Positions 1-64,000 of a stretch of DNA of 64,000 nucleotides are shown piece by piece. How positions within the stretch are numbered: position 1 is the first letter of the stretch; every line of letters starts with the position of its first letter. This DNA comes from Prorocentrum cordatum (Eukaryota > Sar > Dinophyceae > Prorocentrales > Prorocentraceae). The DNA lies in assembly GCA_963575745.1 (NCBI GenBank), contig CAUYUJ010014200.1:113501-177500 (forward strand), read 5' to 3'. The position numbers and the translations under genes are program-made. The notes under the pieces were generated by a model. It ran no database searches and was not told where the DNA came from. It saw only the letters and a program-made list of their open reading frames with translations.

Positions 1-151
1 CTGGCATTGGGGGCGCCCCAGAGGTGCACACGGCCCCAGCAGCTTTCCCTGACAGCACCAGTCAGGGCACTTTCGTTACTCAACTTTCTCGGCGCGTCTT
101 CTGCCGTGCAGGTGCCCGCCTGCAAGCGCTGACCTTCACCACGGCTGGCTC

Positions 152-1282
152 ATGGTGCCTCCTGCCACGCAGGATGCTTCTCGCCCTGTGCAGAGTGGAC
201 ACTCGAAGCAGAGGGTTGCATGGGCGAGGCCGTGGTTTTGCAAGCACTGCTGGTCCAATTCGACGGGGGATCGGTGGTGGAATCGCTCAGATCAAGACAG
301 GTGCCAGCTGTGCAAGGAGCACAAGGGCACCGCTTTTGGCGGGACGAATGAGGTCGTCGGCCAGGCGCCCAGCACGAGCAGCCGTGCAGCAGGTGCCTCG
401 GGCGGCCACGAGGCGGAGATCAAGAAGCTGCGGGCCGAGTTGGCTAAGCTCAAGGGCCAGCAGCAGACACCAGGTGGCGGCGGGGCTGATGCCATGGAGG
501 TCGACGAGATCGGCTTCGGCAGAGGGCCCGACGCTGACCTCAAGCGGGAGTTGGCGGACGTGGGCTCCCACCTCGCAGCGCTGGAGCAGACGTCGTGTGC
601 CGAGCTGGTGGAGGCCCGCGAGGAGCTTCGTGTGCGCCAGTGCGAGCTGCGCAAGAAGCCCGTGGCGGGCAAGAGCTTGGACACTCGGCTCAAAGAGGTT
701 TCCTTTCAGCACCAGAAGCTGGAGAAGCGCAAAGGCAAGCAGGAGGAGCACCTCGTCACGCTGCGCGACAAAGTGCGTTCGGCCGAGGCGGCAGTCGTCG
801 AGGCGTCCACGGTGCTGGACCGCCTTGCCGCTGAGCTCCTGGAGCTCGAGGAGGAGCGCCGCCAGCTGGTAGCGCAGGTGCCGCGCCCGCAGGCGGGGGA
901 GACGCCTTCGCTGGCGCAGGTGCTGCCAGTCGCGTCCGAGGAGGTCTCGGTGGCCATGCTGGGCGAGCTGCTCGCGTCCTTCGGCGGGTCTGGCGACTTG
1001 GCGACGCGGCTCCACGGCTGTCTGGAGGAGGTGCGGGCGGCTGAGAAGGCGCACCGTGCCGAGCAGCAGGGACGCGCTGCCGAAGCCGCGGCGCAGCAGC
1101 AGGCTGCGTGCCAGGGCCACGGCGGCGCCGCTGCCCCCGCGGCCGCGCCTGGCTCTGCGGCTCCAGGTACACCGATTTGGATCCCCAGTGCCGGCGGAGA
1201 CCCCGAGGTGCTGCGGGCCTTCCTCCAGTCCGTCAACGTGCAGGTGCCCGAAGATGAGGGGGAGCTGCGCGAGGCGGTCTAA
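152..1282 (+). CDS. LINE ORF1-like protein with zinc motif and coiled coil
   Basis: 376 aa from an ATG at 152. Residues 30-54 hold a C-x2-C-x17-C-x2-C motif (CKHC ... CQLC) rich in Trp and Arg. Long heptad-rich helices follow (about 85-105 and 130-255, for example EIKKLRAELAKLKGQQ), then an Ala/Gln/Gly-rich tail. The layout suits an RNA-binding, self-associating LINE ORF1 protein that packages element RNA. It is the only intact frame in this element and lies just upstream of the EEP-RT frame. The minus-strand element at 60 kb has the same plan (CDVC ... CRC, then coiled coil). The role is inferred from position and architecture. Confidence 0.7.
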   Translation: MVPPATQDASRPVQSGHSKQRVAWARPWFCKHCWSNSTGDRWWNRSDQDRCQLCKEHKGTAFGGTNEVVGQAPSTSSRAAGASGGHEAEIKKLRAELAKLKGQQQTPGGGGADAMEVDEIGFGRGPDADLKRELADVGSHLAALEQTSCAELVEAREELRVRQCELRKKPVAGKSLDTRLKEVSFQHQKLEKRKGKQEEHLVTLRDKVRSAEAAVVEASTVLDRLAAELLELEEERRQLVAQVPRPQAGETPSLAQVLPVASEEVSVAMLGELLASFGGSGDLATRLHGCLEEVRAAEKAHRAEQQGRAAEAAAQQQAACQGHGGAAAPAAAPGSAAPGTPIWIPSAGGDPEVLRAFLQSVNVQVPEDEGELREAV

Positions 1283-1358
1283 AGGGCAGGCGAGTCGCTC
1301 TCCAATGACGCCAAGAAGCAGCGCTGCTCTGCCTAGTTTCGTGTACCTCATCCTTATC

Positions 1359-3517
1359 ATGATGATGCAGAATGTGACAGTGGATTCTTCCTCTCACGGG
1401 CCGCTGGCTGAGTTGCTGGAGGCCGAGCAACCGCCCTTGGGGCCGAGGCCAGCGGCGATCTGCTGCCAGGAACACCACTTGATCGGCGCCAAGTTGGGCT
1501 CGTTTCAGGCTCGGCTTACCTCCGCTGGGTATCACGGTGCGTGGACGGCGGCGGCGGCCACCGAGACCCGAGGGTCGAGAGGCGGGGTGGCAGCCTTGTG
1601 CCCCGCCAGCGTGCAGGTCACTTGCCCGCCGCTGTCATATTCGGGGGCGCTCGTGCCAGATAGGGCCGTTGCTGCCCGCATCCGCTCGAAGATGAAAGGC
1701 GGGTTCATTGCGATCGCCGCGTATTTGTGGGTGGACGAGCTTTTCGGACCTAACAATAAACGCTTGTTAACTGAGGTTGCCAGCTACATTCATCGGGTGC
1801 AGGCGCTTGGCTATGACTGGGTGCTGGGTGCGGATTTCAACATGCGGCCACCGCTGCTGAAGGCCCGGGCTGCTTCTAGTGGCGGCGTGGCAGTAGCCAC
1901 TACGACTCCGACGTGCACCCAGAGCGCTCCTGGCTCGGTGATCGAGTATTTTGTGATGAGTCCGAACATGGCTATACGCCCTTCGGAGCCTGAGGTGTGC
2001 ATGACCGCCAACTTGACACCTCACAGGCCCGTTTGTGTGCTGATGCAGGGGCCTGAGGCGGCCTTGTGGGCGCGCGCGGCAAGGCAACCGTGTCCCGTGC
2101 CAGCGCTGGCGAAGCCTGGCTGCGCGCGCTGCCCCAGGGACCGGGCGGGCTTCATCCAAGAGGTGGGCCGAGTTACTTCCGCCGACGAGCTCGCCACCCT
2201 CTGGGGCCGCATCGTGTGCGGCATCGAGCTGGAGCTGCTGGATAGGCGCGACATCATGGGGCCTAGTCGTAAGGACCACGAGGGTCGCGCTGGACCGCAT
2301 GAGACGGTCTGGAAGCAGGTGAAGACGGTGGTGCGCACCAAGTTGCCGATGGCCGACGTGGAGCACGCGGCGCGGGCGGCGGCGGCGCGCTTGGCGCGGC
2401 AGATCAGGCGCGCCAGCCAGGCCCTCTCGACGTGCGTGCCGGACCTGGGCGAGGAGGGCGAGGACCAGCAGCGCCGCCTGGCGCGGGTGGCAGGAATCCT
2501 GTTTGAGGCCCAGGCGTTCATGAGCAACGTCGGGAAGCAGCGCTCCACCTTGCAGGCGCTGGACATTCAGACGCGCAGGTTTTTTCTTTCAGGCCTTGCG
2601 GTCTTTGGCGGCCCAGCGACCGAGGATATGATTCAGCGAATCCTGGGCCAGGCCGGTTCCCACCAGGCCAGGTTCCTGATTTTGAAGGACGAGTCCTGGA
2701 GGGCCTGGGTTCGGAGCAGTTTTTTGGGCGGGGCTCGGGAAGCTCATAGGTTTTCCAAGGTTCGAGGTCTGCAGGAGACGATCGAGGCCACCGAGCGAGC
2801 GCAGCCGTTTCAATTGGCTGACGCGACTTGTTCGGACTGGGCCAAGATCTGGTCGACCCACGGATGTCGAGCGCCCGAGTTCCCGCCCGATTTCGACGAT
2901 TGGCCGTCGCTCCCCGAGATCACGATTGCCGATATGCGAGCGGCGATCGCCACATTCCCACCTCGAACGGCTGTCGGGTGCGTGAGCATCCACCCAAGGT
3001 CGCTTCGGTATTTGTCGGATGCCATCTTGTCGGCTATCGCCGCCCTCCTCATGAGCTGTGAGAGGATCGGGTGTTGGCTGACGGGACGGCCTGTTAGCCG
3101 TCTGGTCAGGTTGTCCAAGCCTGACGGCGGCCACCGCTTGATCGCCCTCCTCGGTTCTCTGCTGCGGCTTCTGGGCCGTTTGCGCAGGACCGAGACCGAG
3201 AACTGGGAGCTCGCAGCCAGGACTGCGTGCGATGAGGGGCGGGCGCAGGCGTTTTGGGGTACTGGGGGGGGGGGGGGGGGCTCTAGCGATTCTTCCTTGG
3301 ACTTGAATCTTGCAGCCGGGATTGCGAAGGCACGGTCTCACCATTGTGCGTCGCTGCTGCTGGACATGGTCAAGTGCTATGAGATGATTAAGCTTCCCGT
3401 TTTGTTTCAGGTTTTTCGCCGGGTTCATTTCCCCTTCCGTCTGGGGTGGATGCTTATCCAGAGCCACATGGCCCCTAGGCGGGTCGACGCTTTCGGGCCC
3501 CCTCCGAGGCCGATGTT
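1359..3517 (+). pseudogene. LINE ORF2, part 1: EEP endonuclease and N-terminal reverse transcriptase
   Basis: The reading frame is open across both domains. EEP landmarks: QEHHL (metal-binding Glu), GADFN near 1829-1843 (Asp-x-Asn), IEYFV near 1941 (usually Ile-Asp-Tyr), and TPHRPV near 2021 (usually Ser-Asp-His). The last two deviate, so endonuclease activity is doubtful. The RT begins near 2820 with LSKPDGGHRLI near 3112 (fingers) and LLLDMVKCYEMI near 3355 (motif A with catalytic Asp). A run of 17 G at about 3264-3280 lies inside the RT and adds glycines between motifs. The first ATG after ORF1 in this frame is at 1359. The frame is lost between motifs A and B. Confidence 0.8.
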
Positions 3518-4213
3518 AGTTTTCAGGGCATGCTGGCGGGCTGCTCGGCAGCGTCAGCGGTGATGTTGGCGGTTCTGCTGCAACCTGTCCAATCGGTCAT
3601 CACGCGGCTCCCTTCTGTGCGGGTTCGCGCCCTCATGGACGATGTGTCCTTGCAGTGGGACGGACCCGACAAAACCGAAGCGAATGTGGTTCTAGCGGCG
3701 GCTCGTGAGTTGTGCCGTGAGGTAGCCCCTATCGGCCTCCTTCTGCAGCCTAACAAGTCGGGGTTTGTTGCACCGAGTGTGGCCGCTGAGAAGAACATCA
3801 CCTCGGCTGGCCGCTTGATGGGTTTCAAGCATCAGAAGCATATGCGGAAGCTAGGCCATGACTTGTATGGACGCCGCGTCGTTCGAGTCATGGAGGCACG
3901 TAGGAGACGGCAGCTCGGCAAGCGTCGGCAGAGGCTCGCTGCCCTGAGGAGATCGGCGGGGGGGGGGCGGGCCCCGGGGTTGTGGAGGACGGGATTGATA
4001 CCGAGCGGCAGTCACGGTGCCGCTGTGTCAGGCGTCACTGATGCCACTCTTCTGTCGCTCCGTTCGCTCGCAGCGTCTCTCCTCGGGGCTAAGAGACGTT
4101 GTCATGTGACTCCGAACTTGTGCACGCACCGTGACAAGTTTTACGGCCCTGTGTTTGACGCCACAGTCCACTGTACATCGATATTGTTGCTGGGTGTGGG
4201 ACGGCCGCGCTAA
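3506..4213 (+). pseudogene. LINE ORF2, part 2: reverse transcriptase motifs B and C
   Basis: The RT continues in another frame. SFQGMLAGCSAASAVM near 3518 is motif B (Gln-Gly ... Gly), and RALMDDVSLQW near 3627 is motif C, with MDD where many families have YxDD. Thumb-like sequence follows and ends at a TAA at 4211-4213. The frameshift separating this from motif A lies between about 3475 and 3520. The rest of the protein resumes in a third frame shortly after the stop. Confidence 0.75.
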
Positions 4214-4221
4214 ATTTTCAG

Positions 4222-5880
4222 ACATGCGTTGTGTGTGTGTGGGAGCAGGCATCAACAGCTCTATCGGCTGCCCCGCACTGGTCTGGAGTTAGAGGGCCAG
4301 TTGGAGCTGTCATGCTCTCACTGAAGCGGGTTGGATGGGAACTCGCGGGGCCCCGCCACATTAGGACGGATCAGACTGTTGTTCTTTCTTCGCTGCGCAC
4401 GTCTCCCTCAGATGTGCGTTGCTTGCTGCGTGAAGGAATCAGCCGAGCCCAGGGGATCCAGCTTGCGTCGAGTCCCCCCGAGGCCCACGGGCACGAGGTC
4501 GTTTGGGTCAGGGCTCTCAGGATGGGGTTCCAGAGACTCCAAGGAGCCCGTAGGGCGTGTCTCAGGGCCCTCTGGTCAGGGGCTATGTGGCCTCCAGCTC
4601 GCAAGTTTCAGCACGGCTACGCGTCTAGCAAAAAGTGTGACTTCTGCGATCACTCGCAGGGGACTTTCGGCCATCAGTTCTAAGAGTGCGAAGGGCTGTG
4701 GGCGGCGAGTGACGACCCAGATGAGAGCTCTGCAATGCCAGACTCGTGCTTTGAGCATAGGAAGTGGCTAAAAGAGCAAGCGTATGGGATTCCCCCCGAC
4801 TTCGACACTCCTGAGCTGGTTTACGGTTTTCCCTCCCTCCCTGTCGCGATCCCTGCTGTCGCTGATCAGACGCAGGTTTTTTCCGGGGGTGCCGCGTCTG
4901 CACCCAGGGGCTTTCGTGTGTACACAGACGGGAGTGGCCTGGCGTCGGGAACCCCAGAGGCCACTCGATGTGGCTGGTCGGTCGTGGCCCGTTCTCCTGG
5001 GGGATGGCCTGTGAAGGCCGAGTTTGGGGCCCTCGCGGGGCCTGCGCAGACGGTCCCGAGGGCCGAACGCCAGGCTATCCTCCATGCTTTAAAGGTTGGG
5101 CCATGGGGCCTTGAAGTTGTATCGGACCATTTGTCGGCGGTCAAGGAGGGGAACTCTTGGGGCCCCAGACTGGCTGCTGGCGGAGGCGCACATGCCTCGG
5201 TTTGGAGGCGAGTTTTTGAATTATATCGTGGCAGGTCTGGGCGACCAGAGTTCCGCTGGACCCCGGCCCATCAGCATTTGCACGCGGCCCTGGAGGGCCA
5301 GGCGTTCCCCTGGGATGTCGTTGGTCGTAGTGTCGTCGATTGCATTGGGAACGCCTGGGCCGACTTCTTTGCGCGGCTAGGTGCGAGTGAACACCAGCTA
5401 CCCGAGCTGGTCACTTCGCTGCTGCGTGAGGACCTCAAGGATTGTTACGAGACGCTGGATTTCCTTTCGCGGGCTGCGCAGCACGCTGCTGCATCAGCCC
5501 CTGACCTACCCGCGCCCGTGCGTGTGAGAGGGGACGTCATCCCCAAACTTGGTTTGCTTTCTCACAATTTGGAGGCGGTGGATGGGGGTCCTGGAGCGGC
5601 GAGGTGCACGTGGTGCCACTGCTCGGCGCGGACTGCCTTGAGCAAGAAGAAGCTCGAGCAGCCTGGCGCGAGATGCACCCGGTCCGCCCTCCACCTCTTT
5701 CTCTCTGCAGTGCGGCGTGGAGGCGTCCCTCCCAGGGCGCGATGCGCCGCTGTCCAGATTGTCAACGATGCCCTCAGGACGCTGGGGCTCGAGGCCTCCG
5801 CTGAGGCCCCGATGGGGCCGCCAGAGACCTTCGTGTTTGAGGGCCGTGCACGTTGTGCAGGCCGCTGGCCGCTACCTTTT
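4222..5880 (+). pseudogene. LINE ORF2, part 3: zinc motif and RNase H domain
   Basis: CDFCDHSQGTFGHQF near 4636 is the Cys/His motif that follows the RT in this family. It is cut by an in-frame TAA at 4681-4683, and the same frame continues with ECEGLW, as in the related WECPFG of the 52-kb element. The RNase H domain shows VYTDGSG near 4918 (first Asp), RAERQAI near 5060 (Glu), VSDHLSAV near 5120 (second Asp) and WTPAHQ ... GNAWADFFA near 5263-5370 (His and last Asp). All expected catalytic positions are present. The frame slips again near 5840-5880. Confidence 0.8.
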
Positions 5881-6112
5881 ATGCCGCCGGTGTGCGGCGC
5901 ACTGTCTTATCGAAGCGCCGAGCTGGCGTAAGCTCCTCGCCCCGTGCCCTGGCTTTGTGTCCACGGGCCAAGACTGGTTCAGGGACGAGGTGCTGGCTGG
6001 ACGTGAGCCGCGCCCACCGCCCGCTCCAGCGTACTTAGCGCCGTCGCCTAGCGTCGGTACTGCGTTGGATTGGGTGTTGGGAGCGGCTCGGCGCGCCCGT
6101 GCGCGCTTTTAA
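5840..6112 (+). pseudogene. LINE ORF2, C-terminal Cys-rich tail
   Basis: After the last frameshift the protein continues as VHVVQAAGRYLLCRRCAAHC and ends ARRARARF with a stop at 6110-6112. The preceding frame supplies an upstream CTWCHC cluster near 5610. Together they form the terminal zinc-ribbon-like pair also seen in the 51-kb (CVDCG ... CNRCG) and 55-kb (CRIC ... CTQC) elements. The function of this tail is not known to me. Confidence 0.6.
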
Positions 6113-6195
6113 AGGGCTTGTGCTGGTCGAAGCCCTCTCCCGAGGCTCGGCCTCATCCATGCCAGTTCGGCCAGTTTCCGTCCTCGGATGCTAGA

Positions 6196-6730
6196 CCTTG
6201 GTTGCCCCTTGCCCCTCTTTCTCCTTCTCCTCCTACTCGTCGTCGTCCTCCTCCTCCTCCTTCCTCGCCCCTCCCTCCTCGCCCCTCCACCCACCACCCC
6301 CTCCTCGCCCGTCCCATCTTTCCTCCTCGCCCCTCCATCCTCGCCCCCTTCCGTATCGCCCCACTCCCCCCCCTCGCTCGTCCCATCTTTCCTCGCCTCC
6401 TCCTCGCGAGCGGGTACGAGGAGCGCCTGCTCATCTTCGGCGCCAACGCCGGCGACAAGCCAGGCAGCACCAGCGGCCGCAGGTTCGCGGAGAGGCTGGT
6501 GAACGACATGGTGCAGGCCGCCCGGGCGGCCGGGGGGGGGGAGATTCAGGAGGGGGAGGATGCGCGCAGGAAGGTCAGGAGGGGAACAACGCACACAGAC
6601 ACAAGGAATCGTCGTTCCCCAGGGAGAGATGGGGAAATTCAAGAAGTGGGGGGGGGGGGGGCAAAAACCCTAAACACATGGACAAATTATCCCAGTGCGA
6701 CCCTACCTAGGAGTTGGAACCCCTAGGAAA
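6196..6730. other. Pyrimidine tract, exon-like island, poly-G runs
   Basis: 6205-6400 is C/T-rich on the plus strand. 6411-6531 reads GYEERLLIFGANAGDKPGS and onward without stop, directly after a pyrimidine tract ending CGAG, and stops at a poly-G run. That is the pattern of a small exon, but nothing confirms it. Poly-G runs lie at about 6530 and 6650. The rest shows no gene. Confidence 0.3.
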
Positions 6731-6754
6731 GCAGCATTAGTAGTAACAGTAACG

Positions 6755-7156
6755 CTAAGCTAAAGCTAAGCTAAATCTAAGCTAAAGTTAAGCTAAAGCT
6801 AAGCTAAAGCTAAGCTAAAGCTAAGCTAAAGCTAAGCTGAAGCTAAGCTAAAGCTAAGCTAAAGGTAAGCTAAAGCTAATCTACAGCTAAGCTAAAGCTG
6901 ATCGGCAGTTAAGCTAAAGCTAAGCTACAGCTAAGCGAAAGCTAAGCTGAAGCTAAGCTGAAGCTAAGCTAAAACTAAGCTGCAGCTAAGCTCAAGCTAA
7001 GCTAAAGTTAAGCTAAAGCTAAGCTAAACGCTAAGCGAAAAGTTAAGCGAAACGCTAAGCGAAACGCTAAGCTGCAGCTAAGCTAAAGCTAAGCTAAAGC
7101 TAAAGCTAAAATTAAAGCTGAAGCTAAGGCTAAAGCTGAAGCTAAAGCTAAAGCTC
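6755..7156. repeat. Satellite based on the 11-mer GCTAAGCTAAA
   Basis: About 400 bp of tandem, slightly diverged GCTAA/GCTAAA units, mostly alternating as GCTAAGCTAAA, with variants GCTGAA, GCTACA and GCGAAA. GC is far lower than in the flanks. It does not match the TTTAGGG-type telomere unit. Confidence 0.9.
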
Positions 7157-7202
7157 CCAGGGGACTGGGGGGAACCGCTCCCAGGGGACTGGGGGAACCG
7201 CC
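7153..7202. repeat. Two tandem copies of a 24-25-bp unit
   Basis: GCTCCCAGGGGACTGGGG plus GGAACC occurs twice back to back at the edge of the 11-mer satellite, differing by one G. Confidence 0.8.
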
Positions 7203-7477
7203 CGGGGCGCTTCCCACTGCCCGGCCCCTTTAAGCTGGAGGGTAAGAACCCTTCTGGGCAGAGCCTGGGCAGGGAACATAGGGAATCGGTTCCTTTGTGT
7301 GTAGTTGCTTGGGTGTCCTATGGGGCCCCTCTTCCGAGGGAGCGTCCGGACCGTGACCGCACGGCGCCGCGAGCCCCCGCCCCCTGCCCTCGGCGCCGCT
7401 GCCGGAGCCGCCAAGCCGGAGCCCTATGGTGCGCAGGGCGCCGCGCGGAGAGGCCGGTCGGGGGAGGAGCGGTTATC

Positions 7478-7680
7478 GGCACCTCTGCTTCCCGGGGGCG
7501 CCCTCGAGGGCGCGACGTTATTCGCGCTTCGCGCTTCGCGCTTCGGCTCCGATTCCTCCTCATCCTCCTCTTCTCCCCTGGGAGGCGGGGGCGAGAGCGC
7601 GGAGTTGCTCGCCCTTCGCGCGGCGCGCGGCGCGGGGCGCGAAGCGGGGAGCCCTTGGGTGTCGGCACCTCTTCTTCCCC
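7478..7680 (+). repeat. Dispersed palindrome-rich repeat (CGCTTCGCG family), copy 1
   Basis: Begins at the palindrome GCGCCCTCGAGGGCGC, then runs of CGCTTCGCG and GCGCGAAGC around a TCC-rich centre, ending GGGAGCCCTTGGG. The same order recurs at 26851-27005 and, diverged, at 34336-34480. The family is strongly self-complementary. Confidence 0.75.
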
Positions 7681-8279
7681 GCCCTCCCAGGCGGCGCTCG
7701 AGCACGCTCAGAGATGCGGCTCAGGCGTTCGACCTTCTTGGCCTAAGCGTATGCGTGACCATTCAGTCCTGAAAGGATTCCAGACGGTGCTATAGTTGGC
7801 AGGAGTGTCGGGATTTCGGGCCTGCGCCTCCACCTTAGAGACCATGTGGTGGAAGCCGTCTCCTGCAAGCGCTGCCTGCATGAAGCGACTGGGTTAGGAG
7901 AGGCAGCGCGTCCTCGTACAGTATCGGTATCTTCGTGCTTTTGCCACGGCCTGCGATGCGGCACCCGCCACGCCACCTGATGCGTCGTGTCGGTCGTGCC
8001 AGTGGCCTGCCAGTGGGACTCACAGCCCCCCTCTAGGGTGGCCGGGATGGCCAGGCACTCGTCCTCCTGCTGCCGCTCCCTATCTCTTGGTTGCCCTGCT
8101 GCTGGATATGATCATGCGGGCGGTTGCTGCGTATATGCGGCCGATCCGAGGCACACTGCGGGCAGCCGGCCTTTCTCTCGAGAGCGCACAGAGTTTGGCC
8201 ACATCTGCAGGCCCAGATGGGGATCCGGACACAGGTGCTCCTCGCTGTCGGCCTCGCGAACGGCGCCGGCGTCGAAAAA
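7681..8279. other. Unassigned GC-rich sequence
   Basis: No convincing gene. On the minus strand near 8170-8240 there is a short CRCGQTLCALERKAGCPQC reading that resembles a zinc ribbon. It could be a fragment of a LINE C-terminal tail, but the context does not support a call. Confidence 0.3.
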
Positions 8280-8477
8280 TAGGGGAACGAAACATGACAT
8301 AAACATAACAACTCGGAGGTTTGCGCGGATTTCTCGGATCGGCGCTGGACCCCTTTCCCTGGCCCGCGGAGCGCGCCAGGGGCGGCGCCGGAGGCGCCGC
8401 CAGGGGGGTCAGCGCGGATCGGAGAAATCCGCGCGGAGGTCAGAGTTTTTATGTTTATGTCATTCTTCGTTCCCCTA
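8280..8477. mobile_element. MITE family 1, full copy with TA target duplication
   Basis: A 194-bp foldback element between two TA dinucleotides. The termini are GGGGAACGAA and TTCGTTCCCC, and the inverted arms extend inward through ACATAAAC and CCGCGCGGATTTCTCGGATC-like sequence, meeting at a GC-rich loop (GGCGGCGCCGGAGGCGCCGCC). It has no coding capacity. A second full copy lies at 62502-62701. Confidence 0.85.
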
Positions 8478-8486
8478 AAGAAGGGG

Positions 8487-8672
8487 TACTCCAGATGTCG
8501 TAATAAAAAAGGGAGGGGGTCTGGACCCTCCAAGACAAGCAAGTTTAGACCCCCCCCCCGTGGGAGAACCCTCCAAAACATCGTACCCAGACCCCCCCAG
8601 GCCCTCCAAGATAGCCTGGAAGAGACCCCCCCGAAATGAGACCCCCTCCCTTTTATTACGAAATCTGGAGTA
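8487..8672. mobile_element. MITE family 2, copy 1, TA-flanked
   Basis: 182 bp between TA dinucleotides with inverted ends CTCCAGAT(G/T)TCGTAATAAAA and TTTTATTACGAAATCTGGAG, then GGGAGGGGGTCT and AGACCCCCTCCC. It is noncoding and lies 9 bp from the family-1 element. Three further copies are at 27.7-28.7 kb. Confidence 0.85.
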
Positions 8673-9204
8673 CCTGGGCACATGTGACACTGGCGTGTTC
8701 TAAGCGTCTGGGCTCGGACTCGGAAGTGGTGGATGGTCGCTGGGGGTCCGGCTTGCGCAATCCGGCCTCCCCGGCGCCGAGGCGAGGGGCGGAGCTGAGG
8801 CAGTCAAGATCTGCTTGGTCGACGGGGACACCTTCGAACGTCAGCTCGACAGCCACAAGGTTCTGAACGGGCCTCCATTTGGGAGGGGCAGCTCCTGGGA
8901 GGTTCACTTCAGCATCGGCGCTTGCTGATACCCGTGGTCGAAGCCGGCCTCATCTGGCGAAGTCCCTATTTTTATCTGGCCTACTTCCATCTATTCCAGC
9001 TCAATTTGGATCCTGGACTGAGTGCAGCCTGAGTTGCTTCCGTGGCGCCTTAGTCGGGCCAGCACTGCCCTTCTCACGAAGATCTCCCAGGAGCTGCCTC
9101 CTAAAAAGGCAAGATCCCACTGGAATTTCGAAGCGCCCGTAGAACCATAGACCTGGGCAGCGCCGGAGCCTCAGCTTCCGACCGCGCGTGAGGAGCGCTC
9201 AACT
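8673..9204. other. Unassigned; possible minus-strand exon
   Basis: On the minus strand, 8907 down to about 8680 reads PVQNLVAVELTFEGVPVDQA and onward without stops, which is more protein-like than its surroundings. Near 9075 is CTCCCAGGAGCTGCCTCC, a motif also met near 36895 and 43365. No other signal is seen. Confidence 0.25.
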
Positions 9205-9360
9205 ACTCGTAAGAGTGACCCTTCGCCAGAGTGGCCTTTGGTGCGCGCCCGATGGGGCCCCCCGATCGACGAGCGCGTTGCACAAAATGGCGTCTTGCGC
9301 GCGTGGGTTGGGCCCCCCGCGGCCCCCCAACAAGTCGCGCACCAAAGGTCACTCCTACAC
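9205..9360 (+). repeat. Dispersed repeat E, copy 1
   Basis: Starts GTAAGAGTGACCCTTCGCC, AGAGTGGCCTTTGGTGCG and ends CGCGCACCAAAGGTCACTCC. The ends are partly inverted (CCTTTGGTGCG / CGCACCAAAGG). Related copies are at 10438, 22310 and 41106. Confidence 0.75.
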
Positions 9361-9708
9361 CGCCGCCCCGAGTCTCTCAGGGTGGGGAGTGCGGCCTCGA
9401 GGCTCCCGAAGTTCGCAGGTCTTCCGACGCAGGTCAGGGGCAAGGTCAGGGGAGGGCAGGCTCGTCGCACCGCGCACGCGGTCAGGGCCCTCCCCTTGCA
9501 CGGAGCCGACGCGTGCGCCCGAGGCCCACGTCGCACCGCGGACGCCGGCAAACTCGCACTCGCCGGGCGTCGAAGTCGCCGCTCCGGGAGCGTGGCTCCT
9601 ATGCACCTCCCCGCGGGCCGAGGGCTGCAGGGCCTGCCCGGGCAGATCGCCTCGAGACCTCGCGCCTCGATCGCCTCGTGTTCCTGCCCTGCGAGACCGT
9701 GACCGGGG

Positions 9709-9889
9709 CGGAGGAGGAGAAAAGGAGGAGGAGGAGGAGGAGGAGGAGGAGGAGGAGGAGGAGGAGGAGGAGGAGGAGGAGGAGGAGGGAGGAGGAGGAG
9801 GAGGAGGAGGAGGAGGAGGAGGAGGAGGAGGAGGAGGAGGAGGAGAGGAGGAGGAGGAGGAGGAGGAGGAGGAGGAGGAGGAGGAGGAG
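9709..9889. repeat. (GGA)n array
   Basis: About 180 bp of nearly pure GGA with three interruptions. The GC-rich sequence on either side (9361-9708, 9890-10240) shows no recognisable gene. Confidence 0.95.
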
Positions 9890-10240
9890 TTCTCTCCCAG
9901 ACATCCACTGGCAGGGCATCGTTGTCCAGCCCGCAGCCCTATGAGCTCCCGACCGCTGCCCCGGGGCCAGTCTCTTGCCCCGGATCCGTTCTTGACGTGG
10001 CCCTGGAGCCCGACAGGTGGTCTCGGAGCCCGGCAACCAGCCCCGTGGGGCCGACACCGAGGAAGAGGGCGTCTGGCGCGAAAAGACCGCAGAGACCGGG
10101 CCCGCTGCTCGTCCCCGGCCGCCCAGGAGAAGCTCCGGGACGACGAGCACGAGCGGGGCATCCCGGCGCCCACACGGCGCCGCGGCCGTGCGGGCCCCAG
10201 CCCACGCGCGCGCTCGCCGGGGCTCGTGTCTACAGGCCTC

Positions 10241-10414
10241 CTGGATGGGGTCGGAGATCGCGCCGCATCGCCGAGACGTCGCCGTTGCGGCTCGATGCGG
10301 AGCCCGAGTTTCTTCACGCGGTCGTCGCCGATGCATCGCCGTTGCATCGACGATGCATCGCCGATGCGTCGCCGATGTATCGCTGATGCGGCGCGATCCT
10401 CCGACCCCATCTAC
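10241..10414. mobile_element. MITE family 3, copy 1 (GATGGGGTCGGAG ends)
   Basis: Inverted ends GATGGGGTCGGAGATCGCGC and GCGCGATCCTCCGACCCCATC. The interior has repeated GATGCATCGCC-type units. Copies lie at 20947-21132 and 24707-24861. It is noncoding. Confidence 0.75.
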
Positions 10415-10437
10415 TCCGACCCCACCTAGGAAGCCAC

Positions 10438-10572
10438 TAGCCCTTCGCCAGAGTGGCCGTCGGTGCGGGCACTGGCCCGCTCGCCTCGCTGCGAGCTGGC
10501 CCCGCGTGGCCCCCAAAAAGCCGCGCGCCAGAGGCAGCTCCTGCCTATAGGGCGACTCCTGCGTGCAGCCGC
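10438..10572 (+). repeat. Dispersed repeat E, copy 2
   Basis: CCCTTCGCCAGAGTGGCC near the start, GCGCGCCAGAGGCAGCTCC near the end, then GACTCCTGCGTGCAGCC. This copy is uninterrupted where the 22-kb copy is split by a retrogene. Confidence 0.7.
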
Positions 10573-10939
10573 GTAGGCGCGCGCGTGTGCGTGTGGGCTT
10601 CTGAGTGCCCCTTCCTCCTCCCTCCTCCGCTGCCGCCGTGTCCGTCTCCCCCCCTCTCCTGCACGCTGGCCAATTCGCTTCTCGGTGCCCCCGTTCAGCT
10701 GTATCGCTGGTGCAGCCACTCTGCCTCCCCGCCGACGAAAAAGTGTGCGCGTGGGCGTCGGCGGGCGGGCGGGCGGGTACGTGGGCGCGCGCGCGCGTGT
10801 GTGCGCGTTGGGGTCTCTTCGCCGGGCGTCTCCTCTCTCTCTCTCCCTCTCCCCCGTGAATCGCGGTTTCATTCTTATTCATACGCTGTACGGGTGCTCA
10901 TCCGCCTGCGCAGTCACTCTGCCTAGCCGCCGACGCAAA
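10573..10939. other. No gene seen
   Basis: GC/GT alternating stretches (10775-10810), short CT runs (10825-10850) and otherwise unassigned sequence. Confidence 0.5.
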
Positions 10940-11250
10940 CCCAGACATGCGACGTCCTGTTTTTTGCAGGACGGCATCCCTGGAAGTCCCGACCCTTTCC
11001 CCGGGACCGGTTTTTCATCCCGAGTCGTTTTTTGAGGGTCTCGGGGCCTGGCGAGGGCCCCCGAGGGTCGAAAATAGTTACAAGCTTGTCGTCCTGATTT
11101 TTTGTTACGACGCGAGCATGTCTGGGAGGCCTCGGGGCCGTGGACAATTATGAAAGGAGTCAGGATGGAATTTCTGTTCTGGGCAATGGGTCGGGACCTC
11201 TGGGGGTCGACAGTCCTGAAACAATCACGACGTCGGGAGTCTGGGTCCTC
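10940..11250. repeat. Dispersed repeat F, two adjacent opposed copies
   Basis: 10940-11095 carries the family in reverse (ACCCTTTCCCCGGGACCGG-like order with a GACGTC box). 11125-11250 carries it forward (GAGTCAGGATGGAATTTC ... GACGTCGGGAGTCTGGGT). Other copies: 13880-13965 (reverse), 20795-20943, about 21230-21330, 36660-36772. Confidence 0.6.
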
Positions 11251-11372
11251 ACCTTCCGCGCGGTCCGCGGTGCGGCCGCGGCGGCCGCCGCTGCGGCCTC
11301 GACGGTGGCCGCCGCTGCGGCCGTGGCGGCGGGCGTTGCGGCAGCGCGGCGCCTGCCGCGCGGAAGGTGCGG
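11249..11372. repeat. Foldback with 14-bp perfect arms
   Basis: CACCTTCCGCGCGG at 11249 and CCGCGCGGAAGGTG at 11358 are exact reverse complements around an interior of GCGGCCGC-type imperfect palindromes. It is noncoding. Confidence 0.7.
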
Positions 11373-11479
11373 AAGTTGCAGGTGGAGGGTCGATGGACAT
11401 TCGTGGGAGCCTCGCGCGTCTTCGAAGCTCAGTTTTTAGAGAGCAGTAGCGTGCGCTAGCGCTTGGCAATCGAGGAAGA

Positions 11480-11565
11480 AGCACCGATTCAGCGTCGATT
11501 AGCGTCGATCTAGCGTCGAGAAGTCGGTTCACGTCGGCTAACTTAGCGTCGATTCTGCCACGGGC
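11480..11565. repeat. TTAGCGTCGAT minisatellite, locus 1
   Basis: Five or so degenerate units of TTAGCGTCGAT. The family recurs at 38053-38120 and 61865-61990, and more diverged near 26590-26670. 11566-12062 beyond it has no recognisable gene. Confidence 0.75.
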
Positions 11566-12062
11566 CCGAGGGCGGTGGCCGTTCTGCGCGAGAGCGTCGC
11601 CGAGGGTCCGAGGGTCGGGATTGCTGAATTCCGCTGAATTCCAATTGGCGTTTGCACCGCGTTTCGGGCCCCATGACCCTCACTGACCGAACAGGCTCGA
11701 AAAGATACGCAGCAAGGTAGGCGAAAGTTTCCCGCCGAGTTTGGTGGCCGGGTGGGTGCCCGGGTTCCCGGTTCTGGGTTTCCAGGTTCTTGGTTACAGT
11801 CGAGATTGAATAGTAGGTCGACCCTGCCAAATCGAGGGTACCCTTGTGTCCTGAGCTTCGCGACCCATGCCTTTTTACATTCCTGTGGCAATGGGGCCCT
11901 CGCAAGGGTTCTGTGTCCTCTCGCGTGTCCTCTCCAATAAACCCCGACTGCATTGGTTCCGTGCCGATTTCGGTGGGTTCGGGGTTCTTGGGTTCCCTGT
12001 CGATCTCCCTATCGATCTCTTTATCGATCCCACGAGTCACCAAACCATACGGATGTGTTTTT

Positions 12063-13092
12063 CCCAACCATCCTGTGGTGTTGGGTCCTCGTTTTGAAGA
12101 GACGGTCCCCGCGTTCCTCCTCTCCTCTCCTCCTCCCCTCCTCCCTTCCCTCCTCCTTCTCCCATGCGTTTCACCCACCCTGCACAGCGTTTCGTGGTTT
12201 GATAGGGAGGTCCACCGAAGCCCCCAGTGGGACCGCCCGCGTGCGTCCCCCACTCCCAATGTGGCATTTTCACCGGCCCAGTACAGCGCTTCGTTGCCCC
12301 ATAGGGAGATCCACCGAAGCCCCCAGTGGGACCGCCCGCATGCGTCCCCCACGCCCAATTTGGCATCGTCACCCACCCAGCACAGCGTTTCGTGGCCCCA
12401 TAGGGGGCTCCGCCGAAGCCCCCACTGGGACCGCCCGCATGCGTCCCCCACACCCAACTTGGCATTGACACCCACCCAGTACAGCGCTTCGTGGCTCCAT
12501 AGGGAGCTTGGGAGCCTCACCAAAGCCCCCACTGGGACCGTCCGCGTGCATCCCCCGGACCCGCTTTGGCATTGTCACCCACCCAGTACAGCGCTCCGTG
12601 GCCCCATAGTGAGCTCCACCGAAGCCCTCAATGGGACCGGCCGCATGCGTCCACCATGCCCAGTTTGGCATTTCCACCCGCCCAGTACAGCGCTTGGTGG
12701 CCCCATAGGGAGCTCCACCGAAGCCCCCAGTGGGACCGCCCGCGTGCGTCCCCCACAGGGAGCTCCACCGAAGCCTCCAGTGGGACCGCCCGCATGCCCC
12801 CCCACACCCAATTTGGCATTTTCACCGACCCAGTACAGCGCTTCGTGGCCCCAAAGGGAGCCCCACCGAAGCCCCCAATGGGACTGCCCGCATGCGTCCC
12901 ACATGCCTAATTTGGTATTTCCACTCACCCGTTGCAGCGCTTCGTGGCCACATAGGGAGCTTCACCGACGGCCCCAGTGCTACCGCCCGCATGCGTTCCC
13001 TCCCTGCCCAGCGCAGCGTTTTGTGGCCTCATAGGGAGCTTCATCGAAGAAGATATGCATAATTGCGTTACCCACAACTTCATATGGTTGGG
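12063..13092 (-). repeat. Composite satellite element A1 (about 98-bp units)
   Basis: Roughly eight units (CGTGGCCCCATAGGGAGCTC ... GACCGCCCGCATGCGTCCCC) in reverse orientation to the other arrays. The array is bounded by CCCAACCAT at 12063 and ATGGTTGGG at 13084. The left side holds the GAAGAGACGGTCCCCGCGTT module and the right side GAAGAAGATATGCATAATTG. The same boundary modules enclose the arrays at 19.8 and 35.9 kb. Confidence 0.85.
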
Positions 13093-13169
13093 TCTTTCGC
13101 CAGGATAATGTATCTGGTGTCCTTATTTGCGATGCGGCCATTTTTGGGCAAGATCGGATCTCAGGGTGT

Positions 13170-13400
13170 CAGAGGCGAGCGCCACACATATGATGTTCCA
13201 ACCTACTTTTAGCCTTGACCACCAGAAAGAACGTCAAGCACTGCGACAGTACCGAACAAGTCCAGGCTTTGCACGTGCCGGGCCCTGGGAGGCGGGCCTC
13301 GGTCGACACTTGTTCGATATTTGTTGGGGTGCTCGAAATTATTTCTGGGATTTGGTCTTCAAGTACGACGGGAGCAACATAGCGCTAGACCTGGAACGCC
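13170..13400 (+). repeat. Dispersed repeat G, copy 1
   Basis: ATGATGTTCCAACCTACTTT, CGTGCCGGGCCCTGGGAGGC, GGTGCTCGAAATTATTTCTG and AAGTACGACGGGAGCAACAT are matched in order, with substitutions, at 21840-22060. 13400-13870 next to it holds no recognisable gene. Confidence 0.75.
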
Positions 13401-13969
13401 TTTGGGGTCCAGGTCGGCTCTCACCGGCTGCGCCTCGTCGTTGGCTGTTTCCGGTGGTGCCCGGCCTCGGCCTGCAACGGCCGCCGGAGAGCCGAGAGGG
13501 TAGGGCGGCCGAGGTCTTTGATCTATTCCAGGGTTGTCTTCGCTGGAGGCTGTTTTTCCAAAGGGGCTCCGGTCCCCCCTCGATCTCTCTTCACCGAGGA
13601 GCCCTAACAACACGATGAAGACGTAGCCTCACTGATGTCCCCATCTTCGCATCAGGGTTATTGATTCTTGGCTGTTTGGGTCGATACACCTGCAGAAAAG
13701 ACCCCATGTTCCTCATGTTCCTGGCGCTCCTAACTTAGGTCCCCTCCCAAAGGGTCCTGGGGAAGGGTGCCCTCGAATGTCCTTCGGTTAGGCCGGCGGA
13801 GGGTCTCATGTTCTTGGACGTTCTTCTGTATAGGTCCGACCGTGCTTCCCCAGACCCCCAGCGTCATGAATCTGTCATGACGTGGACCCCCAGCGATCTC
13901 GACCCATTCCTGGGGACCGGTTTTTCGTCTTGGGGAGTTGTTTCATTGTTTGCACGGTCCCAGAGTCCG

Positions 13970-14905
13970 AAATGGGTGGCCCGGACACCTTTGGACACAC
14001 CAACGGTGGCCTCAGGTGGAGCTCCCCATGGGGGCACGAAACGTGTCAGGGGTGTGCCGAAGTGGGTGCCGCGGGCGGAAGTGAGCACACCCAGAATGGT
14101 CTTCAGTGGAGCCCTGCAGTGGAGCCCCCTATGGTGGTTACGAACCGTGTGAGGGTTGTGTCGGAATGGGTTGCGCAGGCGCATGTGGGCACAACCAGTG
14201 TGGTCTTCGGTGAAGCTCCCAATGTGTGCTCGAAGCGTCGGAGGGGTGTGGCGAAATGGGTGGCGCGGACACATGCGAACACAGGCAGTGCGGCCGAAGG
14301 TGGAGCTCCCTATGAGGGCACGAAATTTGTGATGGGTGTGCCGAAGTGGCTGCCGCGGACGCATGCGGACACACGCAGTGTGGCCTTTTGTGGAGCTCCC
14401 TACGAGGGCACGAAGCGTGTGATGGGTGAGCCGAAATTGGTGTTGCGGACGCATGTGGACACACCCAGCTCGGCCATACTTCAGTGGAGTTCCCCTATGG
14501 GGGCACGGATCGTGTAAGAGGGTGTGCCGAAGTTGGTGTCTCGAACGCATGCGGACACACACGCAGTGTGGCTTTAGATGGAGTTCCCTGTGTGGCGGAG
14601 CGTCTGAGGGGTGCCGACATGGGCGGCGCAGACGCATGTGGACACGCCCAGTGCGGCCGCAGGTGGAGCTCCCTATGAGGGCACGAGACGTCGAAGAGGT
14701 GTGCCGAAGTGGGTGCCGCGGACGCGTGCGGACACACCCAGTGTGGCCTTTGGTGGAGCTCCTTACGAGGGCACGAAGCGTGTGGTGGGTGTGCCGAAAT
14801 GGGTGGCGCGGACGCATGTTGACACACCCAGTTCGGCCCTAGGTCGGTGGAGCGCCCAATGGGGGCACGAATTGTGTTAGGGGTGTGCCGAGATGAGCGC
14901 GATTG
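13970..14905 (+). repeat. Satellite array A2 (about 93-bp units)
   Basis: About ten diverged units with GGTGGAGCTCCCTATGAGGG ... GTGCCGAAGTGGGTGCCGCG ... GACGCATG(C/T)GGACACACCC. They share the GGTGGAGCTCCC and GGACGCATG cores with the other arrays but form a distinct subfamily. Near 15105-15165 the closing module (CTGTCTCTTCAAGACGGGGA) appears as in A1, A4 and A5. Confidence 0.85.
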
Positions 14906-15419
14906 TGGTACGCGGGCGTTGCCTCTGAGGCGTATGGTGGAGCTCCCTCTGGGTGCCGATATGGACATGCAAAGGGCAGAGGCAGGGATGGGAGAAGGGA
15001 GCGGGGGGAAGGAGGAAGGAAGAGGGGGAGTGGGAGAGGAGGAGGGAGGGATGGAGCGCTGGGAGGACGGAGGAGGGGGAGAAGGAGAAGGAGAGGAGAG
15101 CGCGCGGGGCGCTGTCTCTTCAAGACGGGGACCCGGCACCACAGCATGGTTTTGGAAAAAACAGCGTCTCGGACTGTCACCGCCGGGGCCCTGGAACCCA
15201 TCCCTCTTCGGCATTCCTCAGGCCAGATCGATCTCAGGGTGGTGCACCACTCCGATCTCATGGTGGTGCACTTGCTTCACACTTGGCGTTGTCGCCCGGC
15301 TTCTGGCCCCAGGACCCCACAGCTCGATCCGTCCTGCGACATGCCGAAAAAAGATGGGCTCCAGGGCTGCAGTGGTGATTATTCCAAACGCTGTTTCCCC
15401 CAACAACCCTGTGGTCTCC

Positions 15420-16035
15420 TTCTTCCCTCCTCCTCCTCCTCATTCTGCCCCTCCTCCTCCTCCTCCTCCTCCTCCTCCTCCTCCTCCTCCTCCCCTCTTC
15501 TCCTCCTTCTCCTCCTCCTCCTCTCCTCCTCCTCCTCCTCCTCCTCCTCCTCCTCCTCCTCCTCCCCTTCTTCTTCGTCCTCCTCCTCCTCCTCCTCCTC
15601 CTCCTGGTTCTGGTTCTGGGCTTGGTTCTGGGCCGAATGACCGGGCGCGCCGCTCGTGTCGAGGCGGCGGTCGGCGGCTGGGCGCTTGCCTTCGGCTCGG
15701 CCCAGTCGTCCCGGGGCACGCCCTTCCCTCAGTCTTGCTCCTCCTCCTCTTCCTCATCCTCCTCCTCCTTCTCCTCCTCCTCCTCGTGCACTGTGCATAA
15801 CTGGAGCAGCGCTCACAACGCATGGTAAATCACACTCGACGCCAGAATGATGTTGTAGAGTTCTACTGCGTGGGTTCTGGAGCAGCTCCCCCCTGTCCTC
15901 CTCCTCCTCCTCCTTCTCCTCCTCCTCCTCCATCTCCTCATTCTTCTCTTCCTCTCCCTTCTTTCCTCTCCCTCCTCCTCCTCTTTCTCCTCCTCCTCCT
16001 CCGCCTCCTCCTCCCCCTTCTCTCCTCTTCCTCCC
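15420..16035. repeat. (TCC)n tracts in three blocks
   Basis: 15425-15603, 15735-15785 and 15895-16035 are TCC-rich. The intervening 15604-15734 and 15786-15894 have no clear gene. Confidence 0.9.
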
Positions 16036-16039
16036 CGCC

Positions 16040-16335
16040 CCCGAGGAGGGGGAGGGTCGGGTGGTGCCGCCGCGGCTGAGGTTCGGACAGCCGCAGCCGC
16101 GAACGGCGGCGCCGCAAGGGCAGCTCGTCCTCGGACAGCCCCAAGAGGTCGAAGGCTCCCTCGCGCAGAAGAGGCAGAGGATTGGCCCCTTTCGAAGACG
16201 CCTTCGGCGAGCCACCGTCGCCCCACTGCTTGTTGGAATCGCCCAGGTGGCCGAATGCGGTGGCCAGAGCTCTGGCAAGCGATCCGACCGTGTGTTCCCC
16301 CCAGCCGTCGCGGAGACCCTTCGGAGAGTGCGTTG
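16040..16335 (-). CDS. Candidate exon, unknown protein
   Basis: The minus strand is open for about 95 codons with normal composition between two trinucleotide arrays. It includes SLARALATAFGHLGDSNKQW and GAFDLLGLSEDELPL, followed by an Arg-rich basic patch. No start codon or clear splice sites are evident and I do not recognise the family. The contrast with the flanking low-complexity sequence is the only support. Confidence 0.3.
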
Positions 16336-16377
16336 GGGAGAAAGAAGGATACGTGGAGGATAGGGATGACACATACA

Positions 16378-16435
16378 GAGGAGGAGGAGGAGGAGGAGGA
16401 GGAGGAGGAGGAGGAGGGGAGGAGGAGGAGGAGGA
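16378..16435. repeat. (GGA)n array
   Basis: Short GGA array immediately before satellite array A3. Confidence 0.9.
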
Positions 16436-16439
16436 GTCT

Positions 16440-17190
16440 GGGGCCGTCGGTGGAGCTCCCCTATAGGGCCACGAAACGTTGTACTGGGTGGTGGAGACGC
16501 GTGCGGGCGGTATCACTGGGGCCGTCGGTGGAGCTCCCTATGGGTCCACGAAACGCTGTACTGGGTGGGGGGGGACGCATGCGGGCGGTAGCAGTGGAGC
16601 TGTTGGTGGAGCTCCCTACTAGGCACACGAAACGCTGTACTGGGTGGGGGGGACGCATGCGGAAGGTGGCACTGGGGCCGTCGGTGGAGCTTCTTATAGG
16701 GCCGTGAGACGTTTTACTGGGTGGGGGGACGCATGCGGGCGGTAACACTGGGGCCGCCGGAATAGCTTCACAACGGGCCCACGGAACGCTGTACTGGGTG
16801 GGGGGGACGGACCTTCGGTGGTGCATGCGATGGGGCCACGAAACGCTGTACTGGGGGGAGGGGGCGCATGCGGGCTGTAGCACTGGAGCCTTCCGTGGAG
16901 CTCCCTATGGGGCCACGAAACGCTGCACTGGGTGGGGAAGACACACGCGGGCGGTAGAACTGGGGCCGTCGGTGGAGCTCCCTCCTTATGGGCCACGAAA
17001 CGCTGTACTGGATGGGGGGGCGCATGCGGGCGGTAGCACTGGAGCCGTCCGTGGAGCTACCTATAGGGCCATGAGACGTTGTACCAGATGGGGGGGCCCA
17101 TGCGGACGGTAGCACGGGGACCTTCGGTGGAGCTCCCTACGGGCCCACGAAACGCTGTATTGGGTGGGGGACGCATGCGGGCGTTAGCAC
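16440..17190 (+). repeat. Satellite array A3 (about 77-bp units)
   Basis: Nine or so units of GGTGGAGCTCCCTATGGGG ... ACGAAACGCTGTACTGGGTG ... GGACGCATGCGGGCGGTAGC. Compared with A4 and A5 the unit lacks the GTGAAACGCAGGGAGCAAGG segment, which gives the shorter period. The A1/A4/A5 boundary modules are not seen here. Confidence 0.85.
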
Positions 17191-17246
17191 TGGTCATGCG
17201 ATCGCAGTCACGGATTAAAAGGGGGCGTGGATTAGCGACGGGTCCC

Positions 17247-17554
17247 GTTTCCATAGGAAATCGCCGATTGCCGCCGCCGAGCGCGGCGCGACCGACCGCA
17301 TCATGGGACATCGCCGATTGCCGCCGCCGAGCGCGGCGCCACCGACCGCCTTTTGGGGAGGGCACCTCCCCGCGATCCATGGACTTGGCGGCCGCGCGCC
17401 GTTTCCATAGGAAATCGCCGATTGCCGCCGCCGAGCGCGGCGCGACCGACCGCATCATGGGACATCGCCGATTGCCGCCGCCGAGCGCGGCGCCACCGAC
17501 CGCCTTTTGGGGAGGGCAGCGATCCATGGACTTGGCGGCCGCGCGCCAAGTCCA
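17247..17554 (+). repeat. Two tandem 154-bp units with internal repeats
   Basis: GTTTCCATAGGAAATCGCCG starts at 17247 and again at 17401. Each unit contains two copies of ATCGCCGATTGCCGCCGCCG and ends at CCTTTTGGGGAGGGCA. Some bases differ near the unit ends. Confidence 0.9.
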
Positions 17555-17562
17555 TGGATCGC
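17519..17562. repeat. Perfect hairpin, 19-bp arms
   Basis: GCGATCCATGGACTTGGCG and CGCCAAGTCCATGGATCGC are exact reverse complements separated by GCCGCG. It ends the second 154-bp unit. No flanking T-run or gene suggests a terminator. Confidence 0.85.
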
Positions 17563-17597
17563 GACTCCGTGTCAGCGCGCGCGCAGCCCTGCGCGGG

Positions 17598-17860
17598 GAG
17601 GAGGAGGAGGAGAGGAGGAGGAGGAGGAGGAGGGAGGGGAGGAGAGGAGGAGGAGAGGAGGAGGAGGAGGAGGAGAGGAGGGAGGAGGAGGAGGAGGAGG
17701 AGGAAGGAGGAGAGGAGAGAGGAGGAGGAGAGGAGGAGGAGGAAGAGGAGGAGGAGGAGGAGGAGAGGAGGAGGAGGAGGAGGAGGAGGAGGGGAGGGGG
17801 AAGGAAGGGAGGGAGGGAGGAAGGGAGGAAGGGAGGGAGGGAGGGATGGGAGGAGGAGTG
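17598..17860. repeat. GGA- and GGGA-rich array
   Basis: (GGA)n with single-base interruptions to about 17790, then GGGA units. 17860-18156 beyond it is unassigned. Confidence 0.9.
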
Positions 17861-18156
17861 CTGGGCCCTCGGGGAAACGCCAGTCCTCGGTCGCCCGGCC
17901 CAGGGAGGGACGGCCGCGCGCGGAGCGATGAGGATGGGGGGGGGGACCCAAATCAGGAGCCTGCTGAAGTACGGGAAGTCGGAGGGCGGAGGGAAGAGAA
18001 GAGTGGGGAGGAGGGAGGAAAACATGACGAGGGGAGCCTCCGCTTTGCAAGCTCTGGGGGGCTATCCGGGGCTCTTTAAAAAAAGATTGATGTTGCCCCT
18101 GCGGTGGAAGGCGGAGAGGACATGGAAGTGGAGGACAAGCCGTCTCCCCCCACTCC

Positions 18157-18178
18157 TCCGTAGCTTTTTTGACTCGAG
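18157..18178 (+). other. Relict spliced leader before the CCCH gene
   Basis: TCCGTAGCTTTTTTGACTCG plus AG matches the dinoflagellate SL (CGTAGCCATTTTGGCTCAAG core) at 18 of 22 positions. It lies 80 bp before an ATG that opens a clean coding frame. A genomic SL next to a gene is known in dinoflagellates as a trace of a reverse-transcribed, trans-spliced mRNA. Its GACTCGAG end is shared with the relict at 38301. Confidence 0.7.
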
Positions 18179-18258
18179 GAATCTGTCTGCCCCACGGCTC
18201 CCTCGGAGGGCAACCCGTGGGCTCCGCACCCGCCAAGTCTCCATCAGGCATTCCCGAC

Positions 18259-18678
18259 ATGGCCGCGAGCAGGCTTACGACGGTGTCGCCCAGGAGCGAG
18301 CTGGAGGCGGACACGAAGGTGAACCACCTGGTGGCGGCGCAGCTGAGCAAGACCAAGATGTGCGCAATGTACGCCAGAGGCTCCTGCATCGACCCCAGGT
18401 GCCGCTTCGCACACTCCCAAGAGGAGTTGCGCAAGGCGCCCGACCTCACCAAGACAGCCATTTGCCGCGCCTTCGCGCGGGGGCAGTGCCGCGTCAGCGG
18501 CTGCAAGTTTGCTCACGGCGAGCAGGAGCTTCGCGTCACGCCGAGCGTGTACAAGACGCAGATCTGCAACTTCTTCGCGCAGGGGTACTGCAAGAAGGGC
18601 GCCGAGTGCCGCCACGCCCACGGCGTCTCAGAGTTGCGGAGCTTCCAGGGTTCTTTGGGGGACAACGTGGCACGGTAG
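18259..18678 (+). CDS. Triple CCCH zinc-finger protein
   Basis: 139 aa from ATG 18259. There are three CCCH fingers: C35-x7-C43-x4-C48-x3-H52, C69-x7-C77-x4-C82-x3-H86 and C103-x7-C111-x5-C117-x3-H121. Each is preceded by a KT(K/A/Q)xC lead-in, and VYKTQIC before the third resembles the TTP/TIS11 lead. Such fingers bind single-stranded, often AU-rich RNA and act in mRNA turnover or processing. That role is inferred from the family. There are no introns across the fingers and a relict SL upstream, as in a retrocopy. The frame ends at TAG 18676 exactly where dispersed repeat H begins (GTAGGTTCG), so the true C-terminus may be cut off or continue beyond an intron. Confidence 0.8.
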   Translation: MAASRLTTVSPRSELEADTKVNHLVAAQLSKTKMCAMYARGSCIDPRCRFAHSQEELRKAPDLTKTAICRAFARGQCRVSGCKFAHGEQELRVTPSVYKTQICNFFAQGYCKKGAECRHAHGVSELRSFQGSLGDNVAR

Positions 18679-18800
18679 GTTCGCGTCGTGTCGCCCGGGG
18701 GCGACCCCGACGCTGGCGTTCAACGTTGGACGCCGCTGGCGACCCAAAATCGGCTGACGCTGAACGATCTGGCGTTTCGGACACGGCCGATCGTTCAAGG
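18676..18800 (+). repeat. Dispersed repeat H, copy 1 (starts GTAGGTTCG)
   Basis: GGTAGGTTCGCGTCGTGTCG ... GACGCTGGCGTTCAACGTTG ... GGCGACCCAAAATCG ... CGTTTCGGACACGGCCGATCG. The same order is found on the minus strand at 35041-35165. The 5' boundary coincides with the end of the CCCH frame. Confidence 0.75.
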
Positions 18801-18867
18801 TTGAGCGATCCACGCGGTGTCAGCGACCAACGCCGGGGTGGTCACGGCACGAACCTGCCGTTCAGTC

Positions 18868-19015
18868 AACCCACATAGTAAGGGCGGGCAACCTTCCCAA
18901 GGGGACCCTTGCATCCGTGCCCCCCTGGGTCCATCTTCGACCACTCTCGCTGGCCGCGCCCCGCTCGAAGAGCCCCGATCTCGTTCGACGTGGGCGTCCG
19001 AGGCCCCTGCACCCT
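18868..19015 (+). repeat. Dispersed repeat I, copy 1
   Basis: CAGTCAACCCACATAGTAAG, GGCAACCTTCCCAAGG, CCGCGCCCCGCTCG and GTGGGCGTCCGAGGCCC are matched in order at 43947-44080. Confidence 0.65.
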
Positions 19016-19500
19016 TCTCGCGCCGCCTCCTGCTGCGGGCCGCCTCTTCCCCCCCAGCACGCCTTTCGGGGCGCCTCCGACCGTGGCCACGCGGGGGGCG
19101 GGGGGGATAACGCGCAGCGGCCTCGCGCCGCGCCCCTCATGCCCCCTCCCTACCAAGCGCAGGCGCCCCGCTGGCGGCGCAGCCGCACGCCGAGGCCCCC
19201 CGCGGCGGGCCCGGCGCCGCGGCGGCGGCGCCGCCCCCGCGGGGCCCGCCCGCGGCCCGGGCGCCGAGCCCGCAGTGCCCGGGGAGGCCCGGCGGGGCCC
19301 CCGGGGCCGGGCCCCGCAGGGCGCCCGGGCGCCCGCGGCGCGGGAGGCCGGCCGCGGCGCCGCCGAGGGGCCCGAGTGGCACCCGCCCGCCGGGCCCCCG
19401 CGGGCGCGGCGCGGGCTCGAGCTGCCGGAGCCGATGAAGGCTCGGCGCGGCGCGCCGGAGAGCTCAGCGCTCTCCGGGGGGGGGGGGCAGTGCTTCAGAT
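19016..19500 (+). other. Very GC-rich stretch, possible exon
   Basis: One plus-strand frame stays open from about 19140 to 19495 and ends with EGPEWHPPAGPPRARRGLEL and PEPMKARRGAPESS, then a poly-G run. At this GC content long open frames arise by chance in several frames, so support is weak. Confidence 0.25.
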
Positions 19501-19690
19501 GACTCCAAGAGCGCCTGGGAGAGCCCAAGATGACCTCCAAGATGGCTCACTATGTCTCGAGATGCTTCAAGATGGCTCCCAGGATGCTCCAGGAGGCCCC
19601 AAGACCGCTTCAAGACGGCTCGAAGTGGTCAAAGAGCGCCCCAGGAGGCCCCGAAGAGGCCCAAATCCTTCCAAAACCCAAGGAGAATCA
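19500..19690. repeat. Degenerate CAAGATGGCTCC-type minisatellite
   Basis: Irregular repeats of CAAGATGGCT(C/T)C and AGGAGGCCCC. A comparable degenerate repeat (GGGCCGTCTTGG, GACCATCTTGG) is at 39330-39575. Confidence 0.6.
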
Positions 19691-19793
19691 ATGTTTTGAG
19701 CTTTCTCGCCTTTTCGCTTCCGATGGCCATCCGAGGTGGGGTCCGAGTGCGTACCCAGACATGCTCGCGTCGTAAAATTAGCCTGGCGAAAGA

Positions 19794-20782
19794 CCCAACC
19801 ATATGCAGTTGTGAGTACCGCAATCGTGAATATCTTCTTCGGTGGAGCCCCCTTATGGGGCCACGAAACGGTGTACTGGGTGGGTGAAACGCAGGGAGCA
19901 AGGGCTGTGCTGGGTGGGAGGGGACGCATGTGGGCGGTGCCACTGGGACCTTGACCTTCCGTGGAGCTCCCTATGGGGCCACGAAGCGCTGTACTGATTG
20001 GGTGAAGCGCAGGGAGCAAGGGGTGTGCTGGGTAGTGGCGGATGCATGTGGGCGGTGCCACTGGGACCGTCGGTGGAGCCTCCTTTATGGGGCGACGGAA
20101 CGTTGTATTGGGTGGGTGGAACGCAGGGAGCAAAGGCTGTGTTGGGTTGTGGCGGACGCATGCGGGCGGTCACACTGGGGGCTTCGGTGGGGCCCCTTAT
20201 GGGGCCACGAAGCGCTGTACTGGGTGGGTGAAACGAAGGGAGCAATGGCTGTACTGGATGGTGCCACTGGGACCTTCTGTGGAGCTCCCCATGGGGCCGC
20301 GAAGCGCTGTACTGGGTGGGTGAAGCGCAGGGCGCAAGGGTTGTGCGGGGTGATGACGGACGCATGCGGGGGGTGCCATTGGGATCTTCGGTGGAGCTCC
20401 CTGTGGGGCCACGAAACGCTGTACTGGGTGGGCGAAGCGCAGGGAGCAAGGGCTGTGCTGGGTGGTGGTGGACGCATGCGGGCGGTGCCACTGGGACCGT
20501 CGGTGGAGCCCCCAATTGGGCCACGAAACGTTGTATTGGGTGGGTGAAACGTAGTGAGCAAGGGCTGTGCTGGGTTGTGGCGGACGCATGCGGGCGGTTC
20601 CGCTGGGGGTTTCGGTGGAGCCCCGTTTGGGGCCAAGAAACGCTGTGCTGAGTGGGTGAAACGCATGGAAAAAGGAGGAGGGAGGGGAGGAGTGGGAGGA
20701 GGAGGAGGAGAGGAGAAGAGGAAAAGAGGAACGCGGGGACCGTGTCTTCAAAACGAGGACCCAACACCACAGGATGGTTGGG
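19794..20782 (+). repeat. Composite satellite element A4 (about 113-bp units)
   Basis: Eight units of GGTGGAGC(T/C)CCCTATGGGG ... TGTACTGGGTGGGTGAA(A/G)C ... GCTGTGCTGGGTGGTGGCGG ... GCCACTGGGACC. The opening module is CCCAACCATATGCAGTTGTG. The closing module is GAACGCGGGGACCGTGTC ... CACAGGATGGTTGGG after an A/G-rich tract. CCCAACCAT and ATGGTTGGG make a short inverted pair at the limits. Confidence 0.85.
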
Positions 20783-20794
20783 AAAACTCAGGGC

Positions 20795-20943
20795 GGCCAG
20801 TTTTGAACTATTTTCGACCCTCGGGGGCCCTCGCCGGGCCCCGGGACCGTCAAACAACGACTCAGGATGAAACACCGGTCCCGGGGAAAGGGTCAGGGAC
20901 GCCGCGGCGTCCTGAAAAAATCCGGACGTCGCATGTCTGGGAG
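20795..20943 (+). repeat. Dispersed repeat F, copy next to A4
   Basis: ACGACTCAGGATGAAACACC, GGTCCCGGGGAAAGGGTC and CGGACGTCGCATGTCTGGG follow directly after A4. The same neighbourship is seen after A5 (36660-36772). Confidence 0.65.
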
Positions 20944-20946
20944 TGC

Positions 20947-21132
20947 GTAGATGGGGTCGGAGGGTCGCGCCGCGTCGGCGCTGCATTGGCGAGGCGGCTC
21001 GTTTTGTGGAGCCCGAGGTGCTCCACGCCGACGTCGCCGATGCATCACCCACGTCGACGATGCATCGCCGGTGCATCGCCGATGCATCGCCGATGTATCG
21101 GCGATGCGGCGCGATCCTCCGACCCCATCTGC
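20947..21132. mobile_element. MITE family 3, copy 2
   Basis: Ends GTAGATGGGGTCGGAGGGTC and GATCCTCCGACCCCATCTGC, interior GCATCGCCGATGCATCGCCG units. 21133-21640 beyond it holds a repeat-F-like piece and short AACATG-rich repeats (21505-21560), but no gene. Confidence 0.8.
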
Positions 21133-21839
21133 TCCGACACCGTCTGAGAAGCCTCTACAGGCCCCCATCGAGTCAGGAAGAAACGCGGCGGACGGTGCTC
21201 GCGGCTCTCAGCTTCTGGGGGCGCCCTTGCCGGGCCTCGGGGCCGTGAGAACGGGGCCCGGGAGGACAGGACAGGTGCCGGGGAAGAGGTCGAGGCTTCT
21301 GGGGGTCGACGTCCCGAACAAAACCATGGCGTCGGGGGCACGGGAGGAGGGCAAGCCGAGGTGGTATACGGTCAGGAACTCTGGCTCCGCGCGCCGCGCC
21401 GCCCTCTCGGGCCCACCACGCTCCAGCGCGACGCACTGTACTCTCCACGCCCCAGTCCCCACGACGACCAATGGAGAGGAACCATGTTGCCGAATAATTC
21501 CCAGATGCCTAAAACATGCTCAAAACATGTTTCAAGCATGGTAAACACATGCTGTAACACATCTCAGAGCATGGTTCCAGCTTATTTGACACGTTCTTAA
21601 TTCAACGATGGGACTGTTAGGGTGTCAATTGTCACGGCACCCACAACAACACCCCGAGCGTTGCCAAGCCTCCCGCCCCGCGGAGCGGACTGGCACGCCA
21701 TATTCGCCTGCAGGGCGCGTAGCGTGTCGTCGGGGCCGCCGCCGCGGCACGCCGTAGCAGCAGCACGGCCTGGCCGCGGCTGGCCGTCGCGGGCCCCCCC
21801 CCGTCGCCACGGCGGGGCGCTGCTCGGGGAGCTGGTGCG

Positions 21840-22060
21840 TTTGGAGCCCCAGGATCATGATGTTCCAGCCTACTTCAGCCTTGGCCACCAGAAATATTTT
21901 CGAGCATCAGGAAAGTACCGAAACGTGAAGGTTTTCACGTGTCGGGCCCTGGGAGGCGATCTTCGTTCGACGCTGTTTCGACACTCTTCTGGGTGCTCGA
22001 AATTAGTTCTGGGATCTGGTCCTTAAGCACGATGGAAGCAACGTAATCCCAGGATCGGGC
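21840..22060 (+). repeat. Dispersed repeat G, copy 2
   Basis: ATGATGTTCCAGCCTACTTC, CGTGTCGGGCCCTGGGAGGC and GGTGCTCGAAATTAGTTCTG match 13170-13400 in order. 21641-21839 and 22061-22309 show no gene. Confidence 0.75.
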
Positions 22061-22309
22061 CGGACGAACGGGGGGGGTAGGAAAAGGGGGGGCTACGAAA
22101 TCTGCTGCATGCGGCTGGTGTCGGCCCCGCCGCGGGGCCCATTCCTCGAGACACGGGCGCTTCCCGGAGCTGGGAGGCGCTGGGAAATTCAGCTATACGT
22201 GAGCTGATCCTCTACCCTGCCCTTTGCTATCTCCCCCTTTCGTTGCCCCCAGCAGGAGGGGTCTGGGGGCCGGTTTTGAATTGCCGCTGCCTCAACCCGC
22301 CCTGCTCCG

Positions 22310-22430
22310 AGGAGTGGCCCTTCGCCTGAGTGCCCTCCTGGTGCGGGACCAAGGGGCTCGCTTCAGCGCTGGTCTACCCTCCCTCGCGGCGGCCGCGCCA
22401 TGCCGCGCACCAAAAGGTGCCACGCCTGCC
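22310..22430 (+). repeat. Dispersed repeat E, copy 3, split by the retrogene
   Basis: TGGCCCTTCGCCTGAGTGCC to CGCGCACCAAAAGGTGCC. The repeat stops at 22430 and resumes at 23798 (GCTTGCCCAGGGCCGTTCTT), which lines up with the uninterrupted copy at 41106-41276 (TCTTGCCCAGGATCACTCTT). The retrogene therefore landed inside it. Confidence 0.8.
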
Positions 22431-22452
22431 TCCGTGGCCATTCTGGCTCAAG
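22431..22452 (+). other. Relict spliced leader of the lectin retrogene
   Basis: TCCGTGGCCATTCTGGCTCA plus AG differs from the dinoflagellate SL at two of 22 positions (A to G, T to C). It abuts the target-site duplication, so it marks the 5' end of the copied mRNA, 78 bp before the ATG. Confidence 0.88.
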
Positions 22453-22530
22453 GGCTGACTTCGGCCTCGACTGCCACAGGCCAACGGGGCCTGACCCCAC
22501 CCCAGCCCCCAGGCCCGACCCGGCCCGCCA

Positions 22531-23370
22531 ATGTGCCGCGGCGGCTTGCTCCTGCTGGCCGCGGCTGCCCAGTGCGCTGCGGCCCCCGGCGCCGGCGACC
22601 TCGCCTCGGGAGGCGCGCCGCGCTCGGAGGCGGAGGCGGAGGGCCAGCAGGAGTGCGAGCACGCGGCCATGCGCGTGCAGGCCCTGCAGACGCGCTCGTC
22701 GCTGGCGGGCGCGCGCTCGCACGAGGACCCCGAGCCCGAGGCCGCGGACCCTGGCCCCAAGCCCCTGGGGCCTGCGGATCTGGACATGCGGGAGTTGACC
22801 GGGTACGCGGAGGGCAACCCGTACGTGCCCGGGCCCAACGTCTACCTCAAGGAGATGGTGGACCCGAGCAATTGTTGGGGCTATTGCCTGGACATCGCTG
22901 GGTCTCCACCCAAGCCCCTCTGCGAGTCGGTGCAGGGCCACTCCTGCAAGACCGAGGGCGAGGACACCCAGTTCACATATGATATCGAGAAGCATGAGAT
23001 TCGTTCGGTCAACTTCAACCACGAGTGCGACGCGCTGTATAGCGGGAACAACAGCGTCAGGGTTTGGAAGGCCGCCGTCGACAACACCAAGCAGGCTTGC
23101 CTCCAGGTCGACGGGGACTTTGTGGCGGGCGCCACCCTGAGCATGGGTAAGTGCGACGGCCAAGGGCAGCAGAAGTTCATCTATACGCCCAAGATGCAAT
23201 TTGCCGTCGGGGACGGCACCCTCTGCCTCGTCCTTGGCACCGAGAGGGAGGCCTTGCCGGACATGATGATGCGCTCCGCCGAGCTCCAGAGGTGCGATTC
23301 GTGGCCGTCCGAGCTGTCCACGTGGGAGGTCCTCTTGGAGGACCACGTGCCGCTCTCGTCGCTGCAGTGA
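22531..23370 (+). CDS. Secreted ricin-B-like (beta-trefoil) lectin-domain protein
   Basis: 279 aa from ATG 22531. Residues 1-18 form a signal peptide (LLLLAAAAQCAAA), and an Ala/Glu/Pro-rich linker runs to about 95. From about 100 to 260 there are three YCLDI/ACLQVD/LCLVLG blocks (residues 118-122, 189-194, 231-236) spaced about 40-70 apart with a QQKF motif at 213. That is the repeat pattern of a carbohydrate-binding ricin-type beta-trefoil. Nine Cys after residue 110 suggest disulphides and a secreted or vacuolar site. Only the lectin-type fold is present, with no catalytic toxin domain. The gene is intact inside a retrogene insertion. Expression is unproven, since the promoter must come from the landing site. 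The last about 45 codons are part of a 157-bp tandem duplication. Confidence 0.8.
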   Translation: MCRGGLLLLAAAAQCAAAPGAGDLASGGAPRSEAEAEGQQECEHAAMRVQALQTRSSLAGARSHEDPEPEAADPGPKPLGPADLDMRELTGYAEGNPYVPGPNVYLKEMVDPSNCWGYCLDIAGSPPKPLCESVQGHSCKTEGEDTQFTYDIEKHEIRSVNFNHECDALYSGNNSVRVWKAAVDNTKQACLQVDGDFVAGATLSMGKCDGQGQQKFIYTPKMQFAVGDGTLCLVLGTEREALPDMMMRSAELQRCDSWPSELSTWEVLLEDHVPLSSLQ

Positions 23371-23544
23371 GCGGCGACCGCTGCTCTTCCTTGGCACCGA
23401 GAGGGAGGCCTTGCCGGACATGGTGATGCGCTCCGCCGAGCTCCAGAGGTGCGATTCGTGGCCGTCCGAGCTGTCCACGTGGGAGGTCCTCTTGGAGGAC
23501 CACGTGCCGCTCTCGTCGCTGCAGTGAGCGGCGACCGCTGCTCT
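23231..23544 (+). repeat. 157-bp tandem duplication across the lectin stop codon
   Basis: TCCTTGGCACCGAGAGGGAG starts at 23231 and again at 23388, and both copies end GCTGCAGTGAGCGGCGACCG. Only one difference was noted (ATGATGATG against ATGGTGATG). The period is not a multiple of three and the first copy contains the TGA, so the second is untranslated. Confidence 0.95.
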
Positions 23545-23816
23545 TCCTTTTCCCCCCTGGCGGACTCCTGGGGGAATTCGTTTGTTTTTTTCCCACACGC
23601 ACTATTGTAGGCATGTCTCTCATGAGTTTTTGACAGTCTACGGTAGTCTGCGGTATTCATGGAGGCGGTCCTTCACGACGAGGTGTTGCCCTTCATGCAA
23701 TTTTTAGCTATGTTGGTGTATTGCCACTAGCACGTCACCGTAGTCTACTGGAACAGTGTAGTTCGCTCGACGCCATCGTGTCGACGGAGGAATAAAAAAA
23801 AGGTGCCACGCTTGCC

Positions 23817-24387
23817 CAGGGCCGTTCTTGCGTACACCCATCAGGCACTGTAAGACAACGCGTTCATGTTTATGGACTCCAGATTTCGCGCAACAGCATC
23901 AAGAACCTGGGCTGGACCCTAGGCGTTTTGTTGGACCTTCTTTCTGCGCAGAGTTTACCCGCCTGGCACGTATCCCTATCCCTATGAGTGGCGTCGCCTC
24001 ATCTCGATGCCGATCTTAAGGATTCCCCCAGTTTCTGAAGGCATATCCCAGAGATTGTCGTCGCCTTTGGCTTGCCAAATTTTGGGGATAGACATAAGCT
24101 CGAGGCTGGTGAAGAGTGTCTTTGTATATCTGGAAGATGAAATACTGTTTCTGACAACGATTGGGGTGGAACCGCTTTTCTCAGCGTCGAATGCTCTTCA
24201 ATTCCGAGCTGGGGTGTATGTTTAACTCGGGCGTGTCCCTATACAGGAGGAATATTTAGAAGTAGTCAACACATAGTCTGGTGAAGATGTTCCCATCAGG
24301 TTTAATCACTGTTGGATAGTTGTTTGATCATGTTTCTTCGTTGTCCCAAATCTGCCTGTTGGGGGACACGCCCGACCTAAGTGTAGG
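23817..24387. other. Lower-GC unassigned sequence
   Basis: No recognisable coding or repeat structure. Base composition is closer to neutral than the surroundings. Confidence 0.5.
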
Positions 24388-24585
24388 TGCGGCTGCCCGA
24401 GCCCGGGCCCCACCTGCAGCAGCCGCTCTTCCGCCCCAGCCCGCCGCCCGCCGCCGCCGGCCTGGCCGCCCGCGACGGCGGCGTGGCCGCGGCCGCGCTG
24501 GCGGCGGCGCGTGCGGCGCGGGAGCACTCCGCGGCCGCGAGCGCCGCGTACGAGGTTCTCGGGCCTCCAAAGTGGGGTCGAAGCA
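24388..24585 (+). CDS. Candidate exon, Ala-rich, unknown protein
   Basis: After AAGTGTAG the plus strand reads RLPEPGPHLQQPLF and AALAAARAAREHSAAASAAY, then EVLGPPKWG before a GAC array (24590-24650). It is helical and Ala-rich. I do not recognise it. It may belong with the candidate exon at 25232, with MITEs in the intervening intron. Confidence 0.3.
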
Positions 24586-24706
24586 GACGACGACAACGCC
24601 GATGACGACGACATCGACGACGACAAGGACGACGACCGCGGTGGCCGCACGCGGGTTTGGGCTGCCCTCGGGTCGGGGCACACGTCGACGCCCTAGGCCT
24701 CCTGAA

Positions 24707-24861
24707 GGGGGTCCGAGTAGATGGGATCGGAGCATCGCGCCGTATCGAGGATGCATCGGTGATGCGGCTCGATGTGGAGCTATTGTGTCTCTCCACGCTG
24801 GCGTCGCCGATGCATCGACGATGCGTCGGAGATGCGGCGCGACCCCTCGACCCCACCTACA
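24707..24861. mobile_element. MITE family 3, copy 3
   Basis: GGGGTCCGAGTAGATGGGAT and CGACCCCACCTAC ends, with GATGCATCGACGATGCGTCG inside. A further right-end-like piece (CTCCGACCCCATCTGGGAGG) is at 25039. Confidence 0.75.
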
Positions 24862-25067
24862 GTCAACGCGCCCAGTAAGGACGCGCGCCTTCACCTATAG
24901 GGTGCCCTTGTGTCCTCGCCTCTGCGGCCCGCCCTTTGCCGTTTGCGCTGGTCGCCCGCCGCCCGACAGCCCGCCGACTGCGGCCTCCCGGGCTCCTGCG
25001 TCCATGCCGCCCGTCCCGCATGCACGCCCTGACCGCACTCCGACCCCATCTGGGAGGCCCCCAGAGG

Positions 25068-25231
25068 TAGGGCGACGAGATCTATACATATCCACTGCTC
25101 CTGGCCAAGCCCATGGGTCCAGGAGCGGTGTATATGTCCCCCTGGCTAGGCCACGAGGGCGTATACACCGCTCTCGGGCCCAGGATGGGCCTGGCCAGGA
25201 GCAGTGGATATGTATAGATCTCGTAGCCCTA
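25068..25231. mobile_element. MITE family 4: 160-bp near-palindrome with TA flanks
   Basis: Left GGGCGACGAGATCTATACAT and right ATGTATAGATCTCGTAGCCC lie between TA dinucleotides. The arms continue through CCACTGCTCCTGGCCA and TGGCCAGGAGCAGTGG, and inner parts also pair. It is noncoding. Only one copy is seen in this window. Confidence 0.88.
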
Positions 25232-25450
25232 AGAGGTGGCGGCGAAGCTGGCCGCGGCGGTGGTGTTCGGGCAGCAGGAGGGCCGGGCCCCGCCGGGTCG
25301 CGACGGGCTTCGCGTCCTGCACGAGCTCGCGCTGCTCGGCATCGGCGGGCACGGGGGCTGCCCGGCGCGGGCGGAGGACGGGCTGCTGCACCTGGCCAAG
25401 GCGCTCTCCGTGGAGTCGCCGCCGGGGACGCCTCCCGCTTGCCGCTCGGG
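25232..25450 (+). CDS. Candidate exon directly after MITE 4, unknown protein
   Basis: AGAG at the MITE edge is followed by EVAAKLAAAVVFGQQEG, GLRVLHELALLGIGGHGG and EDGLLHLAKALSVESPP without stops. It is helical and protein-like, not recognised. The MITE end may supply the AG of a splice acceptor. No transcript support is available. Confidence 0.35.
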
Positions 25451-26850
25451 CAGGCCGGGTTCGCCGTGGCATCCTGCGGCGCGCTCGTCTTCGACTGCCT
25501 GGGTGGTGTGAGCGCAGCTTGGGGCCCGGGGCGCCCAGTGCCCCTGCCTCTGCCCGGCGTGGGTGCATGGCCGACGTCGGGGCAGAGAGAGAGAGAGCGT
25601 CCATGTGCTGAGGAGCTGAGGAGGGGGGGGTAGAGGGGGCGGCCGTTCTTGGGAGGGCGAGAGAAGAGGAAGCGGAGGAGGATGGCGGGGAGGATCTTGC
25701 GACGTCGTGCGCGTCCTACAGCACACGCGCATCGGACGCACCTCAGGCACGGTACGCACGTCACGAATAGTACGAAGTACCGTACTACGAGTTCCTGGTG
25801 GGATTGCAGCCTCAGAGCAGGTTTTGTTTAGATCTTGTTCAGGATCTGGACTGGGGGTGTGGCCCACTCTTTCAAGTCGATGCCAGTATCTCTCTGCCAG
25901 CTCTTAGGGTTGGTTGCGATCGCAGTTGTTACTCCTAGTTGGTGGCTGCTGAGGCCACGGTATTGTTTTATGTCGTTAACTCCGTCGTCCGAAGGAGTTT
26001 TGGCAGTCGACAGTGCGCTCTTAGGTATCGCTGTTTGGAGATTCGCTGTTGGGTGTGCTGGCCCCTCCCAACTTAGAGGGAGAATACACAGGTTGGCACA
26101 ACGACACGTTTCTCGAGCTGCGCATGATGAGCGGCAGTGTCGCCTGGTGATCCGACGAATCTTCCATGCAATGCCTTCCTTCTCTGCAGGGGGCAGTCAG
26201 CGGTACGAACCCTGACTGACTTTTTTGTTGAACGCTGAACCCTGGTGGTGTCGAGCACCCCTTCGGCTCGGCTGCCCGCTGAGACTGCGGAGGGCCTCTC
26301 CCTGGGGGATCCAGGGAGGGCCCTGGGTTAGTGTCTCTCGCTTGGCGGCCTCTCTCGTTCTATCGCTCGGACCGTCGGACCGCCCGTTGCGCGTTGGGAG
26401 ACAACGGGCCCGCGCGTCCGAGCTTCGCGCCCAGGCGCCCTCCCTCACCGCTCCCCTCTCCGCCCCTGGCAGGATGCTCCTTCGGCAGCAGGCCTCGGGG
26501 GCCCGGCGCGCCCTCGCAGCTCCCCTCCGTGCGTGCGCTGGCGTGCGCTGGCGCTTTTGGTGTTCGATGAGAACGCGCCGCTTTCACGCCGACTGGCGCG
26601 GAGCTGGCGTCGGCCAGCGCCGCGTGGCGTGGACTCGGCGTCGGCCCTCGTCGGTTCGCAGGAGCCGGCAGGACGACGTGGTGGGAGGCTCCCGTGAGCT
26701 GCCACCGGAGGGGGGGAGGCCTGCGCCCCCCCTCTCGAGCGCCCCGCGGCGGGTCATTTCTTTCCCTCTCCTCCTCGGGAGCCTGCTGCCGGCATGCAGG
26801 CCCCAGTGATCACAGCCGGCCCGCATGGTGAGGATGGGCCACATCATCAA
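25451..26850. other. Unassigned sequence
   Basis: 25780-26220 is lower in GC and without repeats, and its only open frames are short. 26590-26720 resembles the TAGCGTCGAC minisatellite and its flank (CGTGAGCTGCCACCGGAGG, compared with 38150). No gene is supported. Confidence 0.4.
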
Positions 26851-27005
26851 GGGCGCCCTCGAGGGCGCGAAGTCATTCGCGCTTCGCGGTTCGGCTCCGA
26901 CTCCCCCTCGTCCTCCTCTCCTACCCTGGGAGGCGGCGCGAGAGCGCGAAGCTATTCGCGCTTCGCGCTTCGCGCAGCGCGAAGCGCGAAGTGGGGAGCC
27001 CTTGG
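26851..27005 (+). repeat. CGCTTCGCG family, copy 2
   Basis: GGGCGCCCTCGAGGGCGCGA, then ATTCGCGCTTCGCG and GCAGCGCGAAGCGCGAAG, ending GGGGAGCCCTTGGG as in copy 1. 27006-27330 beyond it is unassigned, and 27340-27490 is CCCT/CCTCC-rich. Confidence 0.8.
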
Positions 27006-27680
27006 GAATGTGTGCCCAGGAAGCTTCAGGCCCCGGAGGATTCCTTCTCTGAGAAGGGCGGCGGCGATCGATTGATGGCTCCTCCACGGTTGGAGTTCCA
27101 CCGGCTTCCAGACCCTGGATTCCATCTCCAATGCCCCGACCGTGTCGCGCATCCCTCTGATACGGGCCGACTGCAGGAACGTTTAACGCAAGGAACGATT
27201 GCATGGCAAAGCGCTTTCAGGGAGCCCCCGAGTACACGGCAAGTACTCACCCGCTCCTCTTGTTCTGGCACCGACGGCCTGCCTCTCCGAGGCCCTGGGG
27301 CCGGCACCCTTCGCTCCCTCGCTTCCTCCTCGCTCCCTCCCCCCCCCGCCCCCGCTTTCCTGCCTCCCTCCCCTCCCCTCCACCCTTGCACCCCTCCCTC
27401 CATCCTCCACCCCTCCCTCCCTCCACCCCTCCCTCTCTCCACCCACCCCTCCCTCCCTCCCTCCCTCCCCCCCCTCCCTTCCTCCCCACTCCCAGTCGGG
27501 AGATGCCGCGCGATGCGCGCGCACCCGGGGCGCCAGCCGCCGCCCCGCAGTGCCTGCGCGGGGATATATAGCACACGGCTGCGGGCCCGCTCTTCGCGCC
27601 CACCCGCAGTACCAGCGCCGGCGGCCAGGCTGCCGGCCCTGCACCCGGCACGAAGGAAGGGGGCACGGAAAAAATGGGCA

Positions 27681-27859
27681 CTCCAGGTTTCGTAATAAAA
27701 AGGGAGGGGGTCTGGACCCTCCAAGGCAAGCCATTTCAGACCTCCCCCGTGGGAGAACCCTCCAAAACATCGTCCCCAGACCCCCCAGGCCCTCCAAGAT
27801 AGCCTGGAAGAGACCCCCCCCGAAATGAGACCCCCCTCCCTTTATTACGAAATCTGGGG
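27681..27859. mobile_element. MITE family 2, copy 2
   Basis: CTCCAGGTTTCGTAATAAAA to TTACGAAATCTGGGG, followed by TA. It lies at the left of the 404-bp tandem array. Confidence 0.85.
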
Positions 27860-28667
27860 TACGATGCCCAACAGCAGATCCTGTTCCCTTTGACGAGGGC
27901 TCGCCCAGAAGGAGAACATCTGCACAAACAGAAACGCTTGGCGCTCCACGCGGGTTCCTTGGATCTGCGCTGGGGCCCCCCCAAGCGGCGCCTGCCCGGC
28001 GCCGCCCCGGGCGCGCTCCGCGCGCCAGGGGGGGGGGGGGTCCAGCGCGGATCCAGGAAATCCGCGCGCAGCGCCAAACGTGAACTCCAGATTTCGTAAT
28101 AAAAGGGAGGGGGTCTGGACCCTCCAAGACAAGCCATTTCAGACCTCCCCCGTGGGAGAACCCTCCAAAACATCGTCCCCAGACCCCCCCAGGCCCTCCA
28201 AGATAGCCCGGAAGAGACCCCCCCCGAAATGAGACCCCCCTCCCTTTATTACGAAATCTGGGGTACGATGCCCAACAGCAGATCCTGTTCCCTTTGACAA
28301 GGGCTCGCCCAGAAGGAGAACATCTGCACAAACAGAAACGCTAGGCGCTCCACGCGGGTTCCTTGGATCTGCGCTGGGGCCCCCCCAAGCGGCGCCTGCC
28401 CGGCGCCGCCCCGGGCGCGCTCCGCGCGCCAGGGGGGGGGGGGGGTCCAGCGCGGATCCAGGAAATCCGCGCGCAGCGCCAAACGTGAACTCCAGATTTC
28501 GTAATTAAAGGGAGGGGGTCTGGACCCTCCAAGACAAGCCATTTCAGACCTCCCCCGTGGGAGAACCCTCCGAAACATCGTCCCCAGACCCCCCAGGCCC
28601 TCCAAGATAGCCCGGAAGAGACCCCCCCCCGAAATGAGACCCCCCCCCTTTATTACGAAACCTGGAG
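27860..28667. repeat. 404-bp composite duplicated in tandem (MITE 1-like plus MITE 2)
   Basis: ACGATGCCCAACAGCAGATC begins at 27861 and 28265. Each unit holds a foldback related to MITE family 1 (GGATCTGCGCTGGG ... CCAGCGCGGATCC with a poly-G centre) followed by a MITE 2 copy (28085-28263 and 28490-28667). The units are almost identical, so the duplication is recent and arose after both elements were together. Confidence 0.9.
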
Positions 28668-29560
28668 TATTCGGTTTGCTCGCTGCCCTCGCCGCCGCGG
28701 ACGTGGCCCATTTGAGGCAGAAGGCCGCCTGCCGAGCAGCGGGCGCTGTCGGTTTGGGGCCACATTTGTGCTGTTGGGCATCGTAAGCACCCATGCATTC
28801 CGTACCCACTCCGGGCGTCCAAGTGGACGGGCCGGCGTGCGTGCAAGCGGTGCTCCGGGGAGGTGCACGCTGCTCGACGCTGGGCCCAGGGTGAGCGATT
28901 GCCGAGCCCATGGGTCCAGCACCCTCTGCTGATCCGCCGTCGCGCCGCCGCCTCCTTTCTCTCCTCGCGCTCCCTGCCCCCCTCTCTGGCTTCGTCCCTT
29001 GCCCCTGCCTCCCGTCCCTCCTCGTCCTCCCCTCCGCTGATTCCTCGTCCCGTGCCACGCTTCCTGGGCGGCGCGCGGCGACATGCAGCTGCAGGGGGTG
29101 AGAAAAGCATCATCCTCCATCCTCCGCGGCGGCCGGGCATGCGGGCGGCCTCGTCGCCACGGCAGCCTTGGCTTGGGACTCTTGGCCAGACAGCCCTCCT
29201 GGAGACGGCGTGGGGCCAATCTTGGGTGGGAGGAGGAGGAGGATGAGGAGGAGGGCAGGGCAAAGAGGAGGGAGAAGGTTCTCGGAGTTTTGCTGGACAG
29301 TCGCCGCCTTTGCCAACACCAGAGGCCACCAACCTCGGCGAAGGCTCGATCCCCAACAGGGCCCTCGAGGGGTCCCCGAGGGGCCCCAAGAGCTCCTGTG
29401 GCCTCTGGTGGCCTCTGGAGGCCTCCGTGGACCCGCGGAGGGGGGGGGGGGCAGTTTTGGCTTCGGGAGTCCCGCGCACAATGCTTTGGGCATTTCTGTT
29501 CCTGGTCTGCGGCTTCCTCCTTGGCTTCTTCGTCCTGTGTTGACGCTCCCTCGGTAAGCA
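28668..29560. other. Unassigned, with possible exon fragments
   Basis: Just right of the last MITE 2 copy the plus strand reads FGLLAALAAADVAHLRQKAA, and the minus strand is also open, so the true strand is unclear. 29340-29450 is a degenerate GGGGCCCTCGAGG-type repeat with a poly-G run. ATG 29481 opens a 20-codon hydrophobic peptide (WAFLFLVCGFLLGFFVLC), perhaps the end of a membrane protein. Confidence 0.25.
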
Positions 29561-30024
29561 CGCGTTGAGAGACAACCGCGGGGGCATTTTCGACTTGCTT
29601 CGCGCTGTCGCGGGCGAGGCAAAGTTCGTTCGGCCAATGACTGTGTTCCAGTCGGCCGGGCTCTTGATCCGAACTGCTTTACACGCAGGTCGTTCAAAGT
29701 AGGTGTATCTAGATTCCCAGATCCAAATCTACTTCAAGCGCCTTCTTACTTCAATAATCGATATAAGTATGCTGCTGTGTTGTTGTTCTCTGGGAGGGCC
29801 TGAACCCAATCTACTTTATCCGCTTTCCTACTTCTTGTTTTTACCTACTTCTTCCGGCCGGCGTGTAATCTCGTAGCCCAGGGACCCTGGCCAATTGATC
29901 AGAGTGAGGCGGGCGATCGGTCTCACATCGTCCCTGTGTGCGTGTCTGCAGTGGGATTCCGCGGTGCGGATTCTTGTTGTGGGTTGTGGGTTGGTGCTTG
30001 TTGTTTGTTGTTGCCGTCCCACTC
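29561..30024. other. No gene seen
   Basis: Mixed-composition sequence including a lower-GC segment 29695-29870. No motif recognised. Confidence 0.5.
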
Positions 30025-30215
30025 GAAATCCACCCGCGACCCCCTGCGACCCACCCCGTGATCCACCTTCCGACCCACCCTCGACCCACCCGCGACCCAC
30101 ATGCTGCGACACACCCACCCTGCGACCCATGAGCGATGCCCCCCGCCAACCACCCCGCGACCCACCCGCGACCCACCCGAGACCCGCCCCGCGAACCACC
30201 CACGACCCACCCAGA
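30025..30215. repeat. CGACCCACC minisatellite
   Basis: About 15 degenerate 9-10-bp units of CGACCCACC(C). Open frames across it are low-complexity products of the repeat. Confidence 0.85.
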
Positions 30216-30599
30216 TTGCTGTGCCAAGAGACACCCGTCGCCTCCGGACAGCTCGTTGTGCAGTGTGGTTTTCAATCTGCCCCAGGACATGGACGGATCC
30301 AGGCCTCGCATTGTCGTTACCCCCGAGGGGAGCCAATCGTACCCCCCACTCTGCTCCTCCACAACTTCAGAGAGGATGCCTCGGGGCGCGGAATCGCGCG
30401 AGCTCCGCCCCGCCTCGTGGTACGGTATCCACGCCTCGCGGGGGAGGAAGCGGGCACCTCCTCCTCCTCCTGCTCCTCCTCCTCTTCCTGTGGTCTTCTT
30501 CGCATTCTGTCCTCGAGCTTCGAGGCAAGCCAGCGACCCCGCCTGACTCTCCCATCCGCAGCTAAGGGTGCTGTGGTAGTAGTGGCGCTCCTCTGCCGC

Positions 30600-30653
30600 G
30601 TGCCCGCCGATCTGTCCTCGTCGCCGCCCTCGTCGCCGCTGCCGCCACCGTCG

Positions 30654-30710
<57 letters not shown>

Positions 30711-31180
30711 CCTCCCTCATCGCCGCTGCTGCCGCCACCTTCGACGTCGTCGTCGTCGTCGTCGTCGTCGTCGACCTCGTCGTTGTCGGCGGCGTCGTCG
30801 TCGACGGCCTCGTCGTCGACGGCCTCGTCGGCGGCGTCGTCGTCGACGGACTGGTCGTCTTCGTCGTCGTCGGCGTCGGCGTCGTCGTCGTCGTCGTCGT
30901 CGCCAGGCCAAGCCGCGCGGCACCCGCGCCTGGGGCGACTGACGCGGGCGGGCCGGCGGCCCGCGCGCGAGCCCCTCGCGGGGGGGTGGTCGCGCGCGAG
31001 CGCGCCTCGCGCCCTCGCCCTCTCGCCGAGCGGGGCCCCAGCCCGCGCTGGCTGGCAGACGCCCGCCGCATGGTTCGTCTCGGCGGCGCTACGCAGAGAA
31101 GGGCGTCGACCTCGTCGTCGTCGTCGTCGGCCTCGTCGTCGTCGGCGTCGTCGTCGTCGGCGTCGGCGTCGGCGTCGACG
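30600..31180. repeat. (GTC)n arrays around a gene-like island
   Basis: GTC/CTC arrays at about 30610-30905 and 31105-31180. The island between (30906-31100) has an open plus frame with LAERGPSPRWLADARRMVRL. It may be an exon, but the minus strand is open too. Confidence 0.6.
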
Positions 31181-31412
31181 ACCCACGAGATCCTGGCGTT
31201 GCAGTTTTTTGACAGCGGGCGCTTTCTGTCCATGTCGGGCTCCGGGCCCCCGCAGAGATCGATCCGGCTCGAGAACTGATGCAGCAATGCTGAACGATGC
31301 GGTCTGGGGCTCCGGGCGTAATCTTCTGCGATGCTGCTATCTGCTCGCAACGCCGGATCTCCGGGGTCCCTCGAAGACGGAGGCTCGCCCGATCTTGGAG
31401 GGCCGAGGCCAG

Positions 31413-31592
31413 TGGGAGGACGAATGGCATAAACAAAGAAAGCTGCGGAGGTCCGCGCGGAGTGCTCGGGTCTGCGGTGGGCCCCTCCCCTGGCGGCGCT
31501 TGCCCGGCGCCGCCCCTGGCGCGCTCCGCGAGTCAGGGGCCGGGGGTCCAGCGCGCTGATCCAGGAAAGCCGCGCCGAAGGCATCAATTCAG
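31413..31592. mobile_element. MITE family 1 relative, diverged
   Basis: GGACGAATGGCATAAACAAA at the left, GGTCCGCGCGGA next, GGCGGCGCTTGCCCGGCGCC centre, then CCAGCGCGCTGATCCAGG and AAGGCATCAATTC. The family-1 order is kept but the ends have decayed. Confidence 0.65.
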
Positions 31593-31979
31593 CCGCTTTC
31601 GGCTTGCAGAGTGCCAGGCCGTACGGGCCAACCCCCTGGGCGTGCTCAGCAAAAGGTGTCTCAGTTGCAACACGCTGTGGGTGGGACAGTTTTCTTTGGT
31701 GGGACAGGTGGAACTCCGAGTTCGGGTACTCCCATGTCTAAGGCAGTCCAACAGGCAACGCAATCGGTCTACGAGCACGCGAAGATGGCCATGGCAGAGA
31801 AGGAGCAGAAGTTACGTGGTGAAAAACCTAATTCTTTACCAAACCACAAAAAGAGATGCTGCGCTCAAAGGCGAGGAGCTGGAGGAGGCAAAGCGCAAAG
31901 AGGCAATATCCCTCTCCCCCTCCTGTTCGGTATTACTCTTTCCCTCCTGCCTCCGCCGACGCGTGCCTCCCCCTCGCCC

Positions 31980-32300
31980 GGGGGAAGGGAGGAGGAGGAT
32001 GAGGAGGAGGAGGAGGGAGGGATGAGGCAAGGAGCAGAGGAAGAAGGAGGGAGGGAGGGAGGAAGAGGGAGGGAGGGAGGACGAGGAGGTGGAGGAGGCG
32101 TAGGATGAGGAGGAGACGAGGAGGAGGAGAAAGAGGAAGGGAGGAGGAGGGAAGAGGAGAGCAGGAGGGGGAGGCGGAAGGAGGCCTCGCCCCCCTCTTA
32201 CCCCCCTCCTCATCCCCTCCCTCCTCCTCCTCCTCCTCCTCCTCCTCCTCCTCCACCTCCTCCTCCTCCTCCTCCTCCTCCTCCTCCTCCTTCTCTTCCT
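31980..32300. repeat. (GGA)n then (CTC)n tracts
   Basis: GGA-rich 31985-32170, CTC-rich 32215-32300. The CTC tract ends in CTTATCCTGCTCAG, which has the form of a splice acceptor. Confidence 0.85.
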
Positions 32301-32356
32301 TATCCTGCTCAGGTCCTCCTCCCGCCGCGCGCCTCCGCAAGGACGGAGGTGCGACT

Positions 32357-33425
32357 TCGCGACGACGACGACGGCCACGACGACAGCGACGACGACGACA
32401 ACGACGGCCACGACGACGACGGTGACAACGACGACGGTGACGACGACGACGACGACGGCCACCTTGACGACCACGACGACGGCCACGACGACGACGATGA
32501 CCTAGTCGACGACGACGTCGACGACGACGTCGACGACGACGGCGACAACGCCGATTATGACGACGACGACGACGACGGCGACGTTGACCACGATGGTGAC
32601 GACGGCCACGACGACGACGACGGCCACGACGACCGCGACGACGACGAGGGTAACGAGGACGGCCACGACGTCCGCGACGATGACGAGGCCGGCGACAAAA
32701 CGACGGCGACAACGACGGCCAAGGCGACGGCCACGGCGACGGCGTCGTCCACGACGACGGCCACGACCATAACGAGGTTGACCACAACGACGACGACGAC
32801 GACGAGCGACGACGACGACGAGGTGAACAAAGACGACGACGACGACGACGACGACGACGGCCACGACGACGACGACGGTGACAACGACGACGACGTTGAC
32901 GACGACGACGACAGACACGACAACGGACACGACGACGATGACGACGACGTTGCCGACGACGACGACGCCGACGACGGCGGCCACGGCGACGACGACGACG
33001 AAGGTGACGACGACAGCCACGACGACGTTGACGACGACGGCGACCATGTCGACGACGACGATGACGACGACCACGACGACGACGACCACGACGACGACGA
33101 GCTACGACGACGACGACGACGACGACGACGGCCACGACGACGGCGGTGAGGACGACGACGGTGCCAACGTCGACGACGACGACGACGTCGACCACGATAA
33201 TGACAACGACGACGGCCACGACGATGGCATCGAACAAGACGACGACGACGGACACAACGTTGACCACGACAACGACGATGGCGACGACGACGACGACAAG
33301 GAGGACGACGACGACGACCACCACCACCACGACGACGACGACCTCGACCAGGACGACGACGACGACGAAGACGGTTACGACGTTACGCATGACGACGACG
33401 GCCACAACGACGGCGACGACGGCCG

Positions 33426-33460
<35 letters not shown>

Positions 33461-33525
33461 GTGGCTGCCACGACAGCCACGACGACGACGACGACCACGT
33501 CGACCGCGACGACCGCGACCTTGGC
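32357..33525. repeat. Long imperfect (GAC)n array
   Basis: Almost 1.2 kb of GAC triplets with scattered GGC, GTT, CAC and GAT changes. It is open in all three plus frames (poly-Asp, poly-Thr, poly-Arg) and in minus frames, which is a property of the repeat rather than of a gene. Confidence 0.95.
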
Positions 33526-33535
33526 CGCGGGGGGT

Positions 33536-33660
33536 CCCAGGCGCAGGCCGCCGTGGACGAGGGCCTCGCGCAGCGGTGCGCGGTGCTGGCGGGGCACAGG
33601 CCGCGCGACGAGGCCTGCCGCCCCGTCTCTTGCCGCGCGCGCAGACCTCCGCAGGACGGG
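33536..33660 (+). CDS. Candidate exon after the GAC array
   Basis: After GGGGTCCCAG the plus strand reads AQAAVDEGLAQRCAVLAGHR and PRDEACRPVSCRARR. It is Cys-containing and of normal composition, directly bordering the array. Not recognised. Confidence 0.3.
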
Positions 33661-34154
33661 TCCATGCCTGGAGCCGGCTCGGGGGTCTGAGGTGGGCCAG
33701 CACGTCACAGTGCCAGGCATCGCAGAGCGGATTTCGCTCGGAAAGCAGTGGGAGGGGCCAGATTTTCCCGGAGAGTGTGGCTCGGGATCTCGGTGCGAGT
33801 GTCGTGCGAGGTTTCTTGTTGTGGGGGGGGGGCCAGGGATGAAGAGTACAACAGGAATCCACCTGAAATTCGCTTCGTTTTTCGCTCGCCGTTTCGGGGT
33901 TTGGCTTGGCAGGAGATCCATGCAAAAATCCGCGTCAGCACGTCTGCAAGGTCGGTGCAGTGAAGCACTGGTTCCAGCGGGCAGGAAGGTGGGTCTGGGT
34001 TCGAGGTCTCGGGCCCGAGCAGGTGCTCTGCCTTTGTCGGGAGGCTCCGGGGGCCCGTCTTTGGCGGCGCGGGTACCGTCCGAAACGGAGCCAGGGTGAC
34101 CCTCCGCACCAGCTGGACCCTCGGAGGGGTCGCGTTCGGGGACTGATTTTGAGC

Positions 34155-34315
34155 GGCTTCGGCCTCCTCCTCCCCTCCTCCTCCTCCTCCTCCTCCTCCC
34201 CCTCCTCCTCCTCCTCCTCCTCCTCCTCCTCCTCCCTCCCTCCCTCCTCCTCCTCCTCCTCCTCCTCCTCCTCCTCCTCCTCCTCCTCCTCCTCCTCCTC
34301 CTCCCCTCCTCCTCC
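34155..34315. repeat. (CTC)n array
   Basis: CTC array. 33661-34154 before it is unassigned. Confidence 0.9.
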
Positions 34316-34335
34316 TCCTGAAAGATTATTTGCAG

Positions 34336-34480
34336 GGCGCCCTCGAGGGCGGCGCGGAGTTCTTCGCTCTGCGCGCGTCGCGCCGCTGCGGCTCCGATCT
34401 TCCTCGGGGGGGGGGGGGCGGCGCGCGCAGCCGTTTCGCGCTTCGCGCGCAGGGCGCAAGCGCGGAGCGCGAAGTCGGGC
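34336..34480 (+). repeat. CGCTTCGCG family, copy 3
   Basis: GGGCGCCCTCGAGGGCGGCG to GGAGCGCGAAGTCGGGC, with a poly-G run in the centre. It is diverged from the 7.5 and 26.9 kb copies. A GGA array follows at 34527-34605. Confidence 0.7.
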
Positions 34481-34917
34481 AGGCTGATGGGCCTGCCTTC
34501 CACCACCACCAGCAGAAGTTGGATGGGGGAAGGAGGAGGAGGAAGAGGAGGAGGAGGAGGAGGAGGAGGAGGAGGAGGAGGAGGAGGGGGAGGGGGAGGG
34601 TAATGAGGGTAACGAATCAGCGGGCACAGCAATGTGCCCCTCGCACTCATGTGCACTCGACGAGCTCAATCGCTTCCGTCGAGCTCGAAATCCTCGGCCG
34701 GAACCCTCTGACAGGATCTCTCCCATCGAATGAGCTCGAGGAGGAGGAGGAGGATCCCCTCCCCCTCCAACGTTGGTGGTGGTGCTGGTGGAAAACAGGC
34801 CCACCACAGGCGCCCGTGGATTTCCCGGGGAACCCCCCAGGTCGCCGCCAAGCTTCAGGAGCGAAGGGAGGACGTCGACACGTACGTCAGGTTCGTGCCG
34901 TGCCGACTTCGGCGTTG

Positions 34918-35033
34918 GCTCCTCCTCCTCCTCCTCCTTCTCCTCCCTCCTCCTCTTCCCCCTCCTCCTCCTCCTCCTCCTCCTCCTCCTCCTCCTCCTC
35001 CTCCTCCTCCTCCTCCTCCTCCTCCTCCTCCTT
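34918..35033. repeat. (CTC)n array
   Basis: CTC array directly before repeat H. 34606-34917 shows no gene. Confidence 0.9.
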
Positions 35034-35040
35034 CCTGACA

Positions 35041-35165
35041 CCGAACGATCGGCCGGTTCCGAAACGTCCAAGTCGTTCCACATCGAACGAGTTTGGGTCG
35101 CCCGCGGCGTTCCAAGTTGACGCTGGCGGGGTTGCCGCAGGTCGACGCGACACGAACCTACCAGA
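35041..35165 (-). repeat. Dispersed repeat H, copy 2
   Basis: In reverse: GGTAGGTTCGTGTCGCGTCG ... GCCAGCGTCAACTTGG ... GGGCGACCCAAACTCG ... CGTTTCGGAACCGGCCGATCG. It matches 18676-18800. Confidence 0.75.
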
Positions 35166-35440
35166 GCAGGAGTCCACGCTGTATTCGAGAGGACGCAGTG
35201 CGCGAGCGTTCGTAACACGTGGTTGGTCTCGCGGACTGGGGGGCCGCGTTCGTGTACGTGGTTATGCGCGTACGTCTTTTGTGTGTATCGAGAACCAAAG
35301 AGCCCCTGACCCCGATGACACGATTGAGACGTGGCCCTACTCAGGTTCCCGTCTTCGTACTAGGGATCATACACACGTTTTGACTGTATACTTGGGTTGC
35401 ATTCTGACCACTCCCTGGGCCTACTCCCTAGGCCTCTCCC

Positions 35441-35560
35441 AGGGTGCATTCTGACCAGAATTTCGAGGCGAATCCAGCGGTGACGACGAGGGCCTCCCAG
35501 GAGGCCGAGAAAGGGGAAACCAAGGGAAGGGTAGAGGCACGGGCATCTTTATGTTCTCTG
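35441..35560 (-). repeat. Dispersed repeat L
   Basis: GAATTTCGAGGCGAATCCAG and GACGAGGGCCTCCCAGGAGG match, in reverse, 37810-37935 (GGATTCGCCTCGAATCC). Shorter relatives (CAGAGGAGGAAAAGGTACC) are at 37488-37600 and 39768-39840. Confidence 0.65.
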
Positions 35561-35863
35561 GATGCTATCGCGGTCCGCTGTATGCGACCTTGGATTGTCC
35601 GGGGCACCCCTGGAGCCAAGCCTGGAGTGCTTCCGCGCCTTGGCTGGCGTATTCCTGGGACATGGAGTGGCGAACGCCGGAACGGTGGAGGAGGCGGGGG
35701 AGGAGAGGCGTCCGCATGGAGCTTGCTGTTTCTGAGTGTGCCGTGGTCTGGAGGGTTTTCGGGGTGTTTTCCCTTCTGCTGCGAACTCGTCGCGAGCCGA
35801 GGGCTTTCAGAGGCGAAACTCGGGCGAGGAGGATTTTGAGGGGTGCCGCCCCCCCGCGAAGGA

Positions 35864-36431
35864 CCCAACCATATGCAGTTGCGAATACCGCAATTGTGCT
35901 GGGTGGTGGCGGACGCATGCGGGCGGTGCCACTGGGACCTGCGGTGGAGCCCCTTATGGGACCACGAAACGCTGTATTGGGTGGGTGAAACGAAGGGAGC
36001 AATGGCTGTACTGGTTGGTGGCGGACGCATGCGGGCGGTGCCACTGGGACCTTCGGTGGAGCTCCCTATGGGGCCACGAAACGCTGTACTGGGGGGGGTG
36101 AAACGCAGGGAGTGTGCTGGGTGGTGGCGGGCGCATGCGGGCGGTGCCACTGGGACCCTCGGAGGAGCCCCCTATGGGGCCACGAAACGTTGTACTGGGT
36201 GGGTGAAACGCAGGGAGCAAGGGCTGTGCTGGGTGGTGGCGGAAGCATGCGGGCAGTGCCACTGGGACCTTCGGTGGAGCCCCCTATGGGGCCAGGAAGC
36301 GCTGTACTGGGTCGGTGAAACGCAGGGAGGAGGGAGGAGGGGGAGGAGGGAGGGGGAGGAGGAGGAGAAGCGGAGAGGAACGCGGGGACCGTCTCTTCAA
36401 AACGAGGACCCAACACCACAGGATGGTTGGG
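35864..36431 (+). repeat. Composite satellite element A5 (about 113-bp units)
   Basis: Four to five units like A4, with the same opening (CCCAACCATATGCAGTTGCG) and closing (CACCACAGGATGGTTGGG) modules. It differs from A4 mainly in unit number. Confidence 0.85.
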
Positions 36432-38052
36432 GAAAAACGGTCCCTTGTCGCAGGGAGTGCGTCGAGAACTTGGCAGGTCGACGCCGCGAGAGACTCTTTG
36501 ACGCCGGGGGTGGCTGGGGCCAGACCCCTTGCCGCAGCGAGGGAGGTCAAGGTCAGCATCGACGCTCGTACATCCGTGATCGAAGAACGGCCTATTCCCA
36601 GGACCCCTGGAGTCATGAAAAAGTCACGGCGGGAAGAGTTTCGCTGTGGCCTCTGGGGACCATGACCGCGCCTCCAGACCGTGAAGAAACGACTCAGGAT
36701 GAAAAACAGGTCCAGGGGAATGGGTCGAGGCGACGTCAAGGGGAAATCAGAACGTCGGGGGTCTGGGTTTTCGCATGATCATGTATGATTTGGCTGGATC
36801 TCGCCCAATCCGGCTTCATCCCCAGCCCAATTCTGGTCTCACTTAGCTGAACGGCTTCTTCAGTTTGGACGGTTGTCCCTTGCTCGTTCTCACGGAGGCC
36901 TCCTAGGAACTGCCTCCTACCATGTGCCTGGCTGCGGGGCATTTTTCCTCGGTGAGTGATCCCTGCGATTCGATTCTGCGAACAGAACAGCTGCATCGCG
37001 ACAAGTCGCGAGCAGAGCTCTGGGCCCTGTCTTTTTGTTGCACTGTTCGTGCCGGGCCGATCTGTGATGGCCCTGGGGCCCGAGTGCGGGCGGAAACGCC
37101 CGTTGTGAACGAATTGCAGCACCCAGATCTGGCGTCACCCTAACCTACTAATATTCTGTGTGCGTCGCCCTCCCAGGTGCGACGCACGCACCGAGAAACC
37201 TTACAGCATATGCGTCGTGGCGGGCGCTTTCTGGCCACATCGCTCGGGAAACGATACACTACGAGGCGGCTGTATTATGTGTTCGGGGCGGACGCGCGCC
37301 TGCAAGGCGGACACATAGTACCAGCATGTCACTGTGCGTCCCGCCCCAAGGCCCTGAACGCCGCGCTGGCCAAGTGCGTCGACGGCGAGCAGGGGCTAGG
37401 GCGCTCTGGCCAACTGCGGCGCGGCTGGCTTGATCTCCCCTCGTGCCTGGCCCCCATTGGCCCCCTTCCCCCCCTGCCCACAGGGAGGTCAGAGGAGGAA
37501 AAAGTACCCATACACCCATACAATACTGCTGCCTCTCGCGTTTTCTCCTCTTTGGGCCTCCTGGGAAGCCCTCGTCGCCACCGGCCACACACGTAATTCA
37601 GCGCTTGCATGGCCACAGAATATTGTTTCCTTTTTTGGAGTCGAAAAACAAACTGCCCGCGACCCGCACTGGGCGCAGACGGACCCGAAGGCCCAGAGGG
37701 TCTGGCGCTTGTGGGTCGGAGTTCTGAGCCCAGGGCCAAGGCATTCGAGGCAGAAAGCCTGGCGTCGAGATCATGGATCCCTTCGGTCGCAAGTCATGGG
37801 GGCCTTGTGTTCAGAGGAGGAAAAGGTACCGATTCTGGTACTCTTCCCCGTTTTCCCGTGTTCGCCTTTTTGGGCCTGCTGCGAGGCCCTCGTCGCCACC
37901 GCTGGATTCGCCTCGAATCCTGGTCAGAACGCACCCCAGGAGATGTCCGGGGGAGTAGCGATATCGGCACCCTTTGATTTTCCCATGTGTACCCTCGCAA
38001 TTCCGCCTTCAGAGTGCACTGGCCTCGACCAGCGTCTAGTATCCGACGAGAT
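36432..38052. other. Unassigned, with repeats F and L
   Basis: 36660-36772 is repeat F. 37488-37600 and 37810-37935 are repeat L. The remainder has only short open frames and no recognised gene. Confidence 0.4.
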
Positions 38053-38190
38053 GGCGCCGATTTGGCGTCGATGAGCGTCGATTCAGCGTCTGTCCGTGTC
38101 GACTAGCATCGATCAGCGTCGACTCGCAAGAGCCAGCAAGACGGTGGAGACTCCTATGAGTTGCCACCGACGGTGCTCCATTTGCACGGC
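38053..38190. repeat. TAGCGTCGAC minisatellite, locus 2, with shared flank
   Basis: GGCGCCGATTTGGCGTCGAT, AGCATCGATCAGCGTCGACT, then CGCAAGAGCCAGCAAGACGG. Array plus CGCAAGAGC flank also occurs at 61865-61998. Confidence 0.75.
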
Positions 38191-38300
38191 GCCCGTGGGG
38201 CTGGCGCACGCTGGCTGTGAGTGAAGCGCAGGCGCAGCAGCCCAATGCGACAGCCAGGCCATGGCACTTGGAGCAACTGGATGTGGCACTAGCGTAACAC

Positions 38301-38321
38301 CCGTAGCAGTTTTGACTCGAG
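38301..38321 (+). other. Relict spliced leader before the membrane-protein ORF
   Basis: CCGTAGCAGTTTTGACTCGA plus G matches the SL at 17 of 21 positions and lies 52 bp before the ATG at 38374. GACTCGAG is also the end of the relict at 18157. No A-tail or flanking duplication was found. Confidence 0.65.
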
Positions 38322-38373
38322 CCAGTTGCTCGTAACGGCCACCGCCCCAATATTTGTCGCAGGTCGCCGTATC

Positions 38374-38964
38374 ATGGTATCTGGAATCAGCGACGTCCAG
38401 GCAAGAGTGCTTGTGCAGCTGGCGGAGAAGAACCGTGCCCTAGCAATCTGTAATCTGCAGGTCAAGGCGTTTATTCTCACAGGTATGGCAGTATTTGGTT
38501 TTTGCGAGCTCGTGCTTGGATTCATGGTGCATGGTCTGGCTTGCATGACTCCGCTTGGCTTGTGGTTAATCGTAGATGGGCTGGTATCGTGCGTTGGCTT
38601 TGCCTCTGGTATTATGAGCCTCCAGAGAGGGATAGCGGTGGCTAGCAGTGTTGATGTCCACGAATTTCTAGTCCCAGAAGGATCAGAGAGAGACGCAAGC
38701 CGTGATCTGACTGGACACTACAAGTTAGCATCGCAATTGTCTGACGCAGTTGATGTGCTGCTCATCCTTCTCTTTTTGGTGGGCTGCTACTGGTACCATT
38801 CCACTGGTTCGGGGGACTGCGCTGCGCTTTTGAGAAGCTGCGCGGGCTGGGCGCTCTTAATGAAGCTGCTGGCTCCACTTGCGATGTTTGGCGTGCTCAA
38901 GTTGCGCGGTGTCCTTGGATCTGGTCCCCTGGCGGCCGATGGCCCCGTGGTGCCCAGCTCTTGA
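38374..38964 (+). CDS. Four-helix membrane protein, unknown function
   Basis: 196 aa from ATG 38374, intact, with lower GC than its surroundings. Predicted membrane helices lie at about 32-54, 59-80, 124-142 and 155-175. The loop between helices 2 and 3 is polar (PEGSERDASRDLTGHYK) and the N-terminus is amphipathic. The size and hairpin-pair layout resemble small tetraspan membrane proteins, but no family motif is recognised. It is intronless and preceded by a relict SL, as expected for a retrocopied gene. The frame is open upstream to 38326 without an ATG, so 38374 is the preferred start. Confidence 0.65.
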   Translation: MVSGISDVQARVLVQLAEKNRALAICNLQVKAFILTGMAVFGFCELVLGFMVHGLACMTPLGLWLIVDGLVSCVGFASGIMSLQRGIAVASSVDVHEFLVPEGSERDASRDLTGHYKLASQLSDAVDVLLILLFLVGCYWYHSTGSGDCAALLRSCAGWALLMKLLAPLAMFGVLKLRGVLGSGPLAADGPVVPSS

Positions 38965-39330
38965 GACAGTGAGTATTGAGGCACATGTTTGGGATGTTAG
39001 TTTGAACGATGGCTTGGGTGGTCGCCGTCTCGCTGATTCTTCTGACTTGAGCAGCGTTGTGGTTGATAAGATGTCGAGCACATCACATGTGTACGTCTCT
39101 GCGGGTAGGTGCGGGAATGCAGTGGACCAGCTCCGACAAGCTCTGCAGAGTGCGCAGCGACAAGTTGGATGTAGAGACGTGTCCAGTTGCCTGCATCCAT
39201 GCAGCGTGGTTCTACCGAGGTATCCGAACAGTCTTGGTATAACCAAATATGGGCCGTCTAGGAAGCTGCTCTACGATGATGCAGCGTGGCGTAGCCGTGA
39301 TTATCGCCTCGGCTTGGGCCTTTTCGAGGC
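38965..39330. other. Possible 3' untranslated region
   Basis: Neutral-composition sequence following the stop. No gene or repeat recognised. Confidence 0.35.
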
Positions 39331-40085
39331 TTCTTGGGGACCATCTTGGAGACTTCTTGTAGTCCTGTCTTGGTTCTCGGGATCATTTTCTATCGAAGAG
39401 GCTCGTCTGAACTATTTTGGTGCTTCCTGGGCGTGCATTCGGCAGTCCTGGAGCGTTATTTGGTCGGTCTTGGACCATCTTGGGGCTGGGGCCGTCTCAG
39501 GGCCGTCTTGGGGCCGTCTTGGGCCATCCTGTGGCCTTCTGGCCTATGTGAAGCCTTCTGGGATCCATCTTGGGCCAGAATGTCTTCCGGCAGCACCGAC
39601 ATGCCGAATCATGCCTTGCATTTGTTTTGGCCCTTCGCTGGAGCCCCCGAGCAAAGCGGGCAGTGTCGCAGCCCGCTGCGCGGCAGCACCAGTCGGGCCG
39701 GAGGCACCTCGAGCGAGCCATGCTTGCGGCCACCCAGATGATCTCTTCGCGGGTACACCCAAGGATGACTCAGAGAAGGACAAGTTACCGATACCCTTAC
39801 CCTTCCATCGTGTTCCACCTTTTTCCCGGAAAGGGCGTGGGCCCAGGGTTCTCTTTTAGATGGTTTACCTCCCGGTTTCGACTTGAAGGGGGCCGGCGAA
39901 TTTTCAGTCGAAAAATTGCGTTTCGCGCGTGCCCGCTCGAGGAAAGTGCGCCCCCCATTTCGGATCCTCAATAAAAAACAGGGTCCGCAGACCCCCGTTT
40001 TCCCTCGTAAAAAAGAAGGTGCGGAGCGTTTGTCGCAGAATCCTGCACAAATAACGCGGTCTGGAGCCCCGACCGCGACGCGTCG
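39331..40085. repeat. Degenerate GGGCCGTCTTGG repeats and repeat L remnant
   Basis: 39331-39575 is a degenerate repeat of CCGTCTTGGG/CCATCTTGG. 39768-39840 is a repeat L relative. 39841-40085 has no feature I can name. Confidence 0.5.
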
Positions 40086-40720
40086 GAGGATGTCTCGCGC
40101 GTGCCGCGTCCCGCGCGCAGGAATTTCGAGGATGTCATGACTAATTCGTTTGGTTTTGCAGGATTTCGTAAAATGTTGGCAGGATGTCTCGAGCGAAACG
40201 CTTATTTTACATAGTTTGTTGAGGATGTCTCGAGGGAAACGCTGGTTTTGCAAAATTTGGGGATGTCTCGAGCGGGTGCTTCGCGGGGGGCCAGACTTCA
40301 GAGGATGTCTCGGGCGAAATGCTTGTTTTCGTGTCCCGCTCGCAGGAATTCCAAGGATGTCTCGCGCGTGCCGCGTCCCGCGCGCAGGAATTTCGAGGAT
40401 GTCCCGACTAGTTCGCTTGTTTTGCCAGGATGTCCTTGGATTTCGACCGGAAGTCTCGAGCGAAACGCTTGTTTTTCATAATTTGTTGAGGATGTCTCGA
40501 GCGAAACGCTGGTTTTGCAAACGTGGGGGATGTCTCGAGCGGGGGCCTCGTGGGGGGCCATAATTCAGAGGATGTCTCAGGCGAAATGTTTGTTTTCACG
40601 TCCCGCTCGCAGGAATTCCGGGGATTTCTCGCGCGTGCCACGTCCCGCGCGCAGAAATTTTGAGGATGTCCCGTAGCGCGTCCCCTTGGCACTGGCACGT
40701 CGCCTGGCGCGTCCCTTGGA
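40086..40720. repeat. Higher-order repeat, about 266 bp, built on GGATGTCTCGAGCGAAACGC
   Basis: GGATGTCTCGCGCGTGCCGC starts at about 40087 and 40354, with a third diverged start near 40620. Each large unit contains five to six short modules beginning GGATGTCTCG(A/C)GCG. One plus frame stays open (RMSRAKRWFCK repeats), but this follows from the repeat. Confidence 0.85.
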
Positions 40721-41105
40721 ACGTTTCGCGGCGCGTCCTCCTGGCATGTCCCCCTGCCAATTAGCTCTGGGGCAGCTACTATGTGTTCAGGCAGTTCGAG
40801 CTTCAGATCCAGATCAGTTCGGTCAGGACTCGGATGCAAAGGAAGACTCGATCCACGACGCTATAGAGCACAACCTCGGCATGGCACATCGCAATTCAGC
40901 ACGGTGCAGCACAGCACAGCCCTCGGCACGGTACATCAAGATCGATACAATCAGCATTGCACTTGCCCGTCACCCAATCAGGTGTCTTTGAGAACGCTGC
41001 CATGCGTTACATTTCTATATTCCTTTCCGGGTTCGTGGGTCGATCATGTTGGCCTCAAGGGGCCTCCTGTAAGGCCCACGTCGCTACGGTTGGATACTTG
41101 TCGGT
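40721..41105. other. Unassigned
   Basis: Includes a short GGCACGG/CAGCACAGC-like stretch near 40890-40935. No gene. Confidence 0.4.
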
Positions 41106-41276
41106 GACACGTAAGAGCGACCCTTGTCCAGGACCTTTGGTGCGGGCCCAGAGGGGTCCCCCCAGTGCCCCCCAGTATTGGCCTCCGCGCTTGGATTTGG
41201 CCCCACCGTGACTCCCTAAAGCCGCGCACGAAATGTCTGTCTTGCCCAGGATCACTCTTGCATGCAGCCAGTTTGT
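41106..41276 (+). repeat. Dispersed repeat E, copy 4 (uninterrupted)
   Basis: GTAAGAGCGACCCTTGTCC, CCTTTGGTGCGGGCCC, then GCCGCGCACGAAATGTCTGT and CTTGCCCAGGATCACTCTTG. It serves as the empty-site counterpart of the retrogene target at 22.4/23.8 kb. Confidence 0.75.
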
Positions 41277-41299
41277 TTTTTTGTTGTTTCTTTTTTTAT

Positions 41300-41465
41300 T
41301 TTTGTTTCTTTCTTTCTTTCTTTCTTTCTTTCGTTCTCTCTCTCTCTCTCTCTCTCTTATATACAGACTCGCACTCTCTCTCTCTCTCTCTTTCTCACAC
41401 GCACGCACGCACGCACGCACGCGCGCGCGCGCGCACGCACGCACGCACGCACGCACGCACACGTT
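41300..41465. repeat. Compound microsatellite (TTTC)n (TC)n (CACG)n
   Basis: TTTC units, then two TC blocks separated by TTATATACAGACTCGCAC, then CACG/GCGC units. 41466-41880 beyond it has no supported gene. Confidence 0.95.
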
Positions 41466-41887
41466 TTCGCTGGGCGGGTGTATCTGCCGTGTGTGGCTCT
41501 TCATGAGAGCCTCAGAGGGTCTCATCCTTGCGGTCTTGGGGATGTCGTCCAGGGACCTGTCGATTGATTCAGCCGACATCTGGGCGACACCTGGACGAAG
41601 GGGTGGAGAGGGGTGGCCGGAATCCGGTCGACGTCACGCTCCTGAGGGGGCCGCGTCGGCCCCGCGGAGGCCCTCGTGAGGGCTCGCCTGCCTTCCGGCC
41701 CACGAGGCAGAGCCCACCACGCCCAGGGCAAGTAGCACATCCGGGGGCACAGCGCGCGGCCGCGGCGGGGCGGGCCCGGCAGCCTTGGGCGGCGGGCCCG
41801 GGCGCAGCACCTTGCCCTCGGGCGGATCCCCGCGCGGGGTGCGGTGACAACACCGTGTGGTCGGGTGGTCCAGTTGGAGGGGGAGGG

Positions 41888-41975
41888 GGTCCTCCTCCTC
41901 CTCCTCCTCCTCCTCCTCCTCCTCCTCCTCCTCCTCCTCCTCCTCCTCCTCCTACTACTCGTCCTCCTCCTCCCG
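41888..41975. repeat. (CTC)n array
   Basis: CTC array followed by a short C-rich stretch. Confidence 0.9.
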
Positions 41976-42113
41976 TCCTCCTCCTTCCCCCCCCCCAACT
42001 TGTGGTGGTGGTGGAGAAGAGGCCCATCAACCGTTTGGTCAGGTGGGCTTCTGGTGGCCGCCCGGTTGTCTTGGGCCTCGGGCTGCTCTCCGAGGACGCC
42101 ATGGCGACTTTGT

Positions 42114-42257
42114 TAGGGGACCACGCGCGAACCCTACCCCTACCCCCCACGATTTCTCAGGGGGGAGGGTGGGGCTCACTTCGCTCGGGAGTTCCCGAAC
42201 GAAGTGAACCCCACCCTCCCCCTGAGAAATCGTGGGGGGGTCGCACGTGGCCCCCTA
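42114..42257. mobile_element. MITE family 5: TA-flanked foldback
   Basis: TA, GGGGACCACGCGCGA at the left and TCGCACGTGGCCCCC, TA at the right. The arms continue through CCCCACGATTTCTCAGGGGG and CCCCCTGAGAAATCGTGGGG and meet at GGAGTTCCC. About 140 bp, noncoding. Confidence 0.85.
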
Positions 42258-43815
42258 TTTGTGTGGCCCCCGAGGCCCCGAGGCCGTCGTTGGCGGCGGA
42301 CCCCCTGCAGGGTTTGGGGTGCTCTGGGGGGCCGAGGCCGCCGCACGGCCCCGTGGCCACCGCGGGCTCGGGGACCCCCCCAGGCCGCCTCGGCATCGTT
42401 CGGGCGTGAGCATCGGCGTGCGAGCGACGGCAAGGTCTTGGGTCGGCGTGCGGCGGGCTCTGCGCTCTCTCTCCTCGGCCCGAGGTCGTGGGTCTCGGAG
42501 CAGAGGGGAAGGCGAGGGAGGAGCGCCGAGGGGAGGAAAGGGAGCAGGGCTGGGCCCAGACGGTATCCTGGTCACCTCGTGGGCCGCTGTGGGTCTCTTG
42601 GCATCGCTCGGACGTGTGCATTTTTCTTCGGCGAGGACCATCGAGGAGCATCCTTGATCACTTGGCGAAGAAGCCACGCGCGCAACCGAACAACAAAAAG
42701 ACACAGGGGGTGGACGTCCGAGCGATGGCCAGAGCCCTGTCCGCCCTCCCCGCCCTCCGGTTCGCTCCTGCGCGAGCGTGCTTGCGCCTGCCGGGTGCTC
42801 CTCGCTCGTGCGGGCGGCCCTCCTCAGACAGCTCTCCCCCATTCGGCCTCCCTCTGCCTCTCGTGCCCCAGCTGGTGTGAGTGCCCTCTTGGTGCCGCTG
42901 CTCGTTGTGACCAGCCTCGCCGGGGAGACACCTCAGTTGTGTCCCCGTCACTGGCACACAGGAGAAGTCCATTGTTCGTATCCCGAAGCTCGCGGCGGGA
43001 TTTCACCGTTCGGCGGAGGAAAAAGCGTGCGCGTGTGAATGTGAAACATGTGCGTCTGTGTGTGCTTGTGATTGTTTCGACTGGCCGTGGCTTCCGGCTT
43101 GCTGCAGATCCGCGCGTGGTCTTGGTAGGAATCCCTTTCTTATGTTCCTGCTATTCCTTCCTCTCGTCAATTTGGATGCAATGCGTGGGAGGTTGGATTC
43201 AGCACCGCAGCTGGAAAATCCGTGGTAAAAAATAAAGGCAACCCCAGCAGAATCCCGCTTACTCCAGTCTATCCTTGTTTTTCTGGCTAAATCCTGCGCT
43301 CATGTTGGCATGAATCGGCTTGGTGGCCCCTTCATTGAGCGCAGTCGCCCTCAATCGTTCCTATGAAGACCTCCCAGGAGTTGCCTCCCACTATCCATCC
43401 CACATGCGTGTCCTTAGCCCTTCCCCATCCATCTCCATCTCCCCCTGTCGCTCCTCCCCTTTGCCGAGGGTGTCCTTGGTTTGGTCTGGTCGGCTGTGTC
43501 GCAGTCGGTCGCATTCAGTCGTCGTTGCGGCTCGGTTGGTTCACCTGCGTTCGCTCGATTCGGTGTCGGTGTGTTTAGGCTTCGCTGTCGGTCCGGCGGC
43601 CCAGTCGGTGTGCCTCGGCTTCGCTGTCGGTCTGGCGGCCCGGTCGGCTTCCTATCGTTGCTGTACGCTTCTTCGTTCTGCTCGGCCACCGCCCTGCCAC
43701 CCTGCGATCGTCCTGGTCCGTGCGTGTGCCCCCCCCCGTCTCCTCACGCAAGAGACGGCCGGCCGTGCACTGCAGACGCATGGCGCCAGGCAAAACGTGG
43801 TGCAGTTGACCCGCA
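42258..43815. other. Unassigned, small repeats
   Basis: 43578-43656 has two near copies of GGCTTCGCTGTCGGTC(C/T)GGC (period about 40 bp). 43345-43400 carries CTCCCAGGAGTTGCCTCCC. Long open frames here overlap on both strands and show no domain. Confidence 0.4.
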
Positions 43816-43821
43816 CAGTAA

Positions 43822-43885
43822 GGATGAGCGCAGATCCAAGAGATCCGCGCGGAGCGCCACAAGTTTATGTTTATGGCGTCATTTC
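43822..43885. mobile_element. MITE family 1, right-half remnant
   Basis: GCGCAGATCCAAGAGATCCG, CGCGGAGCGCCACAAG, TTTATGTTTATGGCGTCATT match only the right arm of family 1. Confidence 0.6.
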
Positions 43886-43944
43886 TTTTTTTACTACTGT
43901 TTCTCGACTTTGTTGGACGCTCTTATGCATCCTGGTGGGGGGGC

Positions 43945-44225
43945 ACAGTCAACCCGCATAGGAAGGACTGGCAATGTTTCCCAAGGATGCGCTCTCATCC
44001 TTGCCTTCTCGGTCCGTCCTTTGCCACGTTCAGGGGCCGCGCCCCGCTCGGACAGCGTCGGAATGGGCGTTCGAGGGCCTTGCATCGGAAAGCGTCGGAA
44101 CCGTCTTGTGACCGTCTTGGGCCTTCCCTCGTCGGAAAGCGTCGAAAAGCGTCGGGGCCGTCTTGGGACCGTCTTGGGCGTCGGAAAGCGTCGGAATGGG
44201 CGTTCAAGGGCCTTGCATCCTTATC
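43945..44225 (+). repeat. Dispersed repeat I, copy 2, with GGAAAGCGTCGG tandem
   Basis: CAGTCAACCCGCATAGGAAG and GGCAATGTTTCCCAAGG match 18868. From 44085 the short unit GTCGGAAAGCGTCGGAA and GACCGTCTTGGGC is repeated several times. Confidence 0.65.
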
Positions 44226-44684
44226 GCGCATCCTCAAGATACAGGCTGACTGCACAGGGGTCCCCGCCACGCGCTGTGCCCGAACCCACGGGGACAGGGC
44301 AGGGCAGGGCAGGCCACACGGGGAGAGGCGCTGACGGACGCGACTGGATGCTGGATGTGAGGTGAGCGCACGCCGTTTGCCCCTCTGTCTCCTCGGTTGA
44401 CCGATCCCCCCTTCCGCCTGGCGCAGTCTCCGCCCCACGGGCCGACCCTACCCCTCCAGATGCAGTCGGAGCGTTGACCCGAGGAACCCTGAATAAGGAA
44501 CGAGGCCCCTCCTGTCCACAATGGAACTTCGACTTCTCGTCGCAAACCAGAAAAAGGAAAGCCGAAGGACCCCTGCCCGGCGGTGGTCACGTGTGGACCC
44601 TACCCCCCGACCCCCCCCGATTTGCAAGGGCGTGTGTGGGTTCGCTTCGTCCGGGGAGCGGGGTGGACCCCCGCCCGCCCCCGA

Positions 44685-44880
44685 GGAGGAGGAGGAGGAG
44701 GAGGAGGAGGAGGAGGAGGAGGAGGAGGACGGAGGAGGAGGAGGCGGAGGAGGAGAAGAGGAGGAGGAGGAAGGGAGGAGGACGGAGGAAGAGGAGGAGG
44801 ACGAGGAGGAGGAGCAGGAGCGGAGGAGGAGGAGGAGGAGAGGAGGAGGAGGAGGAGGAGGAGGAGGAGGAGGAGATCCG
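44685..44880. repeat. (GGA)n array
   Basis: GGA array with scattered changes. 44226-44684 before it and 44881-46170 after it contain no supported gene. One short plus reading near 45410-45470 (GSLRHWQAFSSEMLSAKQAP) is protein-like. Confidence 0.9.
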
Positions 44881-46279
44881 GAGATCGTGGGGGGCAGGCG
44901 GGCAGGGTTCTCGCCTGGGGCCGCCCGCCTGCTCCATATGCCCGCCCCTCCTGCCCCCTGACGTCGTCCTTTCTGCTCCTCGCGTGCCGGTTGAAAGTTT
45001 TGTTCTCGAGATTCCCCAATTCGTTTGAGCTCCAGTATTTTTTCTGACCATATTCGATCTTATCCCCGCTCGCCGTCTCAATCTCAGCTCGATCGGGTTC
45101 CTATTTCTGCCAAAAAAAGCATCGCGGCGGGATGGGCCGTTTCGAGTCATCTTCGGCGCCCCCTCCCCAGGGACGCACTTCTTCCTCCCGAGCCGCTCCT
45201 GCCGGCGGCCCTGGGGGGCCCAGCGACGGCTCCCAGGGGCCGGGGACGGCCAGACCCCGCCCTTGCACGACGCGAGGGGGGGTGCGGGGGGACCCTCGCT
45301 CGACCGCTCCCTGCCGTCGCCGTCGCTCCCCTCCTCGGCGCAGCTCCCGCGCACGCCCCCTATCGGTGGGTCGGCGTCGGGCGTCCCGCGGGGGGAGGCG
45401 AGTCCGGCATCGGCAGCCTGCGGCACTGGCAGGCCTTCAGTTCCGAGATGCTCTCGGCGAAGCAGGCGCCCCGTGCCTCTTGTTGGCTTCCCCCTTCCCC
45501 CCACCCCATGCCCCTGTCTCGGGTTTTCGTTTCGGGTGGGACCCCCCTGGAGCCCACCTACTCAGCTGATCTGTTCGACTCCAGTTCGGATGCAGCTCAG
45601 CTCTGCGCGAACAAGGGAGGCCCGAGCCAACAGCGCACGCTCGCGGTCAGTTTCCGCCCACTTGCGTTGGAGTGCCGTCTCTCGGGCATTTATCCTCCTT
45701 GCGCAAAGGTGGAGCCAGGACAGGCCGCAGACAGACTTTCAAGAGTCCCTTGGGGATTGCACCACAGCCGCCGAGGATACCCCGCTGACGCGGGCGCTCA
45801 GAGGTAACCAGCAGCTCTGTACACTGTCAGCGTCTGAATGAAGAGGATCACCATCCCTGCACGCAAATTCCAGGCCCATTATGATAATCACGTGCCGCTC
45901 CAGAACGCTTGCAACAGATAGCAGCACGCGCTATCGCATGCAGACCAGGCCACGCCGCTCACACACGGACCGTGTCGACGACTGAAGACAGGGCGAGTGG
46001 TTTCGGCCTTTTGGGCGGTCGCGAGCCACTGGGCCAGACTGAGGTCATTCCCCACCTGGCGCTCGGGCACGAACCCGAACTCAATCAGACGACTGCGTCC
46101 GTATATGGCTGAAGCGCCACGCTGCGCTGGCTGAACAGAGTAAGCACGATGAGCAGGAGGAGGAGGAGGTGGTGGAATGGGCTCGGTGTACACACCACTC
46201 ACTCTGTCGGCCCAGGAGCTCGGCGCATTGACGCGCCAGCTGCCAAACCTGCGGAGCGTTGGAGCGTCTGTACACCGAA

Positions 46280-46523
46280 GTCTTCCACCGAACGCCTTGG
46301 TTCCCGGGCCCGAGCCCGCGCCGAAGCCCCAGCTGGAGCCAGTGGCGAAGCCGAGGATCCGGCCTGAACTCGAGCCAACCCGGATCAGAAGCCCGAGCCC
46401 AGACCCGAGCCCGATCTGCGAGCCAGAGCTGGGTTCCAAGCCTGGTGCCAAGCCCGTGCCCGAGCCCGAGCCCGAGTACGAGTCCGACCACGCCTGGGGC
46501 CGAGCTCGATGCCGAGCCCGAGA

Positions 46524-46554
<31 letters not shown>

Positions 46555-46560
46555 AGCAGA
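46280..46560. repeat. GAGCCC/CGAGCC hexanucleotide-rich region
   Basis: Degenerate (CGAGCC)n. The plus frame gives Pro-Glu/Lys repeats (PEPAPKPQLEPVAKP), the minus frame Gly-Ser repeats. It could be a low-complexity domain of a real protein, but no start or splice signals support it. Confidence 0.6.
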
Positions 46561-46699
46561 CGACGTGGCGCAGAGCAGCGGGGCCAGGCGGGGAATGTCC
46601 ACTCGGGAGCTCGCAGGCGGTCGCGGAGCCAGGTGCCGCGGAGCCGCCCGCGGGACCTTTGGGCGTGGGCACCGCGGCAGGCGCTGGCGGCCACTGCGT

Positions 46700-46772
46700 C
46701 GCGCCTCCTCCTTCTCCTCCTCCTGCTCCTGCTCCTGCTCCTCCTCCTCCTCCTCCTCCTCCTCCTCCTCCT
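46700..46772. repeat. (CTC)n array
   Basis: CTC/CTG array leading into a T-rich tract and CAG at 46800. Confidence 0.9.
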
Positions 46773-46800
46773 CCATTTTTTGTTTGTGTGCGTCAGGCAG

Positions 46801-46831
46801 ACTTTGAGCGGCGCTGGGAGCGTCGTGCAAT
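46801..46831 (+). CDS. Candidate micro-exon
   Basis: A CTC array, TTTTTTGTTTGTGTGCGTCAG and GCAG are followed by 31 nt reading ADFERRWERRAM, then GTGAGT. Polypyrimidine, CAG and GTGAGT are classical splice signals, while dinoflagellate donors are often non-canonical, so this remains a guess. Confidence 0.25.
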
Positions 46832-46837
46832 GTGAGT

Positions 46838-47264
46838 TCTATGGCTTAGAATGGGAGCCTGAGAGAATCACTTGCTCCTCAGAAGGACATGGTGCAACGC
46901 AGCGCCGAGAAGTGAGGAGAGAGACGAGGCGATGTGGAAAAAAGAGAGGCTCTCAAGGGAGCTTAGCCCTGATTCCCCGACAGAGTTGGCACACGCAAGG
47001 TTACCCCCCCCAGTTTGCCAACCACCTCCTCTCATCCTCAACCCCGAACCCTCCCAGGACAAGGGCCCTCATCGAGGGCAGTCCGTGCACCAAAGGCAGC
47101 TGGCAATCAAACTGCTGGCGCTCATCCTTGTGAAACTTTCGATGGCCTGATGCCACTGAAATGCAGATGCGGTACCGTGTCATATACGCATAGATATTCG
47201 TTAAAAGGTGCCGGCAATGATTGCTTGTGTGATGCAGATGCTGATGTTCTCTGAAGAGTGATAT
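46838..47264. other. No gene seen
   Basis: Neutral composition, no motif recognised. Confidence 0.5.
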
Positions 47265-47422
47265 CAGCATAAAAACTCGGAGGTCCGCGCGGACTTCGAG
47301 GATCGGCGCTTGGGCCCCCTGGCGCCGCCTCCGGCGCCGCCCCTGGCGCCCTCCGCGCGCCATGGAGGGCGGTCCAGCGCCGCTCCGAGAAATCCGCGCG
47401 GACCCCAGAGTTTGTATGTTTA
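47265..47422. mobile_element. MITE family 1 relative
   Basis: GCATAAAAACTCGGAGGTCC, GCGCGGACTTCGAGGATCGG, centre GGCGCCGCCTCCGGCGCC, then GAGAAATCCGCGCGGACC and AGAGTTTGTATGTTTA. The outermost GGGGAACGAAG ends are missing. Confidence 0.75.
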
Positions 47423-47689
47423 CAGTGGGGGCGCGCATCAAGAAACCATGCGCTTTTCGTCAGGGTACCCTGGGTTTCTTCGCTCCTCGCGCTGCGAGGT
47501 GACTTGCCGCGGCCGTTGAGGAAGCTGCTGCGTTCGGTGTGCCCCGGTATTATTCCCCTCGGGTGTACCTCGCGCGCGGTTTCTCAGGGTTGGGTCTCTT
47601 GCGAGGGTCTCTTGCGGCCGCGCCCGCACTGAATGCTATTGGAGAGGCCTGACGGCCGGTGCCGCCGACCCTGATCGAAAGGGCTAGGA

Positions 47690-47765
47690 GTGGGGGGAGG
47701 AAGCGGAGGAGGGGGAGGGGGAGGAGGAGGAGGAGGAGGAGGAGGAGGAGCAGGAGGAGGAGGCG
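47690..47765. repeat. (GGA)n array
   Basis: GGA array, copied motif GCCCGCACTGAATGCTAT / GCCCGCACTGTATGCTAT on either side (47618, 47764). 47423-47689 and 47766-48397 contain no supported gene. Confidence 0.9.
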
Positions 47766-48397
47766 CCCGCACTGTATGCTATGTTTTACTCCCCTTACCA
47801 TCCCACCACCTCCGCCTTCTCCTCCCGGCGCCGGCCGGAGCTCGGGAGGTGCGCGCACGGAGCCGCGCGCTCCCGGGTTGGCGGCCCGAGCCCGGGAGGC
47901 GGGTGGCGGCCTCCACGGCGGAGCTGCGCGGCCGGACCTTCCTCCGCAGCTGCGTCGGTGTCGCCTCTCCTCCACAGCTCCATTCAAGCAGTGGCGAAGC
48001 GTCCTGGCTCGCCTATATAGCCCTACCGAACAATCTTCTAAGAGCCTTTTGTGGTCTCCACGAGCTGTTCTTAGAACATCTCTGGCGGAGTCTGTCTTGC
48101 TTTAACACATCGGGCTTATGTTATCAGAGTAGTGTTCTTGTCCTGAGACCTTTTTGGGGGGTTCTTATAAATTTCGTGGCAGGACTCTAGGAAAGCCGGG
48201 ACGGTCGGTACCTGCCCAATCCATCGATGTCTCCTCTCCTCCCCCTGGCGCCAGCCCGAAAACTTGGGAGGTGCGCGCTCCCTGCTGCCCGCTCAGAGGT
48301 GGGCGGCGTGAGTTTTTGCGAGATCGGCGGCCTAAGTGTTTGAGGTTGGCGGCCTGAGCTTCCTCCGCACCTCTGTCCACCGCTACCACTCAGCCAC

Positions 48398-48555
48398 GCG
48401 CAGACGGGGGTGGGGGGAGGGGGGAGGGCTTCTTAGAAGCACCCCTGCTTTTTAGAAGGCGCGGGCCTTATCTATAGATGTAAGGCCCGCGCCTTCTAAG
48501 AAGCAGCCTGCTTCTAAGAAGCCCTCCCCCCCTCCCCCCACCCCCTTGTGCGCGC
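48398..48555. mobile_element. Foldback element 6, arms about 73 bp
   Basis: GGCTTCTTAGAAGCA and GAAGGCGCGGGCCTTA pair with TAAGGCCCGCGCCTTC and GCTTCTAAGAAGCC around TCTATAGATG. The outer parts are G-rich left and C-rich right, ending CGCGCAGACGGGGG / CCCCCTTGTGCGCG. It is noncoding. Confidence 0.85.
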
Positions 48556-49194
48556 CGCCAAACCACTGCTGCGTGACGGGTGACACCTTCGCCGAGGGTC
48601 CAGAAGCTGCAGGGCCAATGTTACGATGCGCCCTGCCAAGTGGGCGCGGCGGCACACACCTGGGAGATTGGCGGCCCGGTCTCCCTTCCAGCATGCCCTG
48701 CCAGAGGGTCCCAGACAAGTCTGGCTCATGCTTGGGGCTGCCGTTGGCGGTCGACAGGCTCGGTATTGTAACGTTGGCAGTCCGCACGCTCCCTACCCTC
48801 TAGCGCCAAGGCCTCCTCAGCCCCCCAAATCCTTCCAACAACGCACACACACCACACGCACACACACACACACACCTGCACCCATCCCACAAGGGGAGAG
48901 GAGAGGGAATTCGATAAGAATAAGCATGATACTGATGGGGACGATGAGGAGGAAACGGAGGATGCACGTGCGTCACAAAGGAGGAGGTTGCTCTGCGAAG
49001 GTATGCCTTCACCGAGGCTCTTGAAGAATGGTGCACTCGCCAATGCGTGACTCCTCCAACGGATACTGCCACCACTTCGGTGCTGAAAGCCAGCGCGCGG
49101 AAAAGGATGCCCGTGCTGGGGCCTCAGGTGTTGATACCGGTAAGGAGGAAGATGGGGACAGATGAGGGCGCATGCAGGTGTCGATGTGTACGGA
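48556..49194. other. No gene; short CA repeat
   Basis: A CA-rich stretch lies at 48845-48885. The rest is unassigned. Confidence 0.5.
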
Positions 49195-49310
49195 GATGAT
49201 GATGATGTTGTTGATGATGATGACGATGATGGTGATGGTAAATGCGATGATGATGAGGATGATGATGACGATGATGATGATGATGACGACGATGATGATG
49301 ATGATGATGC

Positions 49311-49345
<35 letters not shown>
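49195..49345. repeat. (GAT)n array
   Basis: GAT triplets with few changes, the only GAT array in the window. 49346-49744 is unassigned. Confidence 0.95.
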
Positions 49346-49744
49346 CGTCTGCTTTGCTATGTGCCAGAACAGGTCCACGCTCGCCAGGCCTCATGCACTA
49401 CCCTCCTGGATCGAACAAGCAGGGTCCCCTCACCCGCCGTGTGGTCGCTGCTCAGGGCAATTTTTCTTGCGAAGCGCTGCAGGCCGAGTTGCCATCTACT
49501 GGTGAGAGTAGCGAAGGGATCCCTAGTCTCTTCCACACCGGGGACGTGCAACGATGATGGCGGGCGCAGGGGACCCCAGTGGCCCCCAAATGGTGCGACA
49601 AGCTGGGGGCACCTTGAGTCAGGAGCACTTCTAGCAACACCCGAATCTGTACGGACGCGTGCCTGTTGGTTTCCTTGAAGCTGCCTGCGACAGAGCCTCG
49701 GGGCCTTCGCCTTCCCCGTCGTCTCTGCCAGTTTGGCCAGCATT

Positions 49745-49825
49745 GTCCCCCTCCTCTTTCACCACCTCCTTCTCCTCCTCCTCTTTCACCTCCTCCTCCT
49801 CCTCCTCCTCCTCCTCCTCCTCGCA
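49745..49825. repeat. (CTC)n array
   Basis: CTC array ending CTCCTCGCAG directly before the PPR-like segment. Confidence 0.9.
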
Positions 49826-50390
49826 GCACGGGGCAAAGTTGGAGCCCAATATCGGAATCGAATCAGCCGTGCAAAACGTGTGCGAGAGGGGCGGGCAGTG
49901 GCAGCAGGCTCTTGAGCTACTCAACAAGAGGTGGAAGGCGAAGCAACAGCCCGACGCCATCAGCTACAGTGCTCAGCTGGAGCCCGAACGAGGTGGCGAC
50001 AACGCTGGGCACAGCGCGTACGGGACAGGCGAGCAGTGTGAAGCAGGCGCTGTCGCTACTCAAGCAGAGCAGGACGGCGAAGACGGAGCCCGATATCAGC
50101 AGTTATCCGCCGCTGCACTGCGAGAAGTGGGAGGCGAAGCTGGGGCCCGAGCTGGTTAGTAACAATGCTGGGAACAGCGTGTGCGATATGGACGATCTAG
50201 AGCAGCAGGCTCAGCGTAATTCGGCAAAGGGACAGGCGACTCGGAAGCCATCCTGCGAGAAGTGGGAGGTGAACATCGAGCCCGATGTCACAAACGAGTT
50301 CTTTTAGGCTGCAGTGCAGAGATCAATTCGTGCGAGAAGTTGTGCGAAAAGCGCGAGGAGTCCGCGAGCGCCCATGGGCGGCGTGGGGCG
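49826..50390 (+). pseudogene. Decayed pentatricopeptide repeat (PPR) fragment
   Basis: AKLEPNIGIESAVQNVCERG, GQWQQALELLNKRWKAKQQ and PDAISYSA form one PPR unit. After a frameshift near 49975 come VKQALSLLKQSRTAKTEPDI and EKWEAKLGPELVS, then EKWEVNIEPDV and NSCEKLCEKREES in other frames. PPR proteins bind organellar RNA, and dinoflagellates encode many with this CEKGGQWQQAL wording. The breaks, the lack of a start and the position between two CTC arrays point to a relic. The CTC tract plus CAG at its left edge could be a former splice acceptor. Confidence 0.7.
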
Positions 50391-50469
50391 TGGGTTCTCT
50401 TCTGGAGCCAGTGGCCACCGCCGCATCTCCGCGCAATCCCCTGCCGCACCTCATAGTCCCGCATAGTCC

Positions 50470-50755
50470 TCGTCCTCCTCCCTTCTCCTCCTCCTCCTCC
50501 TCCTCCTCCTCCTCCTCCTCCTCCTCCTTCCCCTCCTCCTTCCCCCTCCCCCTCCCCCTCCTCCTCCTCCTCCTCCTCCTCCCTCCTCCTCCTCCTCCTC
50601 CTCCTCCTCCTCCTCCTCCTCCTCCTCCTCCTCCTCCTCCTCCTCCTCCTCCTCCTCCTCCTCCTCCTCCTCCTCCTCCTCCTCCTCCTCCTCCCTCCTC
50701 CTCCTCCTCCCCTCCTCCTCCTCCTCCTCCTCCTCCTCCTCCTCCTCCCTCCTCC
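50470..50755. repeat. (CTC)n array
   Basis: About 285 bp of CTC with CCCT interruptions. Confidence 0.95.
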
Positions 50756-50942
50756 TGGGCCTGTCGGCCCTCGGGGGAGTGATCGAACTAGGAGCCTAGC
50801 GAAGACCACCACAGGGAACAAGAAGGAGGGGACAGGGGAGGGAAAGGAACGGACGATGCAGGACATCGAGAAGGAACGAAGACGAAAGAAGCTGCGATGC
50901 GGTGGCAAACCGTGCGGATGTACTCCTGTGAGAAGGTGGGCC

Positions 50943-51025
50943 CTTCCTCCTCCTCCTCCTCCTCCTCCTCCTCCTCCTCCTCCTCTCCTCCTCCTCCTCC
51001 TCCTCCTCCTCCTCCTCCTCCTCCT
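50943..51025. repeat. (CTC)n array at the 3' end of LINE-2
   Basis: CTC array meeting the CATA repeat at 51026. Confidence 0.9.
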
Positions 51026-51173
51026 ACATACATACATACATACAGGGCAGATCAAGAGTCACCAATCACAGATCGGAGCTCTTGCCCACTCAAGTGGGAA
51101 GGAAAATAATATGAAGGCCACCCTCGGGAGCACCCGAGAACCCTTGGGCAGGGTGCTCAACCTGAGTGGCTGA

Positions 51174-52300
51174 CTAAATGATACAAAGATTCCCAGGTGC
51201 ATTCGGCCCATACAGAAGCTCCCTTGGCGACTGTTCGACCACTCTCCAAGGTTTCGAAAAGCGGCATCCCTTGGGATAGGGCAGAATTCCATTCCTGAGC
51301 ATGCGAAGCTGAGCACCCTTGTGGGTCGTACACGGTTCCACGAGGTGCGCCGCCCTGCCAGTGGTGTATGACCCACAACGGTTACAGTAGACAACTGCCG
51401 CACCAGTGACGCAAATCCTTCCTGCCCACAGGTCGTGGGCAGGCACAACAGGGACAGGAGGGCGCAGCACGGCAGCTAAAGATCGAGGCAAAGGCGCGCA
51501 CGGGCCTCTGCGACATTTCCACGGCTGGTCCGTGGACCTACCACAGTCCACACATTGCCAGGAATTCAGACCCCAGACGAAATTGTGAGGCCCGTGGATC
51601 CCTCGAGCCAGCAACTTCCGCTGAGGGGCCCTGGGAACCCTTTCCAGCTCGCCGAAGACATCACGGGCACGGCCCCAGGGTTCCAAAAGAACCGCAAACG
51701 CGGAAAAAACGTCAAGCCAGAGTTTATACCCAGCTTCGACAACTTTGACATCCTCGGGTGAGACCTGACGGGTGGCAATTTCCTTGGCAAGAGTATCGGC
51801 CCAGCAGTTACCGAGAACCCTCCTATGCTCCTCCATCGTCCTGTCTCCTCGAGCTTGTTCTTGATGTGCTTTGATTTTGTGAATACGCCAGCCCTTCATA
51901 CCTGTGAGATGGTTGACCTGTCTCCAGTGCCCTGACTGGGCTTTTCTACCATCACGAGATCGTACCGCAGATAAGGCTCCAAAAACAACAGCTCCACAGT
52001 CCTGGTAAAAATTTGCTGGCTCATCGTCCGCATCAACGTGCAGATGGGCACACGCATGCAGACGGCCATGGTGCTCAGCTAGATTGGCATTGCACGGTAC
52101 ATAGGCTGGTAAAACTCTTCGAATGGCCCTGAGGAGATCTCCATTTTCGGTGACTTCTGCAGCACACCATCCCCCCCTCGCAAGAAGGGGGGCGGTGGGG
52201 TGGACGACCGAACCGTCGATAGAGATTTCCATCCCAGGGGTAGAATAGACAAATTTATCAATATCCCCACCTCGATCGAGGTATTCAACCTCGTCATCTT
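51174..52300 (-). pseudogene. LINE-2 RNase H and C-terminal zinc motifs
   Basis: MEISIDGSVVHP (first Asp), LAEHHGRLHA (Glu), YQDCGAVVFG (second Asp) and HKIKAHQ ... LGNCWADTLAKEI (His, last Asp) give a complete RNase H active site. Two Cys clusters follow (CVDCGRSTDQPWKC; CNRCGSYTTGRAAHLVEPC), then the stop at 51174. This long stretch is still open, unlike most of ORF2 in LINE-1 and LINE-3. Confidence 0.8.
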
Positions 52301-52725
52301 CTGGGGGGGGGCTTAATGATGGGGGGCACGGGGATCCAGAGACAGCTGAAGAGGGGGTCAGCAGGGCCAGCCTCAAGGGCACTGGCAACAAGCTCGGGAT
52401 CCAGCTCGTGACGACGATCTTCCCCAAACGGGCACTCCCAAACACGGTGGAAGGTGGTGTCTGGTGCACCGCAGTGCTGGCACTTAGGAGACACCTGATA
52501 CCCTCTTTGATGCAAGACAGTGCCAGTACAGTAGCACCCCGTAAAAACCTGGCGCAGCATCTGCTTGGCAAAACTAGAATGCTTCTTCGAGCTCCACGCT
52601 CTGCTAACAGGATGGGTCCAAAGACCCCTGGCACGAATCTGGTCCGCTCTACTCGAACCAACACCTTCTAACTTGGCGACGACAACCCGATGCAGCTGAT
52701 GCTGCTGGAGGTCCTGGCCAAACAT
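52294..52725 (-). pseudogene. LINE-2 RT thumb and zinc motif
   Basis: MFGQDLQQHQLHRVVVAKL leads to CQHCGAPDTTFHRVWEC, the zf-RVT motif of this LINE class. The frame ends at a poly-C run near 52303-52312. The sequence EDDEVEYLDRGG then continues in the next frame, so homopolymer expansion explains the break. Confidence 0.75.
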
Positions 52726-52817
52726 TTTCTGGAGCTGCGCGGGGGGGGGCTAAGGTGAGGTTGCAAATCCTTCCACCCCTCGTTTTGACGTGTGCAGGGT
52801 CAACGAACTCCCACCCC

Positions 52818-53075
52818 GCACTCCTCCTCCTCCTCCTCCTCCTCCTCCTCCTCCTCCTCCTCCTCCTCCTCCTCCTCCTCCTCCTCCTCCTCCCTCCTCC
52901 TCCTCCCTCCTCTCTCTCTCCTCCTCCTCCTCCTCTCTCTCTCTCCTCCTCCTCCTCCTCCTCCTCCTCCTCCTCCTCCTCTCTCCTCCTCCTCCTCCTC
53001 CTCCTCCTCCTCCTCCTCCTCCTCCTCCTCCTCCTCCGACTGCTCCTCCTCCGCCTCCTCCTCCTGCTCCTCCTC
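52818..53075. repeat. (CTC)n array
   Basis: CTC with TCTCTC interruptions, right of LINE-2. Confidence 0.95.
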
Positions 53076-53095
53076 CGTTCTTCGCGGCTCGGCAG

Positions 53096-53210
53096 GCGAA
53101 AGACTTGCTCGCTGGCCAGGTGTCGGAGCAGATCGAAAATCTGATGACCTTCTCGGCCGCCTTGGCGTCTCAGCAGTGCCTCTCCCCCTTTTCGGGGGAG
53201 GCGGCACGGG
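53096..53210 (+). CDS. Candidate exon after CTC array
   Basis: CTC array, TTCTTCGCGGCTCGGCAG, then AKDLLAGQVSEQIENLMTFS and AALASQQCLSPFSGEAARG, then GTAGGG. A polypyrimidine tract, CAG and GT fit exon borders, and the 38 codons are helical and protein-like. Not recognised. Confidence 0.35.
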
Positions 53211-53384
53211 GTAGGGAACTCAGGATAGAGGAAGGACGACCAGGGTGGGATGGGGGGGGGGGGCGGAAGAGAAGGGGGGGGAAGAGGAACGGGGTCCAGG
53301 GGAGAGGGAGGGCGCGTGGGAGGCGCAGGACAAGGGGGGGGGAGCGGGGGGCCGTGGAGGAGGCAGGAGCAGGAGTAGGTGGAG

Positions 53385-53465
53385 CAGGAGGAGGAGGAGC
53401 AGGAGGATCAGGAGGATTAGGAGGATTAGGAGGAGGAGGAGGAGGAGGAGGAGGAGGAGGAAGAA
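53385..53465. repeat. (GGA)n array
   Basis: Short GGA array in a G-rich stretch that contains several poly-G runs. Confidence 0.85.
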
Positions 53466-54289
53466 GAGAAGGTGGAGCAGGAGGCGGAACGAGGCAGTGG
53501 GCCGAAGGACGGGGTTGGCAGCGGAGCGCGCCTCGGTTCGGCGGGGGGGGGGCGAGAGGCGAGGGCGAGGAGCAGGCGAGAGGAGGACAGGCGGGGAGCG
53601 GCGGCCAGCGACGAGGGGCAGGGAGAAGGAGAGAGGCGGAGCGGGTCCAGCTGCGGAGTGCTCGGCGCCTGAGCTGTCGGCCGCTCGCGGTATCGGCGAT
53701 GCGGCAGGCTGCTCGCCGCGTGGGCCCGACTGCAGGGGGGCATGATTTGGCCCACCCCGCCCAGGAGCGCTCGGTTCGGCGATCTTGGGCCCCTCGCCGG
53801 CGGCCCATGGTGCCCCGCCGATCCAAGATGGATGGTTCCTCCCCTGGGCCTCCCCCCCCCCACCCCATGAATCCTCGGAAATCCAGCGGCGAGCGAGGGG
53901 GGGAGGTGAGAAGGAGAAGCCCTCGCGCGTTCTGAGAGGTGTTCGGCGTCTTCGCCGAACAGGACACTTTCCAGAAAGCCTGGGGACTTCTGAGCCTTCG
54001 AGAAGGCCCGCTCCGTCTCCCTTCCGCCCCTCGCTCGCCACCGATATTTTGAGGTGCTTGCCGCAGTGGGCCCCTGTCTGGACCACGCGGATCCTGATCC
54101 TCCAGCGCCCAGCGGGCCGTTCAGCCCTGAACGATCTCTCTGCTTCCGAGACTCTCCGCCCCTGCTCACTTCGGCCCCCGGGCTCGCCGCCAAGAACTCG
54201 CATGCTCCATCCGCGGCCTCAGGGCTTCCGACCTGCTCCCTGGGGCCAGGCTTGCGCCCCAGATGCACGTCTGCTTGGCCCACCGCCGC
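53466..54289. other. GC-rich, possible minus-strand exon
   Basis: On the minus strand about 54280 to 53930 is open and includes KYRWRARGGRETERAFSKAQ and SPGFLESVLFGEDAEHL. Other frames are open too, so this is a weak candidate. Confidence 0.25.
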
Positions 54290-54676
54290 CCTCCCCTCCT
54301 CCTCCTCCTCCGTCTCCTCCTCCTCCTCCTCCTCCTCCTCCTCCTCCTCCTCATCCTCCTCCTCATCCCCTCCTCCTCCTCCTCCTCCTCCTTCTCCTCC
54401 TCCTCCTCCTCTCCCTTCTTCTCCTCCTCCTCCTCCTCCTCCTCCTCCTCCTCCCTCCTCCTCCTCCTCCTCCCCTCCTCCTCCTCCCTCCCCCTCCTCC
54501 TCCTCCTCCTCCTCCTTTTCCCCCTCCTCCTTCCCCTCCTCCTCCTCCTGAGTCTCCCCCTCCTCCTCTTTCTCTCCCTCTTCCTCCTCCGCCTCCTCCT
54601 CCTCCGCCTCCTCCTCCTCCGCCTACTTCTCTCCCTCTTCCTCCCCTTCCTCCTCCACCTCCTCAGCCTCCTCCTC
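54290..54676. repeat. (CTC)n array
   Basis: CTC array adjoining the 3' end of LINE-3. Confidence 0.95.
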
Positions 54677-54903
54677 CATGTTGCCATGTTGCCAGCGATT
54701 AAGGGGAGACCTCGCGCTCCGAAGCCCCCTGGCAACTTAGCTACTGATGCGCTGTGGCGGGACTCCCACAGCTCTCGCGCTCTCTTCTTGGGAGCGAGCG
54801 GCGAGAGAGGACGGCCAGCTGTGTAACCCCTGTGGTAAAAATCCTTTCAAAAGACGTCTGCGGGCCCTCAGTTCTGTGCTGGTGGCGGGCTCCCAAACAC
54901 TCT

Positions 54904-55894
54904 TTAATTTGAAGGACTTCGAATTACTCCATCCACCACACCTCGAGCAAAATGCGATTCCCCGAAAACGTGCAGGTGGGGAATGTGGGTGTGGTGAAAT
55001 CCCTGAGCCTTACACTGGGTGCACGGCTTATCTAACCAGGGGGCCTTCTGCCCCGCGAACTGGTATCTGAAACAGATCCTGCACCTGAGCCCCTCTTTAC
55101 AATCCTCCAAGACGTGTCTGGCGTGTCCCCACTTACGGGTCGGCCTGGGTTGCTTGGGTCGAGAAAGGGAGGGAAGCTTAAAACCACCCCAGAATTTAAC
55201 CTGGATTGTGGCGAGACGCCTAGAGATGAGCTGCATCTCGGCGTCTTCAGCATCGATGCTGTCAAGCACTGTCTGAGGAAGCTGGACGAGGGTGGTGGCG
55301 CCATTGGCTACCTCATCCGCGAGCGAATTGGCCAAAAGGGCCCACGGCTGAATATCATACGTGTCCCAGCCCTCATAGCTGGGATGGGACTTGGTTCTGT
55401 GAAACTCAACGGGCCCATCATGGGCCTCGAAGGCGGTCCAAAAATAAATCCGTCAATCTGGATTGGAACGAGGCTTCCACCTAGGCCCCCTCAGCGCCCC
55501 CCCGATGTACATAGTTGGAATCCAATACCAGAGTAATCTCTCCCTGAACTTGGCGCAGGGCCTGCGTGGCGGCGTACAACTCGCCGCGGTTGACCATCTG
55601 CTTTCCTGGCAGGTTTCCTCGAAGAGTGCCTACAGGTTCGTAATCTGTGTCCAAGACTGCTACTCCCCAGCCCACGCGCCTTTTCCGAGGATCTTGATTG
55701 TGTGGGCCCTCACTGGCGTCGGACCCGACCAGGAATTTGCTTTTCACCTGCATCCTTTGGAGGACGAACGTGCCAGTGGCGCGGTGGACTGGGGGGGGTG
55801 GGTTGTCATCGGCGAGTCTTGCAGTGAACTCGGCTGGCTGGAGCGCGCGGCCCCACTTGATGGGGTATGACGGAAACTGCTCCACTGCCTTCAA
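54904..55894 (-). pseudogene. LINE-3 ORF2, RNase H and C-terminal zinc motif
   Basis: FLVGSDASEG (first Asp), NRGELYAATQAL (Glu), ITLVLDSNYV (second Asp), then in another frame MANSLADEVANGA (last Asp). CRICFRYQF ... CTQC closes the protein, with HTHIPHLHVFGESH after it and a stop at 54904. The His motif region 55336-55480 is lost to a frameshift. Confidence 0.75.
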
Positions 55895-56600
55895 AACAAG
55901 ATGGTTGGAATCAAGGATAGCCTCGTCGGTGCACTGCTGGAGCGCGGCACAGGTCCAGACCAGAAGCGGTGGAGGTCGTCCTCCTCTGGGGCGTTACACC
56001 TCGGGCACCTGGCTGAGACAGCTGGCTTGCACGAGTGCAGTCGGCCGCACGTCCAAACTGAACCCTTGCTAATAATGTGGAGGGCCTTGGCACATGCTGG
56101 CGCCTCCTCTCTTCGAAACTTTTGGCAAATAACCAGGACTGTAAACATCCACTCCTTCCTCAGCTCCTCCCCAAAGATAAAACTTCGAAGCCCGAGACCA
56201 GATAGTTCGGGAGATGTGTTGGGAGAACGCGTTCATGAACTCCTCCTGCCTCTTGAGGTCCCCAGTGGTGACTATGAAGCGCCTCTGATCTGGGAGGATC
56301 CATCCCCAGGGGCCCACAGGATAAACGTCAAAGTCCTGAAGGGTGGCGATGGTGGCCGAGAAGAGGGAAACAACCTTGCTCCACCTAGACTTGCCAGCGA
56401 GCCTTTCATTTGCCGGGGTCCATCGCCTGTTGATGGCGGTGTGCAGCACAGTGTCCTGGTTGACCATGTCGAACCAGGCGTATAAAATCTGCATCGGCAA
56501 ATAATGGGAAGGATCCTCCTGCTCTTGTCCTTTCGGCGATAGGGCGAAGCCCGTGGAAGTACATCCATACTTGGGAACATATCCAAGCCCACGAACTAGA
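55895..56600 (-). pseudogene. LINE-3 ORF2, thumb region and zinc motif
   Basis: LPMQILYAWFDMVNQDTVLH and INRRWTPANERLAGKSRWSK belong to the RT thumb region. CPRCNAPEEDDLHRFW near 56000 is the zf-RVT motif, with the last Cys replaced (WSGP). Confidence 0.7.
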
Positions 56601-58430
56601 CGCCCCCGAACGTGTTTCAACTGCGTAGCGCATATACCTTGGCCCTGGTGGCCCCAGAAGAGTTGCGGTTTGGCCCCAGTTGAGACCAGCCTCCGGGCCC
56701 TCTTGATATTTCTGGACAGGTTCTGGATCGATGCGAGCCTCTTGAGCCCCTTGCCGGACCTGGCGATCCTGGTAGCAATCCTGCGTCTCTCCCCAAGATA
56801 GTGTCCATCCCCAGATCCCGCCCAAGTCCTTCTTGCTTGAAGGCCCACCCGTGAGAGCCCAGAGTGGTACAGATGCACTGACTGACGGACTTGGCCGAGC
56901 TGACGATGCAGGGCTTGGGGGAGAGCCGACAACCTCTGGATTGTAGGGCTTCTCCTAGGTATATGATGGCCTGTGGGACGTCCACTTCGAGCATCTTGTG
57001 GAGTCCCCAGGCTCTGAGTCGTAGGTCGTCCACCCACGTTCGAAATTTCAAATGAGGGAAGCGCCTGTGCATCTCGTCGAGTATATCGCACAGGAAGGCG
57101 CGGGCGAACGAGGTAGACTGTGAACGCCCCTGCAGCATACTCTCTGTCGGGCAGATGGCGCTGGAGCAGCCAAGCGGCCCGCGGCCGTGAGCACCCGCGC
57201 GGCCGTGTGAACCATCATGCCGAGAACGAGCGGAATTGTTGGATATTCTAACTTGACCGCCATACTGCATACAGATTCGGTGCAAGCCGCATCGAAGAAT
57301 TTCTCGATGTCCAACAGCGCCTCTGAAATAAGAAATCCTAGACTGGTGGCCAGCTCGGTCGTCACTTCATTCAAATGCGCTGCCCTCAAACATGAGGAGC
57401 CTCGGATAGCCTCATCCCAAAAGCCAGCTTTTTTGGAGTTCCAGGCGGTGATAGAGGGTCTTTCCAACTGGATCAGGATGCGGTAAAAACTGCACGTGTG
57501 GGCGAAGGGTCGATCCGATTCAATACTATTTGGGATGAGGCGAACCATGTTCATGAGCACCTGCACTGGAAACTTAAACGTGGTGCGGACCTGATTGAGC
57601 AGGTCGGTGAAGACCTGGCGGCCTTCTGTCGGAAGGAGGTCGCACCCCCTCGGGTTCCACAGGTCGGCACCTCCTGCTGAGTTTGTGCTATATATGCGAC
57701 AAACTGAAATACTTCTTCGGGCTCCCACTGGAGTTCCTCCAAGACTTGCCTCCGAGCTTGGGCAATAAGGGGAACGGGCCATTGAGCCTCTTGTGGCCTG
57801 CTCGGGGATCCCAGGGGTGCCCAGTATTTCTCCCAATCGGTAAGCTTGTGCTGCATGAGGAGGATCGGGTCATCTGGGATGATCTGATGGGAGCAGGAGG
57901 ATATTTTGATGGTGTCCAGCTCCTCTGGGGGTGGGGGTTGGGCCTTGGTGGTGGCGTGCGAAATGTTCGCCCCTTTCTTTAAGTCCTCCTCAACCCATTC
58001 CTGGAGTTCTTTGGATGCTATCCGATTTTCCAATCGTTGGTAATGCTGGTGTATCCCATCAAGAAACTTCTGAAACTCGATCCCAGTCTGAGTCCCAAAG
58101 TTCCCGAAGAAAACCTCTGGATCCTGAATGTGGCCTGCGACATACTCCCCCAGAGTGTCCCTGTTGTCCTGGGTGACGTAATCTGGGTAGGTGATGGCTG
58201 CATGGATCCTGTGTAAAAGATGCTGGATGGCTCATACTTGCTGTGGAGCTTGGGCGCGCCGCCGCAGCGCGCCCCGATCGCGTGCACGGGCAGGCAGAAC
58301 GTTCCACTTGCTAGCCATGCTGGTCTCCAACCTTTCTGGCGGCTGCGGCGGGAGGAGTGCTTGGCGTTGAAATCTGACACATTGGCCCCTGCTCGGGCGA
58401 CATGGGTATCCAACCCTGTTGTGGTGCATA
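56400..58430 (-). pseudogene. LINE-3 ORF2, reverse transcriptase
   Basis: N-terminal linker with KLTDWEKYWAPLG (about 57830), motif A ALLDIEKFFDAAC (about 57318), motif B SMLQGRSQSTSFARAFLCDI (about 57120), motif C RTWVDDLRLRAWG (about 57020). The catalytic Asp pair is present as VDD. Motif A and motifs B/C lie in different frames. The 58.0-58.4 kb part is too scrambled to assign. Confidence 0.75.
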
Positions 58431-58554
58431 TGAAGTTCCAGAGCCCGGCTGAGTGTAGCGTACTGAAGGGTTAATTCTGGGCTAGCGTAGGCCTGGCAGT
58501 AGGGGTATGTCGGTACCAGGTGGGGCTCTGATACCTCCTCCTCGGCCTTCTCAT

Positions 58555-59494
58555 AATACTACTCCCATGGCATGTGGGCCCCCTGGTAGTTGGCGGGGAG
58601 GGGGCTCGCACGACTGCATGCCAATATCTCCTTCTGAGCGATATCTCGAGTAACAACTCCTGCAACTCCTAAGTGTGGCTTCCAAGGTCCCTCCAAGGTG
58701 GCCCCCAGCTTGGTCGAGATGCCTAGCCTCTGATCGACGACACAGTAATCTATCATACGATATCCGTTCGAACAGGTCCAGGACGTGTTCGACGGCGTGA
58801 TGATTTTCCCGTTTACCCAATAAAGCCATTTCACGGGATGGTTGAGCTCGGAAAGGGGGTACGTTATAATCGCTTGCAATGATGTAGGGCATCCTACAGG
58901 TCCTGATGTGGATGACGATTTCATGGATGATGTCCCCATTGGCCTGATGCATGCCCACCCCAGAACGCAAAAAAACGCCAATCATGAGGAAACATATCTT
59001 ATCTAGGTTGATGACTACGCTCGTCCAGCGAGTCCCTGAGACTAGAGGTTCGGGGTGGCCCTGGGCACCCATGATACGCGCGTGGGAGGAAAGATGGGAC
59101 CTGACACCCAACAGGATTCCCGTTTGGCCCCCCTCGGCTGTGCTGATGGCTGGACAAACGTAGGTCGTCCAACCCTTCTTCTTAAACTGCTTCCGAACGG
59201 GCCCATGCTTGCTCAGAGTGAGGCGCGTCTCTGTCAAAATGCAAACATCCGCCAAGAAGCGCGAGTCTAGGATATATGTGTTTCCCGTGTATTCCACAGG
59301 GTAATGTTGGCGAAATAGAACGTGAGATCCCCAGTGGCTCCCGTTCGAGAGCCCTTGGCCTGGGAGAAAGTGGGGTACCCGAACATCATGGCGAGGCTCG
59401 GGTCGTATTTCATGGCCGTCGTGGTGGCGTTAGTCACGAAAAGCCCCGTCAGCACGATCATCAACGTGAGCACGGCTGCGACCACCATCTTCAT
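58555..59494 (-). pseudogene. LINE-3 ORF2, EEP endonuclease
   Basis: ATG 59494 opens MKMVVAAVLTLMIVLTGLFV, an unexpected hydrophobic segment, then LTFYFANITLWN. The EEP continues with CILTETRL (Glu), GQTGILLGVRSHL and IIASDYNVPP (Asp-x-Asn). After another shift come MIDYCVVDQRLG (Ile-Asp-Tyr) and KPHLGV. At least two frameshifts. Confidence 0.75.
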
Positions 59495-60600
59495 GCACGG
59501 CAGTCACCGCCGCCGCTGGGCTGCGGCTGCGGTCCCCAGGGTGGGGTTCCTCCTCGGCTGTGGCGGCCGCAGCACTCCCTGCCCCGCGGCGCGGGCTGGG
59601 GCCCCGTGGGGGCAGCCTCGGCGGGGGCCCCGCGGGCGCCGCCTGGGCTGGCGCGGGTGGCGGCGCCGCCTTGCCGCCGCCCATGGCCGCTGCTGGCGCC
59701 GCCGCGGGCCCACGGGCCGCGGGCGGTGCGCCGCTGGCGGCCGCGGCGGCAGCCCTGGCGGCCCCCTGCGGCCCGATGGGGGCTGCGGCCGCCTTGGGCA
59801 CCTGCTGACCGTACTTGCTGCGATCTGCGGGTGCTGCCCCAAGGAGGCCTGCAGGGCCTGCTGGTCGTGCGGCGTGAGGGACTCGTCCTCGATGACGATG
59901 CACTTGGCGCCATCGGGGTTGACAAGCTCCGCCCATTGTTGTGACTTCTTCGCCGCCTCCTGTTTGGCGGCCTGCCCCTGTGAGACTGCCACGTCCAGGT
60001 TCGCCTCGGCCTGGGTGAGCTGCTCCTTGAGCTGGTCCACCTTGTGTTGGCACTCCTTCTTGTACGTAGTGGCTCGCTGCAAGGCCCTCTTGGCCAAGCC
60101 GACGTCGTGGGACAAGGCGGGGACGGCATCAGGCTTTGCTTCGCGCTCTGGCGAGGCGTCCGCTGACAGGTGCTGCTCCTTGAACTTCGCAAGCTGCGGA
60201 GGTCCGAGCAGTCCTTGGAGCGCCCCCAGGATCTTCTGCAGCTGGGGGTCCCCTGGTGTCGATGCGCCACTGTCGACACCTTCGCCTGGCTCGTCTCCCT
60301 GAAGGAGGTGGTTGCCGCACCTGCACAGCGGGTCCTTCCTCGCGCGCGCCAACCACTTCCACTTGTTGCAAACGTCGCACACCACGTACTGTTTGTTAGC
60401 TGCATCACGTCCTCCTTCTGCTCCCTTCCCGTGTCCGTTGTTCCCCGCCCAGCTGTTCCAGCGCTTGCCCCAGGCTCCATCCTGGCGGCTCTCATTGCGG
60501 CGCCTGAGCCTGAGCCTGTGAAGGGGCCCGGGTCGACTGGCAGGCTGATGCCAGACAAGCTGGAATGGCCATCGCTGTTGGCCGCGCTCGAGCGAGGTTG
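59430..60600 (-). pseudogene. LINE-3 ORF1: zinc motif, coiled coil, Ala/Pro tail
   Basis: YVVCDVCNKWKWLARARKDP then LCRCGNHL forms a Cys motif like LINE-1 ORF1. A coiled coil follows (KKECQHKVDQLKEQLTQAEA ... SQGQAAKQEAAKK). After a frameshift near 59810 the tail YGQQVPKAAAAPIGPQGAAR runs to a stop at 59430. No ATG opens the zinc frame after the SL, so another small frameshift near the start is likely. Confidence 0.7.
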
Positions 60601-60620
60601 GGAAGTTCAGGAGCAGGCCC

Positions 60621-60640
60621 CTTGAGCCAAAATGGCTACG
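60621..60640 (-). other. Spliced leader sequence at the 5' end of LINE-3
   Basis: The reverse complement is CGTAGCCATTTTGGCTCAAG, an exact match to 20 nt of the 22-nt dinoflagellate SL. Upstream of it is GGA microsatellite, downstream is element sequence. The SL is therefore at the insertion boundary. Confidence 0.9.
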
Positions 60641-60644
60641 TCTC

Positions 60645-60870
60645 CTCCGTCTCCTCCTCCTCCGTCTCCTCCTCCTCCTCGTCCTCCTCCTCTTCCTCCT
60701 TGTCATCCTCCTCCTCTCCCTCTTCCTGCTCCTGATCCTCCTCCTCCTCCTCCTCCTCCTCCTCCTCCCTGTTTCCTCCTCCTCCTCCTCCTCCTCCTCC
60801 TCCTTCTCCTCCTCCTCCTCCTCCTCCCCCTCCTCCTCCTCCTCCTCCTCCTCCTCCTCCTCCTCCGTCT
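60645..60870. repeat. (CTC)n array
   Basis: CTC array upstream of LINE-3. 60871-61360 beyond it is unassigned. Confidence 0.95.
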
Positions 60871-61369
60871 CGTGAAAGCGAACCCTGCATGCAGAACAAT
60901 CCAGGGGTAGGGTTCTGAGGACGAGCGGGCCCGAAGCCAGGCCCCAGAGGCCAGAGCCAGGGCACACGAGGACGGCCAAAATCGGACGGTCGGACGTGGC
61001 CGAGGGAGGATACGCTCGAAGGACAGGCCACGCTCTCTCAGGAATTCGGCCGCGCTCGCGGGACAGGCCCCGCGGCAGAGTTGACACTCTAGCTGCTGGC
61101 TTGCGCCAGGCTTTCTTCTCGATGCATCGCCGACTCCTAGGAACAAGTCTGTGAAGTGGTGGGAAGACGACGATCCAGAACATCTGGGGAACTATTGGGC
61201 ATCCTGGGATTTGTGCCTCTTCACTTGTGTGTCCCCCTGCCCCCTTCCCGTCGCTTTCCTCTCCTCCCTCCGCTCTCACCCCCGACGAGCCCAGCGCGGG
61301 CGAGCGTGTGGCCATCGCACGCGCAGCCGTGCGAGGGTCCCGAGGCTGCACCCGTCGCACTCCGACCAA

Positions 61370-61560
61370 GGCCTCTCCTCCCTCCTCCCTCCTCCCTCCC
61401 GCCTCCTCCCTCCTCCTCATTTCTCCCTACTCCCTTCTCCGTTCTCCCTCCTCCTCTCCTCCTCCTCCTCCTCCTCCTCCTCCTCCTCCTCCTCCTCCTC
61501 GTCCTCCTCCTCCTCCTCCTCCTCCTCCTCCTCCTCCTCCTCCTCCTCCTATTCCTCCTC
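61370..61560. repeat. (CTC)n array
   Basis: TCCCT/CTC array. 61561-61864 contains two diverged copies of CCTCTCCCTGAGGTGTGCCC (period about 85 bp). Confidence 0.9.
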
Positions 61561-61864
61561 AGGCTGTTCATCCGGGCCTGCTCGGTGATTGTGCTCGCTT
61601 GGTCGCAAAGCCACACTTCACAAACGGAGGCGGGCTGGTATGCACTGTGAAGGTCTGCATTGTCACAGTAGGTCGTGCGCCTCTGTGGCCTCTCCCTGAG
61701 GTGTGCCCCTGTCGGCTCCCTTGCCCGGCATGGGGCGGGCCGGTATGGACCTTTGGTGGCTGGCTCTGTTGCCTCTCGCTGAGGTATGCCCTGTGGGGCT
61801 TCGTTGCCCAAGGGTCCTCGCTTACCTCCGCACTTCACTCTTCAGGATACACCAGCTTCGGTCA

Positions 61865-61998
61865 GCGTCCAGAAATCGACGGGACGGCGCCGACTTGGCG
61901 TCGACCTGGCGTCGGATAGCGTCGGTGAGTGCCGGTTTAGCGTTGATTAGCGTCGACTAGCGTCGACTAGCATCGATTCGCGTCGACTCGCAAGAGCG
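61865..61998. repeat. TAGCGTCGAC minisatellite, locus 3
   Basis: GGCGCCGACTTGGCGTCGAC, TTAGCGTCGACTAGCGTCGA and CGACTCGCAAGAGCGAATCC. It shares array and flank with 38053-38135. Confidence 0.8.
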
Positions 61999-62501
61999 AA
62001 TCCGATGGTACGGGACGCCCCGTGCGCTGCCGCAGAATGCTCGGGTGTCCGATCTCCCCATATCCCTCCAACAGAGAAAATGCGATCGCCGGAGATCGTT
62101 ACGTTGCATTTTCGGGGAACCTCGGGGAACCTCGCCTGTCCCCCAAATTGGCAGTCTTTTGCCCACGCGGGCCCGATGCGGACTCGACGCGGCTTTGGCG
62201 TGGACTCGGCGCGGAAGCGGCGCGGATTCGACACGCATCCTCGTCGAGTCCGACTCGGACTCGGCGAGGATGGGGTCGCGACGGGACGGACGAGGTCCCC
62301 CCAGGCTGCAGCACAGAGATCGGGGGGCTCGCTCGCCGCCCCCCTGGTCGGCCCAAGAGCAAGCGACGCCACCCCGCCTGTGGCCCTCCTCCTCCTCCTC
62401 CTCCTCCTCCTCCTCCTCCTCCTCCTCCTCTCCGTGTTGCGCTGCGGCCCACCAGGGGCCGTAGCGTATACACCATGCAGAAGCTCTCGCCAGACGTACT
62501 T
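61999..62501. other. Unassigned plus (CTC)n
   Basis: 62160-62270 has degenerate GACTCGGCG repeats. 62388-62432 is a CTC array. No gene. Confidence 0.5.
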
Positions 62502-62701
62502 TAGGGGAACGAAGGATGGCATAAACATAAAAGCTCTGAGGTCCGCGCGGATTTTTCGGATCCGTGCTGGGCCCCCCTGCCTGGCGCACGGAGCACGCCG
62601 GGGGCGGCGCCGGAGGCTCCGCCAGGGGAGGCCCAGCGCGGATCCGAGAAGTCCCCGCGGACCTCTGAGTTTTTATTATTCTGTCCTTCTTCGTTCCCCT
62701 A
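62502..62701. mobile_element. MITE family 1, second full copy, TA-flanked
   Basis: TA, GGGGAACGAAGGATGGCATA to TTCTTCGTTCCCC, TA. Arms include AGGTCCGCGCGGATTTTTCG and CGGATCCGAGAAGTCCCCGC. It matches the 8280 copy in order and length. Confidence 0.88.
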
Positions 62702-62962
62702 GCACTGGTACACGCTACAGTCGGGGCGCCGAAGAAGGAACCCTTTTCGTTGGGGAGGGGCTCCGTGTTCCTTCATTGTTTCGCAGTTTGCCCTAGGTGT
62801 TTTTTTAGGTTTTCGATCCGGAATCGAAGTTCGACTCGGGAAAAAGGGGGGCCTCGTTCCTTATTCGGGGTTCCCACAGGTCAGCGCCCCGACCGTACGG
62901 CCCGTTGGGTCGTAGGCGGGGTGGTGCCGTCTGCTTCCTGGGCCCGCCCGGGGGGGGGGGAG
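62702..62962. other. No gene seen
   Basis: Unassigned, ending in a poly-G run at 62950-62959. Confidence 0.5.
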
Positions 62963-63115
62963 GTACTTCACGGCCGTGCGGCGCGCGCTGGTCGACGAGT
63001 GGCCGCAGGCGCGGGGCTGCGCCGTGTGCGGCGAGGCCCCGCCGCGCGCTGCCGCCGCCTGCGCCGCGCGCCCGCCGCACGCGGCGCCGGGGCCCCGCCG
63101 GCCGACCGAGGCCGA
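62963..63115 (+). CDS. Candidate exon with Cys pairs
   Basis: After the poly-G run and AG the plus strand reads YFTAVRRALVDEWPQARG, CAVCGEAPPRAAAAC and AARPPHAAPGPRRPTEAD, then meets a GAC array. CAVC and a later Cys hint at metal binding. Not recognised. Confidence 0.3.
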
Positions 63116-63124
63116 CGAAGGTCA

Positions 63125-63270
63125 GCCGACGACGACGACGACGACGAAGACGACGACGACGACGAGGACGATGCCGACGACGACGCCGACGACGACGACG
63201 ACGATGCCGACGACGACGATGCCGACGACGACGACGACGAGGACGACGACGACGACGAAGACGGCACGGC
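63125..63270. repeat. (GAC)n array
   Basis: GAC array with GAT/GCC changes, like the long one at 32-33 kb. Confidence 0.95.
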
Positions 63271-64000
63271 ACCAGTTTGGGTTGCCACGACGCTCTCGTG
63301 CAGGAGCTCCAGTGCTGCACTCTGGTCTTGCGGCCGCGGCCGCCCACGGCGGAGGCCGTGCAGACTGCAGCGGCGCCCTCGCTCTTTGGAGCTCCAGCGG
63401 TGCCAGGTCGTGACCGAGTGGCCACCCAGCGCGCACTCGTGTTGCGTTTGGCCCTGATGCCTCCGAGAAGGCTTCTTTTTCTGATTCCTCCTCCTCCCAC
63501 CCCTCCACGTCCTCCCCCTCCCCCATTCCCCTCCTCTCCCCCTTGCCCTCTCCTGCTGTCCGGCCTGCCACTGCTCCCCCACTTCCCCCCCACGATGTCT
63601 CCCCGCGGAAGGGCGGAGGGCCTCGAGGGGGCCATCAAGGAGCCTTCGAGGAGCCTTCGAGGAGACGTCGAGGAGTCTTCGGGGGGCCCTCGGAGGGACT
63701 CCGTGGGCCTCTGGGAACCTCCTGGGGGGCCCTCGGGGAGCCAACTCTGGTTTCGAAAGGGGCCCGTGCCTGCTGGCAAATCCGGACACCGTGCCACCGC
63801 AGCAAGGCAGCAGCACAGCATCAGTGAGGCTCACTTTGGGGCCCGCTCACTCCTTGCTGCTACCTCCCCCCTCTTGAACGCATCGTGGAGGCTTCTCTGG
63901 GGCCTTTCTCGCCCTCCTCCCGGTTAAAAGCATCGCGGAGGCGTCTGTGTGGTCCCTTGGGTTCTTAGGAGGGCCGTCTTGGGGCTTTTCGGATCTGCAG
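63271..64000. other. Unassigned, with CCTCC tract and GGAGCCTTCGAGG repeats
   Basis: 63485-63545 is C/T-rich. 63630-63745 is a degenerate tandem of GGAGCCTTCGAGGA. No gene recognised to the window end. Confidence 0.5.

Follow-up and report, generated by a model that had tools for sequence, protein, structure and literature searches.

Introduction

Dinoflagellate retrogenes that carry a relict of the dinoflagellate spliced leader (DinoSL) were reportedly described by Slamovits and Keeling in 2008. In two later papers a spliced-leader (SL) relict 5′ of an intact coding sequence (CDS) serves as the tag of a retroposed trans-spliced mRNA, and the same arrangement is seen at the Prorocentrum cordatum locus described here (Song et al., 2018, PMC6050394; Haro et al., 2025, PMC12014239). 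In the available text of these papers the retrogenes are known by the relict and the machinery is left open, whereas the junctions of the present locus are resolved, with a target-site duplication (TSD), a run of A, a related empty site and a near-identical copy that has the acceptor. According to the accessible part of the 2018 review, the share of retrogenes among genes lies between about a fifth and a quarter, both for two Symbiodinium genomes and for EST and transcript surveys; the reverse transcriptase that makes them in dinoflagellates is there called unknown, and LTR elements are favoured (PMC6050394). The 2025 paper, in its available sections, did not rule out retroviruses (PMC12014239).

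Three further systems are comparable, each as portrayed in the available portion of its source. Mammalian retrogenes and processed pseudogenes bear an L1-type signature, a TSD with a poly(A) end and L1-type endonuclease sites, and resemble the present locus in the first two respects and perhaps in the third (PMC3747384). They differ in that here a 5′ trans-spliced leader marks the copy as full length and the A-run is short. Non-retroviral RNA-virus insertions in Symbiodinium also carry an SL relict, and LINE-mediated retroposition has been proposed for them; the link to LINEs is by proximity, and neither a TSD nor an empty site appears in the accessible text (PMC10235124). Target-specific non-LTR retrotransposons of repeats and microsatellites share repeated insertion targets with the SL-tagged LINEs described below, but use a restriction-like endonuclease, whereas the P. 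cordatum elements match the endonuclease/exonuclease/phosphatase family and bear a 5′ spliced leader (PMC4640811). Judged by titles and the opening lines of abstracts, nothing was found in the open literature on dinoflagellate retrogenes together with target-primed reverse transcription, and the open literature searched likewise gave nothing on retroposed genes with direct repeats and a spliced leader. A match on dinoflagellate target-site duplication and spliced leader has Amoebophrya as its subject, as far as its available text goes.

Sequence analysis

The window is the whole 64 kb stretch of DNA that was analysed (C13351:113501–177500), and positions without a contig refer to it. Genome searches were performed on the P. 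cordatum assembly of 4.13 Gb. Related empty sites were searched for using both flanks joined with one copy of the repeat as the query, and 40 of the 307 candidates were scored.

For the survey of genomic leaders, 100 SL places were taken from the first contigs, not as a random sample, and 70 of them were examined. An SL was called array-adjoining if the 30 nt preceding it were at least 80% in-phase (TCC)n or (GGA)n. Twelve of the 34 loci below this threshold were screened for TSDs over about 3.5–6 kb downstream. As a control, 156 mismatched locus pairs were scored; the scores reached 11, except for values of 25 and 28, which we take to arise from repeats.

The lectin locus

The preliminary description had read positions 22412–23816 as a retroposed mRNA copy combining an SL, an ORF, an A-run and a TSD. 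All of these marks are present in the sequence (Table 1), including the 19 bp direct repeats and the relict that begins at the base next to the left repeat. The A-run had been placed immediately before the right repeat; the run is there, but the right repeat starts inside it, with an overlap of 4 A.

Table 1. Features of the lectin locus and of the SL-tagged element in the window.
Feature	Position	Strand	Remarks
Left target-site duplication, 19 bp	22412..22430	+	18/19 identical to 23798–23816
Dinoflagellate spliced-leader relict	22431..22452	+	Full 22 nt, 2 changes
5′ UTR of source mRNA	22453..22530	+	76/78 nt identical to C20329 copy
ORF, 279 aa, ricin-type beta-trefoil lectin	22531..23370	+	Ricin_B_lectin match
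157 bp tandem duplication over stop codon	23227..23549	+	Single copy in C20329 and C14094
Insert 3′ end without counterpart in C20329 copy	23740..23793	+	No other match in genome search
A-run, probable poly(A) tail remnant	23794..23801	+	Last 4 A common to right repeat
Right target-site duplication	23798..23816	+	Pairs with 22412–22430, one mismatch
SL-tagged LINE-like element, about 5.96 kb	54677..60641	−	In GGA array, without A-tail

The 19-mer of the TSD occurs in two copies only in the whole window when up to three mismatches are allowed. In shuffled sequence 0.01 such 19 bp repeats and 0 SL relicts are expected. Among 3000 19-mers picked at random from the window, however, 158 recur 60–4000 bases downstream with at most one mismatch; a crude test assigned 95 of these to local tandem repeats. 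The shuffle test thus overstates the significance of the TSD because the P. cordatum genome is repetitive, and the case stands above chance because the marks combine: the SL is flush with the left repeat, and the A-run holds the start of the right one. The A-run is short (8 A, of which four belong also to the TSD), but is the only plus-strand run of at least 8 A in the 64 kb window, which holds no run of 8 T. If a variant SL RNA gave rise to the two changes in the relict, it is not a dominant one, since the double variant is found in 33 of 14,982 genomic matches to the SL pattern.

The lectin ORF is intact, as had been stated, and matches Ricin_B_lectin with an E value of 1.8e-10. The protein is putatively secreted, as judged by eye from its N-terminus. 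It has 14 database matches (P0002–P0015), of which P0002 is the gene model of the locus itself, and the best match carries a P. cordatum annotation; among solved structures no match was found at E values up to 1. The 408 aa gene model P0002 passes from copy 1 of the 157 bp duplication into copy 2 as if across an intron, and includes further exons 3′ of the right repeat. The duplication is missing from both lectin copies compared (C20329 and C14094) and had gone unmentioned in the preliminary description.

The suggestion that selection may be keeping the ORF was not supported. Relative to the C20329 copy there are five nonsynonymous differences and one synonymous difference in the ORF, and two differences in the 78 nt 5′ UTR. 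Taking C14094 as the outgroup, about three nonsynonymous and one synonymous substitutions were assigned by eye to the branch of the retrocopy. The frame stays open in 85% of simulations with four random substitutions (substitutions only, without indels), so that an intact ORF is no sign of selection.

Copies of the lectin gene

A genome search with the insert as the query identified a near-identical copy at C20329:45078–46205, with 99% identity over query positions 21–965 and 92% over 942–1309, the 3′ end. The match opens at query position 21, precisely where the final AG of the SL lies. Before this AG the C20329 contig contains unrelated DNA, and after it the same 5′ UTR as the window locus; this is the layout expected of a source gene whose mRNA is trans-spliced. 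At the window locus the SL relict is joined where C20329 has the AG, and the same is true of the second locus, L095, with respect to its parent C13789 (see below). This AG was probably used as the trans-splice acceptor.

A multi-exon parental gene, which the preliminary description had proposed to look for, was not what the nearest copy turned out to be: C20329 is without an intron over the 1.1 kb aligned, and therefore the window locus itself gives no sign of intron loss. The C20329 copy has a single copy of the 157 bp unit and a 1 nt frameshift, either genuine or an artefact of assembly, with which the truncation of the annotated protein P0003 agrees. Homology to C20329 stops at 23739, and nothing corresponding to the final 58 nt of the insert was found in that copy, in the 1.2 kb beyond it or elsewhere in the assembly. 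Possible sources of these 58 nt are an altered parental 3′ end, an unassembled exon or another RNA.

Two other lectin copies, C14094 and C13040, have inserts within the CDS. In the C13040 paralogue (L102; C13040:363550–365050) there are two such inserts, one of them bracketed by direct repeats of about 11–15 bp (by eye) and resembling introner-type introns.

Related empty sites

Besides the locus itself, two sites were found in which the alignment runs through the left flank, one degenerate copy of the target and the right flank. C2853 is 76% identical over 162 query bases, with 31 nt to the left of the target copy and 112 to the right; C19829 is 74% identical over 146 query bases, with 110 nt to the left and 17 to the right. 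Both score higher against the joined flanks than against the occupied site (101 versus 91 bits for C2853 and 80 versus 64 bits for C19829). Among the 40 matches that were scored with the joined flanks as query, 36 are confined to the right of the junction; six of these were retrieved, and the alignments of five were inspected. Since C2853 and C19829 span the junction, the target is likely to be a member of a dispersed repeat, and on the evidence of these alignments the insert most likely broke such a member.

A second locus with a target-site duplication

In the TSD screen the window locus scores 16. Among the 12 non-array SL loci, one (L095) has a TSD in unique sequence, with a score of 14. 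Four others (L097, L040, L041 and L096) score 10–31, all in simple or tandem repeats, and nothing was found at the remaining seven (scores of 6–8). One unique-sequence case in twelve is a small number; further cases may be hidden because the insert extends past the stretch screened, because of age or because of different targets.

L095 is a WD40 gene with an exact 14 bp TSD at +1318, after CCAAAAAAC. Its parent (C13789) has four exons across 26.5 kb, and the introns are missing from L095, so that loss of the source introns is seen at this locus. Homology between the two extends from SL position 21, again in the leader's final AG, to position 1316 of 1319, and the tail of L095 departs from the parental sequence within the A-run, which comprises 6 A, four of them also in the parent.

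The insert of L041 contains another SL-like stretch at about +1623 (92% over 26 nt), by the same minisatellite; perhaps there were repeated insertions into one tandem repeat.

Genomic leaders and SL-tagged LINEs

The pattern CCGTRGCCATTYTGGCTCAAG occurs 14,982 times in the genome, compared with 0 occurrences of the reversed control. Of the 70 leaders examined, 36 adjoin (TCC/GGA)n arrays, 27 of them (TCC)n and nine (GGA)n, against a background of 2.1% at 21,000 positions drawn at random and of 3.8% within the window. In the TCC orientation the tracts may be mere pyrimidine tracts of splice acceptors, a reading against which stand the nine of 36 arrays that are GGA.

Some of the array-adjoining leaders are the 5′ ends of LINEs. 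At L034 the leader is flush with the array and is followed directly by the ATG of an intact 1864 aa ORF with endonuclease and reverse transcriptase (RT) domains by Pfam; the RT region matches solved structures of LINE-1 ORF2 and R2 proteins. L047 is a 91% copy of L034, and its leader too is flush with an array. Among the 20 long loci (L031–L050), an endonuclease or RT was found above the Pfam cut-offs in five (L034, L038, L040, L042 and L047) and below the cut-off in three (L039, L045 and L050), and neither was found in the other 12 within the subset of their ORFs that was scanned.

The SL-tagged element of the window, which runs from 60641 to 54677 on the minus strand, lies between GGA arrays at 60642–60866 and 54290–54677, with its leader flush against the array. 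It has coding matches to L042, with an endonuclease by Pfam, and to L039, with RT and endonuclease just under the Pfam cut-off; in its own six pieces Pfam finds neither domain directly. The 3′ ends inspected (L034, L047, L040 and the window element) have no A-run. It may thus be that these LINEs use one enzyme and the A-tailed retrogenes another.

A further LINE-like coding stretch lies at about 1641–4689 (+) in the window and matches the L039, L050 and L048 proteins.

Mechanism and alternatives

The locus is very probably a processed retrogene, made when a LINE-type enzyme copied a lectin mRNA by target-primed reverse transcription. The retroposition put forward in the preliminary description is supported by the C20329 match, which starts at the SL junction, by the related empty sites and by L095 with its intron-bearing parent, all of which, like the leader–acceptor junction, the repeats and the A-run, are observed directly. 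In the mechanism that we propose, a lectin gene (C20329 or a twin) would have supplied an mRNA that received the 22 nt leader by trans-splicing at the acceptor AG and was given a poly(A) tail. The LINE-type enzyme would have nicked the bottom strand of the dispersed repeat, presumably at 5′-TTTT/GG, and the T's freed by the nick would have annealed to the A-tail of the mRNA. Reverse transcription would then have run to the extreme 5′ end of the leader, and, once the second strand had been nicked 19 nt away, joining of the cDNA would have left AAAAGGTGCCACGC(C/T)TGCC at either side. We infer the class of the enzyme from the length of the TSD, the A-run and the full 5′ end. LINE copies made by target priming have TSDs of about 7–20 bp, a range that includes the 19 bp of the window locus and the 14 bp of L095, and TSDs of such lengths together with A-runs mark L1-type copies. 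A probable poly(A) remnant lies at the 3′ junction, as in LINE-processed copies, and at least one LINE with intact endonuclease and RT (L034) is present in the genome. L1-type endonucleases cut at TTTT/R; the putative nick site reads TTTT/GG at the window locus and CTT/CTT at L095, two sites only. Against this explanation are the unmatched 58 nt at the 3′ end of the insert and the shortness of the A-runs (8 A at the window locus and 6 A at L095, four of the latter being parental). Also against it are the intronless 1.1 kb of the nearest copy, the single unique-sequence TSD among the 12 non-array loci screened, and the predominance of flank matches confined to the right of the junction (36 of 40). 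No A-tailed LINE was identified, and the LINE ends seen carry no A-tail.

Integrases leave TSDs of 4–6 bp, far from the 19 and 14 bp seen here, and the A-run at the 3′ junction with the leader whole at the 5′ junction also argues against an LTR retrotransposon of the Ty1/copia type having packaged the mRNA, reverse-transcribed it and inserted it by its integrase. This route, argued from high Ty1/copia expression in the available text of the 2018 review (PMC6050394), is in our estimate very improbable. Still less credible is a gene duplication at the DNA level in which the SL-like motif and the flanking repeat are coincidental. Recurrence of 19-mers is frequent (158 of 3000) and the nearest copy is likewise intronless in the aligned part, both of which would suit it, but the homology to C20329 starts exactly where the acceptor AG underlies the SL and does not reach the flanks, related empty sites exist, and L095 repeats the pattern with its introns removed. 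DNA duplication was rejected on the position of the homology boundary at the acceptor AG.

Two other possibilities are compatible with LINE-type retroposition. As a variant of our preferred explanation, the SL-tagged LINEs that target microsatellites might themselves have mobilized mRNAs in trans, in which case the A-run would be incidental. The proportion of SLs that adjoin TCC/GGA arrays (36 of 70) and the frequency of SL-tagged LINEs among the loci read, some partly intact, favour this variant; we nevertheless consider it rather unlikely, as the window retrogene and L095 lie in non-array targets and have A-runs, and array-sited LINE ends were seen without one. A chimeric retrocopy, in which synthesis started on the A-tail of another RNA and, after about 58 nt, continued on the lectin mRNA as a new template, is unlikelier again. 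It would account for the last 58 nt, which differ from C20329 and match nothing else, but a search of the assembly gave no other source for them, and a changed or intron-split 3′ UTR of the source gene explains them equally well.

Two possible retroposition systems

The proposed target-primed copying of a lectin mRNA by an L1-like activity can be placed beside the array LINEs in a broader reading, to which we give an even chance as a whole: P. cordatum may have two retroposition systems, each writing SLs into the genome. The one would consist of SL-tagged LINEs of the endonuclease/exonuclease/phosphatase type that target simple repeats, including (TCC/GGA)n, use no A-tail and make copies that start at the leader. 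The other would be an A-tail-dependent, L1-like LINE activity that places ordinary trans-spliced mRNAs, among them those of the lectin and the WD40 gene, in unique DNA with duplications of 14–19 bp. Most of the approximately 15,000 near-perfect leaders would then be 5′ ends of LINEs and retrogenes and would record their jumps.

The window locus and L095 make the question of the retrogene machinery decidable, and the same test can be applied to the approximately 15,000 leaders in this single genome. The association of leaders with TCC/GGA arrays suggests that counts of SL relicts as retrogenes would include LINEs.

Leaders also occur in a tandem family: at L082–L084 (C39:19754–28261), three SLs with near-identical non-repeat flanks lie 3–5 kb apart.
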